Assembly (NCBI GenBank): GCA_018065305.1 | Contig: JAGHTO010000029.1 | Span: 1-40,155 of the forward strand | Direction of reading: 5' to 3' | Origin: Candidatus Cacconaster scatequi | GTDB lineage: Bacteria > Bacteroidota > Bacteroidia > Bacteroidales > UBA932 | Length of the DNA: 40,155 nt | Part shown: piece by piece, positions 1 through 40,155 of the stretch | Numbering within the stretch: the first letter of the stretch is position 1 | Layout of the letters: every line of letters starts with the position of its first letter | The notes under the pieces: generated by a model | Database searches by the model: none | Seen by the model: only the letters and a program-made list of their open reading frames with translations | What the model was told of the DNA's origin: nothing | Translations under genes and position numbers: made by a program

Positions 1-1
1 T

Positions 2-43
2 GTAAGCCATACGCTGCAGTTCCTACAGGCCAAGTCCAAATAA
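2..43 (+). CDS. Possible C-terminal tail of an upstream gene (partial)
   Basis: The second reading frame is open from the window edge and stops at TAA 41-43, giving a short helix-like tail ending in LQFLQAKSK. Another frame stays open to a TAA at 82-84, so the frame is not certain. No function can be read from 13 residues. A promoter box lies downstream at 146-153, so this would be a separate transcription unit from the kinase gene that follows. Confidence 0.25.
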   Translation, partial: VSHTLQFLQAKSK

Positions 44-145
44 TGCAGATAGATGAAGCGTTGCCTTTGTCTATCATTGGCTAATTATTCATCCGCCCAT
101 ACGAATGAATTTGGGATTTTCGGTATGGCGTGTCGGGATTCTTCA

Positions 146-153
146 TATCTTTG
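146..153 (+). promoter_or_regulatory. Bacteroidota -7 box TATCTTTG upstream of the kinase operon
   Basis: TATCTTTG matches the Bacteroidota -7 consensus TAnnTTTG and ends 19 bases before the ATG at 173. No convincing TTG/TTTG lies 19-21 bases further upstream. Its position rules out the longer upstream start at 53 for the kinase, because that start would lie ahead of the transcript. Confidence 0.55.
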
Positions 154-172
154 CAGTATCAAGAACACCGCT

Positions 173-1240
173 ATGAAACAAGATTACAGATATGCGCTGG
201 TGGTCCCTACGAGCATGGGACTGAGAATCACCCCGCGGGACGGCCAGCCGGTCCATTCGAGTGAGAATTTCATCCTTCAGGCCACAAGCGCCGAGACAAA
301 TGTCGCGAGCATACCGTCATATCTCGGACTGCCTGTCAAAGTGTTGACGACATTCGTGAAGGGAAGTCCCTTCGCACAGTTCATAAAATCGAACCTGTTT
401 TCGAGGAATATGGACTTCGAGGGACCGGAGGTGGAGCAGGGGGGACCCTGGGGATACCGTCACCAGATAAACGTAGCCGACAGCGGATATGGCTCACGTG
501 GTCCCCGGGTATGGAATGACCGTGCCGGGGAGGTGGGACGCACACTCAACGTCAAGGATTTTGATCTTGAAAAGATATTCGTAAAGGATGGCGTGCGGAT
601 CATACATCTTTCCGGCCTGATTGCCGCTCTGAGCGAAGAGACAAGCCGATTTTGCCTTGAACTTGCCCGTGCCGCGAAGAAAGCGGGGACTGCCATCAGT
701 TTCGATTTGAACTACCGCGCCTCTTTCTGGAAGGACAGGGAAGAGGAACTTCACTCAATTTTCTCGGAGATTGCCTCTCTGTCCGACATTCTTGTGGGTA
801 ACGAAGAGGATTTTCAGCTTTGCCTCGGAATAGAAGGTCCACAGACAGGCGGGAAGAATCTCTCAGACAAGATGGAAAGCTTCAAGGAGATGATACGCCG
901 GGTCAAGGCGGAATACCCGTCCGCCAGACTTTTTGCCACGACTCTCCGCGAGGTTGTTGATACCAACACCCACAAGTGGGGCGCAATCCTCCTTGACGGT
1001 GAGACCTGGCATACCGTGGAGCCGAGGGAAATAAAGGTTCTTGACAGAATCGGAGGAGGCGACGGCTTTGTCGGCGGACTTCTGTATGGAATACTTCGTG
1101 GCTGGGAAGCTGAAAAATGTCTCAGGTTCGGCTGGGCCAGCGGCGCTCTCGCAACAACTTTCCTCACCGATTACGCACAGCCTGCCGATGAAGAGCAGGT
1201 CTGGAGCATCTGGGAAGGTAACGCCCGTGTTAAAAGATAG
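173..1240 (+). CDS. kdgK: PfkB-family sugar kinase, 2-keto-3-deoxygluconate kinase type
   Basis: 355-residue cytoplasmic ribokinase-fold kinase, predicted to phosphorylate 2-keto-3-deoxygluconate with ATP to KDPG. Near the C-terminus it carries the PfkB anion-hole and catalytic segment DRIGGGDGFVGGLLYG, with the catalytic Asp in GGGD. The DRIGGGD form is typical of KDG kinases rather than of fructokinases. The central motifs SFDLNYR and LVGNEEDF are also characteristic. I chose ATG 173 because it follows a TAnnTTTG box at 146; 40 extra in-frame codons upstream look non-coding. The next gene starts 3 bases after the stop, so it is the first gene of an operon with a LarA-family enzyme, pdxB and gnd. 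That context supports a sugar-acid substrate. Exact substrate specificity is inferred; another hexonate-derived keto acid is possible. Confidence 0.85.
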   Translation: MKQDYRYALVVPTSMGLRITPRDGQPVHSSENFILQATSAETNVASIPSYLGLPVKVLTTFVKGSPFAQFIKSNLFSRNMDFEGPEVEQGGPWGYRHQINVADSGYGSRGPRVWNDRAGEVGRTLNVKDFDLEKIFVKDGVRIIHLSGLIAALSEETSRFCLELARAAKKAGTAISFDLNYRASFWKDREEELHSIFSEIASLSDILVGNEEDFQLCLGIEGPQTGGKNLSDKMESFKEMIRRVKAEYPSARLFATTLREVVDTNTHKWGAILLDGETWHTVEPREIKVLDRIGGGDGFVGGLLYGILRGWEAEKCLRFGWASGALATTFLTDYAQPADEEQVWSIWEGNARVKR

Positions 1241-1243
1241 CCT

Positions 1244-2521
1244 ATGCTCTATTTTGCCGAAGGCTCAAAAGACCGTTCATTATCTCCCGAAGAGGTCCGT
1301 CGGGCGCTGAATTTCGTATTCGGCTCTCTCGGAAGGAAGAAGCGGGTGCTCGCGATTCCCCCGGATTTCACGCGGTTCAACTCCTTTGCAGGGCCCATAA
1401 CCGAAATGGCCTATGACTTTTTCGGGGATGCCCTGACGGACATAATGCCCGCACTCGGGACACATTCCCCGATGACGGAATCCCAGATGGACAGGATGTT
1501 CGGCCACGTTCCTCATTCTCTCTTCCGGGTTCACGACTGGAGAAACGACGTTGTGACCGTGGGGGAGGTCCCTTCCGAATATGTCAGAAAGATTTCCGAA
1601 GGCAGGGTCTCATACTCCTGGCCCGCACAGGTGAACAGGTTGCTGCTTGACCCCTCCTTCGACCTTATACTCTCCATAGGTCAGGTCGTGCCTCACGAGG
1701 TGATAGGAATGGCGAACTATACCAAGAACATATTCGTCGGCGTCGGCGGGGTTGACGGCATCAACAGAAGCCACTATCTCGGCGCGACATACGGTATGGA
1801 GAGGATTATGGGACGTGCCGACACCCCTGTCCGTGCCGTGATGGAGTATGCAAGGGAGAATTTCATCAGTTCCCTTCCGATTATTTATATACAGACAGTC
1901 CTCGCCAAGGACTTCTCAACCGGGGAGATGGAACTCAAGGGGCTTTTCATCGGCGACGATTCCGAGTGCTTCAGGCTTGCCGCCCGACTTTCCCTCGAAA
2001 CCAACTTCAATATGGTGGAGCGCCCGGTCAGGAAGTGTATCGTGTATCTCGACCCCGAGGAATTCAAGAGCACCTGGCTCGGCAACAAGGCAATATACCG
2101 TACCCGTATGGCTTTGGCCGATGGTGCGGAGTTGATAATCGTTGCACCGGCGCTGAAGGAGTTCGGCGAAGATCCGGCGATTGACTCGCTTATCCGGAAA
2201 TACGGCTATCGCGGGACTGAGCATACCCTAGCCGCCGTGGAGGAAAATGCCGATCTTCGTGACAATCTGAGCGCTGCGGCACATCTGATTCACGGCTCTT
2301 CCGAAGGCCGTTTTTCAATCACATACTGCCCCGGCCCCGGTATGACCCGTGGAGAAATAGAATCCGTCGGCTTCAAGTATGAGCCTATGGACGGGATTAT
2401 GGAAAAATATGGAGTGTCTTCTCTGAGAGACGGATGGAACATTGTCAACGGGGAGGAGATTTATTACATTTCAAATCCGGCGCTCGGGCTGTGGGCCCAT
2501 CCGGATCGTTTCAAGGATTGA
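1244..2521 (+). CDS. LarA-family nickel-pincer racemase/epimerase (DUF2088)
   Basis: 425-residue cytoplasmic protein of the lactate racemase (LarA) family, which uses the nickel-pincer nucleotide cofactor to racemise or epimerise 2-hydroxy acids. Visible catalytic residues are His74 in GTHSPMTE, His151 and Lys161 in PHEVIGMANYTKNI, and His177. The 10- and 16-residue spacings of His151, Lys161 and His177 equal those of His174, Lys184 (cofactor tether) and His200 (Ni ligand) as I recall them for Lactobacillus LarA, so an active cofactor site is likely. It sits 3 bases after the KDG-type kinase and 5 bases before pdxB. The genes that make the cofactor (larB, larC, larE) are not in this window. 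Because neighbours act on sugar acids, a hexonate 2-epimerase such as gluconate/mannonate epimerase is more likely than lactate racemase; this is inference. Confidence 0.8.
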   Translation: MLYFAEGSKDRSLSPEEVRRALNFVFGSLGRKKRVLAIPPDFTRFNSFAGPITEMAYDFFGDALTDIMPALGTHSPMTESQMDRMFGHVPHSLFRVHDWRNDVVTVGEVPSEYVRKISEGRVSYSWPAQVNRLLLDPSFDLILSIGQVVPHEVIGMANYTKNIFVGVGGVDGINRSHYLGATYGMERIMGRADTPVRAVMEYARENFISSLPIIYIQTVLAKDFSTGEMELKGLFIGDDSECFRLAARLSLETNFNMVERPVRKCIVYLDPEEFKSTWLGNKAIYRTRMALADGAELIIVAPALKEFGEDPAIDSLIRKYGYRGTEHTLAAVEENADLRDNLSAAAHLIHGSSEGRFSITYCPGPGMTRGEIESVGFKYEPMDGIMEKYGVSSLRDGWNIVNGEEIYYISNPALGLWAHPDRFKD

Positions 2522-2526
2522 CAGTT

Positions 2527-3657
2527 ATGAAAATAGTCATTGACGACAAGATACCTTTCATCCGCGGTGTTTTCGAGCCGTATGCGCAGGTTGTCTATCT
2601 GCCGGGGGCGAAGACGACCGCCGATGACGTCAGGGATGCGGATGCTCTGATAACCCGCACCCGCACGAAGTGCGACGAGTCGCTTCTGAAAGGTTCTTCC
2701 GTGAAAATAGTCTTCACGGCGACAATCGGCTTTGACCACATTGATACACAATGGTGCGAGTCCAACGGGATTTTGTGGAGAAGTGCACCCGGGTGCAATT
2801 CCGGCTCCGTCAGGCAGTACATTGCCGCGGCTCTGGCCACTCTATGTGACAGATACGGACTGAATTTCAAGGAGGTTACTCTCGGAGTCGTCGGGGTGGG
2901 GAATGTGGGAAGCAAGGTCGCTTCGGTCGCCCGTGCAATGGGAATGAAGGTGCTGCTCAACGACCCTCCGAGGGAACGACGGGAGGGGGCTGACGGATTT
3001 TCAAGTCTGGATGAGATTGTCGGCACCTGCAATATAATCACCCTGCACGTTCCTATGGAGAAGAGCGGTCCTGATGCGACATATCACCTGTTCGACGGGA
3101 AGATATTCGACAGGATGGGAAAGGAGGCAATCCTTCTCAATTCCTCCCGGGGTCCCGTGGTTTCGAACGCTGACCTGAAGGAGGCTCTTGCCGCCGGGAA
3201 AATCCGTGCCGCCGTTCTTGACGTATGGGAAAACGAACCTCAAATCGAAGAGGGGTTGGTCTCCCTGCTGGATATAACTACCCCGCATATTGCCGGGTAC
3301 AGTGCCGACGGCAAGGCGAACGGTACCGCAGCGGCGGTCCGCGGGGTTGCGGAAGTCCTTGGCATCGAAAAACTGAAAGAATGGAACGTGCCCTGCGTTC
3401 CCAAGCCTGAGGCTGATACGGAATTCTCCATCGATGCCTCAGAGCTCTCTTTCCAGCAGATAATGACAAAAGCCATCCTCCATACTTACGATATTGTAAA
3501 GGACAGTGATGCGCTGCGCTTTTCGCTTGATTCTTTTGAGAGGCTGCGCGGCTCATATCCGATAAGAAGGGAATTCGAGGCGTTCACAGTCCGTCTTGAA
3601 AACGGGACGGAAGAGGAGAGGACGGCTCTTGGAAAAATAGGTTTTAATGTTATATAA
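2527..3657 (+). CDS. pdxB: Erythronate-4-phosphate dehydrogenase
   Basis: 376-residue cytoplasmic D-2-hydroxyacid dehydrogenase that matches PdxB closely in length and pattern. PdxB oxidises 4-phospho-D-erythronate in the DXP-dependent route to pyridoxal phosphate. The NAD-binding motif GVVGVGNVG is at about residues 120-128. The catalytic triad of the family is visible as Arg208 (NSSRGPVV), Glu237 (VWENEP) and His254 (TPHIAGY). The PdxB-type ATIGFDHID and APGCN segments are at about 65-91, and a dimerisation tail follows residue 300. ATG 2527 is chosen because it starts MKIVIDD like other PdxB proteins; an upstream in-frame ATG at 2434 lies inside the preceding gene. It lies 5 bases after the LarA-family gene and 16 bases before gnd, so it is cotranscribed with 6-phosphogluconate dehydrogenase. 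Confidence 0.9.
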   Translation: MKIVIDDKIPFIRGVFEPYAQVVYLPGAKTTADDVRDADALITRTRTKCDESLLKGSSVKIVFTATIGFDHIDTQWCESNGILWRSAPGCNSGSVRQYIAAALATLCDRYGLNFKEVTLGVVGVGNVGSKVASVARAMGMKVLLNDPPRERREGADGFSSLDEIVGTCNIITLHVPMEKSGPDATYHLFDGKIFDRMGKEAILLNSSRGPVVSNADLKEALAAGKIRAAVLDVWENEPQIEEGLVSLLDITTPHIAGYSADGKANGTAAAVRGVAEVLGIEKLKEWNVPCVPKPEADTEFSIDASELSFQQIMTKAILHTYDIVKDSDALRFSLDSFERLRGSYPIRREFEAFTVRLENGTEEERTALGKIGFNVI

Positions 3658-3673
3658 ATATTTGGATATCAAT

Positions 3674-5131
3674 ATGGAACAGAAATCAGACATCGGCCTT
3701 ATCGGTCTTGCCGTGATGGGTGAGAACCTGGTTCTCAATATGGAAAGCAAGGGATTCACCGTCAGCGTTTTCAACCGGACCGTCTCCAAGGTGGACAGTT
3801 TCCTGGAAGGCAGGGGAAAAGGAAAAAACATCTTCGGCGCACACTCCCTTGAAGAACTTGTCGCCTCTCTCAAGTCACCCAGGAAGGTGATGATGATGGT
3901 CAAGGCCGGGAGCGCCGTGGACGATATGATTGACCGGCTCGTTCCTTTGCTTGACAAGGGTGACGTGATAATAGATGGCGGCAACACCCATTTCCCCGAT
4001 ACCGCCCGCAGGACGGAGTATATTGAAAGCAAGGGGCTTCTCTACATCGGAACAGGTGTTTCCGGCGGTGAAGAAGGCGCTCTCAAGGGCCCTTCTATGA
4101 TGCCCGGCGGTTCGCCTGCGGCCTGGCCTCTGGTAAAACCGATTTTCCAGAGCATCTGTGCGAAGGTTTCTGACGGAACTCCCTGCTGCGACTGGGTCGG
4201 AGAGGGTGGCGCAGGCCATTTCGTCAAGATGGTCCACAACGGCATTGAATACGGTGACATGCAGCTCATCTGCGAGTGCTACCATATTATGAAGGATCTT
4301 CTCGGTATGACCAACGAAGAGATGCACGACACCTTCGCCGAGTGGAACAAAGGGGACCTCGACAGTTATCTTATAGAAATCACGAGGGATATTCTCGCGA
4401 AGAAGGATGGTGACGGACGGTATGTACTTGACTGTATTCTCGACACTGCCGGTCAGAAAGGTACCGGCAAATGGACCGGAATAGCCGCACTGGATCAGGG
4501 TGTTCCATTGACATTGATAGGGGAGGCCGTCTTCGCCCGCTGTCTCTCTGCACAGAAGGAGGAGAGGGTGGCCGCATCGTCAATACTGGAAGGCCCGTCT
4601 TCCTTCTCCTTCAAGGGGGACAAGGCGGCTTTCCTCGAAGATTTGAGAAAAGCCCTCTTTGCGGCAAAAGTCGTCTCATACGCTCAGGGCTACACACTAA
4701 TGAAGGCCGCTGCGAAGGAGTACGGCTGGAATCTCAATTACGGCGGCATCGCCCTTATGTGGAGAGGCGGCTGCATCATCCGCAGCGTTTTCCTTGGCAA
4801 GATTAAGGAAGCCTTCGACAGAAATCCCCGGCTTGCCAACATCCTGCTCGACCCCTATTTCAGCGGGAAGATGAAGGAGGCGCAGCAGGGGTGGCGGAAC
4901 GTGATAGCGCATTCCGTCCTCGGCGGGATTCCCGCTCCGGCATTGAGCGCCGCTCTGGAATATTACGACGGCTACCGGTGCGGCCGACTTCCGGCAAATC
5001 TTCTCCAGGCGCAGAGGGACTACTTCGGGGCGCATACCTACGAGCGCACTGACAGACCCCGCGGGGAGTTTTTCCACACGGACTGGACCGGACATGGCGG
5101 CAATACTGTTGCCGGAACCTATACTGCCTGA
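3674..5131 (+). CDS. gnd: 6-phosphogluconate dehydrogenase, decarboxylating
   Basis: 485-residue enzyme converting 6-phosphogluconate and NADP+ to ribulose 5-phosphate, CO2 and NADPH in the oxidative pentose phosphate path. Seen directly: N-terminal nucleotide motif GLIGLAVMGENL, the signature GTGVSGGEEGALKGPS, the catalytic Lys region GHFVKMVHNGIEYGD, LNYGGIALMWRGGCIIR, and the C-terminal QRDYFGAHTYER substrate-binding tail. Length is normal for the long, dimeric form. ATG 3674 gives the usual short lead before the Rossmann strand; the earlier ATG 3647 overlaps the pdxB end. It is the last gene of the operon and ends 19 bases from the convergent ffh stop, with no recognisable terminator hairpin between them. 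Neither zwf nor pgl is in the window. Confidence 0.95.
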   Translation: MEQKSDIGLIGLAVMGENLVLNMESKGFTVSVFNRTVSKVDSFLEGRGKGKNIFGAHSLEELVASLKSPRKVMMMVKAGSAVDDMIDRLVPLLDKGDVIIDGGNTHFPDTARRTEYIESKGLLYIGTGVSGGEEGALKGPSMMPGGSPAAWPLVKPIFQSICAKVSDGTPCCDWVGEGGAGHFVKMVHNGIEYGDMQLICECYHIMKDLLGMTNEEMHDTFAEWNKGDLDSYLIEITRDILAKKDGDGRYVLDCILDTAGQKGTGKWTGIAALDQGVPLTLIGEAVFARCLSAQKEERVAASSILEGPSSFSFKGDKAAFLEDLRKALFAAKVVSYAQGYTLMKAAAKEYGWNLNYGGIALMWRGGCIIRSVFLGKIKEAFDRNPRLANILLDPYFSGKMKEAQQGWRNVIAHSVLGGIPAPALSAALEYYDGYRCGRLPANLLQAQRDYFGAHTYERTDRPRGEFFHTDWTGHGGNTVAGTYTA

Positions 5132-5150
5132 TTGGGTATCTGTTACGGGA

Positions 5151-6473
5151 TTATCTGCGCTTGCGGTTGGCCATCTTGCCGAAATTACCGGACGAGACGC
5201 TTTTCATCACCTTGCGGGTGCCATCGAACTGCTTGAGGAGACGGTTCACCTCGACTATGGAAGTTCCGCTACCCTCCGCGATACGCTTGCGGCGGCTGCC
5301 GTTTATCATCGAGGGATTTTCCTTTTCATACGGGGTCATTGACAGGATGATGGCTTCGATGCTCTTGAAGGCGCTGTTGTCGATGTCAACGTCCTTGATT
5401 GCTCTCCCTACTCCGGGAAGCATCGAGGCGAGGTCCTTGATATTGCCCATCTTCTTCACCTGCTGAATCTGGTTGTAGAAATCCTGCAGGTTGAACTGGT
5501 CCCGGGCAATCTTCTTGTGAAGTTTCCTGGCCTCCTCCTCGTCGAACTGCTCCTGAGCTTTCTCGACGAGGGAAACGACGTCACCCATACCGAGAATCCT
5601 GTCGGCGATTCGTTTGGGATAGAAAACGTCGAGAGCCTCCATCTTCTCACCGGCACTGATGAATTTGATGGGCTTGTCGACAACGGCTCTGATGGAAAGG
5701 GCTGCACCGCCGCGGGTGTCACCGTCCATCTTGGTGAGCACGACTCCGTCGAAGTTAAGCCTCTCATTGAATATGCGGGATGTCTCGACGGCATCCTGAC
5801 CGGTCATCGCATCCACGACGAACAGAGTCTCAGTGGGGTTGACGGCTTTGTGCAGAGCTGAGATTTCATCCATCAGCTCATTGTCCACCGCCAGACGGCC
5901 GGCAGTATCTATGACGACCACTTCATATCCTTCCCTGCGGGCGAGAGAGATTGCGTTCAACGCAATCTTCTGAGGATCCTTCACGCCGTCCTCGCTGTAG
6001 CAGGTCACCTCTATCTGTGAACAGAGAGTCTTCAGCTGCTCTATTGCGGCGGGACGGAAAGTGTCGCAGGCGGCCACCAGGACCTTCTTTCCCTTCTTGC
6101 TCTTGAGGTTCAAGGCCAGTTTGCCGCAGAAAGTGGTTTTACCGGAACCGTTCAGACCGGCAACGAGAACGATGCCGGGATTGCCCTTTATGTTGATTTC
6201 GCTGTGCTCGCTTCCCATCAGTTCGGCAAGCTTGTCGTGGACAATCTTGACCATCATCTGGGCCGGCCGCACGGCCTTCAGGACATTCTGTCCCAGGGCT
6301 TCCTGCTTGACCTGGTCGCAGAAATTCTTGGCTATCTTGTAACTGACGTCGGCGTCCAGCAATGCCTTGCGGACATCCTTCATCGTTTCCGATATGTTTA
6401 TCTCGGTAATCTTGCCTTCACCCTTTATCAGTTTGAAGGAACTTTCAAGTCTGTCGGTCAGATTTTCGAACAT
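5151..6473 (-). CDS. ffh: Signal recognition particle GTPase Ffh
   Basis: 440-residue SRP54-type protein that binds signal peptides of nascent membrane proteins together with 4.5S RNA and hands them to FtsY. The N domain is at about 1-85. The G domain contains P-loop GLNGSGKTTF, DTAGRL and TKMDGDTRGG. The methionine-containing M domain holds the 4.5S RNA-binding signature GSRRKRIAEGSG and the tail ends KMANRKRR. ATG 6473 begins MFENLTDRL as in the family, 24-30 bases after a good Bacteroidota promoter; 20 more upstream in-frame codons overlap that promoter and are rejected. A GGAGG stretch also lies upstream, although it falls close to the predicted transcript start. It is monocistronic by layout, convergent with gnd. 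Confidence 0.96.
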   Translation of the reverse strand: MFENLTDRLESSFKLIKGEGKITEINISETMKDVRKALLDADVSYKIAKNFCDQVKQEALGQNVLKAVRPAQMMVKIVHDKLAELMGSEHSEINIKGNPGIVLVAGLNGSGKTTFCGKLALNLKSKKGKKVLVAACDTFRPAAIEQLKTLCSQIEVTCYSEDGVKDPQKIALNAISLARREGYEVVVIDTAGRLAVDNELMDEISALHKAVNPTETLFVVDAMTGQDAVETSRIFNERLNFDGVVLTKMDGDTRGGAALSIRAVVDKPIKFISAGEKMEALDVFYPKRIADRILGMGDVVSLVEKAQEQFDEEEARKLHKKIARDQFNLQDFYNQIQQVKKMGNIKDLASMLPGVGRAIKDVDIDNSAFKSIEAIILSMTPYEKENPSMINGSRRKRIAEGSGTSIVEVNRLLKQFDGTRKVMKSVSSGNFGKMANRKRR

Positions 6474-6502
6474 ACTCTCTTCTCTTTTTTTTTTGGAACC
6501 TC

Positions 6503-6533
6503 CAAAGGTAACCAAAAATGTCAACAATTTCAA
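6503..6533 (-). promoter_or_regulatory. ffh promoter (TTG-N20-TACCTTTG)
   Basis: On the minus strand TACCTTTG (6510 to 6503) fits the -7 consensus TAnnTTTG, and TTG at 6533-6531 is exactly 20 bases upstream, the usual spacing for the Bacteroidota -33 box. The predicted transcript would start near 6497 and carry a leader of about 25 bases before the ffh ATG. Confidence 0.65.
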
Positions 6534-6562
6534 GAAGGAGCTGATTCTTGTCGTCCATCAGG

Positions 6563-6676
6563 GGAGTTGGAATCTGCCGCTTTCGAAGGCTAGCCGCCCT
6601 CGGCTCTAGAGGGAGGGGCCCATAAGCGTAGCGCGTGGGAGGGCCCGGCCTGGAGAAAGCGGCAGATTCCAACTCC
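6563..6676. repeat. 114-bp element bounded by a perfect 22-bp inverted repeat
   Basis: The arms 6563-6584 and 6655-6676 are perfect reverse complements over 22 bases. The pairing continues imperfectly inward for about 17 more bases. The centre also contains two copies of GGGCCC (6616-6621 and 6641-6646) that can pair with each other. The element lies between the murU stop and the ffh promoter. It has no T-run on either side, so it is not a standard intrinsic terminator. It could be a dispersed palindromic or MITE-like repeat, or a structured RNA. The open frame that crosses it on the minus strand has no coding character. Confidence 0.7.
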
Positions 6677-6744
6677 ACCTCCGTTCCTATTCGGGCTGGA
6701 AATCCCGTCATTTTGATCCCGCGAGGACAAAATTCGGCGTGGCT

Positions 6745-6770
6745 GGATTGAGAATAGCGCCTCTCAATCC
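6745..6770 (-). terminator. Hairpin at the 3' end of the recQ-murU operon
   Basis: GGATTGAGA (6745-6753) and TCTCAATCC (6762-6770) form a perfect 9-bp stem with an 8-base loop that overlaps the murU stop codon. On the minus strand it is followed by a mixed sequence with only a short T-run about 15 bases later, so it may be a weak terminator or a 3'-end stabilising hairpin. Confidence 0.45.
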
Positions 6771-7474
6771 CGTGGGACGCTGTCTATCTTGCCGAGGTCC
6801 CTCACTTTGAATCCGTCGGGGACAACGCCTCTGACAACATTTGTGCGGCAGATTGAGAGATAGAAATCAATGATGCCGAACACGTCCGGGAAATCCTGCA
6901 TCAGCGGGAAGATGGAGGGACTGGCGTAGTGTATTCCGGAGAAGGCGAGGGGAGTGCACTGGTCCGGGTCGATGCCGCCGTAGGGGCTCCTGATTTCACC
7001 GGTCTGTATGTTCTGCCACCCGACAAGCCTCATCTGATCGTCGAAAAGAAGATAGCGGCTGGTTTTTCTGGAACTGACAAGCAGTGTGGCCGCGGCGTCG
7101 TTACGGTGCTGCTCCCTGAACCACCCGAAATCCAGATTGGAATCTATATCCACGTTATGAACGAGAAAAGGCTCATCCTTCCCGAGCAACGGCTCCGCAA
7201 ACTTGATTCCCCCTCCGGTGTCGCGGAGCAGGTCACTTTCGTCGGAGAAACTTATCCTGACTCCGAAATTGCCGTTTGCCGCAACATAGTCGCGTATCTG
7301 TGACGCGAAGTGATGGATGTTGATTACTATGTCGTCATAGCCCGCTGCAATCAGCCTGTCAAGAACCATCTTGAGCATCGGCTCCCCGTTGACGGGGACA
7401 AGCGCCTTGGGCATAGTGTCCGTCAGAGGTTTGAGGCGGGTCCCCAAACCGGCTGCAAAAATCATCGCTTTCAT
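6764..7474 (-). CDS. murU: MurU-like N-acetylmuramate 1-phosphate uridylyltransferase
   Basis: 236-residue sugar-phosphate nucleotidyltransferase. MurU joins MurNAc-1-phosphate to UTP, giving UDP-MurNAc in the recycling pathway that bypasses de novo MurA/MurB synthesis. Motifs seen are AAGLGTRLKPLT (nucleotide loop, residues 7-18), PKALVPVNGEPML, the RDTGGGIKFAEPLL segment typical of MurU, and HNVDIDS for metal binding. Its ATG overlaps the stop of the kinase gene by 4 bases (ATGA), so the two are translationally coupled; amgK and murU are adjacent in Pseudomonas as well. Mannose-1-phosphate or glucose-1-phosphate nucleotidyltransferases share the fold, but the kinase partner and TGGGI segment favour MurU. 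Confidence 0.8.
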   Translation of the reverse strand: MKAMIFAAGLGTRLKPLTDTMPKALVPVNGEPMLKMVLDRLIAAGYDDIVINIHHFASQIRDYVAANGNFGVRISFSDESDLLRDTGGGIKFAEPLLGKDEPFLVHNVDIDSNLDFGWFREQHRNDAAATLLVSSRKTSRYLLFDDQMRLVGWQNIQTGEIRSPYGGIDPDQCTPLAFSGIHYASPSIFPLMQDFPDVFGIIDFYLSICRTNVVRGVVPDGFKVRDLGKIDSVPRD

Positions 7475-8871
7475 TTCAAATATTCATCTACGCCCTGTTC
7501 CCTGTGGACCAGGCGGACTTTTACATTATACTTTTCAATTATGTGCCTTGCGGTCTTCTCTGCACAGTAGACGGACCTGTGCTGGCCTCCCGTGCAACCG
7601 AAACATATCTCCAGATGGGTGAACCCCCTCCTTATGAACTCTTCGATATGAGAATCCACCAATCCACGGACGTGATCGAGGAATGAAGCGACTCCGGACG
7701 TGTTTTCAAGGAACTTAATCACTTCGGGGTCGCGTCCTGTCAGATTCCTGTACTCCTCATACCTTCCCGGATTGTCAAAGCCCCGGCAGTCGAAGACATA
7801 TCCGCCCCCGTTGCCGCTCTCGTCAGCCGGAACGCCTTTCTTGAATGAGAAACTGCTGACCTTGACCTCCAGAGTTCCGTCGCCTTTCCTTTCACTCCGA
7901 CGGAAACGGTCCGCCAACTGTCCGGATATCACGGCCAACGCCGGGTATTCAGTGAATCCCGTTTCGAACATCCTGCGGAGATTCTCTATCGCAAAGGGGA
8001 TGCTGCGGATGAAATGCTCCTTCTTCTCGATGAGCCCGCGGAAACCGTACGCCCCGAGCACCTGAAGCGTCCTGAAAAGGACGAACTGACGGAGAGTCGC
8101 CTTGAAACCGGCCCTGTCAATGGGGACATATTTTTCCGCACTTTCCATATAGGCATCCACCAGCCGCTCTTTCAGAGCGTCAGGGTATGCGGCGCGGGCC
8201 TGCCATACGAAGGAGGCTACGTCATAATAAACGGGACCTTTTCTTCCTCCTTGGAAATCAATTAGATATGGCTCTTCATCCTTAATCATCACGTTCCTCG
8301 CCTGGAAGTCACGGTACATAAAAGTTTCGGACCGGTTCTCAAGCAGGACGGCGGAGAGTCTTGCGAAATCATCTTCCAGCGCAATCTCATCGAATTCGAT
8401 TCCGGAAGGCTTCAGGAAACAGTATTTGAAATAGTTCAGGTCGAATGAGACCATCCTTGCGTCGAACTCCTTCTGGGGGAAGCACAGCGACCAGTCGAGA
8501 CCATCCGCTCCTTCGAACTGTATCTTGGAGAGCATCCGTATCGTCTTGAAAATCAGTTCTTCCTTATCGGGGCCGTCGGGGATGTCAAACAGGGCGAGAT
8601 CCCCGAGATCTTCTTGGATATATGCGCTGTAGTCATCCGTGCGCGCAAGCACTTCCGGGACGTTTATCCCTTTCTTCCTGAAATGACGGGCGAGTTCACA
8701 GAACGCCCGGTCTTCCTTCAGGGAGGTGCCTTCAACTCCGATATATGTCTTGCCGTCGCATCCGGCAATTCTGAAATAACTCCTGTTGCTGCCGCTGCCG
8801 CGCAACTGCTCCACTTTGCACGGCCCGCTTCTTGTCAGTTCACTGAACAGTTGTGATAATTTTTCTGTCAT
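7471..8871 (-). CDS. amgK: AmgK-like MurNAc/GlcNAc kinase fused to a RapZ C-terminal domain
   Basis: 466-residue two-domain protein. Residues about 1-320 are an aminoglycoside-phosphotransferase-fold kinase like AmgK, which phosphorylates MurNAc or GlcNAc at C1. Catalytic Asp188 is in MYRDFQARNVMI (Tyr replaces the first His of the usual HRD) and the metal-binding Asp205 is in LIDFQGG. Residues about 335-460 match the C-terminal domain of RapZ, with FDCRGFDNPG at 360-369 and the signature GCTGGQHRSVY at 425-435. The RapZ N-terminal P-loop ATPase domain is absent. In E. coli the RapZ C-domain binds glucosamine-6-phosphate, so the fused domain may sense amino-sugar supply; this is inference. 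ATGA overlaps link it to the nitroreductase before it and murU after it. Confidence 0.85.
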   Translation of the reverse strand: MTEKLSQLFSELTRSGPCKVEQLRGSGSNRSYFRIAGCDGKTYIGVEGTSLKEDRAFCELARHFRKKGINVPEVLARTDDYSAYIQEDLGDLALFDIPDGPDKEELIFKTIRMLSKIQFEGADGLDWSLCFPQKEFDARMVSFDLNYFKYCFLKPSGIEFDEIALEDDFARLSAVLLENRSETFMYRDFQARNVMIKDEEPYLIDFQGGRKGPVYYDVASFVWQARAAYPDALKERLVDAYMESAEKYVPIDRAGFKATLRQFVLFRTLQVLGAYGFRGLIEKKEHFIRSIPFAIENLRRMFETGFTEYPALAVISGQLADRFRRSERKGDGTLEVKVSSFSFKKGVPADESGNGGGYVFDCRGFDNPGRYEEYRNLTGRDPEVIKFLENTSGVASFLDHVRGLVDSHIEEFIRRGFTHLEICFGCTGGQHRSVYCAEKTARHIIEKYNVKVRLVHREQGVDEYLK

Positions 8872-9449
8872 TGCTTCAATGTCGGGTGACCGACGCTCTG
8901 AACCATTGTTATTGTCTGCTCCGGCCTGAGTTTCAGGGCGGCGGACAACTTCTCCCTGTCGAACATTGCACGGATTACCGTGTTGAGCCCCGCTCCGGCC
9001 GCGTACAGATAGATGTTTTCGGAAATGAAACCTGTGTCGACGAAAATGGTTTCCAGAACTCCCTGCGGAGTTTTCCCGGTGATTTTGGAGGTGTCCGCCA
9101 CGAACGCGATGTTCATAGGGACCTCCGCTACGAAATCCTGGGCTCCCGTCAATGCGCGAAGGTCACCATCACTCTTCTGAATCAGCCTGTTTCCGGATGC
9201 ATCGTAAAGATAGACGCCGCTTTTGAGGAAAATGTACAGTTCCATCTCCTGCCTGTTGTGGGAGGACGGAGCCGTGCGGAAACCGTCACGGTTGAACCCG
9301 TATGCGGACCATAGCAGGTTGGAGATATCCTGCAGGTCAATCGCTTTTTCGGAACATTTCCTGTGTGAGGCTCTTTTGCCGAATGCCTCCATCAGCGGGA
9401 TTCCGCCTGCCGTTTCCGGAGGGGGGAGTATTATATCTTTCATATTCAT
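8868..9449 (-). CDS. SagB-type nitroreductase family protein
   Basis: 193-residue FMN-dependent nitroreductase-fold protein. The pattern LWSAYGFNRDGFRTAPSSHN (residues about 45-64), then QEMELYIFL and GVYLYD, is characteristic of the SagB/ThcOx-like branch, whose members oxidise azolines or act on unknown substrates. No leader peptide or cyclodehydratase gene is nearby, so peptide modification is unlikely and the physiological reaction is unknown. The start at 9449 is chosen because its ATG overlaps the recQ stop as ATGA; a second ATG two codons later (9443) is also possible. Its own stop overlaps the start of the amgK-rapZ gene by 4 bases. It has no signal peptide and is probably cytoplasmic. 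Confidence 0.8.
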   Translation of the reverse strand: MNMKDIILPPPETAGGIPLMEAFGKRASHRKCSEKAIDLQDISNLLWSAYGFNRDGFRTAPSSHNRQEMELYIFLKSGVYLYDASGNRLIQKSDGDLRALTGAQDFVAEVPMNIAFVADTSKITGKTPQGVLETIFVDTGFISENIYLYAAGAGLNTVIRAMFDREKLSAALKLRPEQTITMVQSVGHPTLKQ

Positions 9450-11221
9450 TTGCTGCGTAAAGTTAGTAAATTCCTGTATTGGATGGCCTTCTCTTCGGAT
9501 ATACCGGAACCCGCTTTTCCCACATTTGCGGCCCTGCATACGTCACATTTGCCGCAGGGCTCGTCCAGCGCCTCGCCGAAATATTGGAGAAGACCTGCAT
9601 TCCTGCAGTGCCTGTCGTCCGACACGATTGATGACATCGCCTCCAGCCTTTCCGTATGTCTTGTGACCTTTTCTTTCCAGTTGCTTTCCGGAAGCCTGAG
9701 GTTCTTGTCGTAGAGACGCTCGTTGTTCAGACTGAGCATAGGGGAGGATATGGCCGGAATATACTTCACCACATCCATTCTCGAAAGTCTCTTCAGTTTT
9801 TCCTTCACGACTTCCGGAGAGTAGTGCCCCGCCAGGGAGATTTTGTCAATGTCTATCGATACATACGATGAGAACAAACCGGTGTACATCCTCAGAAGCA
9901 ACTTTACGAAAGTGTCCGTTTCGGCATCGCCGAGCTGGATGCGGTAGAGCTGGTCCCTGCTTACCGAGAACTGTAGCCTTGCGGGAATTCTGACCGTTTC
10001 AGACAGTGACCAATACCCTTCGGATTCTATGTACTTTATGGCATAGTATGCTGTTGCTGCATTGAGCCTGTATCTCTTTGCGAACTCCTCGACGTCGAAT
10101 TTGACGGACGCCCCGGCTCCCTCCTCGTATGCGTACCCGATGAAGGTGAACACTTTCTGATAGATGTCACGGACGTAGGGCAATGAGGGACAGGAGGTCT
10201 GAATCACCTTCCTGTGCGTTGCAAGGTCCGCTTCGTTCCACAGGAGAATGCAGAAGGAATCCTTGCCGTCCCTCCCGGCGCGGCCCGATTCCTGAAAATA
10301 GTTCTCCACACAGTCTGGCATATCGTAATGGCATACAAAACGCACGTCGGGTTTGTCGATACCCATTCCGAAGGCATTCGTCGAAACGATTATCCGGGTA
10401 TTGCCGCCTATCCACCGTTCCTGGACGGCGCTTCTGGCGGCGGGGGACATTCCTGCGTGGTAGCCTTCCGCGGAAATTCCGTGCGATTGGAGCAGCTGGG
10501 CGAGGTCTTCCGCGGATTTCCTCCTGCCGACATACACTATTCCGCTTCCGGAAATGGTGCCGCAGATTTTCAGCAGCCGACCGGTTTTGTCCTCGACTTT
10601 CCTGAATATGTACGAAAGATTCCTGCGGAGGAACGAGCCTTTGATTACGTTCCCGGCCCTGAATTCCAGTCTGGCCATTATATCTTCGGCCACCGTTTCC
10701 GTGGCTGTGGCCGTCATTGCGACCACCGGAATTCTTGTGGGAAGAATCTTCAGTATCTCCGCTATCACAAGGTAATCGGGACGGAAGTCATACCCCCATT
10801 GGGAGATGCAGTGGGCTTCGTCGACAGCAATCAGATTGACGTTCATCTTTCTGACCCTCGCCTTGAAGAGGTCGCTTCTGAGCCTTTCCGGAGAGACATA
10901 GAGGAATTTGACATCTCCGTAAACGACATTGTCGAGAGCTATGTCAATCTGGCGGTATGTCATTCCGCTGTGGATAGCAACCGCCTCGATTCCTCTCCTG
11001 CAAAGATTCTCCACCTGGTCCTTTATCAGCGCGATGAGAGGGGAGACCACTATGCAGACGCCTTCCCTCATCAGTGCCGGAACTTGAAAACATATCGATT
11101 TCCCGCCTCCTGTAGGCAGAATCGCCAGCGTGTCCCGTCCCTCCAGTATGGAGGATATTATCTCTTCCTGTAAAGGCCGGAAACTCTCATACCCCCAATA
11201 TTTCTTCAAAGTCGTTTTCAT
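9446..11221 (-). CDS. recQ: RecQ-type ATP-dependent DNA helicase
   Basis: 591-residue superfamily 2 3'-5' DNA helicase. Motif I LPTGGGKS, motif II DEAH (AVDEAHCISQWG), motif III AMTATAT, motif V FGMGIDKPDV and motif VI QESGRAGRDG are intact. A RecQ-C zinc-binding and winged-helix region follows, with the cysteines of CRNAG, EPCGKCDVC near residues 545-570. The HRDC domain of E. coli RecQ is missing, as in the shorter Bacteroidota paralogues. The N-terminus MKTTLKKYWGYESFRPLQ fits RecQ starts well, so ATG 11221 is firm. It lies only five bases after a TATTTTTG box, suggesting a leaderless or nearly leaderless mRNA. It is the first gene of a four-gene ATGA-overlapping operon with the nitroreductase, AmgK-RapZ and MurU. 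Confidence 0.93.
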   Translation of the reverse strand: MKTTLKKYWGYESFRPLQEEIISSILEGRDTLAILPTGGGKSICFQVPALMREGVCIVVSPLIALIKDQVENLCRRGIEAVAIHSGMTYRQIDIALDNVVYGDVKFLYVSPERLRSDLFKARVRKMNVNLIAVDEAHCISQWGYDFRPDYLVIAEILKILPTRIPVVAMTATATETVAEDIMARLEFRAGNVIKGSFLRRNLSYIFRKVEDKTGRLLKICGTISGSGIVYVGRRKSAEDLAQLLQSHGISAEGYHAGMSPAARSAVQERWIGGNTRIIVSTNAFGMGIDKPDVRFVCHYDMPDCVENYFQESGRAGRDGKDSFCILLWNEADLATHRKVIQTSCPSLPYVRDIYQKVFTFIGYAYEEGAGASVKFDVEEFAKRYRLNAATAYYAIKYIESEGYWSLSETVRIPARLQFSVSRDQLYRIQLGDAETDTFVKLLLRMYTGLFSSYVSIDIDKISLAGHYSPEVVKEKLKRLSRMDVVKYIPAISSPMLSLNNERLYDKNLRLPESNWKEKVTRHTERLEAMSSIVSDDRHCRNAGLLQYFGEALDEPCGKCDVCRAANVGKAGSGISEEKAIQYRNLLTLRSK

Positions 11222-11222
11222 C

Positions 11223-11253
11223 TTTGCAAAAATAATAAATAATTGTATTTTTG
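11223..11253 (+). promoter_or_regulatory. pckA promoter (TTTG-N19-TATTTTTG)
   Basis: TTTG at 11223-11226 and TATTTTTG at 11246-11253 are separated by 19 bases, a full match to the Bacteroidota -33/-7 arrangement. The transcript would start near 11258 and carry a leader of about 60 bases, AT-rich before the ATG at 11320. The first two boxes overlap the recQ start region and recQ -7 box. Confidence 0.7.
11227..11234 (-). promoter_or_regulatory. recQ operon -7 box TATTTTTG
   Basis: TATTTTTG on the minus strand matches TAnnTTTG. Its last base is 6 positions from the A of the recQ start codon at 11221, so transcription would begin at or within a base or two of the ATG. No clear TTTG is seen 19-21 bases upstream. 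The box lies inside the spacer of the opposing pckA promoter. Confidence 0.5.
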
Positions 11254-11319
11254 CACGATTTTTGCCTTACAAGGGCCAATTGCGATTTTTATAAGTTACA
11301 ACATAAATTCTATATCAAA

Positions 11320-12927
11320 ATGAAAGCTAACGAACTTCTCAAGTACGGTATCGAAGGCACTACCGAAATTCTCTACAACCCCACTTATGAAGTGTTGTAC
11401 AACGAAGAGACAAAACCAGGCCTTGAAGGATTCGACAAAGGTAAAGTTACCGAACTCGGCGCCATCAACGTTATGACAGGTGTCTTTACAGGACGCTCTC
11501 CTAAAGACAAGTACATCGTTATGGACAAGCAGAGCAAGGACACCGTATGGTGGAACACTCCCGAGTATCCCAATGACAACCACGAACTTTCAGAGGCCAA
11601 CTGGGTCGTTCTCAAGGCTCTTGCATTGAAGCAGCTTTCAGGCAAACGCCTTTTCGTCGTTGACGGTTTCTGCGGTACCAACAAGGACACTCGTATGAAG
11701 GTCCGCTTCATTATGGAAGTTGCCTGGCAGGCACACTTCGTGACCAATATGTTCATCCGTCCCCAGAATCAGGCGGAATTCGATCAGGAACCCGATTTCG
11801 TCGTTTACTGCGCATCAAAGGCTAAGGTTGCCAACTATCAGGAACTCGGTCTGCGCAGCGACACTGCTGTTGCATTCAACGTAAGCAGCAAGGAGCAGGT
11901 CATTCTCAACACCTGGTACGGCGGTGAGATGAAGAAGGGTCTCTTCTCAATGATGAACTACTATCTGCCTCTCAAGGGTATCGCAGCAATGCACTGCTCT
12001 GCCAACACCGATATGAACGGTGAGAACACCGCTATCTTCTTCGGTCTTTCAGGAACAGGCAAGACCACTCTTTCAACTGACCCCAAGCGTCTCCTTATCG
12101 GTGATGACGAGCATGGTTGGGATGACCACGGCGTATTCAACTTCGAAGGAGGCTGCTATGCCAAGGTTATCAAACTTGACAAGGAATCCGAGCCTGATAT
12201 CTACAACGCAATCCGTCGCGACGCTCTCCTTGAGAACGTAACCGTGGATGAGAAGGGTACCATCGATTTCGATGACAAGAGCGTTACCGAGAACACCCGC
12301 GTAAGCTATCCTATCTATCATATCAAGAATATCGTCCGTCCTGTCTCAGCAGGTCCCGCAGCAAAGCAGGTCATCTTCCTGAGCGCAGATGCATTCGGAG
12401 TTCTCCCTCCCGTTTCAATCCTGACTCCCGAGCAGTGCAAGTATTACTTCCTCAGCGGATTCACCGCCAAGCTCGCAGGTACTGAACGCGGAATTACCGA
12501 GCCTACCCCGACCTTCTCAGCATGCTTCGGGCAGGCTTTCCTCGAACTGCATCCTACCAAATATGCCGAGGAACTCGTGAAGAAGATGGAAAAGAGCGGT
12601 GCCAAGGCATATCTCGTAAATACCGGCTGGAACGGAACAGGCAAGCGTATCTCCATCAAGGATACACGAGGAATCATTGATGCTATCCTCGACGGCTCAA
12701 TCGACAAGGCTCCCACCAAGAAGATTCCTTTCTTCAACTTCGAAGTTCCCACGGAACTCAAGGGTGTAGATACCGGGATCCTCGATCCTCGTGACACTTA
12801 TGCAAATCCCGCACAGTGGGAGGAGAAGGCTAAGGATCTCGCCGGCCGCTTCATCAAGAACTTTGCAAAATACGAAAACAATCCTGCAGGAAAGGCTCTT
12901 GTGGCCGCAGGTCCTGTCCTCAAGTAA
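11320..12927 (+). CDS. pckA: Phosphoenolpyruvate carboxykinase (ATP)
   Basis: 535-residue ATP-type PEP carboxykinase, interconverting oxaloacetate plus ATP and PEP plus CO2 plus ADP. In fermentative Bacteroidales it usually runs toward oxaloacetate, fixing CO2 on the way to succinate and propionate. Seen directly: kinase-1a loop [12 protein letters not shown], the kinase-2 and metal segment [19 protein letters not shown], and [12 protein letters not shown] with the oxaloacetate-binding Arg. Length is standard. ATG 11320 starts [11 protein letters not shown]; 23 upstream in-frame codons cover the promoter and are rejected. It has its own strong promoter, and a beta-barrel gene begins 15 bases downstream. 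Codon choice looks more biased than in neighbours, as expected of a highly expressed gene. Confidence 0.97.
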
Positions 12928-12942
12928 GTCATTATCAAATAA

Positions 12943-13929
12943 ATGAAAAAAACTCTGATTTTCTGGCTTGCCCAGATTTTTACAGTTTCATCGATATTTG
13001 CTCAAAGCGCGGAGATTACCATAACTCCGCGCTTTGAAGGTGAAATGACCAAGCCTCAGTCCGAGAAAGCTGATTTCGGCTTTGGAATGAGTTCCCTCTA
13101 TGCGTTTGTCGACGGTAATTTTCGGAACGAAAACTTCTCGTATTCCGCCAGTCTCCATCTGCTTTCCACTGATCCTGCTTATCTCTACAACTACAAGGCC
13201 CCCTTCACGAACGGAACCTGGCTTGACTGGGCATATCTCTCATACGATGGGGAACTGTTCGGAGGAAGTCTTGGAAAAATGGTTCTCAATACCGGTCTGT
13301 TCGAGTTTGATGCCAACGACGTCGACTGCTACAGCCCTGTCGTTTCTTCAACCTGGAACAGTATGATTACCTATCAGACCGGTGCCGCCTTGAGATTCAC
13401 CCCTTGGGAAACGCAGATGCTTGAAGTTCAGTTCCTGACCTCTCCTTTGATGGAGAAACTTTCCGACAAGGATTTCGCCTGGTCCGTCGCCTGGCGCGGG
13501 GAATTCGGCAGGTTCTCGACCTTCTGGGCCCTGAATCAGCAGCGTTATACCGATTTGACCGAGGAGAACGGCCACGGTTTCGTGACGATGGTGGGATTCG
13601 GCAATTGCCTGACTCTCGACCACGTAAAGATTACTCTTGACGTTACGAACGGTGGCTACGGTAATTTCAGCGACTGGAGCCGCTCCGAATTCACGGCCCG
13701 TCTCGACTGGTTCTCAAACGATATGTTCAAAGCCGGTGCCGTTGTCGGACTCCAGCATCTGGAGAAGATGATGTACGGATTCAATTTCCAGTATCTTCCC
13801 TTCAGGAATGACACTCTCAGAATCCACGCAAGCCTTTCCAAGAGGGGGTATGACAACTGCTACCGGGAATTGAACGATTATATGGTGGCCTCTCTCGGCA
13901 TTACATATAATCTTCATCTAAATCTTTAG
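12943..13929 (+). CDS. Porin-like outer-membrane beta-barrel protein
   Basis: 328-residue exported protein. Residues 1-20 form a Sec signal peptide (MKKTLIFWLAQIFTVSSIFA, cleavage after FAQ or SIFA). The rest is rich in alternating polar and aromatic strands such as LDWAYLSYDGELFGGSLGK and ends in LGITYNLHLNL, typical of an outer-membrane barrel. Spacing of 15 bases after pckA suggests co-transcription. The family is not recognisable beyond a resemblance to short Bacteroidota porins annotated as hypothetical. A role in uptake or release of C4-dicarboxylates would suit the pckA link but is only a guess. The stop overlaps the convergent birA stop by 4 bases. Confidence 0.7.
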   Translation: MKKTLIFWLAQIFTVSSIFAQSAEITITPRFEGEMTKPQSEKADFGFGMSSLYAFVDGNFRNENFSYSASLHLLSTDPAYLYNYKAPFTNGTWLDWAYLSYDGELFGGSLGKMVLNTGLFEFDANDVDCYSPVVSSTWNSMITYQTGAALRFTPWETQMLEVQFLTSPLMEKLSDKDFAWSVAWRGEFGRFSTFWALNQQRYTDLTEENGHGFVTMVGFGNCLTLDHVKITLDVTNGGYGNFSDWSRSEFTARLDWFSNDMFKAGAVVGLQHLEKMMYGFNFQYLPFRNDTLRIHASLSKRGYDNCYRELNDYMVASLGITYNLHLNL

Positions 13930-14693
13930 ATAAGATATTTTATCTCTTTGAAGGCGAAGGAGTTGACAATCCCTTCTTTATTCTCGAGAAGAAGCCTTCC
14001 GTCAGAGTTTATACCAAGTATGCGGGCACGGAACACGTGCCCGTTTCTTTTTTCCACCGGCACGTCGGATTCCTCCATTCTTTCGAAGTTGTGCCACTCT
14101 CCGCGTCGGAACATACTTTCCATATACTCGATGTCCAGACTGTTCCTTGACCTGGAGGAACGAGTACTTTCATATCTTTCCCGAAGAAATGCAAGGAATG
14201 CCACCAGTTCTTCTTCCGGATTGTAATTTCTGCCTGTGACCGTTTTCAGTGAAACAGGGTTGGGAAGAGTGGTGGGGAACATCGTCTGGTTGAGATTCAG
14301 CCCTATGCCGGCGATTGAAGTTGAAAGGTGCTCTCCGGCAAGCGAATTCTCTATCAGTATTCCGCAGATTTTCCTCTCTCCGACGTATATGTCGTTGGGC
14401 CATTTAATCTTTGCGGGCACGCTTTTGTCTGCAAGATAATCCACGACCGCCAGCGTCGCCGCCTGGCTGATTGCAAACTGCTCCGGCACGGGCAGCCATT
14501 CCGGTTTCAGGAGGGTGGAGAAGGTCAGGTTTTCGCCCTTTGCGGAGTGCCATCCGTTGCCTTTCTGACCTCTGCCGGCACTCTGGGCCTTCGCTGCGTA
14601 GGTCGTGAAGTCATCCAGAAACGACTTGTCCGCAGCCATTCTGGAATTCGTAGAATCCACTTCGTCAAACCATTTTATCCCGCCGGCTTTCAT
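13926..14693 (-). CDS. birA: Biotin--[acetyl-CoA-carboxylase] ligase
   Basis: 255-residue class I biotin protein ligase, which makes biotinyl-5'-AMP and attaches biotin to a lysine on carboxylase or decarboxylase subunits. Motifs: STNSRMAAD near the N-terminus, the adenylate-binding loop SAGRGQKGNGWHS (residues about 38-50), KWPNDIY at about 97-103, GILIENS, and GIGLNLNQ. The N-terminal winged-helix repressor domain of E. coli BirA is absent, so it should not regulate transcription. The start at 14693 overlaps the -33 box of the divergent rsfS promoter. No TAnnTTTG box is obvious for birA itself. Confidence 0.93.
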   Translation of the reverse strand: MKAGGIKWFDEVDSTNSRMAADKSFLDDFTTYAAKAQSAGRGQKGNGWHSAKGENLTFSTLLKPEWLPVPEQFAISQAATLAVVDYLADKSVPAKIKWPNDIYVGERKICGILIENSLAGEHLSTSIAGIGLNLNQTMFPTTLPNPVSLKTVTGRNYNPEEELVAFLAFLRERYESTRSSRSRNSLDIEYMESMFRRGEWHNFERMEESDVPVEKRNGHVFRARILGINSDGRLLLENKEGIVNSFAFKEIKYLI

Positions 14694-14723
14694 TTGAAAG
14701 GAGAATTTATTTTATTATATTTG
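14693..14723 (+). promoter_or_regulatory. Promoter of the rsfS-ftsH-cdsA operon (TTTG-N19-TATATTTG)
   Basis: TTTG at 14693-14696 and TATATTTG at 14716-14723 are spaced 19 bases apart, a full Bacteroidota promoter. The start codon of rsfS follows 17 bases after the -7 box. The -33 box coincides with the first codon of the divergent birA gene. This is the only clear promoter for the whole plus-strand run up to 24296. Confidence 0.7.
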
Positions 14724-14740
14724 CAAAATTGCACATTTGA

Positions 14741-15094
14741 ATGATGATAAACAAAAATGAAGTTGAAATAATAGCGCAGTCTATGCTCGACAAGAAGGCG
14801 CAGGATGTTATAAGTCTTGATCTTAGAGGCATCGGAACTGCCATCTCGGACCATTTTGTAATCTGCAATGCGGACTCCGCTCCCCAGGTGGTGGCGATTG
14901 CCGACAATGTCGAAGAGATGATGGAGAAGGAGTGCGGTAGGAGTGTCGTCCGCCAGCAGGGAAGGGAGAACGCCTTCTGGATAATCCTCGACTATACGGA
15001 CATAGTGGTCCATATTTTCAAGACAGACCAGAGGATGTTCTACAGACTCGAGGACTTATGGGCCGACGCCCCCAAAACAACTTACAACGACTGA
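14741..15094 (+). CDS. rsfS: Ribosomal silencing factor RsfS
   Basis: 117-residue protein of the RsfS/Iojap family, which binds ribosomal protein uL14 on the large subunit and blocks subunit joining when nutrients are low. Family hallmarks are the central ISDHFVICNADSAPQVVAIAD and the WIILDYTDIVVHIF core followed by FYRLEDLWADA. Two ATG codons are adjacent (14741 and 14744); either fits. It heads the operon that continues into ftsH one base after its stop, an order common in Bacteroidota. Confidence 0.95.
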   Translation: MMINKNEVEIIAQSMLDKKAQDVISLDLRGIGTAISDHFVICNADSAPQVVAIADNVEEMMEKECGRSVVRQQGRENAFWIILDYTDIVVHIFKTDQRMFYRLEDLWADAPKTTYND

Positions 15095-15095
15095 A

Positions 15096-17057
15096 ATGAA
15101 ATTGGAAAACGATAGCAACACCCCCCGGAAACGCAAGCCCCGGGTTGTCTCGATAACGGGTATTTTCTATATGCTGATTATACTCGGACTTGTTTTCATG
15201 TGGTCACGTAACTCCACCTCCGATCCCGTGAAGAAGGAGTGGCTTGACGTCAAGTCCGGTATTCTCAAGGAGGGCGATGCCGAGAAACTGGTCTATATCA
15301 GAAATGCCAGGAGAGGGGAGATATACCTCAAACAGACTTCAATTGAGAAATACAGGAATCAGTTTGCAGGCAATCCCTCGAAAGTCGGGCCCCATTTCTA
15401 TTTCCTTGTCTCCGAGAATTTCGATGCGGAACAGCAGTTTGAGGAGCTCGTTTCATCCCTTGATGAAAAAGACCGCTTCAGAATCGTGACCGAGGAACAT
15501 CGAGATTACCTTCTTCCGGCTCTTGAATGGATTCTGCCACTCGGGCTCCTGATATTTTTCTACATCATAATGCTCCGTCCGATGCGCAATATGGGCCCCG
15601 GAGGTTCAGGCGGCGTGTTCAATGTGGGCAAGTCACAGGCCAAGCTGTATGAAAATGCTAATGACAACAAGGTGACGTTCAAGGATGTAGCAGGTTTGAG
15701 TGAAGCAAAGGTTGAGGTTATGGAGATAGTGGATTTCCTGAAGAACCCCAAGAAATATACCTCCCTCGGCGGCAAGATTCCGAAGGGTGCGCTTCTCGTC
15801 GGCCCTCCGGGCACCGGAAAGACTCTCCTTGCAAAGGCCGTTGCAGGGGAGGCGAACGTTCCCTTCTTCTCCATCAGCGGTTCCGATTTCGTGGAGATGT
15901 TCGTCGGAGTGGGCGCTTCAAGGGTGAGGGACCTTTTCCGTCAGGCGAAGGAGAAAGCCCCCTGCATAGTGTTCATAGATGAGATCGACGCTGTTGGACG
16001 TGCAAGGAGCAAGAACGGAGGCTTTTCTTCAAATGACGAGCGTGAAAACACACTGAACCAACTACTTACTGAAATGGATGGATTCGGCACCAACTCAGGT
16101 GTAATCATCCTTGCGGCTACCAACAGGGCCGATATTCTTGACAAGGCTCTTATGCGTGCCGGCCGTTTCGACCGTCAGATTCACGTCGAGCTTCCGGAGC
16201 TCAAGGAGAGGCTTGACATTTTCAAGGTTCATCTCCGCGGAATCAAACTTGCCCCCGATTTCAAGATTGATTTCCTTGCCAAGCAGACTCCCGGTTTCAG
16301 CGGGGCCGACATTGCCAATGTCTGCAACGAGGCGGCACTGATTGCCGCAAGGCACGACAAGTCCGTGGTTGACAGGCAGGATTTCCTCGATGCAATCGAC
16401 AGAATCATCGGAGGTCTTGAGCGTAAGAGCAAGATTATCACTGCCGAAGAAAAGAATACCATCGCGCACCACGAAGCCGGACACGCGACGGTAAGCTGGT
16501 TGCTTCCCAACGCGAATCCGCTGCTCAAGGTTACTATAATCCCCCGCGGACAGGCTCTCGGCGCCGCATGGTATCTTCCCGACGAGCGTCAGCTGACCAC
16601 AGCCCAGCAGATGATGGATGAGATGGCCTCTACGATTGCAGGCCGTGTCGCGGAGGAAATCGTCACAGGCAAACTTTCGACAGGCGCACTGAATGACCTG
16701 GAGAAATTGACAAAGCAGGCGTACGCAATGGTAAGCTATTTCGGAATGAGCGCCGAGGTTGGGAACATATCCTATTATGACTCGACCGGCAGGAGCGATA
16801 TGGCTTTCAGCAAGCCTTACAGTGAAAAAACGGCCGAACTGATAGACAATGAAGTGAAGAAACTGATTGATCAGGCTCACAGGACGGCAAAACAGATTCT
16901 TACGGAACACAAGGAGGGCTTCGAGGCTCTGGCGGCACTTCTTCTGGAGAAGGAAGTCGTCTTCAGCGAAGACCTTCAGAACATATTCGGCCCGAGAAAG
17001 GGCGGAGTGGACCCCAACAAACTTATTGAAGAAGATGAGCAACCTGTTGAAGCGTAG
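15096..17057 (+). CDS. ftsH: ATP-dependent zinc metalloprotease FtsH
   Basis: 653-residue inner-membrane AAA+ protease that degrades misfolded membrane proteins and regulatory substrates. Topology: TM1 at about 19-37, a periplasmic domain of about 100 residues, TM2 at about 144-160, then the AAA module with Walker [14 protein letters not shown], Walker [13 protein letters not shown] and the second region of homology [20 protein letters not shown]. The zinc-protease motif HEAGH is near residue 455. The C-terminus is acidic and short. It starts 1 base after rsfS, and its last 23 bases overlap the start of cdsA. The operon link to phospholipid synthesis genes is common in the phylum. Confidence 0.97.
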
Positions 17058-17862
17058 TATTTTCGGAACCCTGTTCCTGGTTGTGACCGTAGGGTGTCTT
17101 CTGACTCCCTTCGGCTATGCGGCCCTGATGACGTTTGTCATCGTTACAACTACTGTCGAACTCTTCAGAATGCTGGTCCCCGGCCGGAGATACTGGCATG
17201 AGAAGGCAATGGTCCTTCTGTGCTGCGTCTCAGCCTTCGTGCTGGCATTCCTGCACTTCAACACAGGTCTGGAGTCCCGTTTCATTCTCTGCTCGCTCCT
17301 GCCTCTGACCGCAGCTTTCATCTTTATGCTGTTTGACAGCGCAAAGGACTATGATTTCCAGTCTTCGCTGTTCGTTCCCGTGGCATATATCGCCGTTCCT
17401 GTCTGCTGCTCCCTGTTTCTGGCGTTCCCCAAAGGAGAATTCACCTGGACCATACTTCTCGGGATGTTCATCCTTATCTGGAGTTGCGACGTCGGTGCAT
17501 ACTGCTTTGGAATGATGTTCGGACAGAAAGAGGGGAGCCGCAAGCTTTTCCCGGCCATCTCGCCCAAGAAATCCTGGGCGGGCGTTTTCGGAGGCTTTCT
17601 GTGCACCATTCTTGCGGCCTGGCTTGTCAGCAAATTCTTCGGGGATACTCTTCCCATTGTACACTGGATGGCCATCGCATTGTCGGTATCGACGATAGGT
17701 GTCATCGGAGATCTCTTCGAATCTCTGATAAAGCGCCATTCCGGAGTGAAGGATTCCGGCAACATCATCCCGGGCCACGGAGGAATGCTCGACCGTTATG
17801 ACGACATTCTTTTCCTACTTCCCGTAGTATCCGTATACTTGAAACTGTTCAATGCAATATAA
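17035..17862 (+). CDS. cdsA: Phosphatidate cytidylyltransferase
   Basis: 275-residue multi-spanning membrane enzyme making CDP-diacylglycerol from phosphatidic acid and CTP, the branch-point of phospholipid synthesis. The family signature is near the C-terminus: GDLFESLIKRHSGVKDSGN followed by PGHGGMLDRYDD with the metal-binding acidic residues. About eight hydrophobic segments precede it, and SPKKSWAG is the conserved cytoplasmic loop. ATG 17035 (MSNLLKR) is chosen because it places the first membrane helix correctly; an earlier in-frame ATG at 16867 would overlap ftsH by almost 200 bases. The overlap with ftsH is 23 bases and psd begins 1 base after its stop. Confidence 0.95.
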   Translation: MSNLLKRSIFGTLFLVVTVGCLLTPFGYAALMTFVIVTTTVELFRMLVPGRRYWHEKAMVLLCCVSAFVLAFLHFNTGLESRFILCSLLPLTAAFIFMLFDSAKDYDFQSSLFVPVAYIAVPVCCSLFLAFPKGEFTWTILLGMFILIWSCDVGAYCFGMMFGQKEGSRKLFPAISPKKSWAGVFGGFLCTILAAWLVSKFFGDTLPIVHWMAIALSVSTIGVIGDLFESLIKRHSGVKDSGNIIPGHGGMLDRYDDILFLLPVVSVYLKLFNAI

Positions 17863-17863
17863 T

Positions 17864-18520
17864 ATGAAACTTGACAAAAACACTTACGGCACCGTTCTGC
17901 TTGTCTATGCCCTGTCTGCGGCTGTCCTGATAGTGTCATACAAATTTATTGACTCTTTGTTGCTGAAAGCCCTGATAACCGCTGCTCTGATATGGTTCTG
18001 CGGCTGGCAGACGATGTTCCATATGGTTCCGGTCCGTGAAATTTCCGGCTCCGACTCCATTGTATCCGCCGTTGCCGACGGCAAGATAGTGCATATCGGA
18101 AGAGTATATGAGAAGGAGTGGCTCAAGCAGGATATGACGATGATTTCCATCTATATGGATTTCTGGGACGTTCACGCAAACTTCTGGCCTGTGACCGGTA
18201 CCGTGACCTATTCGATGTATCATCCGGGCAAGCATCTGCTCGCGTTCAAGCCGAAAGCATCGGAGGAGAACGAGCATACCTGCACCTCCATCAGGACGGA
18301 ATCAGGCGATGAGGTCTTTTTCAAGCAACTTGCGGGGGGCTTCGCGCGCCGCATCGTCAATTATGCTTCCGACGGCCTTGACGTTGAGGCCGGAAAGCAA
18401 TGCGGAATCATCAAGTTCGGTTCGAGAATAGATATGTTCCTGCCACTTGACGCCGATATTATGGTCGAATTGGGCCAGACTGTCCGTGCCTGCGAAACAC
18501 CTATCGCACGTCTTTCCTGA
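17864..18520 (+). CDS. psd: Phosphatidylserine decarboxylase family protein
   Basis: 218-residue short-form (type II, archaetidylserine-like) phosphatidylserine decarboxylase producing phosphatidylethanolamine. Two hydrophobic helices lie at about 8-48. The catalytic region includes DFWDVHANFWPVTG and the self-cleavage site in KFGSRIDMFLP, where the Gly-Ser bond is processed to create the pyruvoyl group. Length is normal for the short form. ATG 17864 follows the cdsA stop by 1 base; an in-frame ATG four codons earlier overlaps cdsA. With cdsA it supplies two of the three steps from phosphatidate to PE; the serine transferase pssA is not in the window. Confidence 0.93.
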   Translation: MKLDKNTYGTVLLVYALSAAVLIVSYKFIDSLLLKALITAALIWFCGWQTMFHMVPVREISGSDSIVSAVADGKIVHIGRVYEKEWLKQDMTMISIYMDFWDVHANFWPVTGTVTYSMYHPGKHLLAFKPKASEENEHTCTSIRTESGDEVFFKQLAGGFARRIVNYASDGLDVEAGKQCGIIKFGSRIDMFLPLDADIMVELGQTVRACETPIARLS

Positions 18521-18538
18521 AAACAAACGATTTTGAAT

Positions 18539-19399
18539 ATGAAACGCTTTCTTACAGTAACGGCACTTTCCGCAGCCCTTGTTTCCCTCTGCGGTTGCAC
18601 TCATCATTTTGAACTTGACTCCCATATCGGAGTCTGCCGTGGCCTTGGCGACGCTCAGACGGCTATGGAAGCCGGAGCAAACTATATGGAGGTGAATGTC
18701 CAGGAATATCTTATCCCTGAAGAGGATGAGGAGGCCTTTCTGAAGAAGGCGGAGGAGGTGAAGGCATCTCCGCTTCCGGTATATGCGGCAAACTGCTTTT
18801 TCCCCGGTGAGATAAAAATAATCGGACCCAATGCCGATACTCCGAGAGCGATTGCATACGCAAAGGTCGCTTTGAGACGGGCCGGCAGTCTCGGTTTGAA
18901 GGTTCTGGTCCTCGGCAGCGGCCGTTCACGTGAACTTCCGGAGGGGTTCAGCAGGGAAGAGGCTGACAGGCAGATGGTGGAACTGCTTTCCGCCGTGGCC
19001 CCCACAGCACAGGAAAACGGCGTCACCATTGTGATAGAACCTTTGAACACAGGGGAGACATTCTATATCAATACCGTCCGGGAAGGGGCTGAAATCTGCA
19101 GGAAGGTCAATCATCCCAATATCTGTGTCCTCGCTGATTTCTTCCATATGTACAAGGTAGGGGAAGGTCCCGATGCCATTGTGGAATCGGCGGACAAACT
19201 AAGGCACTGCCATATCGCGGAAGGTGAACACAGGACACCTCCGGGAGTTGAAGGCGATGATTTTACACCCTATTTCGACGCTCTCAAGAGCATAGATTAC
19301 AAGGGCGCCATCTCCTTGGAGTGTGACTGGGGCGAATATTCCGAGGTCGTCAAATCCTCCGTGGATTATACAAGAAGTGAAATTGCAAAAGTCAAATAA
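18539..19399 (+). CDS. Lipoprotein sugar phosphate isomerase/epimerase-like TIM barrel
   Basis: 286-residue xylose-isomerase-like TIM barrel (AP_endonuc_2 family) with a lipoprotein signal peptide: MKRFLTVTALSAALVSLCGC, lipobox LCGC, lipidated Cys about residue 20. It is therefore predicted to be anchored facing the periplasm or cell surface. Metal-site residues typical of the family are visible as the Glu in VIEPLNT, the Asp and His in LADFFHM, the HCHIAEG His and the final Glu in ISLECDWG. Members exported like this in Bacteroides act on 3-keto-glycosides or unknown sugars, not phosphorylated ones. ATG 18539 is preferred over a TTG two codons upstream. It begins 18 bases after psd with no promoter in between and precedes a TAT-exported oxidoreductase. 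Confidence 0.85.
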   Translation: MKRFLTVTALSAALVSLCGCTHHFELDSHIGVCRGLGDAQTAMEAGANYMEVNVQEYLIPEEDEEAFLKKAEEVKASPLPVYAANCFFPGEIKIIGPNADTPRAIAYAKVALRRAGSLGLKVLVLGSGRSRELPEGFSREEADRQMVELLSAVAPTAQENGVTIVIEPLNTGETFYINTVREGAEICRKVNHPNICVLADFFHMYKVGEGPDAIVESADKLRHCHIAEGEHRTPPGVEGDDFTPYFDALKSIDYKGAISLECDWGEYSEVVKSSVDYTRSEIAKVK

Positions 19400-19416
19400 T
19401 CTTAAATATCACCATT

Positions 19417-20763
19417 ATGCAGACACGTAGAGATTTCCTCAAGACATCGCTTCTCGGTGCAGGCGGTCTTATGATTGGAGGCGTCGGCCTCGATTCAAAG
19501 CTTTATGCAGCCTCCAAGGGCGCAAACGACAAAATCAGGGTCGGAATCATAGGCTTTTCCGACAGAGCACGTTCCACTCTCATCCCTTGCTTCCAGGCTC
19601 ACGCCAAGGAATTGAATTTTGAGATTGTGGCGGTATCCGACATCTGGAACAGACGTCGCCGCGAGGCTCAGGAATTTTTCAAGAAAGAATACAATCAGGA
19701 TGTCAAACTCTTCCGTAACAATGACGAACTCTATGATGCCAAGATCTGTGATGCGGTAATCATTGCAACTGCAGACTTCCAGCACGCTACACACCTTGCT
19801 GAAAGCGTGAGGGCAGGGCTGGATGCATATTGTGAGAAGCCTTTCGCAGAAACGATGGCTGACGGCAGAATGGCTCTCAAGGCTGTCAAGGAGACTGGAA
19901 AGATTGTACAGATTGGTTCACAGAGGCGTTCCGCTCCCAACTATCACGCTGCACACGATTACATAAAATCCGGTAAATTCGGCCCCATAACAATGGTCGA
20001 GATGTGCTGGAACGTAAACCAGCCCGGACGCTGGCGCCGTCCCGCACTCGTTGCACAGTGCTTTGAAAAGGATACCGACTGGAAACGCTTCCTGATTAAC
20101 CGTCCCGCCGAAAAGTGGGATCCCCGCAAATATCTGGAATATCGTCTGTTCTGGCCTTATTCATCAGGAATCCCCGGTCAGTGGATGTCTCATCAGATTG
20201 ACACCGTGCACTGGTTCACAGGTCTGAACCATCCGAAGAGTGTCGTAGCCGGTGGTGGAATTTATTGCTGGAAGGACGGAAGGTCGAATTATGATACTCT
20301 CACCGCAGTTATGGAATATGGCGACGATGAGGGCAAGCAGAATTTCCAGGTTCTCTATTCTTCCCGTTTCCACAATGAACACGGTGGAGTCAAGGAGCTC
20401 TATTTCTCCAACGGAGGAACGCTGAATCTCGACACCAATATGGTCACTTCCGATGGCGGTCTTCAGGAATGGGCTGCCGCTGAAATGGGCCTTCCCGCAA
20501 ATCTTCTCAAGGAATTCTCACTTCCTTCAATCGAGGTTGTGACCAGTGCCAATACAGGAGGCGACCCTATGACGTTGCTTCATATGCGCAACTGGATGGA
20601 ATGTGTACGCAGTCGCAAGCAGACCAATGCTCCCGTGGAGGCCGGATATAACCACTCCATCGCAACTATAATGTGCAACGCTGCGGTCCGTACCGGAGAG
20701 AAGGTTTCATTCGACGAGGCGACTCAGGAAGTTCTTGCCGGTGGCAAAGTCTTCCAGTATTGA
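19417..20763 (+). CDS. TAT-exported Gfo/Idh/MocA family oxidoreductase
   Basis: 448-residue NAD(P)-dependent sugar oxidoreductase with a twin-arginine signal (TRRDFLKTSLLGAGGLMIGG, residues 3-22). Twin-arginine export suggests the protein is folded with its cofactor before crossing the inner membrane. The Rossmann domain starts at about 40 (RVGIIGF). The catalytic EKP motif is in CEKPFAETMADG, with a second QIGSQRR motif and the C-terminal alpha/beta domain from about 180 (WSHQIDTVHWF-like region MSHQIDTVHWFTG). The reaction is probably oxidation or reduction at a sugar hydroxyl, such as C3 of a glycoside; the substrate is not evident. GH109-type NAD-dependent glycosidases share this architecture. 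It follows the TIM-barrel lipoprotein by 17 bases and precedes the BASS-like transporter. Confidence 0.88.
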   Translation: MQTRRDFLKTSLLGAGGLMIGGVGLDSKLYAASKGANDKIRVGIIGFSDRARSTLIPCFQAHAKELNFEIVAVSDIWNRRRREAQEFFKKEYNQDVKLFRNNDELYDAKICDAVIIATADFQHATHLAESVRAGLDAYCEKPFAETMADGRMALKAVKETGKIVQIGSQRRSAPNYHAAHDYIKSGKFGPITMVEMCWNVNQPGRWRRPALVAQCFEKDTDWKRFLINRPAEKWDPRKYLEYRLFWPYSSGIPGQWMSHQIDTVHWFTGLNHPKSVVAGGGIYCWKDGRSNYDTLTAVMEYGDDEGKQNFQVLYSSRFHNEHGGVKELYFSNGGTLNLDTNMVTSDGGLQEWAAAEMGLPANLLKEFSLPSIEVVTSANTGGDPMTLLHMRNWMECVRSRKQTNAPVEAGYNHSIATIMCNAAVRTGEKVSFDEATQEVLAGGKVFQY

Positions 20764-21706
20764 TGTTTCTGGTAAATTGAGACTTTTACGATTTTTACGC
20801 TCCTGGATGCTGGTGATTGCGATGGTCACCGGCGTCCTGCTTTATGTGGGGTATCACTGTCTTGATTTTCTGCATCCGGCAGGCCCGGCAATGCTGTCGT
20901 TCTGCACGCACATCCAGCCGATTCTTATCTTCTCGATGCTTTTCCTGACATTCCTGAAGATAGAGCCTGCCAACATGAAACCCGTTCGGTGGCATCTCAT
21001 TCTGCTGCTGATTCAGGGTGGCGTGTTCACCGCCGGAGCCCTGATACTGTATGCTTTTCCGCATCTGGCCCACGGAATCGCCCTGGAAAGTTTCCTTTTA
21101 TGTATGATATGCCCTACAGCCACAGCTTGCGCTGTCGTGACCGAACGGTTGGGTGGAGATACCGCACAGGTCCTGTCATACACCATTATGATAAATCTGC
21201 TTGCTTCAATCCTCATTCCGTTGATGGTACCTGTTTTCAATCCGGCGGAGGGGGTGGTATTCATCACGGCATTCTCAGGGATAGTGTCGAAAATCTTTCC
21301 TATGCTCATTCTGCCCTGCGTATGTGCGTGGGCGGTACGATATCTGATGCCCCGCCTGCATTCTAAACTTGTCAGATACAGCAATCTTTCCTTTTACATC
21401 TGGTCCTTTGCACTGACATTTGCGATTATGATGAGCACAAGGTCCCTGTTCCACAATCCGGAGGGACTTTCCGTCCTGATTGATACGGCAGTGGCGTCAC
21501 TCATCGCCTGCATCCTGCAGTTCTCCCTCGGGAAGAGGATAGGCGGAGTCACGGCCGGGCAGTCACTCGGACAGAAGAACACCGTCTTTGCAATCTGGCT
21601 GGGGTATACTTTCCTCAATCCTGTCACCTCTCTCGCGGGAGGATTCTATTGCATCTGGCACAATCTGTACAACACCCGGCAACTGAGAAAAGTCGGAAAA
21701 AATTGA
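20735..21706 (+). CDS. BASS (bile acid:sodium symporter)-like transporter
   Basis: Up to 323-residue inner-membrane protein with about nine to ten hydrophobic helices and the SBF-like features CPTATACAVVTERLGGD and GQKNTVFAIWLGYTF in the two discontinuous-helix regions. BASS proteins import organic anions with sodium; the cargo here is unknown. The start is uncertain: the longest frame uses TTG 20735 inside the preceding gene, TTG 20777 keeps the basic segment KLRLLRFLRSW before helix 1, and ATG 20807 would begin directly in the helix. The stop is 4 bases before the GH78 start, so it is cotranscribed with the glycoside genes and could carry a sugar-derived acid or aglycone. Confidence 0.75.
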   Translation: MPVAKSSSIDVSGKLRLLRFLRSWMLVIAMVTGVLLYVGYHCLDFLHPAGPAMLSFCTHIQPILIFSMLFLTFLKIEPANMKPVRWHLILLLIQGGVFTAGALILYAFPHLAHGIALESFLLCMICPTATACAVVTERLGGDTAQVLSYTIMINLLASILIPLMVPVFNPAEGVVFITAFSGIVSKIFPMLILPCVCAWAVRYLMPRLHSKLVRYSNLSFYIWSFALTFAIMMSTRSLFHNPEGLSVLIDTAVASLIACILQFSLGKRIGGVTAGQSLGQKNTVFAIWLGYTFLNPVTSLAGGFYCIWHNLYNTRQLRKVGKN

Positions 21707-21710
21707 TAAT

Positions 21711-24296
21711 ATGAACAAACCGAGTCCGCTTTCATTTATTTTGCTGGCCTCTCTCCTCGTCTTATCCTGCTCGGGGCCGAAAGTCCATTCTCTTACCTGT
21801 GAAACACTTGTCGACCCTCTCGGCATTGACAACACTTCGCCTCATTTCTCCTGGAAAGTGGCCGGTGACATCGATTCCGCTTGTGCCTATCGGATACAAG
21901 TTGCGTCATCCGTTTCCACCCTTAAATCCGGCAAGGCCGACTTATGGGACTCAGGGGAGGTCGCATCATCCGCCAGCGTGATGGTGCCATACGCAGGCAG
22001 AACGCTGAACCCCTCTGATGAATGTTACTGGAGAGTTAAGGTATGGGGAGGGGACAACTCTTCCGGATGGAGTGAGCCGGCGCGGTTTTCGGTTGGAAAA
22101 ATTGACGGACTGGAAGGGGAGTACATAGGCGCTTTTGAAGGAAGCGGCATATCTCCCGTCTTCAGGAACTCATTTGTTGCCCGGAGAGGTGACGAGATAT
22201 TCGTCCACGTCAATTCTCTGGGATATCACGAGTTGTACATAAACGGCGGCAAGGTGGGGGAGTCCGTGTTGTCGCCTGCTGTCTCTCAGCTCGACAAGCG
22301 TTCGTTGACAATGACTTACGATATTTCGGACTATCTGGTTCCCGGCCGGAATGAGATTGCCGTATGGGCGGGGAAGGGGTGGTACACCACACGGGCGTTC
22401 GATGCGGTCTATCACGGTCCTCTTGTCAAGGTTCAGGTGGAGCGTAACGGAGGCCAGAACAGGTGGGAGACAATCCTGATTACGGACAAATCCTGGACGG
22501 CCGGTGATTCCGGCTACCGTTCTCCCGGCAATTCCACACCCTGGAATTTCGGAGGGGAAACCATTGATGCACGCAGGTTCTCTTCGGAAGAGAAAAATTC
22601 CGTCGATGTCGTTACTGTTTCAAGCATTGATGAGACTCCGATGATGTGCCCTCCCAATGTCGTCAAAGAGAGAGTCAGAGCCGTTTCCGTGACGGAGCTT
22701 GACACTTCGTCGGTGTTTGTGAAGGACCTCGGTCCGGAAACAGGCAGATGCTGGCTCGTCGATATGGGAAAGAGTGTCATTGGGCAGGTGGAATATCATT
22801 TCCCGAAGTTGCCGGAAGGCACCCGTATCTTATCATATTATGCGGACAACATAAGGAAAGACGGCATCCTTGAGAATGACGAATTCATCTCTTCCGGGAA
22901 TGAACAGGGTGACACCTTCAGAAACCGATTCTGCTTCCACGCCTTCAGATATGCCGTCGTTACAGGCTGTGAAGTGGCGCCATCGCCTGAAGATGTCAGC
23001 GTCCACGTCATCGGGACCGATTATAAGGACGCCTCTTCATTCGAGTGTTCGGACCCCGATATCAACGCAATCCACGATTTGATAAAGTACACCCTTTCTG
23101 TCCTGACTTTCAGCGGCTACCAGGTGGACTGCCCCCATATCGAGAGGCTTGGTTACGGTGGTGACGGCAACTCTTCGACAGTCACCACACAGACAATGTA
23201 CGACCTTCCGTCTCTCTACTACAACTGGCTCCAGGCCTGGGGTGACGTGATAGGGGAAGACGGTTCTCTGCCTCACACGGCTCCCTCTCCGTATTCGGCG
23301 GGTGGAGGTCCTTATTGGTGCGGATTCATCATAATGGCTCCTTACAGGACGATGATGGATTACGGAGACCTCAGGACAGCGGAGAAACTGTATGACAAAA
23401 TGAAACTGTGGCTCGGCTATGTTGACAGGTGGAGCGTGGACGGACTGTTGAAACGCTGGCCCGACACCCCGAACAGAGGCTGGTATCTGGGTGACTGGAT
23501 TGCCCCCGACGGCATCGACGTGACAGATCCTCTCTCCATAGATATAATAAACAACTGTTCTCTCAGCCAGAATCTCTCCGCTCTCTCGGAGATTGCGCTC
23601 AAACTCGGATACATGGAGGATTCGGAAAGATTTGCACGGCGCCGTGACTTGTTGAATGTAAGAATCCACAATGCCTTCTTCAATCCTTCCGACACGACGT
23701 ATGCGAGCAGGTCGGAATTGGATATGCTTTATCCGATGCTGGTTGGAGCAGTACCTCCGGAACTCTATGATGCGGTGAGACGGAAGATGATGCAAAGAAG
23801 CGCAGAAGTTTACAATGACCATATCGCGGAGGGGCTTGTCGGTATTCCGATTCTTGCCCAATGGGCCGTCCGTGACAACCAGCCCGATTTCGTCTACAGG
23901 AAGTTGAAACAGAGGGATTGTCCCGGCTATCTGTATATGCTTGAGAACGGAGGCACGACTACCTGGGAGTACTGGGATGGCGAGAGAAGTTTCATTCACA
24001 ACTGTTTCAACGGTATCGGAAGCTGGTTCTATCAGGCTCTTGGTGGCATAGTTCCTACATCTCCCGGATACCGTACGTTCCGGATTGATCCTCAGATTCC
24101 CGAAGGTATTGAGTATGCAAAGGTCAGCCAGGAGACGCCGTACGGTACGATTAAAATCTGCTGGAACAAATCTGAAGCGGGTATCGGATACGATATTACC
24201 GTACCCGTGGGAACGACCGCCGAATTCATCGCCCGGTCGGGGAAAGCCCGCCTATTGAATGCCGGGCGCCACAGTTTTTCTTCCGAAGATGATTGA
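21711..24296 (+). CDS. GH78 alpha-L-rhamnosidase lipoprotein
   Basis: 861-residue exported glycosidase predicted to remove terminal alpha-L-rhamnose from plant glycosides or pectin. It has a lipoprotein signal (LVLSC, Cys about 20), an N-terminal Fn3-like domain (about 30-130), carbohydrate-binding beta-sandwiches, the (alpha/alpha)6 barrel from about 450 and a C-terminal beta domain. Asp473, Glu478 and Asp485 in DCPHIERLGYGGD have the same 5- and 12-residue spacing as the GH78 catalytic site residues Asp567, Glu572 and Asp579 that I recall for a Bacillus enzyme. Glu753 in TTTWEYWDG corresponds to the general base. It is last in the long plus-strand run. Its final 45 bases overlap the convergent nhaC gene. 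No SusC/SusD pair or rhamnose pathway is in the window. Confidence 0.92.
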   Translation: MNKPSPLSFILLASLLVLSCSGPKVHSLTCETLVDPLGIDNTSPHFSWKVAGDIDSACAYRIQVASSVSTLKSGKADLWDSGEVASSASVMVPYAGRTLNPSDECYWRVKVWGGDNSSGWSEPARFSVGKIDGLEGEYIGAFEGSGISPVFRNSFVARRGDEIFVHVNSLGYHELYINGGKVGESVLSPAVSQLDKRSLTMTYDISDYLVPGRNEIAVWAGKGWYTTRAFDAVYHGPLVKVQVERNGGQNRWETILITDKSWTAGDSGYRSPGNSTPWNFGGETIDARRFSSEEKNSVDVVTVSSIDETPMMCPPNVVKERVRAVSVTELDTSSVFVKDLGPETGRCWLVDMGKSVIGQVEYHFPKLPEGTRILSYYADNIRKDGILENDEFISSGNEQGDTFRNRFCFHAFRYAVVTGCEVAPSPEDVSVHVIGTDYKDASSFECSDPDINAIHDLIKYTLSVLTFSGYQVDCPHIERLGYGGDGNSSTVTTQTMYDLPSLYYNWLQAWGDVIGEDGSLPHTAPSPYSAGGGPYWCGFIIMAPYRTMMDYGDLRTAEKLYDKMKLWLGYVDRWSVDGLLKRWPDTPNRGWYLGDWIAPDGIDVTDPLSIDIINNCSLSQNLSALSEIALKLGYMEDSERFARRRDLLNVRIHNAFFNPSDTTYASRSELDMLYPMLVGAVPPELYDAVRRKMMQRSAEVYNDHIAEGLVGIPILAQWAVRDNQPDFVYRKLKQRDCPGYLYMLENGGTTTWEYWDGERSFIHNCFNGIGSWFYQALGGIVPTSPGYRTFRIDPQIPEGIEYAKVSQETPYGTIKICWNKSEAGIGYDITVPVGTTAEFIARSGKARLLNAGRHSFSSEDD

Positions 24297-25538
24297 GATG
24301 ATGACGGCAATTCCGAGCAGCATCGGATAGTACATATAGGGTATTATCGATGTGGTGGCAATGCCGGTGAATGCCGCGGCGGCAAGGATGTGAGAGCTGT
24401 ACGGAATCAGTTCCAGCACTATGCAGGAGCTTGTGTCCATCAGACTCGCCGCTTTCCTCGGATCGACGCCGTATTTTTTGGAGAGGTCCCTCACGATATC
24501 GCCGACCGTGATTATGGCTATGGTGTTTGTCGAAGTGCAGAGTGTCAGCAGGCCGGTCAGGACGGCTATGCAGGCTTCGGCCGATCTTCTTCCGGTCACG
24601 AATTTGGTGCAGACCTTGACAAGCCATTCCATTCCTCCGTTATGCTGGATAAGTGCCGCCAGGCCGGACGCCATCAGGATGAGCATCACAAGGAAACCCA
24701 TATCAAGAATCCCGTCTCCGATTGCCGTCATAAATTCGAAGTAGTTGAAACTGCCCAGTATGAAACCCTCCACAGCACACAGCGCTATTCCCGTGAGCAG
24801 TGTAATCAGTACGTCCACACCGCATATCGCCATCGTCAGCAGTGTGATATAGGGAAGTATCTTCCAATATTCGGGATGTTCCGGAACAGGCACATCTCCC
24901 ATACTACTGCCGAGCCGGAAATAGAGCAGGACCACTATCAGCGCCGGAATCACGACCAGTTTCAGATTCATTCTGAATTTGTCCTTGAGTTCACATCCCT
25001 GACTGGTGGTGGCAATCACGGTGGTGTCGGATATGAATGAGAGATTGTCCCCGAACATTGCCGAACTGACGACTATCGCGCTGAAGAGTGCGTAATTGCC
25101 TCCGCTGACCTGTGCCATCTCGATTGCAATCGGCATCAGGGCGACTATGGAACCTATGCCCGACCCGGTCGCCATCGACAGGACGCATCCCGCCGTGAAC
25201 AGGCCGATATACAGGAATTTTCCCGGGAGAACGTGAAGGATTATGTCGACAGTCGCCTGCACGCTTCCCATAGCCTCCGCGCACGATGCGAATATTCCTG
25301 CAGCAATGAAAAGCCATATCATAAAGAGCACCTTTGTCTTTCCCGCGCCCCGACCATAGACACGAACCCTGTTGGGGAGGGAGAGTCCTCTCGTGATTGC
25401 GACGGCATAAACCGACGTTATGAAGAATGCCGATACCAGAGGCACTTTTGCAAAATCACCGCAAATAATGGCAGACCCGAGATACAGTACAATGAAAAAA
25501 ATCATCGGGCTGATTCCAATAAATCCTTTTTTGTCCAT
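24252..25538 (-). CDS. nhaC: NhaC-family Na+/H+ antiporter
   Basis: 428-residue polytopic inner-membrane antiporter with about 11-12 hydrophobic segments. Conserved NhaC features include MATGSGIGSIVALMPIA, SAMFGDNLSFISDTTVIA (the FGD..S..SDTT pattern), and CTSTNTIAIITVG. It exchanges sodium for protons, keeping pH and sodium balance; some relatives exchange organic acids or amino acids instead. It has its own -7 box 22 bases upstream of ATG 25538. Its 3' end runs 45 bases into the GH78 gene on the other strand, with residues GRKTVAPGIQ encoded in the overlap, which leaves no space for terminators. Confidence 0.88.
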   Translation of the reverse strand: MDKKGFIGISPMIFFIVLYLGSAIICGDFAKVPLVSAFFITSVYAVAITRGLSLPNRVRVYGRGAGKTKVLFMIWLFIAAGIFASCAEAMGSVQATVDIILHVLPGKFLYIGLFTAGCVLSMATGSGIGSIVALMPIAIEMAQVSGGNYALFSAIVVSSAMFGDNLSFISDTTVIATTSQGCELKDKFRMNLKLVVIPALIVVLLYFRLGSSMGDVPVPEHPEYWKILPYITLLTMAICGVDVLITLLTGIALCAVEGFILGSFNYFEFMTAIGDGILDMGFLVMLILMASGLAALIQHNGGMEWLVKVCTKFVTGRRSAEACIAVLTGLLTLCTSTNTIAIITVGDIVRDLSKKYGVDPRKAASLMDTSSCIVLELIPYSSHILAAAAFTGIATTSIIPYMYYPMLLGIAVIISIIFGRKTVAPGIQ

Positions 25539-25559
25539 CTCTCTTTTTTAGATAAGCTG

Positions 25560-25567
25560 CAAAGTTA
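25560..25567 (-). promoter_or_regulatory. nhaC -7 box TAACTTTG
   Basis: TAACTTTG on the minus strand matches TAnnTTTG and ends 21 bases before the nhaC ATG. The upstream region is T-rich but has no exact TTTG at 19-21 bases. It lies in the 51-base gap between nhaC and the DMT permease stop. Confidence 0.5.
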
Positions 25568-25589
25568 GCAACAATTCTGAAAAAAAGTG

Positions 25590-26528
25590 TTACAGCAGGA
25601 AGAACAGCGCCACTCCGGCTACGGTAATGAAGGTACCGGCTACTTCCTTGAGTGTGATTCTCTGCTTCGCATAGACGGAGTAGGGAATCAGTATCATTAC
25701 AGGTGTCAGTCCCATCAGAGTGGAGGCGATACCCGCAGAGGTGTGCTGGACTGCCATCAGTGACAGTGAAACCCCGATTACCGGACCCAGAAGGGTGGTG
25801 ATAAGGCAACAGACCATTGCGGTCCTGTCTTTCAGTGCATTCTGAAGGGAGCGGGACTCTTTCTTCAGCATTATTATCAGCGAGAAACCTATTATTCCTG
25901 TGACAACCCTGATGAATGTCCCTGCAAAAGGCATTGCTGACAATAGTCCGGAGGCTGCGTCAGAAGGCATTGAAGCCGTGTAGTGCTCCATTCCGATTTT
26001 GCTCAGTACCAGTCCTACGCCTTGGCCGAGACCAGCCCCGATGCCATATAAGACACCGCTGAGCGGCAATTTCAGGACTGGCAGACGCGAATCGGAATCT
26101 TTTGAAAGAATGGTTATCCCGATTCCGGAAAGAGTCACTGTCATTGCCAGAAGCGAGGTGGGGGCAAGCTTTTCACCAAGCATCATAAATCCTGCAATTC
26201 CTGCGATGGGAGGGGCAAGTGTCATCAACAGCTGTCCGTACAGTGAACCTATCCTGACATAAGCGTTGAACAGGCAGAAGTCACCGAATACGAAGCCCAC
26301 TATGCCCGAGAGGGCAAACCAGAACAAGGTCTTTCCGTCAGTATAAAGAGGAAGCGGCGAACCGGTGAATACGAACAATATCGCAGCCAGAAAGAGAATG
26401 GCGAATGCCATTCTGATGATGTTCAGATTGACGGAGCCTATCCTGTGGCTGGCTACATCCGCGAAAATTGCGCCCGCAGTCCAGCTTACGGCTACCAGAA
26501 GTGATATTATTTCACCCAGATACTGCAT
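25590..26528 (-). CDS. EamA/DMT-superfamily permease
   Basis: 312-residue inner-membrane protein with ten hydrophobic helices arranged as two EamA repeats (about 5-135 and 160-310). Each repeat contains a typical signature, for example GEKLAPTSLLAMTVTLSGIG in the first and KQRITLKEVAGTFITVAG in the second. Such permeases export metabolites or amino acids; the substrate is not predictable. ATG 26528 (MQYLGEIISLLVAVSW) puts helix 1 at the N-terminus and follows a TATCTTTG box by 8 bases; 28 upstream in-frame codons overlap the promoter and sdaA and are rejected. It is divergent from L-serine dehydratase, so amino-acid efflux is a possible but unproven role. Confidence 0.88.
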   Translation of the reverse strand: MQYLGEIISLLVAVSWTAGAIFADVASHRIGSVNLNIIRMAFAILFLAAILFVFTGSPLPLYTDGKTLFWFALSGIVGFVFGDFCLFNAYVRIGSLYGQLLMTLAPPIAGIAGFMMLGEKLAPTSLLAMTVTLSGIGITILSKDSDSRLPVLKLPLSGVLYGIGAGLGQGVGLVLSKIGMEHYTASMPSDAASGLLSAMPFAGTFIRVVTGIIGFSLIIMLKKESRSLQNALKDRTAMVCCLITTLLGPVIGVSLSLMAVQHTSAGIASTLMGLTPVMILIPYSVYAKQRITLKEVAGTFITVAGVALFFLL

Positions 26529-26536
26529 AACCGGGC

Positions 26537-26544
26537 CAAAGATA
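26537..26544 (-). promoter_or_regulatory. -7 box TATCTTTG for the DMT permease
   Basis: TATCTTTG on the minus strand, 8 bases before the permease ATG at 26528, giving a very short leader. It is 14 bases from the opposing sdaA box, so the two divergent promoters must share the same stretch of DNA. Confidence 0.5.
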
Positions 26545-26557
26545 CCTCTTTTTTGCT

Positions 26558-26565
26558 TAGATTTG
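26558..26565 (+). promoter_or_regulatory. -7 box TAGATTTG for sdaA
   Basis: TAGATTTG matches TAnnTTTG and ends 21 bases before the sdaA ATG at 26587. A TTTG at proper distance is not present. It opposes the permease promoter only 14 bases away. Confidence 0.45.
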
Positions 26566-26586
26566 TCCCGAATATTACAACCGTTG

Positions 26587-27795
26587 ATGAAATCACTCAA
26601 AGATTTATACAAGATTGGCAGGGGGCCCTCCAGCAGTCATACGATGGGCCCTTTGAAAGCTGCCGGGATTTATGCATCAAGACATCCTGATGCTCAGGGG
26701 TTTGTCGTTACATTATATGGCAGCCTTTCAGCTACGGGCAAAGGACACCTGACCGATGTCGCGATAAGTGACGTCCTTGAAAAGATTGCACCTGTCCGTT
26801 TCGAATGGAGCAAGGAGTTCCTGCCGTTCCATCCGAATGCAATGAAGTTTGAAATATTGTCTCCGGACGGCTCATCTTCCGAGCCCTGGACTGTCTACAG
26901 CATCGGAGGAGGGGAACTTTCCGAGGGGGACGATTCAGCGGACGCTGCCCGTTCCGCGAATGATGTTTATCCTTTGGATACATTGAACCAAATCCAGAAC
27001 TGGTGTGGGGAGAATGGACTCACATATTGGGAATATGTCCAGCAGTGCGAAGGTCCCGATATTTGGAATTATCTCTCTGAAATATGGGAGGTGATGCAGA
27101 GAGCCGTAGAGGAAGGTCTTCAGAATGAAGGGGTCCTTCCCGGTCCGATTCATCTTCAAAGAAAAGCGGCTGTCTATTATGTCAAGGCAAACGGATATAA
27201 ACCGAGTCTCCAGTCGAGGGGGCTTGTCCACGCCTATGCGCTTGCCGTCAGTGAACAGAATGCTTCCGGCGGAACGATTGTAACCGCACCGACCTGCGGT
27301 TCCAGCGGGGTCATTCCTGCCGTGATGTATCATATGAAACACGGTCACGATTTCAGCGACCAGAGGATATTGAGGGCGATTGCCACAGGCGGTCTGTTCG
27401 GCAATGTCGTCAAGCAGAATGCATCCATTTCAGGAGCTGACGTGGGATGTCAGGGGGAGGTGGGAGTGGCCTGTGCAATGGCTGCTGCGGCTGTCTGCCA
27501 ACTTTTCGGAGGTACGAATGCTCAGATTGAATATGCCGCTGAGATGGGCCTTGAACATCATCTCGGAATGACTTGCGACCCCGTATGCGGCCTGGTACAG
27601 GTTCCTTGCATTGAACGTAATGCCTTTGCCGCCACCCGCGCCCTGGATGCCAACTTCTACGCGATGTTATCGGACGGCCGCCATATAGTTTCTTTCGATG
27701 ATGTCGTCAGCGTTATGAAACAGACAGGACACGACCTGCCGAATCTATATAAGGAGACAGGAATCGGCGGCCTTGCCGCCAGCTACCGGAAATAG
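26587..27795 (+). CDS. sdaA: L-serine dehydratase, iron-sulfur type
   Basis: 402-residue single-chain enzyme that deaminates L-serine to pyruvate and ammonia with a [4Fe-4S] cluster. The N-terminal beta domain begins KIGRGPSSSHTMGP, the family hallmark. The catalytic alpha domain has APTCGSSGVIPA, GADVGCQGEVGVACAMAA and TCDPVCGLVQVPC, which supply the cluster cysteines. Length is a little under the usual 450 residues, but both domains and all motifs are present. ATG 26587 is chosen since the motif KIGRGPSSSHT normally lies at residues 8-20; 74 upstream in-frame codons belong to the opposite-strand permease. It is transcribed alone, convergent with the acetyltransferase gene 12 bases away. Confidence 0.95.
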   Translation: MKSLKDLYKIGRGPSSSHTMGPLKAAGIYASRHPDAQGFVVTLYGSLSATGKGHLTDVAISDVLEKIAPVRFEWSKEFLPFHPNAMKFEILSPDGSSSEPWTVYSIGGGELSEGDDSADAARSANDVYPLDTLNQIQNWCGENGLTYWEYVQQCEGPDIWNYLSEIWEVMQRAVEEGLQNEGVLPGPIHLQRKAAVYYVKANGYKPSLQSRGLVHAYALAVSEQNASGGTIVTAPTCGSSGVIPAVMYHMKHGHDFSDQRILRAIATGGLFGNVVKQNASISGADVGCQGEVGVACAMAAAAVCQLFGGTNAQIEYAAEMGLEHHLGMTCDPVCGLVQVPCIERNAFAATRALDANFYAMLSDGRHIVSFDDVVSVMKQTGHDLPNLYKETGIGGLAASYRK

Positions 27796-27807
27796 ATCAA
27801 ATTCTTC

Positions 27808-28884
27808 CTATACTTTCAGAAAAACCTTCTTTTTGTAAAGGAAGTAGAGAACTGACCAGGCTACAAGCAGGTAACCTGCGCGCAATACAACAGCGCCCCA
27901 ATCCTTGGGGAAAAGCGATGCGAAACCCCCGAAAATGAATTCGGAAGTGCTCCAGTAATTGATTATTGCCGGCAACAGATAACTGGCGATGGAGTTTATT
28001 CCTATGATTTTGAAAGGAAACGCCCACCTGCTCCATCCCTTTACGTCGATTATCCAATAGAAAATTGCCAGCAGCGCTGCGGAATATGCTCCGACTACGA
28101 GAACGAAACTGCTGCTCCACAGTTTCTTGTTGATGGGAAACTTGATTGACCAGAGCAGACCGACCGTCAGCATTGCCACTGCGGCTGCCAGAAGGATGAG
28201 GGTCTTCCTGTTTCCGGTGATCTTCTCAGTCCTGAGCAGTTCTCCGGAGAACATTCCCAGCATAGCAGTCACTATTGCAGGCAGGGTGCTGATGAGTCCT
28301 TCGGGGTCAAACGTTCCATAGCAGAGATGACCTGCAAGCAGTTTCCGGTCTAGCCAGCCGATGATGTTCCCTTCGAATGACAGCGGGTCGGCACCGGGAA
28401 CGTCCGGTGCCGGAATCATACAGATGAACCAGTATGCAATGAGTATAACGGCACAGATGATTGCGCGTGTCTTTCTGCCGAACCATACGTACAGCAGCGC
28501 GGCTCCCATCCAGGCAAGCCCGATACGTCCCAGTACGCTGTAGAAACGGGCGGTGGAGAAGTCCAGCTCCAGCAGGCCGTTGTATATCATACCCAGAAAT
28601 ACGAGGACGGCGGCTCTCTTGAAAATCTTCCTGTATATGTGGTCTTTGGTCTTGGCGAAGGAATAGGGGAAAGAGACTCCGGCTATGAACAGGAAGAGAG
28701 GGAAAATCGTGTCGTGATGTCTCAAACCGTCCCACTGGGCGTGGTCCATCTGTATGTCAAGCCAGCATCCTTCGTGTCCCAGCGCGACGCATATTGCGGA
28801 AACCAAGGATGCGAACCCCATTATGAAAACCATATCGAATCCTCTCAGGGCATCGAGTGATTCGAGACGTTTGTGCTGTTCCAT
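27808..28884 (-). CDS. HGSNAT/DUF5009-like membrane acyltransferase
   Basis: 358-residue inner-membrane protein with about ten helices. The N-terminal RLESLDALRGFDMVFIMG and the DTIFPLFLFIAGVSFPYSFAK segment are typical of the heparan-alpha-glucosaminide N-acetyltransferase catalytic family. The His in MDHAQWDG and in LRHHD are candidates for the acetyl-carrying residue. Bacteroidota members are thought to acylate sugars at the membrane; the acceptor here is unknown. ATG 28884 (MEQHKRLESLDALRG) is chosen over a start 33 codons upstream, which lies across the intergenic promoter region. It is divergent from an acyltransferase-3 gene, an unrelated membrane acyltransferase. Confidence 0.82.
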   Translation of the reverse strand: MEQHKRLESLDALRGFDMVFIMGFASLVSAICVALGHEGCWLDIQMDHAQWDGLRHHDTIFPLFLFIAGVSFPYSFAKTKDHIYRKIFKRAAVLVFLGMIYNGLLELDFSTARFYSVLGRIGLAWMGAALLYVWFGRKTRAIICAVILIAYWFICMIPAPDVPGADPLSFEGNIIGWLDRKLLAGHLCYGTFDPEGLISTLPAIVTAMLGMFSGELLRTEKITGNRKTLILLAAAVAMLTVGLLWSIKFPINKKLWSSSFVLVVGAYSAALLAIFYWIIDVKGWSRWAFPFKIIGINSIASYLLPAIINYWSTSEFIFGGFASLFPKDWGAVVLRAGYLLVAWSVLYFLYKKKVFLKV

Positions 28885-28904
28885 TATTCTGATGTTTATC
28901 TGTA

Positions 28905-28912
28905 CTAAGTTA
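28905..28912 (-). promoter_or_regulatory. Imperfect -7 box TAACTTAG upstream of the HGSNAT-like gene
   Basis: TAACTTAG on the minus strand differs from TAnnTTTG at one position and lies 20 bases before the ATG. It is the best candidate in the divergent intergenic region for this direction. Confidence 0.3.
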
Positions 28913-28946
28913 GTTCTATTATTGCTTATAAACAAAAAATATATAG

Positions 28947-28954
28947 TAAATTTG
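28947..28954 (+). promoter_or_regulatory. -7 box TAAATTTG upstream of the acyltransferase-3 operon
   Basis: TAAATTTG matches the consensus exactly. A TTG at 28922-28924 is 22 bases upstream, near the usual 19-21. The leader to ATG 28988 would be about 28 bases. Confidence 0.5.
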
Positions 28955-28987
28955 AAGCAACGAATATTTGGAACCTGTTTCAAAAGT

Positions 28988-30100
28988 ATGGAAGATTCAA
29001 ATAGAATTGTCTTTGCGGATTACCTGCGGGTCACGGCTTGTTTTCTAGTGATGCTCGTCCACGCAAGCGAGAATTTCTATGCCGCCGACGCTTCAGGTCT
29101 CGCCGGCAATGTGTCGATGCTTGCCAATGAGGCAAACCGCTTCTGGGTTGCTTTCTATGACGGCTTCGTCGCCAGGACGTGTGTCCCTCTGTTTATGATA
29201 ATCTCGGCTTTTCTGCTTGTGCCGGTGAAGCCTGGAGTTACGATGCTTCAATTCTACAAAAGGCGATTCCTGAGAATCCTGCCTCCGATGCTCTGCTTTC
29301 TGCTTCTCTATACGTTCCTCCCTCTTGTCTGGGGAGCAATGTCCTGGGAGCAGTCTGTCGCAGATTTGAAGATGCTGCCTTTCAACTTTCCTTCCATGGC
29401 CGGACATCTCTGGTTCATGTACCCTCTGATTTCTCTGTATCTCATAATCCCCGTCGTTTCACCCTGGCTCGAGAAGTCATCTGCAGAAGAGGAGAGGGTT
29501 TTCCTCTATATATTTGCATTCTCGACCCTGATTCCCTGGCTTCGCCGCTTTGTGAATGAGGAACTCTGGGGCGAATGTTTCTGGAACGGATTCTCGATGC
29601 TCTGGTATTGCAGCGGCTATCTCGGATATCTGGTCCTTGCCCATTATATCAGGTTCCACCTCGACTGGGAACGGAAAAAGAGGGGAACTGTAGGTCTGGT
29701 CTGCTTCCTTGTCGGCGCGGCCTTCACCGGATGGTCTTTCTGGCACGCCGGAGTTCCGGGCAAGGAGATACCTACCCCTATGCTCGAATGGTCCTGGGAA
29801 TTCTGTACCCCCAACGTGCTTCTTGCAACCTTCGGGGCATTCCTGATGTTTACCTGCATCGAGAGGAAACAGACTCCCAAGCTGGTTTTGAAACTGTCGA
29901 AGCTCTCTTTCGGGATGTATCTGATGCACCTGTTCTTCCTCGGTCCCATTGCGGCCTTCTTCGTGAACGGAGACCAGGCAAATCCTCTGCTTCCTGTATG
30001 GGCGGCGATCCCGGCCATTGCAATACTGACTTTCATCTGCTGTTCCATAACCACTTGCATTATTTCTAAAATACCTTATAGCAAATATATTATCGGATAA
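28988..30100 (+). CDS. Acyltransferase family 3 membrane protein
   Basis: 370-residue integral membrane O-acyltransferase (Acyl_transf_3/WecH-like) with about ten helices. FADYLRVTACFLVMLVHASE carries the conserved Arg and the catalytic-type His near residues 14-27. PLFMIISAFLL and the FYKRRFLRILPPML loop are also typical. It probably moves acetyl or succinyl groups to a cell-envelope polysaccharide; the acceptor is not visible. ATG 28988 follows a TAAATTTG box; the longer reading frame from 28754 overlaps the divergent gene and is rejected. Its TAA shares one base with the ATG of the UbiA gene, so they are cotranscribed. Confidence 0.87.
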   Translation: MEDSNRIVFADYLRVTACFLVMLVHASENFYAADASGLAGNVSMLANEANRFWVAFYDGFVARTCVPLFMIISAFLLVPVKPGVTMLQFYKRRFLRILPPMLCFLLLYTFLPLVWGAMSWEQSVADLKMLPFNFPSMAGHLWFMYPLISLYLIIPVVSPWLEKSSAEEERVFLYIFAFSTLIPWLRRFVNEELWGECFWNGFSMLWYCSGYLGYLVLAHYIRFHLDWERKKRGTVGLVCFLVGAAFTGWSFWHAGVPGKEIPTPMLEWSWEFCTPNVLLATFGAFLMFTCIERKQTPKLVLKLSKLSFGMYLMHLFFLGPIAAFFVNGDQANPLLPVWAAIPAIAILTFICCSITTCIISKIPYSKYIIG

Positions 30101-30987
30101 TGAAACATACTGTAAAAGAATGGTTTGGCGCAACGCGCTTCTGGTCTTTCCCGGTTTCTGCGATGCCTGTTATAGCTGCGGTCGCTTTTCTTGCCTGGAA
30201 AGGCTGCAATGTCAATTGGCTCTGTGCCGTTCTGGCACTTGTCGGGAACGTGCTTTTCCACGCTGCGGGCAATCTTCTCAGCGATTATTATGATTATAAG
30301 AAAGGTGTTGACAATGAGGAGGCTTATGCCGTTCCGAATCTTGTTTTCCACCATTTCGAGCCGAAGGAATACATCGGGTTCTCTTCAATCCTCTTTTCAG
30401 TAGCCGTCGTCATCGGTCTGGCGCTGACCTTCCTCTCAGGGTGGGAATTGCTGGTCATCGGAGGCATCGGGGCTCTCTTTACCCTTACATATTCCTTCTT
30501 CAAGTTCAGGGCAATGGGTGACATATTCGTCTTCACCTGCTTCGGAATTCTCCCTGTGCTCGGAACCTCTTTCGTGGCCGCCGGTTTCATTGACTGGAGC
30601 ATTCTCGTGCTCGCCGTCCCCCTCGGCATATTCACGATTGCCGTTCTCCACGACAACAATACCGTCGACATTGCAACTGACAGGGCCTCCGGCATCAGGA
30701 CTCTCCCTATGTATCTGGGGGAGAAGACTTCCGTGAAGCTCTTCATCACCTATATGGTGCTTCCTTACGTTGCTGTAATATGTTTCTGCATTGCCGGTCT
30801 GCTTCCTTATGCCGCACTTGTCTGCCTGCTTTCCGTCCCCACCGCTGTCAAGAATGCAAAGGCTGCGTACGGATGGTTTGAAAAGGGCAGGGAAGCGATG
30901 CTCGGACTCGATCAGAAGACAGCGCAGGTTCATCTGATTTTCAGCGTTCTGCTCTCTGCAGGTCTCGCTTTGGCAGCTGTTCTCTGA
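30100..30987 (+). CDS. menA: UbiA-family prenyltransferase, MenA-like
   Basis: 295-residue inner-membrane prenyltransferase with about nine helices. The first aspartate motif is NLLSDYYDYKKGVD (residues about 59-72) and the second is LHDNNTVDIATDRASG, which bind the prenyl diphosphate through Mg2+. The most likely reaction is prenylation of 1,4-dihydroxy-2-naphthoate in menaquinone synthesis, the quinone used by anaerobic Bacteroidales. No other men gene is nearby, and the overall sequence is divergent, so another aromatic acceptor cannot be excluded. It shares a TAATG junction with the acyltransferase gene and is 1 base from the CPBP gene. Confidence 0.75.
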   Translation: MKHTVKEWFGATRFWSFPVSAMPVIAAVAFLAWKGCNVNWLCAVLALVGNVLFHAAGNLLSDYYDYKKGVDNEEAYAVPNLVFHHFEPKEYIGFSSILFSVAVVIGLALTFLSGWELLVIGGIGALFTLTYSFFKFRAMGDIFVFTCFGILPVLGTSFVAAGFIDWSILVLAVPLGIFTIAVLHDNNTVDIATDRASGIRTLPMYLGEKTSVKLFITYMVLPYVAVICFCIAGLLPYAALVCLLSVPTAVKNAKAAYGWFEKGREAMLGLDQKTAQVHLIFSVLLSAGLALAAVL

Positions 30988-30988
30988 T

Positions 30989-31612
30989 ATGTGCGGAAAG
31001 AGATATCTGGTCTTTGGAATCGCCGTTGCGGCGGTTCTGTGGTTCTATATGTTCAGTCCCTGGACATCCGGCATAACCTCTTTCTGGCTCAATATGAGTT
31101 TTGCCGCCGTTGTCCTTACTGTCATCGCCGCAATCGGGAACAGGAACATTAAACCCGGCAAAACAAATTTCGCCGGGTCCGTATTGTCGGGTGTTGCAAT
31201 CGCTTTCGCTCTCTGGTGCGTTTTCTGGGCGGGTGACAAGATTTCGCAGCTCCTGTTCAGTTTTGCTCGCGGCCAGGTTGACAACGTCTACGGTATGAAG
31301 GAGGGCTCTTCACCCGTAATGATTGCTCTTCTCCTCCTTTTTGTCATCGGTCCTGCCGAAGAGTATTTCTGGAGAGGTTTCGTCCAGAAGAATATGTCAG
31401 ACCTTTGCAGTCCTATGTGGGCAATGATTGTCACAACCGTGATTTATGCCCTTGTCCATATCTGGTCCTTCAATTTCATGCTTGTGATGGCCGCTCTCGT
31501 TGCCGGAGCGGTGTGGGGCATTCTCTACTGGCTCAAGCCTTCGCTTCTGCCGGCCCTGATAGTGTCACACGCAGTTTGGGACGCCCTGGTATTCGTCATT
31601 CTGCCTATTTGA
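30989..31612 (+). CDS. CPBP-family intramembrane metalloprotease
   Basis: 207-residue membrane protein of the CPBP/Rce1 (abortive infection) family with about six helices. The three active-site motifs are present: EExxxR in [11 protein letters not shown], the FxxxH-like IYALVHIW, and HxxxD in SHAVWDALV. Bacterial members process peptides, confer bacteriocin immunity or have unknown targets. No bacteriocin gene is adjacent. It begins 1 base after the UbiA stop, and its last 8 bases overlap the convergent DUF1080-fusion gene. Confidence 0.88.
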
Positions 31613-33194
31613 GCTCCTTGATTTTGATATTCCTGTAACTTACCTGGTCGCCGTGGTCCTGGAGCAGGATATGCCCTGAAACCTGGTTCCCGAAATTCAC
31701 CCAGTCCTTGTATTTGCTGTATGCCACAAGGGCGTTCCATTCCTGAGTGTTGCGCTCATATTCAAGGAGTTTTACGCCGTTGAGCCAATGCTCCACGTGA
31801 TTGCCGCGTACAATGACGGTCGCCTTGTTGAACACCCCTTTCCTGTAAGGTTTGTCTGCGGGGGCGGGAATCAGGTCATACAGTGAACCGAGTTTGCGAT
31901 TCCCTTTGACTCCGAGCTTTGCGTCCGGATGGCGTTCGTCATCCAGTATCTGGAATTCACAGCCGATTGAGGAGGCGCCTGCACCGCTGTCATTTATGTC
32001 GGGATTGACGAAATATTTGATTCCGCTGTTGGCACCCTCCGTAATGAGGAATTCGACGGACAGAATGAAGTCGGAGTATTTCCTGACAGTTATTATATCG
32101 CCTCCGCCACCGGCCTCGGCGCCATCGGCTTTCTGGACTGTAAGGACGCCGTCCTTGATTGTCCAACCTCTGGCGGGGAAGGATTCGCCCCTTGCGCTTC
32201 TCCAGCCGTCCGTGGTTTTACCGTCCCAGAGAAGTTCCCACCCTTCTTCCATTTCAGCCTTGGTGAGGGTGTTGACGGGCAATTCCCCGTTCTCTCCGGC
32301 ATTGTCGAAGAGGTCCTGAAGATACTGCCTTGTCTTTGCAAGGTATTCCAGATTGTCGCCGCTGAGTTCACATTCGATTGTCACGCCTCCGGAGAAGCCG
32401 TTCTTCTTGAGTTCGGCCATAACTGCGGGGAAATCCACGTCACCTGTCGGAATCGGAACCTCGGAACCGAGATGGTAGGGGTCTTCGGGATCGGGATATT
32501 TGCCGTCCTTGGCGTGGAATTCCTTGACAAGGGGGCCGAAGAGCTTGACGGCATCCAGTGAATTGGCCTTTCCGTACATGAGAAGGTTGGCAAGGTCGCA
32601 GTTGATGAAGAGATTGCCCGTTCCAATGTCCTTGATGGCGCGTATCAGTGTGGTCGGGGTCTCCTGTCCGGTTTCGAAATAAATCATTATCCCGCGTTCC
32701 TTCGCATAATTGCCCAGCTCTTTCATAACCTTCACGAAATCCTTGTACAGCTGTGATGAGCAGTCTTCAGGTATGAATCCGAAATGGGAGTGCATCGCGG
32801 GGCATCCGCACTGGACGCAGAATTCAATCATCTCGTGATATACCTGCACCTTCTCGTCCCTCTCTTTTGCAGGCACAAGACCGATTGTAGAGGGGCCTTC
32901 GGTGAAATTCCATCTGCAGTCCGATCCCGGAACACCGACGACGGTGGTGACGGGAATGTTGTACTTGGCAGAGGCTGCTTTTATCTGCTTCGCAAGTTCC
33001 GGAGTGCACTTCGAGCGGTTGTAATTGATTTCGCAGGAAGTGAATCCGTTGTCGTGAAGCTGCTTGAAACTCCTGTCGACGTCGCTCAGGTCATAGACAA
33101 TCGTACCGATTGTAATCTTCTGCCGGGCCTGAAGTGCACCCGACAGCATAAAAATGGCACACAGTGCCGCAATTGTTGCTCGTTTCATTTTCAT
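31605..33194 (-). CDS. Secreted fusion: sugar isomerase-like TIM barrel plus DUF1080 domain
   Basis: 529-residue exported protein with two catalytic-type domains. A Sec signal peptide covers about 1-24 (cleavage near ALQARQ). Residues about 28-290 are an AP_endonuc_2 TIM barrel with metal-site residues in [23 protein letters not shown] and TIECELSG. Residues about 310-529 are DUF1080, a concanavalin-like domain called 3-keto-disaccharide hydrolase, starting [15 protein letters not shown] and ending [10 protein letters not shown]...NIKIKEL. In Bacteroides these two activities are normally separate proteins encoded together with a Gfo/Idh oxidoreductase. The start may be ATG 33194 or 33188. A TATATTTG box is at 33212-33219. 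The metabolic context is a predicted 3-keto-glycoside pathway, with partners at 18539-20763. Confidence 0.9.
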
Positions 33195-33211
33195 ATATGG
33201 TTTACTTTAAA

Positions 33212-33219
33212 CAAATATA
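33212..33219 (-). promoter_or_regulatory. -7 box TATATTTG upstream of the TIM barrel-DUF1080 fusion
   Basis: TATATTTG on the minus strand matches the consensus and ends 17 bases before the ATG at 33194. No exact TTTG is found at 19-21 bases upstream. Confidence 0.5.
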
Positions 33220-33318
33220 GCCATAATCGCTCTATTTTTGAAATGACCGAAGGGACTTATCACCCGTGTCATTTGCGAAAAATGATTATCTTCGAAAGTT
33301 GAAAAGATTCTATACTCT

Positions 33319-33604
33319 ATGAAACGCATCAATGCCTTATTCTTGTTTTGCCTTGCAATCCTCATATCCTGTGACAACGGTGAAGTGGAAATCCGCAGTT
33401 TCGGCGTCATACCCGATACCGGGGAAGATGTGACCGGCGCTTTCAACGCAGCGCTGCAAAAATGCCGTGATATTGATTGAGCCTACAAACACTGTTGAAG
33501 ATGAGCCCGTTCACGATACAATCAGGATTATCTCCAACAAGTTTGAGTCGGATGGCCGGGAACCGGTAGTGTCAAAATCTGTCCGCTCGCTGATTATCCA
33601 ATGA
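33319..33604 (+). pseudogene. Remnant of a lipoprotein gene, probably a beta-helix (GH110-like) glycosidase
   Basis: ATG 33319 opens a 53-codon frame with a lipoprotein signal (MKRINALFLFCLAILISC) followed by EVEIRSFGVIPDTGEDVTGA, the usual start of pectin-lyase-fold and GH110-type enzymes, and stops at 33478-33480. The next frame is open from about 33470 and encodes ILIEPTNTVEDEPVHDTIRI...SKSVRSLIIQ with stop at 33602-33604, which looks like the C-terminal part of the same kind of protein. The intact enzyme would need about 500 residues, so most of the middle is missing and the two ends are joined out of frame. The exact glycosidase family is inferred from short segments. Confidence 0.6.
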
Positions 33605-33605
33605 T

Positions 33606-33621
33606 GGAGAACCGTTTCTCC
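33606..33621 (+). terminator. Small hairpin after the glycosidase remnant
   Basis: GGAGAA (33606-33611) and TTCTCC (33616-33621) form a 6-bp stem with a 4-base loop directly after the remnant stop codon, followed by TTTG. It may be the old terminator of the decayed gene; the stem is short. Confidence 0.3.
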
Positions 33622-33670
33622 TTTGACTTGAAATTGTCTTCCAAGTGACCTACATATGTGACAATTTTTC

Positions 33671-33678
33671 TAAATTTG
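33671..33678 (+). promoter_or_regulatory. -7 box TAAATTTG upstream of rubrerythrin
   Basis: TAAATTTG matches the consensus and is 23 bases before ATG 33702. No exact TTG/TTTG lies at 19-21 bases upstream. It probably drives the rubrerythrin-RidA-DUF1460-glycosidase run. Confidence 0.5.
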
Positions 33679-33701
33679 AATAAATTAAAATCAATATCAT
33701 T

Positions 33702-34265
33702 ATGTCAAAATGGATTTGTCCTGTTTGCGGTTATGTCCACGAAGGTGACACCGCTCCCGAGAAATGCCCTCAGTGCAAAGTTCCCGGATCAAAGTTCAAG
33801 AAAATGGAAGAAGGGGGTTCTCTTCAGTTCGTTACCGAGCACGTTATCGGTATAGCGAAGGATATCCCTCAGAATGAAGAGGGTGCTTTTGTCCTTCAGG
33901 GACTTAAAGACCACTTCAACGGCGAATGTTCGGAAGTCGGTATGTATCTCGCGATGAGCCGCCAGGCCGACCGTGAAGGTTATCCTGAAATCGCGGAGGC
34001 TTTCAAGCGTTATGCTTACGAAGAGGCGGACCATGCTTCACGGTTCGCAGAGATGCTCGGAGAGGTTGTATGGGATACGAAAACAAACGTCGAGAAGAGG
34101 ATGCTTGCAGAGCAGGGCGCTTGCCAGGGCAAGATGGATATAGCCAAAGCGGCAAAGAATCTGGGGCTGGATGCAATCCACGATTCCGTCCATGAAATGG
34201 CTAAAGATGAAGCTCGTCACGGCTCTGGTTTTCAGGGTCTTTTCAATCGTTACTTCAAGAAGTAG
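33702..34265 (+). CDS. rbr: Rubrerythrin with N-terminal rubredoxin domain
   Basis: 187-residue cytoplasmic peroxidase for oxidative-stress defence in anaerobes; it reduces H2O2 to water. The rubredoxin-like Fe(SCys)4 domain is at the N-terminus ([20 protein letters not shown], residues 6-25), followed by a ferritin-like diiron domain with helix motifs [30 protein letters not shown] and the final DEARHG. This domain order is reversed compared with classical rubrerythrin and is common in Bacteroidales. It has a TAAATTTG box upstream and precedes ridA by 14 bases. Confidence 0.95.
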
Positions 34266-34279
34266 AACAATAGCAGAAT

Positions 34280-34651
34280 ATGAAGAAAATCATTGCTTCA
34301 CCGAACGCTCCCGCCGCTATAGGCCCATATTCTCAGGCGGTTGAAGCCGGTGGAACCCTCTATGTTTCGGGACAACTCCCCGTCAATCCGAAGACAGGGG
34401 AGATTCCCGAAGGAATCGAGGCTCAGACACGGCAGTCTCTGACAAATGTGACGGCAATTCTGAAGGAGGCCGGTCTAGGTCCTAACAATGTCGTCAAGAC
34501 TTGCGTACTTCTCCAGCATATCGGTGATTTCGCTGCGATGAATGCCGTATATGCCGAGTTCTTTCCGGAGGACAAACCTGCAAGGGTATGTTATGAAGTG
34601 GCTGCGCTTCCCAAAGGAGCGCTTGTTGAAATAGACGCAATTGCCGTGTAA
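34280..34651 (+). CDS. ridA: RidA family reactive intermediate deaminase
   Basis: 123-residue RidA/YjgF protein that hydrolyses enamine and imine products of PLP enzymes such as serine/threonine dehydratases. The substrate-binding Arg is in KPARVCYEVAALPKGALVEI, with the N-terminal IGPYSQAVEAGGTLYVSGQ signature. The length and motif set are typical. It lies 14 bases after rubrerythrin and 15 bases before the DUF1460 gene and is probably cotranscribed with them. Confidence 0.95.
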   Translation: MKKIIASPNAPAAIGPYSQAVEAGGTLYVSGQLPVNPKTGEIPEGIEAQTRQSLTNVTAILKEAGLGPNNVVKTCVLLQHIGDFAAMNAVYAEFFPEDKPARVCYEVAALPKGALVEIDAIAV

Positions 34652-34666
34652 TTTAAAATCACGGAA

Positions 34667-35515
34667 ATGAAATTCAGAACCTCTTTTCTCTCCCTGTTCC
34701 TTATGTCAACCCTCTGCTTTGCCGGAGGGACCGATGATGTCAGACATTCTCAGGAAGACGTGCGTAAGTTCAACGAGGTGATGGAGATTCTCACCCCCGT
34801 GCGGGACTCCTCCCTGAGCGAACTTGTCATAGTTGTCGCGCGTCATTTCATCGGCACGGAGTATGTCGCTTCGTCGATTGAAATGGAACCCGAAAGGCTG
34901 ACTGTCAGCACTACGAAGACGGACTGTATGCTGTTCGTTGAAATGTGCCTCGCGATGAGCCTTACGGCAAAGGGGGATTCCCGGGATTTCGCCTCATACT
35001 GCGACAATCTGCGGAAACTCAGGTACCGTGACGGAGTGGTGGACGGATACTCTTCGAGACTGCACTACACCTCCGAATGGATAAGGCAGGGCGAAAGCAG
35101 GGGAGTCTTTGAGGAGATAACCGGAGATTTGGGCGGTCTTCCCTATGCCCAGAAATTCAATTTTATGTCCGCACATCCCCAATATTACAGGCAGTTGAAG
35201 GACAATCCCGCCGAAACCGCCCGCATCAGGGAGGCTGAGAAGAATCTCGAGAAGTATGAATATCTCGTGATTCCGAAAGACAAGTTGGGAAAGGCGGTCT
35301 CCGGAATAAAGACCGGAGATATCGTCTGTTTCGACCAGAATACCGCCGGACTTGACATAGCTCACGTTGCGTTTGCCCTTCGTGAAGGAGACAAACTCAC
35401 TTTTATCCACGCATCTTCAAAAGCCGGTAAAGTGATTGTCAATCCCGTGTCTCTCATCGAATATACCCGCGGAATCAAGTCCCACGACGGCCTCCGCGTA
35501 GTAAGAATGAAATGA
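34667..35515 (+). CDS. DUF1460 (NlpC/P60-like) exported protein
   Basis: 282-residue exported protein with signal peptide MKFRTSFLSLFLMSTLCFAGG. DUF1460 is an NlpC/P60-type cysteine peptidase or amidase family acting on cell-wall muropeptides. The candidate nucleophile Cys lies in KTDCMLFVEMCLAM (residue about 86) and the His in IAHVAFAL (about 231), with a D following at the TGDIVCFD strand. Length is normal. The stop codon overlaps the next ATG as ATGA (35512). Its location between ridA and a glycosidase lipoprotein suggests a periplasmic envelope or recycling function, inferred only. Confidence 0.85.
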   Translation: MKFRTSFLSLFLMSTLCFAGGTDDVRHSQEDVRKFNEVMEILTPVRDSSLSELVIVVARHFIGTEYVASSIEMEPERLTVSTTKTDCMLFVEMCLAMSLTAKGDSRDFASYCDNLRKLRYRDGVVDGYSSRLHYTSEWIRQGESRGVFEEITGDLGGLPYAQKFNFMSAHPQYYRQLKDNPAETARIREAEKNLEKYEYLVIPKDKLGKAVSGIKTGDIVCFDQNTAGLDIAHVAFALREGDKLTFIHASSKAGKVIVNPVSLIEYTRGIKSHDGLRVVRMK

Positions 35516-35520
35516 TTGTT

Positions 35521-36810
35521 ATGAACAAAGTAAGACTTATCAGCCTTTGCGCTGCAACGGCTTTTGCCCTGATGGCCTGCAATTCTGCAGACAAGGCTCT
35601 CAAGAAAGAAATACTCAACGATTCAAGAATGGATCAGGTCTATGCCCTCGGGTTGGAGACTCTCTCTTCCGGCCTCAACGCAGGCTCATCGTATGTGGAG
35701 GTCTGGATAAGGGATTTCAACACCTTCATCAAGCCCGCAATGACCGTCAATGACCATTCTGTCATCCGCGACGCTCTCGACAATTTCTGCAAGTTTCAGG
35801 GGGTTGACGGCAATATCGTGGACGGTTATACTCCCAGAAAAATAGTCGATGAAGGCGATGCCGTGGGCTATGATTTCATATCATCGGAATACGCTCCTGA
35901 ATATCTTGCCCATAAGAACAGCGTCGAGACCGACCAGGAGTCTTCTTTCGTTCAGGCCGTGGCCGCCTATGTCAGGGAATCTGGAGATAGCAGCTATCTC
36001 TCTCATAATGTGGCGGGAATGACCGTTGCTCAACATATGCGCAAGGCTCTTGAATACCTCTGGGAGTGCAAGCGCGATGAGAATTACGGTCTTATCACGG
36101 GCGCTACCACGGTTGACTGGGGCGATGTGCAGCCTGAACACGGCTGGGGAGTGGTTATTGACGATAACACCCACTTTGCCATTGACGTCTATGACAACGC
36201 GATGTTCATCCTTGCCATAAACGACTACCTTTCGGTAGTGGACGACGGGGAATGGGCCTCCCGCAGGGATGAGATAGCAGCCAATGTGCGGAAGCACCTC
36301 TGGGATGAGGAAAGGTGCAAGATAATACCTCATATCTATCTGAACGGTTCTCCGTTTCCCGAGGAGTTTGACGAGAATGCAATCTGGTACACTGGAGGCA
36401 CGGGCATTGCCGCGCTTGCAGGGTTGATGTCAGATGAGGAGCTTGCCTCCAACAACCGTCAGTTCCTGGCGAATATGCGGGAGGCCGGCGCTCAGTCGAT
36501 ATGCTTGACTGCATATCCTCCTTATCCTGAAGGATATTTCGACAACTCCGGTATGCAGCCGTATATGTATCAGAACGGAGGCGACTGGACCTGGTACGGC
36601 GTTCGTGTGCTCTGGGCAATGATTGATCGGGGAATGGTCAGGGAGGCATACGAGGAATTCTCTCCCATGCTTGACAGGGTGATTGCCAATCAGGGCTTCA
36701 ACGAGTGGTACAGTCCCGACGGTACGCCCCGCGGTTCAGGAACATTCAGAGGTGAGGCCGGCGTGATGATCGAGACTATCGACCGTCTGCGTGAATGGGC
36801 CGGCAGATAA
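35521..36810 (+). CDS. Six-hairpin (alpha/alpha) glycosidase-like lipoprotein
   Basis: 429-residue lipoprotein with signal MNKVRLISLCAATAFALMAC (lipobox LMAC). The body is rich in paired helices with the segments EVWIRDFNTFIKPAM, GATTVDWGDVQPEHGW, DVYDNAMFILAINDYL and GSGTFRGEAGVMIETIDRL. These resemble (alpha/alpha)6 glycosidase folds such as GH78, GH94 or amylo-1,6-glucosidases, with the Asp of VDWGD and the Glu of FRGEAG as candidate acids. I cannot assign a GH family. An in-frame ATG at 35512 overlaps the DUF1460 stop as ATGA; ATG 35521 gives a cleaner signal peptide. A six-base-stem hairpin follows the stop at 36814. Confidence 0.7.
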   Translation: MNKVRLISLCAATAFALMACNSADKALKKEILNDSRMDQVYALGLETLSSGLNAGSSYVEVWIRDFNTFIKPAMTVNDHSVIRDALDNFCKFQGVDGNIVDGYTPRKIVDEGDAVGYDFISSEYAPEYLAHKNSVETDQESSFVQAVAAYVRESGDSSYLSHNVAGMTVAQHMRKALEYLWECKRDENYGLITGATTVDWGDVQPEHGWGVVIDDNTHFAIDVYDNAMFILAINDYLSVVDDGEWASRRDEIAANVRKHLWDEERCKIIPHIYLNGSPFPEEFDENAIWYTGGTGIAALAGLMSDEELASNNRQFLANMREAGAQSICLTAYPPYPEGYFDNSGMQPYMYQNGGDWTWYGVRVLWAMIDRGMVREAYEEFSPMLDRVIANQGFNEWYSPDGTPRGSGTFRGEAGVMIETIDRLREWAGR

Positions 36811-36813
36811 TTA

Positions 36814-36833
36814 CGGAAGCGTCCTGACTTCCG
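36814..36833. terminator. Hairpin between convergent glycosidase and yccF genes
   Basis: CGGAAG (36814-36819) and CTTCCG (36828-36833) form a 6-bp stem with an 8-base loop in the 30-base gap between convergent genes. It is followed on the plus strand by a weak T-rich stretch. It could serve both directions. Confidence 0.4.
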
Positions 36834-36840
36834 CGATTTG

Positions 36841-37206
36841 TCATTTTGTGGTGAGGCCGAAAGGCATGAAGCTCATCTTCATAAGTCTCCAGTGGGCCTT
36901 TGCGAAGGGAATCCCGATAATCGTGATTGCGAATAGTGCGGCAAGTGTCAGATGAACCAGAGCGGTTTCCCACCAGCCGCAGAGTATCCACAGCACGGTG
37001 AATGCGATTGACAGGCATCCGGCGTTATCCTTGAACGTGACATTCTTTCCGAATGGGGCGAGCGCCAGAATCCCAATTTTCATAAGTTGCACGCCGAATG
37101 GTATTCCGATGATTGTGACACACATCAGAAGGCCTGCCGCAAAATATATCAGGGCAACCAGAAAGCCGCCGAGAAGAAGCCATAGGATGTTTCCGAGGGT
37201 ACTCAT
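36841..37206 (-). CDS. yccF: YccF domain-containing inner-membrane protein
   Basis: 121-residue YccF (DUF307) protein with four hydrophobic segments made of two related halves, each containing the same TIIGIPF motif (CVTIIGIPFGVQLMKI and AITIIGIPFAKAHWRL). The function of the family is unknown. ATG 37206 begins MSTLGNILWLLLGG, as in E. coli YccF; earlier in-frame starts lie inside the glutamine synthetase 3' end. It starts 4 bases after the glutamine synthetase stop, so it is cotranscribed with it. Confidence 0.92.
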   Translation of the reverse strand: MSTLGNILWLLLGGFLVALIYFAAGLLMCVTIIGIPFGVQLMKIGILALAPFGKNVTFKDNAGCLSIAFTVLWILCGWWETALVHLTLAALFAITIIGIPFAKAHWRLMKMSFMPFGLTTK

Positions 37207-37210
37207 AATG

Positions 37211-38713
37211 TCATCCATTGTTGATGTTTTCCTCCACATATTTGAGCATTCCCGCTTCATCAAGACTTGAGCGGAGTTTTGCGTCATCGAAGGATTTCAG
37301 ATACTTTATGTAGTAGTCAACGATGTTGTCGGAGAATACACCTCTGCCGGTATAGATTTCACGGTCCTTATCGAGTTCCGAGGCGGCCTCCACGCAACAG
37401 CCTGGAAGCTGCTCGAGAGCCTCCTGGATTGCCTTGTTGGAGGCTTCGTGAATGTTCACGCCAAGTCCGACAAAAGTGCGTTCGGCAATCTTCAGCGCAT
37501 CCGCCGTCTCAAAGCCGTGACGTGCCGCGCAGCACAACGCCGCCATAAGCAGATAGGTGTCAGCGAAGCCGTCGGATGCCCTCCATTCGAAAGTCTGCTT
37601 GGCACTGAAGTCTTTTTCATCGACATTTTCGAGAGGATTGGCGACAGCGGCCATATCCATCTTCTTCAGCCAGCCGAGAGGTACCCTGACAAGGGCGCTG
37701 CGGTTGGAATATGACCAGCAGAGGGATGTGGGAGCTTCCTGATGGGGGACAAGCCTCATGAATGAGAGGGGGTGGGGATTGCCGAAAGCGGGCAGGGAAG
37801 TACCGGCATCCATAAAGCCGGCAATTGCCTTCTTCGCTTCATCCGTAATCTCTCCGTTCCGTACGGTAGCGCTCTTTCCGTCCTTTGAGAATTTGCAGTG
37901 CACGTGCATTCCGGAGCCGGCCTTGCCTCCCGCAATTTTGGGGGCGAAAGTGAGTGAAACGCCATACTCGTAGGCAAGCTGTCTCATTATCCATTTGGCG
38001 ATTACGAGCTGGTCTGCCGCGTCCTCTATGTCAACAGGAAGGAACTCAATTTCATTCTGTTCGTAGATTTTGCCGTCCAGAGTGAAGTTGCCCACCTCGC
38101 TGTGGCCGTATTTTATCATTCCGCCGCAGCTTGCTATCATACGCATCGCTTCACGGCGCAGGGTCTCGAATTTATTGAAAGGGGAACTCTGATGATATCC
38201 TTTCTGGTCGGGGGTGGAGTACTGGCCGTCATCCTCACCGATTACGTAATACTCGAGTTCGCCCATAGTCTCCATCGTCAGGCCGGTGACCTCCTTGAAT
38301 TGCTCGTGGGCCTTGTGGAGGACATACTGCGGACTGCTTTCGAACGGCTTTCCTTCGCGGTCGAAGAAACAGCAGAGCATGTCGACGGTAGGAACGTCAC
38401 TGAAAGGATTGACGAAAGCCGTCTTGTATCGGGGGATTACGTACAGGTCGCTCTTGCCTGCCTCAATGAAAGGGAACAGGCTGCTGCCGTCCACTCTTTC
38501 GCCTGCCTGAAGAATGTTCTCGAGGTGTTCCAGACTGTTGATGACAAAATTGAGAGTCTTCAGCTTGCCGTCCCATCCGCAGTAGTGGAAATTGATGAAT
38601 TCCACGCAATTCTCCTTGCAGTAGCGGATTATGTCGGCACGGGTGAATGCCGATGCGGGTTTACCTAGGTATCTGACAATGATATTCGGATTCATTTCGA
38701 TTGAGGCTTCCAT
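37211..38713 (-). CDS. glnA: Glutamine synthetase
   Basis: 500-residue glutamine synthetase that makes glutamine from glutamate, ammonia and ATP. The N-terminal beta-grasp domain includes FINFHYCGWDGKLKTLNF, with the Asp side of the active site. The catalytic motifs are the Glu-x-Glu in GELEYYVI, the ATP/glutamate site in GSGMHVHCKF, NPHPLSFMRLVPHQEAP and the NRSALVRVP Arg segment. Length fits the type I-like group found in Bacteroidota rather than the 730-residue type III enzyme. ATG 38713 (MEASIEMNPNII) is chosen; ATG 38695 six codons on is also possible. Upstream is an imperfect TATCTTCG box at 38745-38752. Confidence 0.93.
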   Translation of the reverse strand: MEASIEMNPNIIVRYLGKPASAFTRADIIRYCKENCVEFINFHYCGWDGKLKTLNFVINSLEHLENILQAGERVDGSSLFPFIEAGKSDLYVIPRYKTAFVNPFSDVPTVDMLCCFFDREGKPFESSPQYVLHKAHEQFKEVTGLTMETMGELEYYVIGEDDGQYSTPDQKGYHQSSPFNKFETLRREAMRMIASCGGMIKYGHSEVGNFTLDGKIYEQNEIEFLPVDIEDAADQLVIAKWIMRQLAYEYGVSLTFAPKIAGGKAGSGMHVHCKFSKDGKSATVRNGEITDEAKKAIAGFMDAGTSLPAFGNPHPLSFMRLVPHQEAPTSLCWSYSNRSALVRVPLGWLKKMDMAAVANPLENVDEKDFSAKQTFEWRASDGFADTYLLMAALCCAARHGFETADALKIAERTFVGLGVNIHEASNKAIQEALEQLPGCCVEAASELDKDREIYTGRGVFSDNIVDYYIKYLKSFDDAKLRSSLDEAGMLKYVEENINNG

Positions 38714-38744
38714 TTCAAAAGAGTTTTTGAGTGTTTTTATTGTA

Positions 38745-38752
38745 CGAAGATA
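38745..38752 (-). promoter_or_regulatory. Imperfect -7 box TATCTTCG upstream of glutamine synthetase
   Basis: TATCTTCG on the minus strand differs from TAnnTTTG at one position, and lies 31 bases before ATG 38713. A deviating box might mean that the promoter needs an activator, as expected for nitrogen control, but that is inferred. Confidence 0.35.
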
Positions 38753-38927
38753 GATATTTTTTTTCAACTTCGTGGATGCACGCCGGTCAGTCAGGTTCCC
38801 TTCATATTCTACTCGGCCCATTCGAAGTTTTCTTTCCCTAGTATCCTACTTTTTCGTCAAGGCCTGATGCATCCTCAATAATTAATTCTTGACCCGCAAT
38901 GCAACAGAAGTGAAATAATGCTCGTGT
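38753..38927. other. Non-coding spacer between glutamine synthetase and the LOG-family gene
   Basis: The 289 bases between the divergent starts at 38713 and 39003 hold the glnA box, then this 175-base stretch with no open frame of coding character, no RNA gene that I can recognise and no repeat, then a palindrome and the LOG-gene promoter. It begins with an A/T tract (TTTTTTTT at 38757-38764). Confidence 0.5.
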
Positions 38928-38947
38928 TCATCCGCACAGACGGATGA
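38928..38947. promoter_or_regulatory. Palindromic operator candidate TCATCCG-N6-CGGATGA
   Basis: A perfect 7-bp inverted repeat (38928-38934 and 38941-38947) with a 6-base spacer ends 2 bases before the -33 TTG of the LOG-gene promoter. It has no T-run after it, so it is a better candidate for a dimeric regulator site than for a terminator. Confidence 0.45.
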
Positions 38948-38949
38948 CG

Positions 38950-38980
38950 TTGCAGTTGCTGAGTATATTTATTAAATTTG
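38950..38980 (+). promoter_or_regulatory. Promoter of the LOG-family gene (TTG-N20-TAAATTTG)
   Basis: TTG at 38950-38952 and TAAATTTG at 38973-38980 are 20 bases apart, a full Bacteroidota promoter. The transcript would start near 38986, giving a leader of about 17 bases to ATG 39003. Confidence 0.7.
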
Positions 38981-39002
38981 CCTCAAATCGAAGTCTTCGG
39001 CT

Positions 39003-39572
39003 ATGAAATCTGTTGCAGTATATCTTGGATCGGCAGCTGCCACTGCAAAGTGGCGGGACTTTGCCTATGATTTTGGGAAACGTCTCGCTTGTAGCGGGAT
39101 GAAAGTTATCTATGGTGGCGCGGATGTAGGAACAATGGCATCTCTTGCCGACGGAGTCCTTGCCGGGAACGGACATTTGACAGGCGTACTTCCTGCCGGG
39201 TTCGGCGGCAAGCGGAAAGTTGCGGCACAAGGCCGCAATATTCTGAGAAAGGATGTTACCGAGAATGTCGAAGTGTCCGATCTTTCGGAGAGAAAGAAGA
39301 TGATGCGTCAGCTGTCAGACTGTTGCGTGATACTTCCGGGCAGCTTCGGCACTATGGATGAGCTGTTCTGCTATGTGGTTGAGAATGAGGTAGGTATCCA
39401 CGATAAGAAGGCGTATGTTCTGAACATTGACGGCTATTATGACGGCCTTGAGATGCAGGTCGCTGCAATGAAAAGGGAAGGGTTCATTGACAGGGCTTCC
39501 GCAATATTGGTCTTTGTCCACAGCATTGAAGAATTCTTCAGGATTATTGAGAATTTCAAAACAACTTCTTAA
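39003..39572 (+). CDS. LOG-family (TIGR00730) Rossmann-fold protein
   Basis: 189-residue cytoplasmic protein of the LOG/lysine-decarboxylase-like family, whose members release cytokinin-type bases or hydrolyse nucleoside monophosphates to base and ribose 5-phosphate. Seen are KSVAVYLGSAAATAKW at the N-terminus, VIYGGADVGTMASLADGVL with the phosphate site, SERKKMMRQLSD with the catalytic Arg, and LPGSFGTMDELF. The last motif replaces the second Gly of the usual PGGxGTxxE by Ser. Length is normal. It has its own promoter with a palindrome just upstream. Confidence 0.9.
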   Translation: MKSVAVYLGSAAATAKWRDFAYDFGKRLACSGMKVIYGGADVGTMASLADGVLAGNGHLTGVLPAGFGGKRKVAAQGRNILRKDVTENVEVSDLSERKKMMRQLSDCCVILPGSFGTMDELFCYVVENEVGIHDKKAYVLNIDGYYDGLEMQVAAMKREGFIDRASAILVFVHSIEEFFRIIENFKTTS

Positions 39573-39796
39573 CGCGAGATAAGGAACATTCCGTGAGAGG
39601 GAGCAAAATCTTGATTCTGAAAGCGCCGTGCCCTTCCTTGGAAGTGGTCCAGGGCGACACCCAGTTATAGGTTCGGGACCAGTGCAAGCAGGACGCTGAA
39701 GAACGCCGCAATGCCGAATATCGAGTGCCGGAACATAACCGTTACATATTGATAATCCATGGCAAAATTAATGGGATTTTTGATTATCTTTAGGGT
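39573..39796. other. Intergenic stretch between LOG and GNAT genes, possible small minus-strand peptide
   Basis: The 224-base gap has no recognisable RNA gene or known repeat. On the minus strand ATG 39760 opens a 31-codon frame ending at 39665 that encodes a single hydrophobic helix (GIAAFFSVLLALV) after a basic N-terminus, and TAATTTTG at 39770-39763 resembles a -7 box just before it. Whether this is a small membrane protein or chance cannot be decided from sequence alone. Confidence 0.25.
39785..39792 (+). promoter_or_regulatory. Imperfect -7 box TATCTTTA upstream of the GNAT gene
   Basis: TATCTTTA differs from TAnnTTTG only at the last position and ends 4 bases before ATG 39797, so the transcript would be leaderless or nearly so if the box is used. 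Confidence 0.3.
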
Positions 39797-40155
39797 ATGA
39801 TTCGCAAAGCGGCCACAGATGATATCCCGGCCATCCGTCAGATGGCCGATGTTGCGTTCCGCGATACATACAAGGACATTCTTTCCAACGAGCAGATGGA
39901 GTATATGATGGACTGGATGTATTCTGAGAGCAGCCTTTTGCTGCAAATGACTCAAAAGGGACATATCTTCTTCATCGAAGAAGGGAAAGGATACGTCTCA
40001 TTCCGTAAGGAAGCCGGAGCCGATGAAAAGACGTCCGTCTATCACATAGAAAAACTCTATGTCCTTCCGCAGTTCCAGGGCCGGGGTTGGGGCAGGAAAC
40101 TGTTCGGAACAGTCGTGAAGAATGTCAAGTCTTTCTCCTTCGGCCCTATTAGGAT
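39797..40155 (+). CDS. GNAT-family N-acetyltransferase (partial, runs off the end)
   Basis: 119 codons are present before the window ends. The start is MIRKAATDDIPAIRQMADVA, typical for GNAT proteins, and the acetyl-CoA-binding motif A is LYVLPQFQGRGWGRKLF (QxxGxG, residues about 92-108). The substrate is unknown; the family acetylates amines on antibiotics, proteins or small molecules. The 3' end is cut off at the window boundary. Confidence 0.88.
   Translation, partial: MIRKAATDDIPAIRQMADVAFRDTYKDILSNEQMEYMMDWMYSESSLLLQMTQKGHIFFIEEGKGYVSFRKEAGADEKTSVYHIEKLYVLPQFQGRGWGRKLFGTVVKNVKSFSFGPIR

Follow-up and report, generated by a model that had tools for sequence, protein, structure and literature searches.

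An AmgK-like kinase fused to the C-terminal domain of RapZ in Bacteroidales: a candidate for ligand-governed amino-sugar salvage

A single open reading frame joins an AmgK-like kinase to the C-terminal domain of RapZ (RapZ_C) in the DNA analysed here, a stretch of 40,155 nucleotides from Candidatus Cacconaster scatequi (the window), and a gene for a MurU-like protein follows it directly. The fusion is a regular architecture in the relatives and not an oddity. Our leading reading, which we hold tentatively and on the basis of sequence and model comparison, is a salvage kinase governed by a RapZ C-domain that would bind a phosphorylated amino sugar. The original prediction for this locus is partly supported. 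No description of a kinase–RapZ_C fusion was found in the literature searched, subscription papers being mostly outside the search, and the role of the RapZ tail in fused kinases seems to be so far unstudied.

The features are summarized in Table 1. The reading frames and the Pfam analysis confirm what had been described for this gene: an AmgK-type kinase and a RapZ C-domain in one frame of 466 residues, which lacks the RapZ ATPase domain and overlaps murU by ATGA. The C-domain matches PF22740 with 118 bits (cut-off 27), and in the structure comparison of the model its fold is 1.7 Å from 5o5s. The N-terminal Walker ATPase domain of RapZ (PF03668) has no Pfam match in the fusion protein. According to the genome search, the fusion protein has one match in the window's own genome. 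On the upstream side, a frame of the nitroreductase family (8868–9539, minus strand; Pfam 69 bits) overlaps the fusion start with its stop by 4 bases, and the two genes are possibly on one transcript; the likeness of this frame to SagB is weak (53.6 bits, cut-off 78.4). On the downstream side, between murU and the SRP54/Ffh gene (both on the minus strand), a perfect inverted repeat (22 nt, spacer of 70 nt) is located at 6563–6676. A second copy is present nowhere else in the window, and the repeat may represent a small element of mobile or regulatory nature.

Table 1. Positions of the fusion gene, its parts and the neighbouring murU gene in the window
Feature	Position	Strand	Basis
Fusion gene, AmgK-like kinase + RapZ C-terminal domain, 466 aa	7471..8871	-	single ORF; Pfam APH + PF22740
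Kinase domain, residues about 1–305	7957..8871	-	
Catalytic loop YRDFQARN, residues 186–193, with Asp188	8293..8316	-	conservation in 105 fused rows
Asp205 of the IDFQGG motif, presumed metal ligand	8257..8259	-	105/105 fused rows
RapZ C-terminal domain, residues 333–461	7489..7875	-	
GGG, residues 355–357, within an insertion	7801..7809	-	105/105 fused rows; gap in E. coli RapZ
NPGR, residues 367–370, at the place of E. coli RapZ N188-P189-H190-W191	7762..7773	-	
C(X)5R(S) phosphate loop CTGGQHRS, residues 426–433 (E. coli C247–S254)	7573..7596	-	
ATGA overlap, fusion stop / murU start	7471..7474	-	reading frames
MurU-like sugar-1-phosphate nucleotidylyltransferase, 236 aa	6764..7474	-	NCBIfam MurU models; Pfam NTP_transferase

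Residue conservation was counted in 105 fused rows, which consist of 27 rows of the phylum (the window included) and 78 of named relatives; split rows were left out. In the kinase, Arg187, Asp188, Phe189, Arg192, Asn193, Asp205 and Gln207 are each conserved in 105/105 rows. Asp205 is presumably a metal ligand, a role that we carry over from the APH family. Pfam, the conservation and the structure comparison all indicate an APH-type kinase fold with the catalytic Asp and the second Asp. Position 186 is Tyr in 95/105 rows, Phe in 8, Cys in 1 and His in 1. Thus, the Tyr in place of His in the HRD motif, which had been taken for a special variation of the active site, is ordinary for the family. 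Against the two NCBIfam AmgK models the kinase scores 56.2 of 550 and 39.9 of 500 bits, far below the cut-offs, and the homologue of Tannerella forsythia is also below them (66.5 and 31.8 bits). As these equivalog cut-offs are not reached, the kinase is named AmgK-like here, not AmgK. In the structure comparison, the kinase superposes on 3csv and, less well, on NahK and glucosamine kinase. For the product of the next gene, the two best NCBIfam families are both MurU models (122 of 250 and 116 of 370 bits, under the cut-offs), and Pfam NTP_transferase is also matched. The protein is likely a MurNAc salvage kinase.

In order to see how common the architecture is, a single sample of 296 genomes from the phylum was surveyed, in which family f18 weighs heavily. 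RapZ_C is over the cut-off in 36 genomes, and all 36 also carry the kinase. The two are fused in a single frame in 27 of them, are split neighbours in seven (G012, G031, G095, G210, G265, G277 and G281) and are unlinked in two (G180 and G271). With 27 fusions among the 36 RapZ_C genomes, the notion of the fusion as a rarity was rejected. Among the 100 kinase-matched genomes, 63 have only distant kinases (23–30% identity) and lack RapZ_C, and G009 has the kinase and MurU with no RapZ_C match. As had been expected of genomes with the fusion, no full-length rapZ was detected: PF03668 is over the cut-off in 0/296 genomes, and no such domain is attached to any of the 36 RapZ_C matches. Below the cut-off of 25.4 bits, it appears in G130 (22.8 bits) and G234 (21.3 bits). 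The control genomes were positive in 6/14 cases for PF03668 and in 6/14 for PF22740. The Bacillus subtilis control matched neither family, and its YvcJ is described as a RapZ homologue (PMC9841335). Family searches can thus miss a homologue, and the count of 0/296 is no proof. Bacteroides ihuae gave no RapZ_C match in the profile search, so even a Bacteroides may lack the domain or be missed.

The named relatives discussed here are the best 80 of at least 594 and are therefore close relatives; they include T. forsythia (L100), Phocaeicola vulgatus, Parabacteroides and Mediterranea. The gene is fused in 78 of these 80; of the two exceptions, L069 lies at the end of a contig, and in L136 the gene is divided between two frames. 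A MurU homologue is present in the locus in 78 of the 80 (all except L069 and L109). The 4-base overlap is shared by 22 of these 78 MurU-bearing loci; MurU is on the opposite strand in one locus and 1.1 kb away in another, with spacings measured from the first possible start codon. Further relatives contributed 29 loci, of which 26 show the fusion and 22 include MurU. MurU is also present in 17/17 same-genus loci (L168–L184) and in 23/30 phylum loci with flanks of about 1.5 kb; it was not seen within these flanks in the other seven. The pairing with murU, as originally proposed, is supported. However, the link of kinase, RapZ_C and MurU is not obligatory, because G009 breaks it, as do G180 and G271, where no MurU is located in the 7 and 9 kb around the kinase. 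In the four split-neighbour loci read with flanks (L004, L027, L159 and L160), the order is kinase, RapZ_C, MurU. In the kinase tree, the split rows of family f5 nest in a clade that also contains nine fused rows (support 96/87); they are on a long branch whose exact position is uncertain, and many forks of the tree are open. Since these split rows nest among fused rows, fission after fusion is the simpler reading. According to this tree, the fission is probably secondary, and the RapZ_C domain was retained.

The MurB C-domain was found in 287/296 genomes, where the candidates of one genome (G267) were not all scored. It was not found in 4/36 RapZ_C genomes versus 5/260 others (Fisher p 0.015, a value that ignores phylogeny). 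The window's genome has MurB. T. forsythia is described as a species that lacks MurA and MurB and is proposed to depend on AmgK and MurU (PMC7670621), and it carries the same fusion. These results support the originally proposed role of the kinase on the way from MurNAc to UDP-MurNAc.

The RapZ/GlmZ circuit controls GlmS, and the fusion had been proposed to replace this circuit at the enzyme level. The window's genome is 96% complete and gave no GlmS; the sole match in it is a PurF-like glutaminase. GlmS is over the cut-off in 0/19 genomes of the window's genus, seven of which are 90–98% complete. Of 12 genomes of the order that belong to other families, 11 pass this cut-off, and the remaining one is 61% complete. 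The fusion was found in 18/19 genomes of the genus. Since it persists where GlmS was not found, the result argues against the proposed replacement and for a role in salvage itself. NagB is over the cut-off in 18/19 same-genus genomes. In six of the 19, a frame of about 380–395 residues weakly resembles the isomerase half of GlmS (57–69 bits); this frame, which is absent from the window's genome, might be another way to GlcN6P. For Akkermansia muciniphila it is published that GlmS is absent, NagB is kept and GlcNAc is required (PMC5902328). We predict that the window's genus, like Akkermansia, has to take its amino sugars from salvage or from NagB acting in reverse. Elsewhere in the window, a NagX-like transmembrane glucosamine N-acetyltransferase is encoded at 27808–28983 on the minus strand (288 bits, cut-off 480), which would fit amino-sugar salvage. 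A nickel-dependent putative hexonate epimerase, NPN_18 (641 bits, cut-off 500), is encoded at 1244–2521 on the plus strand and adjoins a sugar-kinase-like gene and a PdxB-like gene.

The C-domain shows two different faces. In the phosphate loop, Cys, Thr, both Gly, His, Arg and Ser are each conserved in 105/105 fused rows and Gln430 in 99/105, and the loop is present in 26/26 further fused rows. The equivalents of C247, T248, G249, G250, H252, R253, S254, D182 and R184 of E. coli RapZ are invariant. On the other hand, the equivalent of H190 is Gly in 105/105 rows and that of W191 is Lys or Arg in 104/105, which gives the motif NPG followed by K/R. Among the 26 further fused rows, 25 have NPG, and the exception is an order-mate (L194) with NPHR. 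The GGG motif is likewise invariant and is located inside an insertion absent from E. coli RapZ. Thus, of the pocket set H190, T248, G249, H252 and R253, four are kept in all 105 rows and H190 is lost. In seven comparison proteins (RapZ of E. coli, Xanthomonas, Azospirillum and Latilactobacillus, and three actinobacterial plasmid C-domains), His or Tyr stands at the H190 place and the Cys and Arg are kept, as read by eye from the alignment. H190 is required for the activity of E. coli RapZ, and the variants H190A, G249W, R253A, C247A and C247S abolish its function (PMC9841335). The isolated E. coli CTD binds GlcN6P with a KD of 10 nM and responds to it (PMC7073468). According to these residues, the fused C-domain very probably binds a phosphorylated ligand, and its sugar side is, as far as the alignment tells, different from that of the RapZ measured. 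The original proposal of GlcN6P as the ligand does not stand as written: the phosphate loop is intact, but with Gly for H190 and the added GGG loop the label 'GlcN6P sensor' is not simply transferable.

In the mechanism that we favour, the AmgK-like anomeric kinase would phosphorylate salvaged MurNAc, and perhaps GlcNAc, at C1, and MurU from the next gene would turn the product into the UDP-sugar. The RapZ C-domain would be a module that binds a phosphorylated amino sugar. The ligand is probably an amino-sugar phosphate of the pathway and need not be GlcN6P, as the phosphate loop is invariant and the sugar side is remodelled. Ligand binding would raise or lower the activity of the kinase, and salvage may in this way be matched to the cytoplasmic pool of amino-sugar phosphates. 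Because the C-domain is also kept as a neighbouring or unlinked gene, it should act in trans too, by contact with the kinase. For this reading we count the architecture, the structure, the presence of the kinase in all 36 RapZ_C genomes, the absence of RapZ_N over the cut-off in the 296, the MurU pairing, T. forsythia, the MurB-less carriers, the ligand binding of the isolated E. coli CTD, the invariant loop and the probable retention of the domain after fission in family f5. Against it we count the loss of H190, the AmgK scores below the cut-offs, the genomes G009, G180 and G271, and the 7/30 loci without MurU. We infer that control by a ligand of the C-domain is more likely than any single rival.

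The main and serious rival is an enzymatic C-domain. It would be a C(X)5R cysteine-dependent sugar-phosphate phosphatase, for example one that converts MurNAc-6-phosphate to MurNAc in place of MupP and feeds the fused kinase. The sequence C-TGGQH-R-S fits C(X)5R(S), is invariant in the fused rows and, in the structure model, is flanked by a strand and a helix. For E. coli RapZ, Khan and Gorke saw a resemblance between the pocket and the phosphatase loop of cysteine-dependent tyrosine phosphatases, and they considered hydrolysis of GlcN6P possible (PMC7199280). The study of the E. coli variants suggests that the SH group of C247 is maybe catalytic and describes density for a product of GlcN6P, probably transformed (PMC9841335). 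The AmgK route of Pseudomonas employs the MurNAc-6P phosphatase MupP (PMC5371407), and the retention of the domain as a separate gene suits an autonomous enzyme. However, the C247 variants of E. coli also lost RNA binding (PMC9841335), so the Cys may be structural, and no general acid was identified. Five C-domains were compared with Pfam at E values up to 10, and PF22740 was the sole match, with no phosphatase family. The structure comparison also gave no phosphatase match; it says little on this point, because the query was the whole protein and kinases dominate the list. The product of AnmK is MurNAc-6P. AnmK was not found in 11/36 RapZ_C genomes, the window's included, and it is therefore less plausible that the C-domain mainly dephosphorylates this product. 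As MurQ was not found in the window's genome either, a MupP replacement fed by AnmK was rejected for that genome. We regard it as rather unlikely, though to be taken seriously, that the domain is a cysteine-dependent sugar-phosphate phosphatase, and give the same weight to the broader form of the idea, a Cys-dependent amino-sugar-phosphate phosphatase or self-clearing sensor welded to the salvage kinase. If it were true, the chemistry would be ancestral to the domain, and the RNA handling of enterobacteria would be a late addition.

Less probable is that the C-domain serves mainly as a dimerisation scaffold. The E. coli CTD dimerises alone and requires D182 for its self-interaction (PMC7073468), and the equivalent Asp361 is conserved in 105/105 fused rows. 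A scaffold would not need a whole invariant phosphate loop, however, nor would it need to be kept as a separate or unlinked gene. It is more doubtful still that the kinase and the nucleotidyltransferase act on a sugar other than MurNAc and feed a different nucleotide sugar. The scores below the curated AmgK and MurU cut-offs, the superposition of the kinase on NahK and glucosamine kinase (less good than on 3csv) and the failure to find AnmK and MurQ in the window's genome would agree with another sugar. The MurU models as best NCBIfam matches, the published MurNAc dependence of T. forsythia (PMC7670621) and the excess of MurB-less carriers argue against it.

The last candidate is an RNase adaptor or RNA-binding protein, in line with RefSeq, where the homologue from Parabacteroides distasonis is named 'RNase adapter RapZ'. 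Seven basic RNA-contact residues are named for RapZ (PMC9841335). In the 105 fused rows, Lys or Arg is kept at K170 in 104, at R184 in 105 and at R196 in 84, and a new Arg is present at the N236 place in 103. At R211, R238 and K251, other residues (Asp/Glu, Phe and Gln) stand in most or all rows, and the K194 equivalent is Arg in only 43/105 and Glu in the window protein. No Rfam family matches in the window. With the RapZ N-domain absent, H190 lost and several of the basic contacts not kept, the C-domain as an RNA adaptor was rejected as very improbable here.

By these results, the RapZ C-domain gains a second natural setting, free of the N-domain, where an enzyme read-out would make it testable whether the domain senses amino-sugar phosphates or changes them chemically. 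In addition, the fusion protein is likely the kinase by which many Bacteroidales, such as T. forsythia and P. vulgatus, salvage MurNAc, and the database name 'RNase adapter RapZ' can mislead here. In the window's genus, where GlmS was not found, the bacteria with this gene may have to obtain amino sugars via salvage or reverse NagB.

Stand-alone genes for the RapZ C-domain are located on linear actinobacterial plasmids (L152, 2956–3498; L153, 3001–3483; L154, 2998–3438) and are annotated as RNase adapter RapZ. Like the fusion, they have RapZ_C and no N-domain, and the C(X)5R loop is present in 3/3. They differ from the fusion in the residue at the H190 place, which is His or Tyr, and in their flanks of about 3 kb, where no sugar kinase is annotated and many neighbours are 'hypothetical'. 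With the C(X)5R cysteine-dependent phosphatases the fusion has in common, in the model, the loop between strand and helix, whereas a Pfam sequence match to them is lacking. With RapZ/YvcJ, the RNase adaptor and GlcN6P sensor, it shares the C-terminal fold and the phosphate loop; it differs by the missing ATPase domain, the Gly at H190, the GGG insertion and the loss of several basic RNA contacts. From the AmgK–MurU recycling of Pseudomonas, Caulobacter and Tannerella it differs by the extra RapZ C-domain, by scores far under the NCBIfam AmgK cut-offs and by a genome in which AnmK was not found, whereas the kinase fold, the catalytic residues, the adjacency to murU and the expected chemistry are the same.
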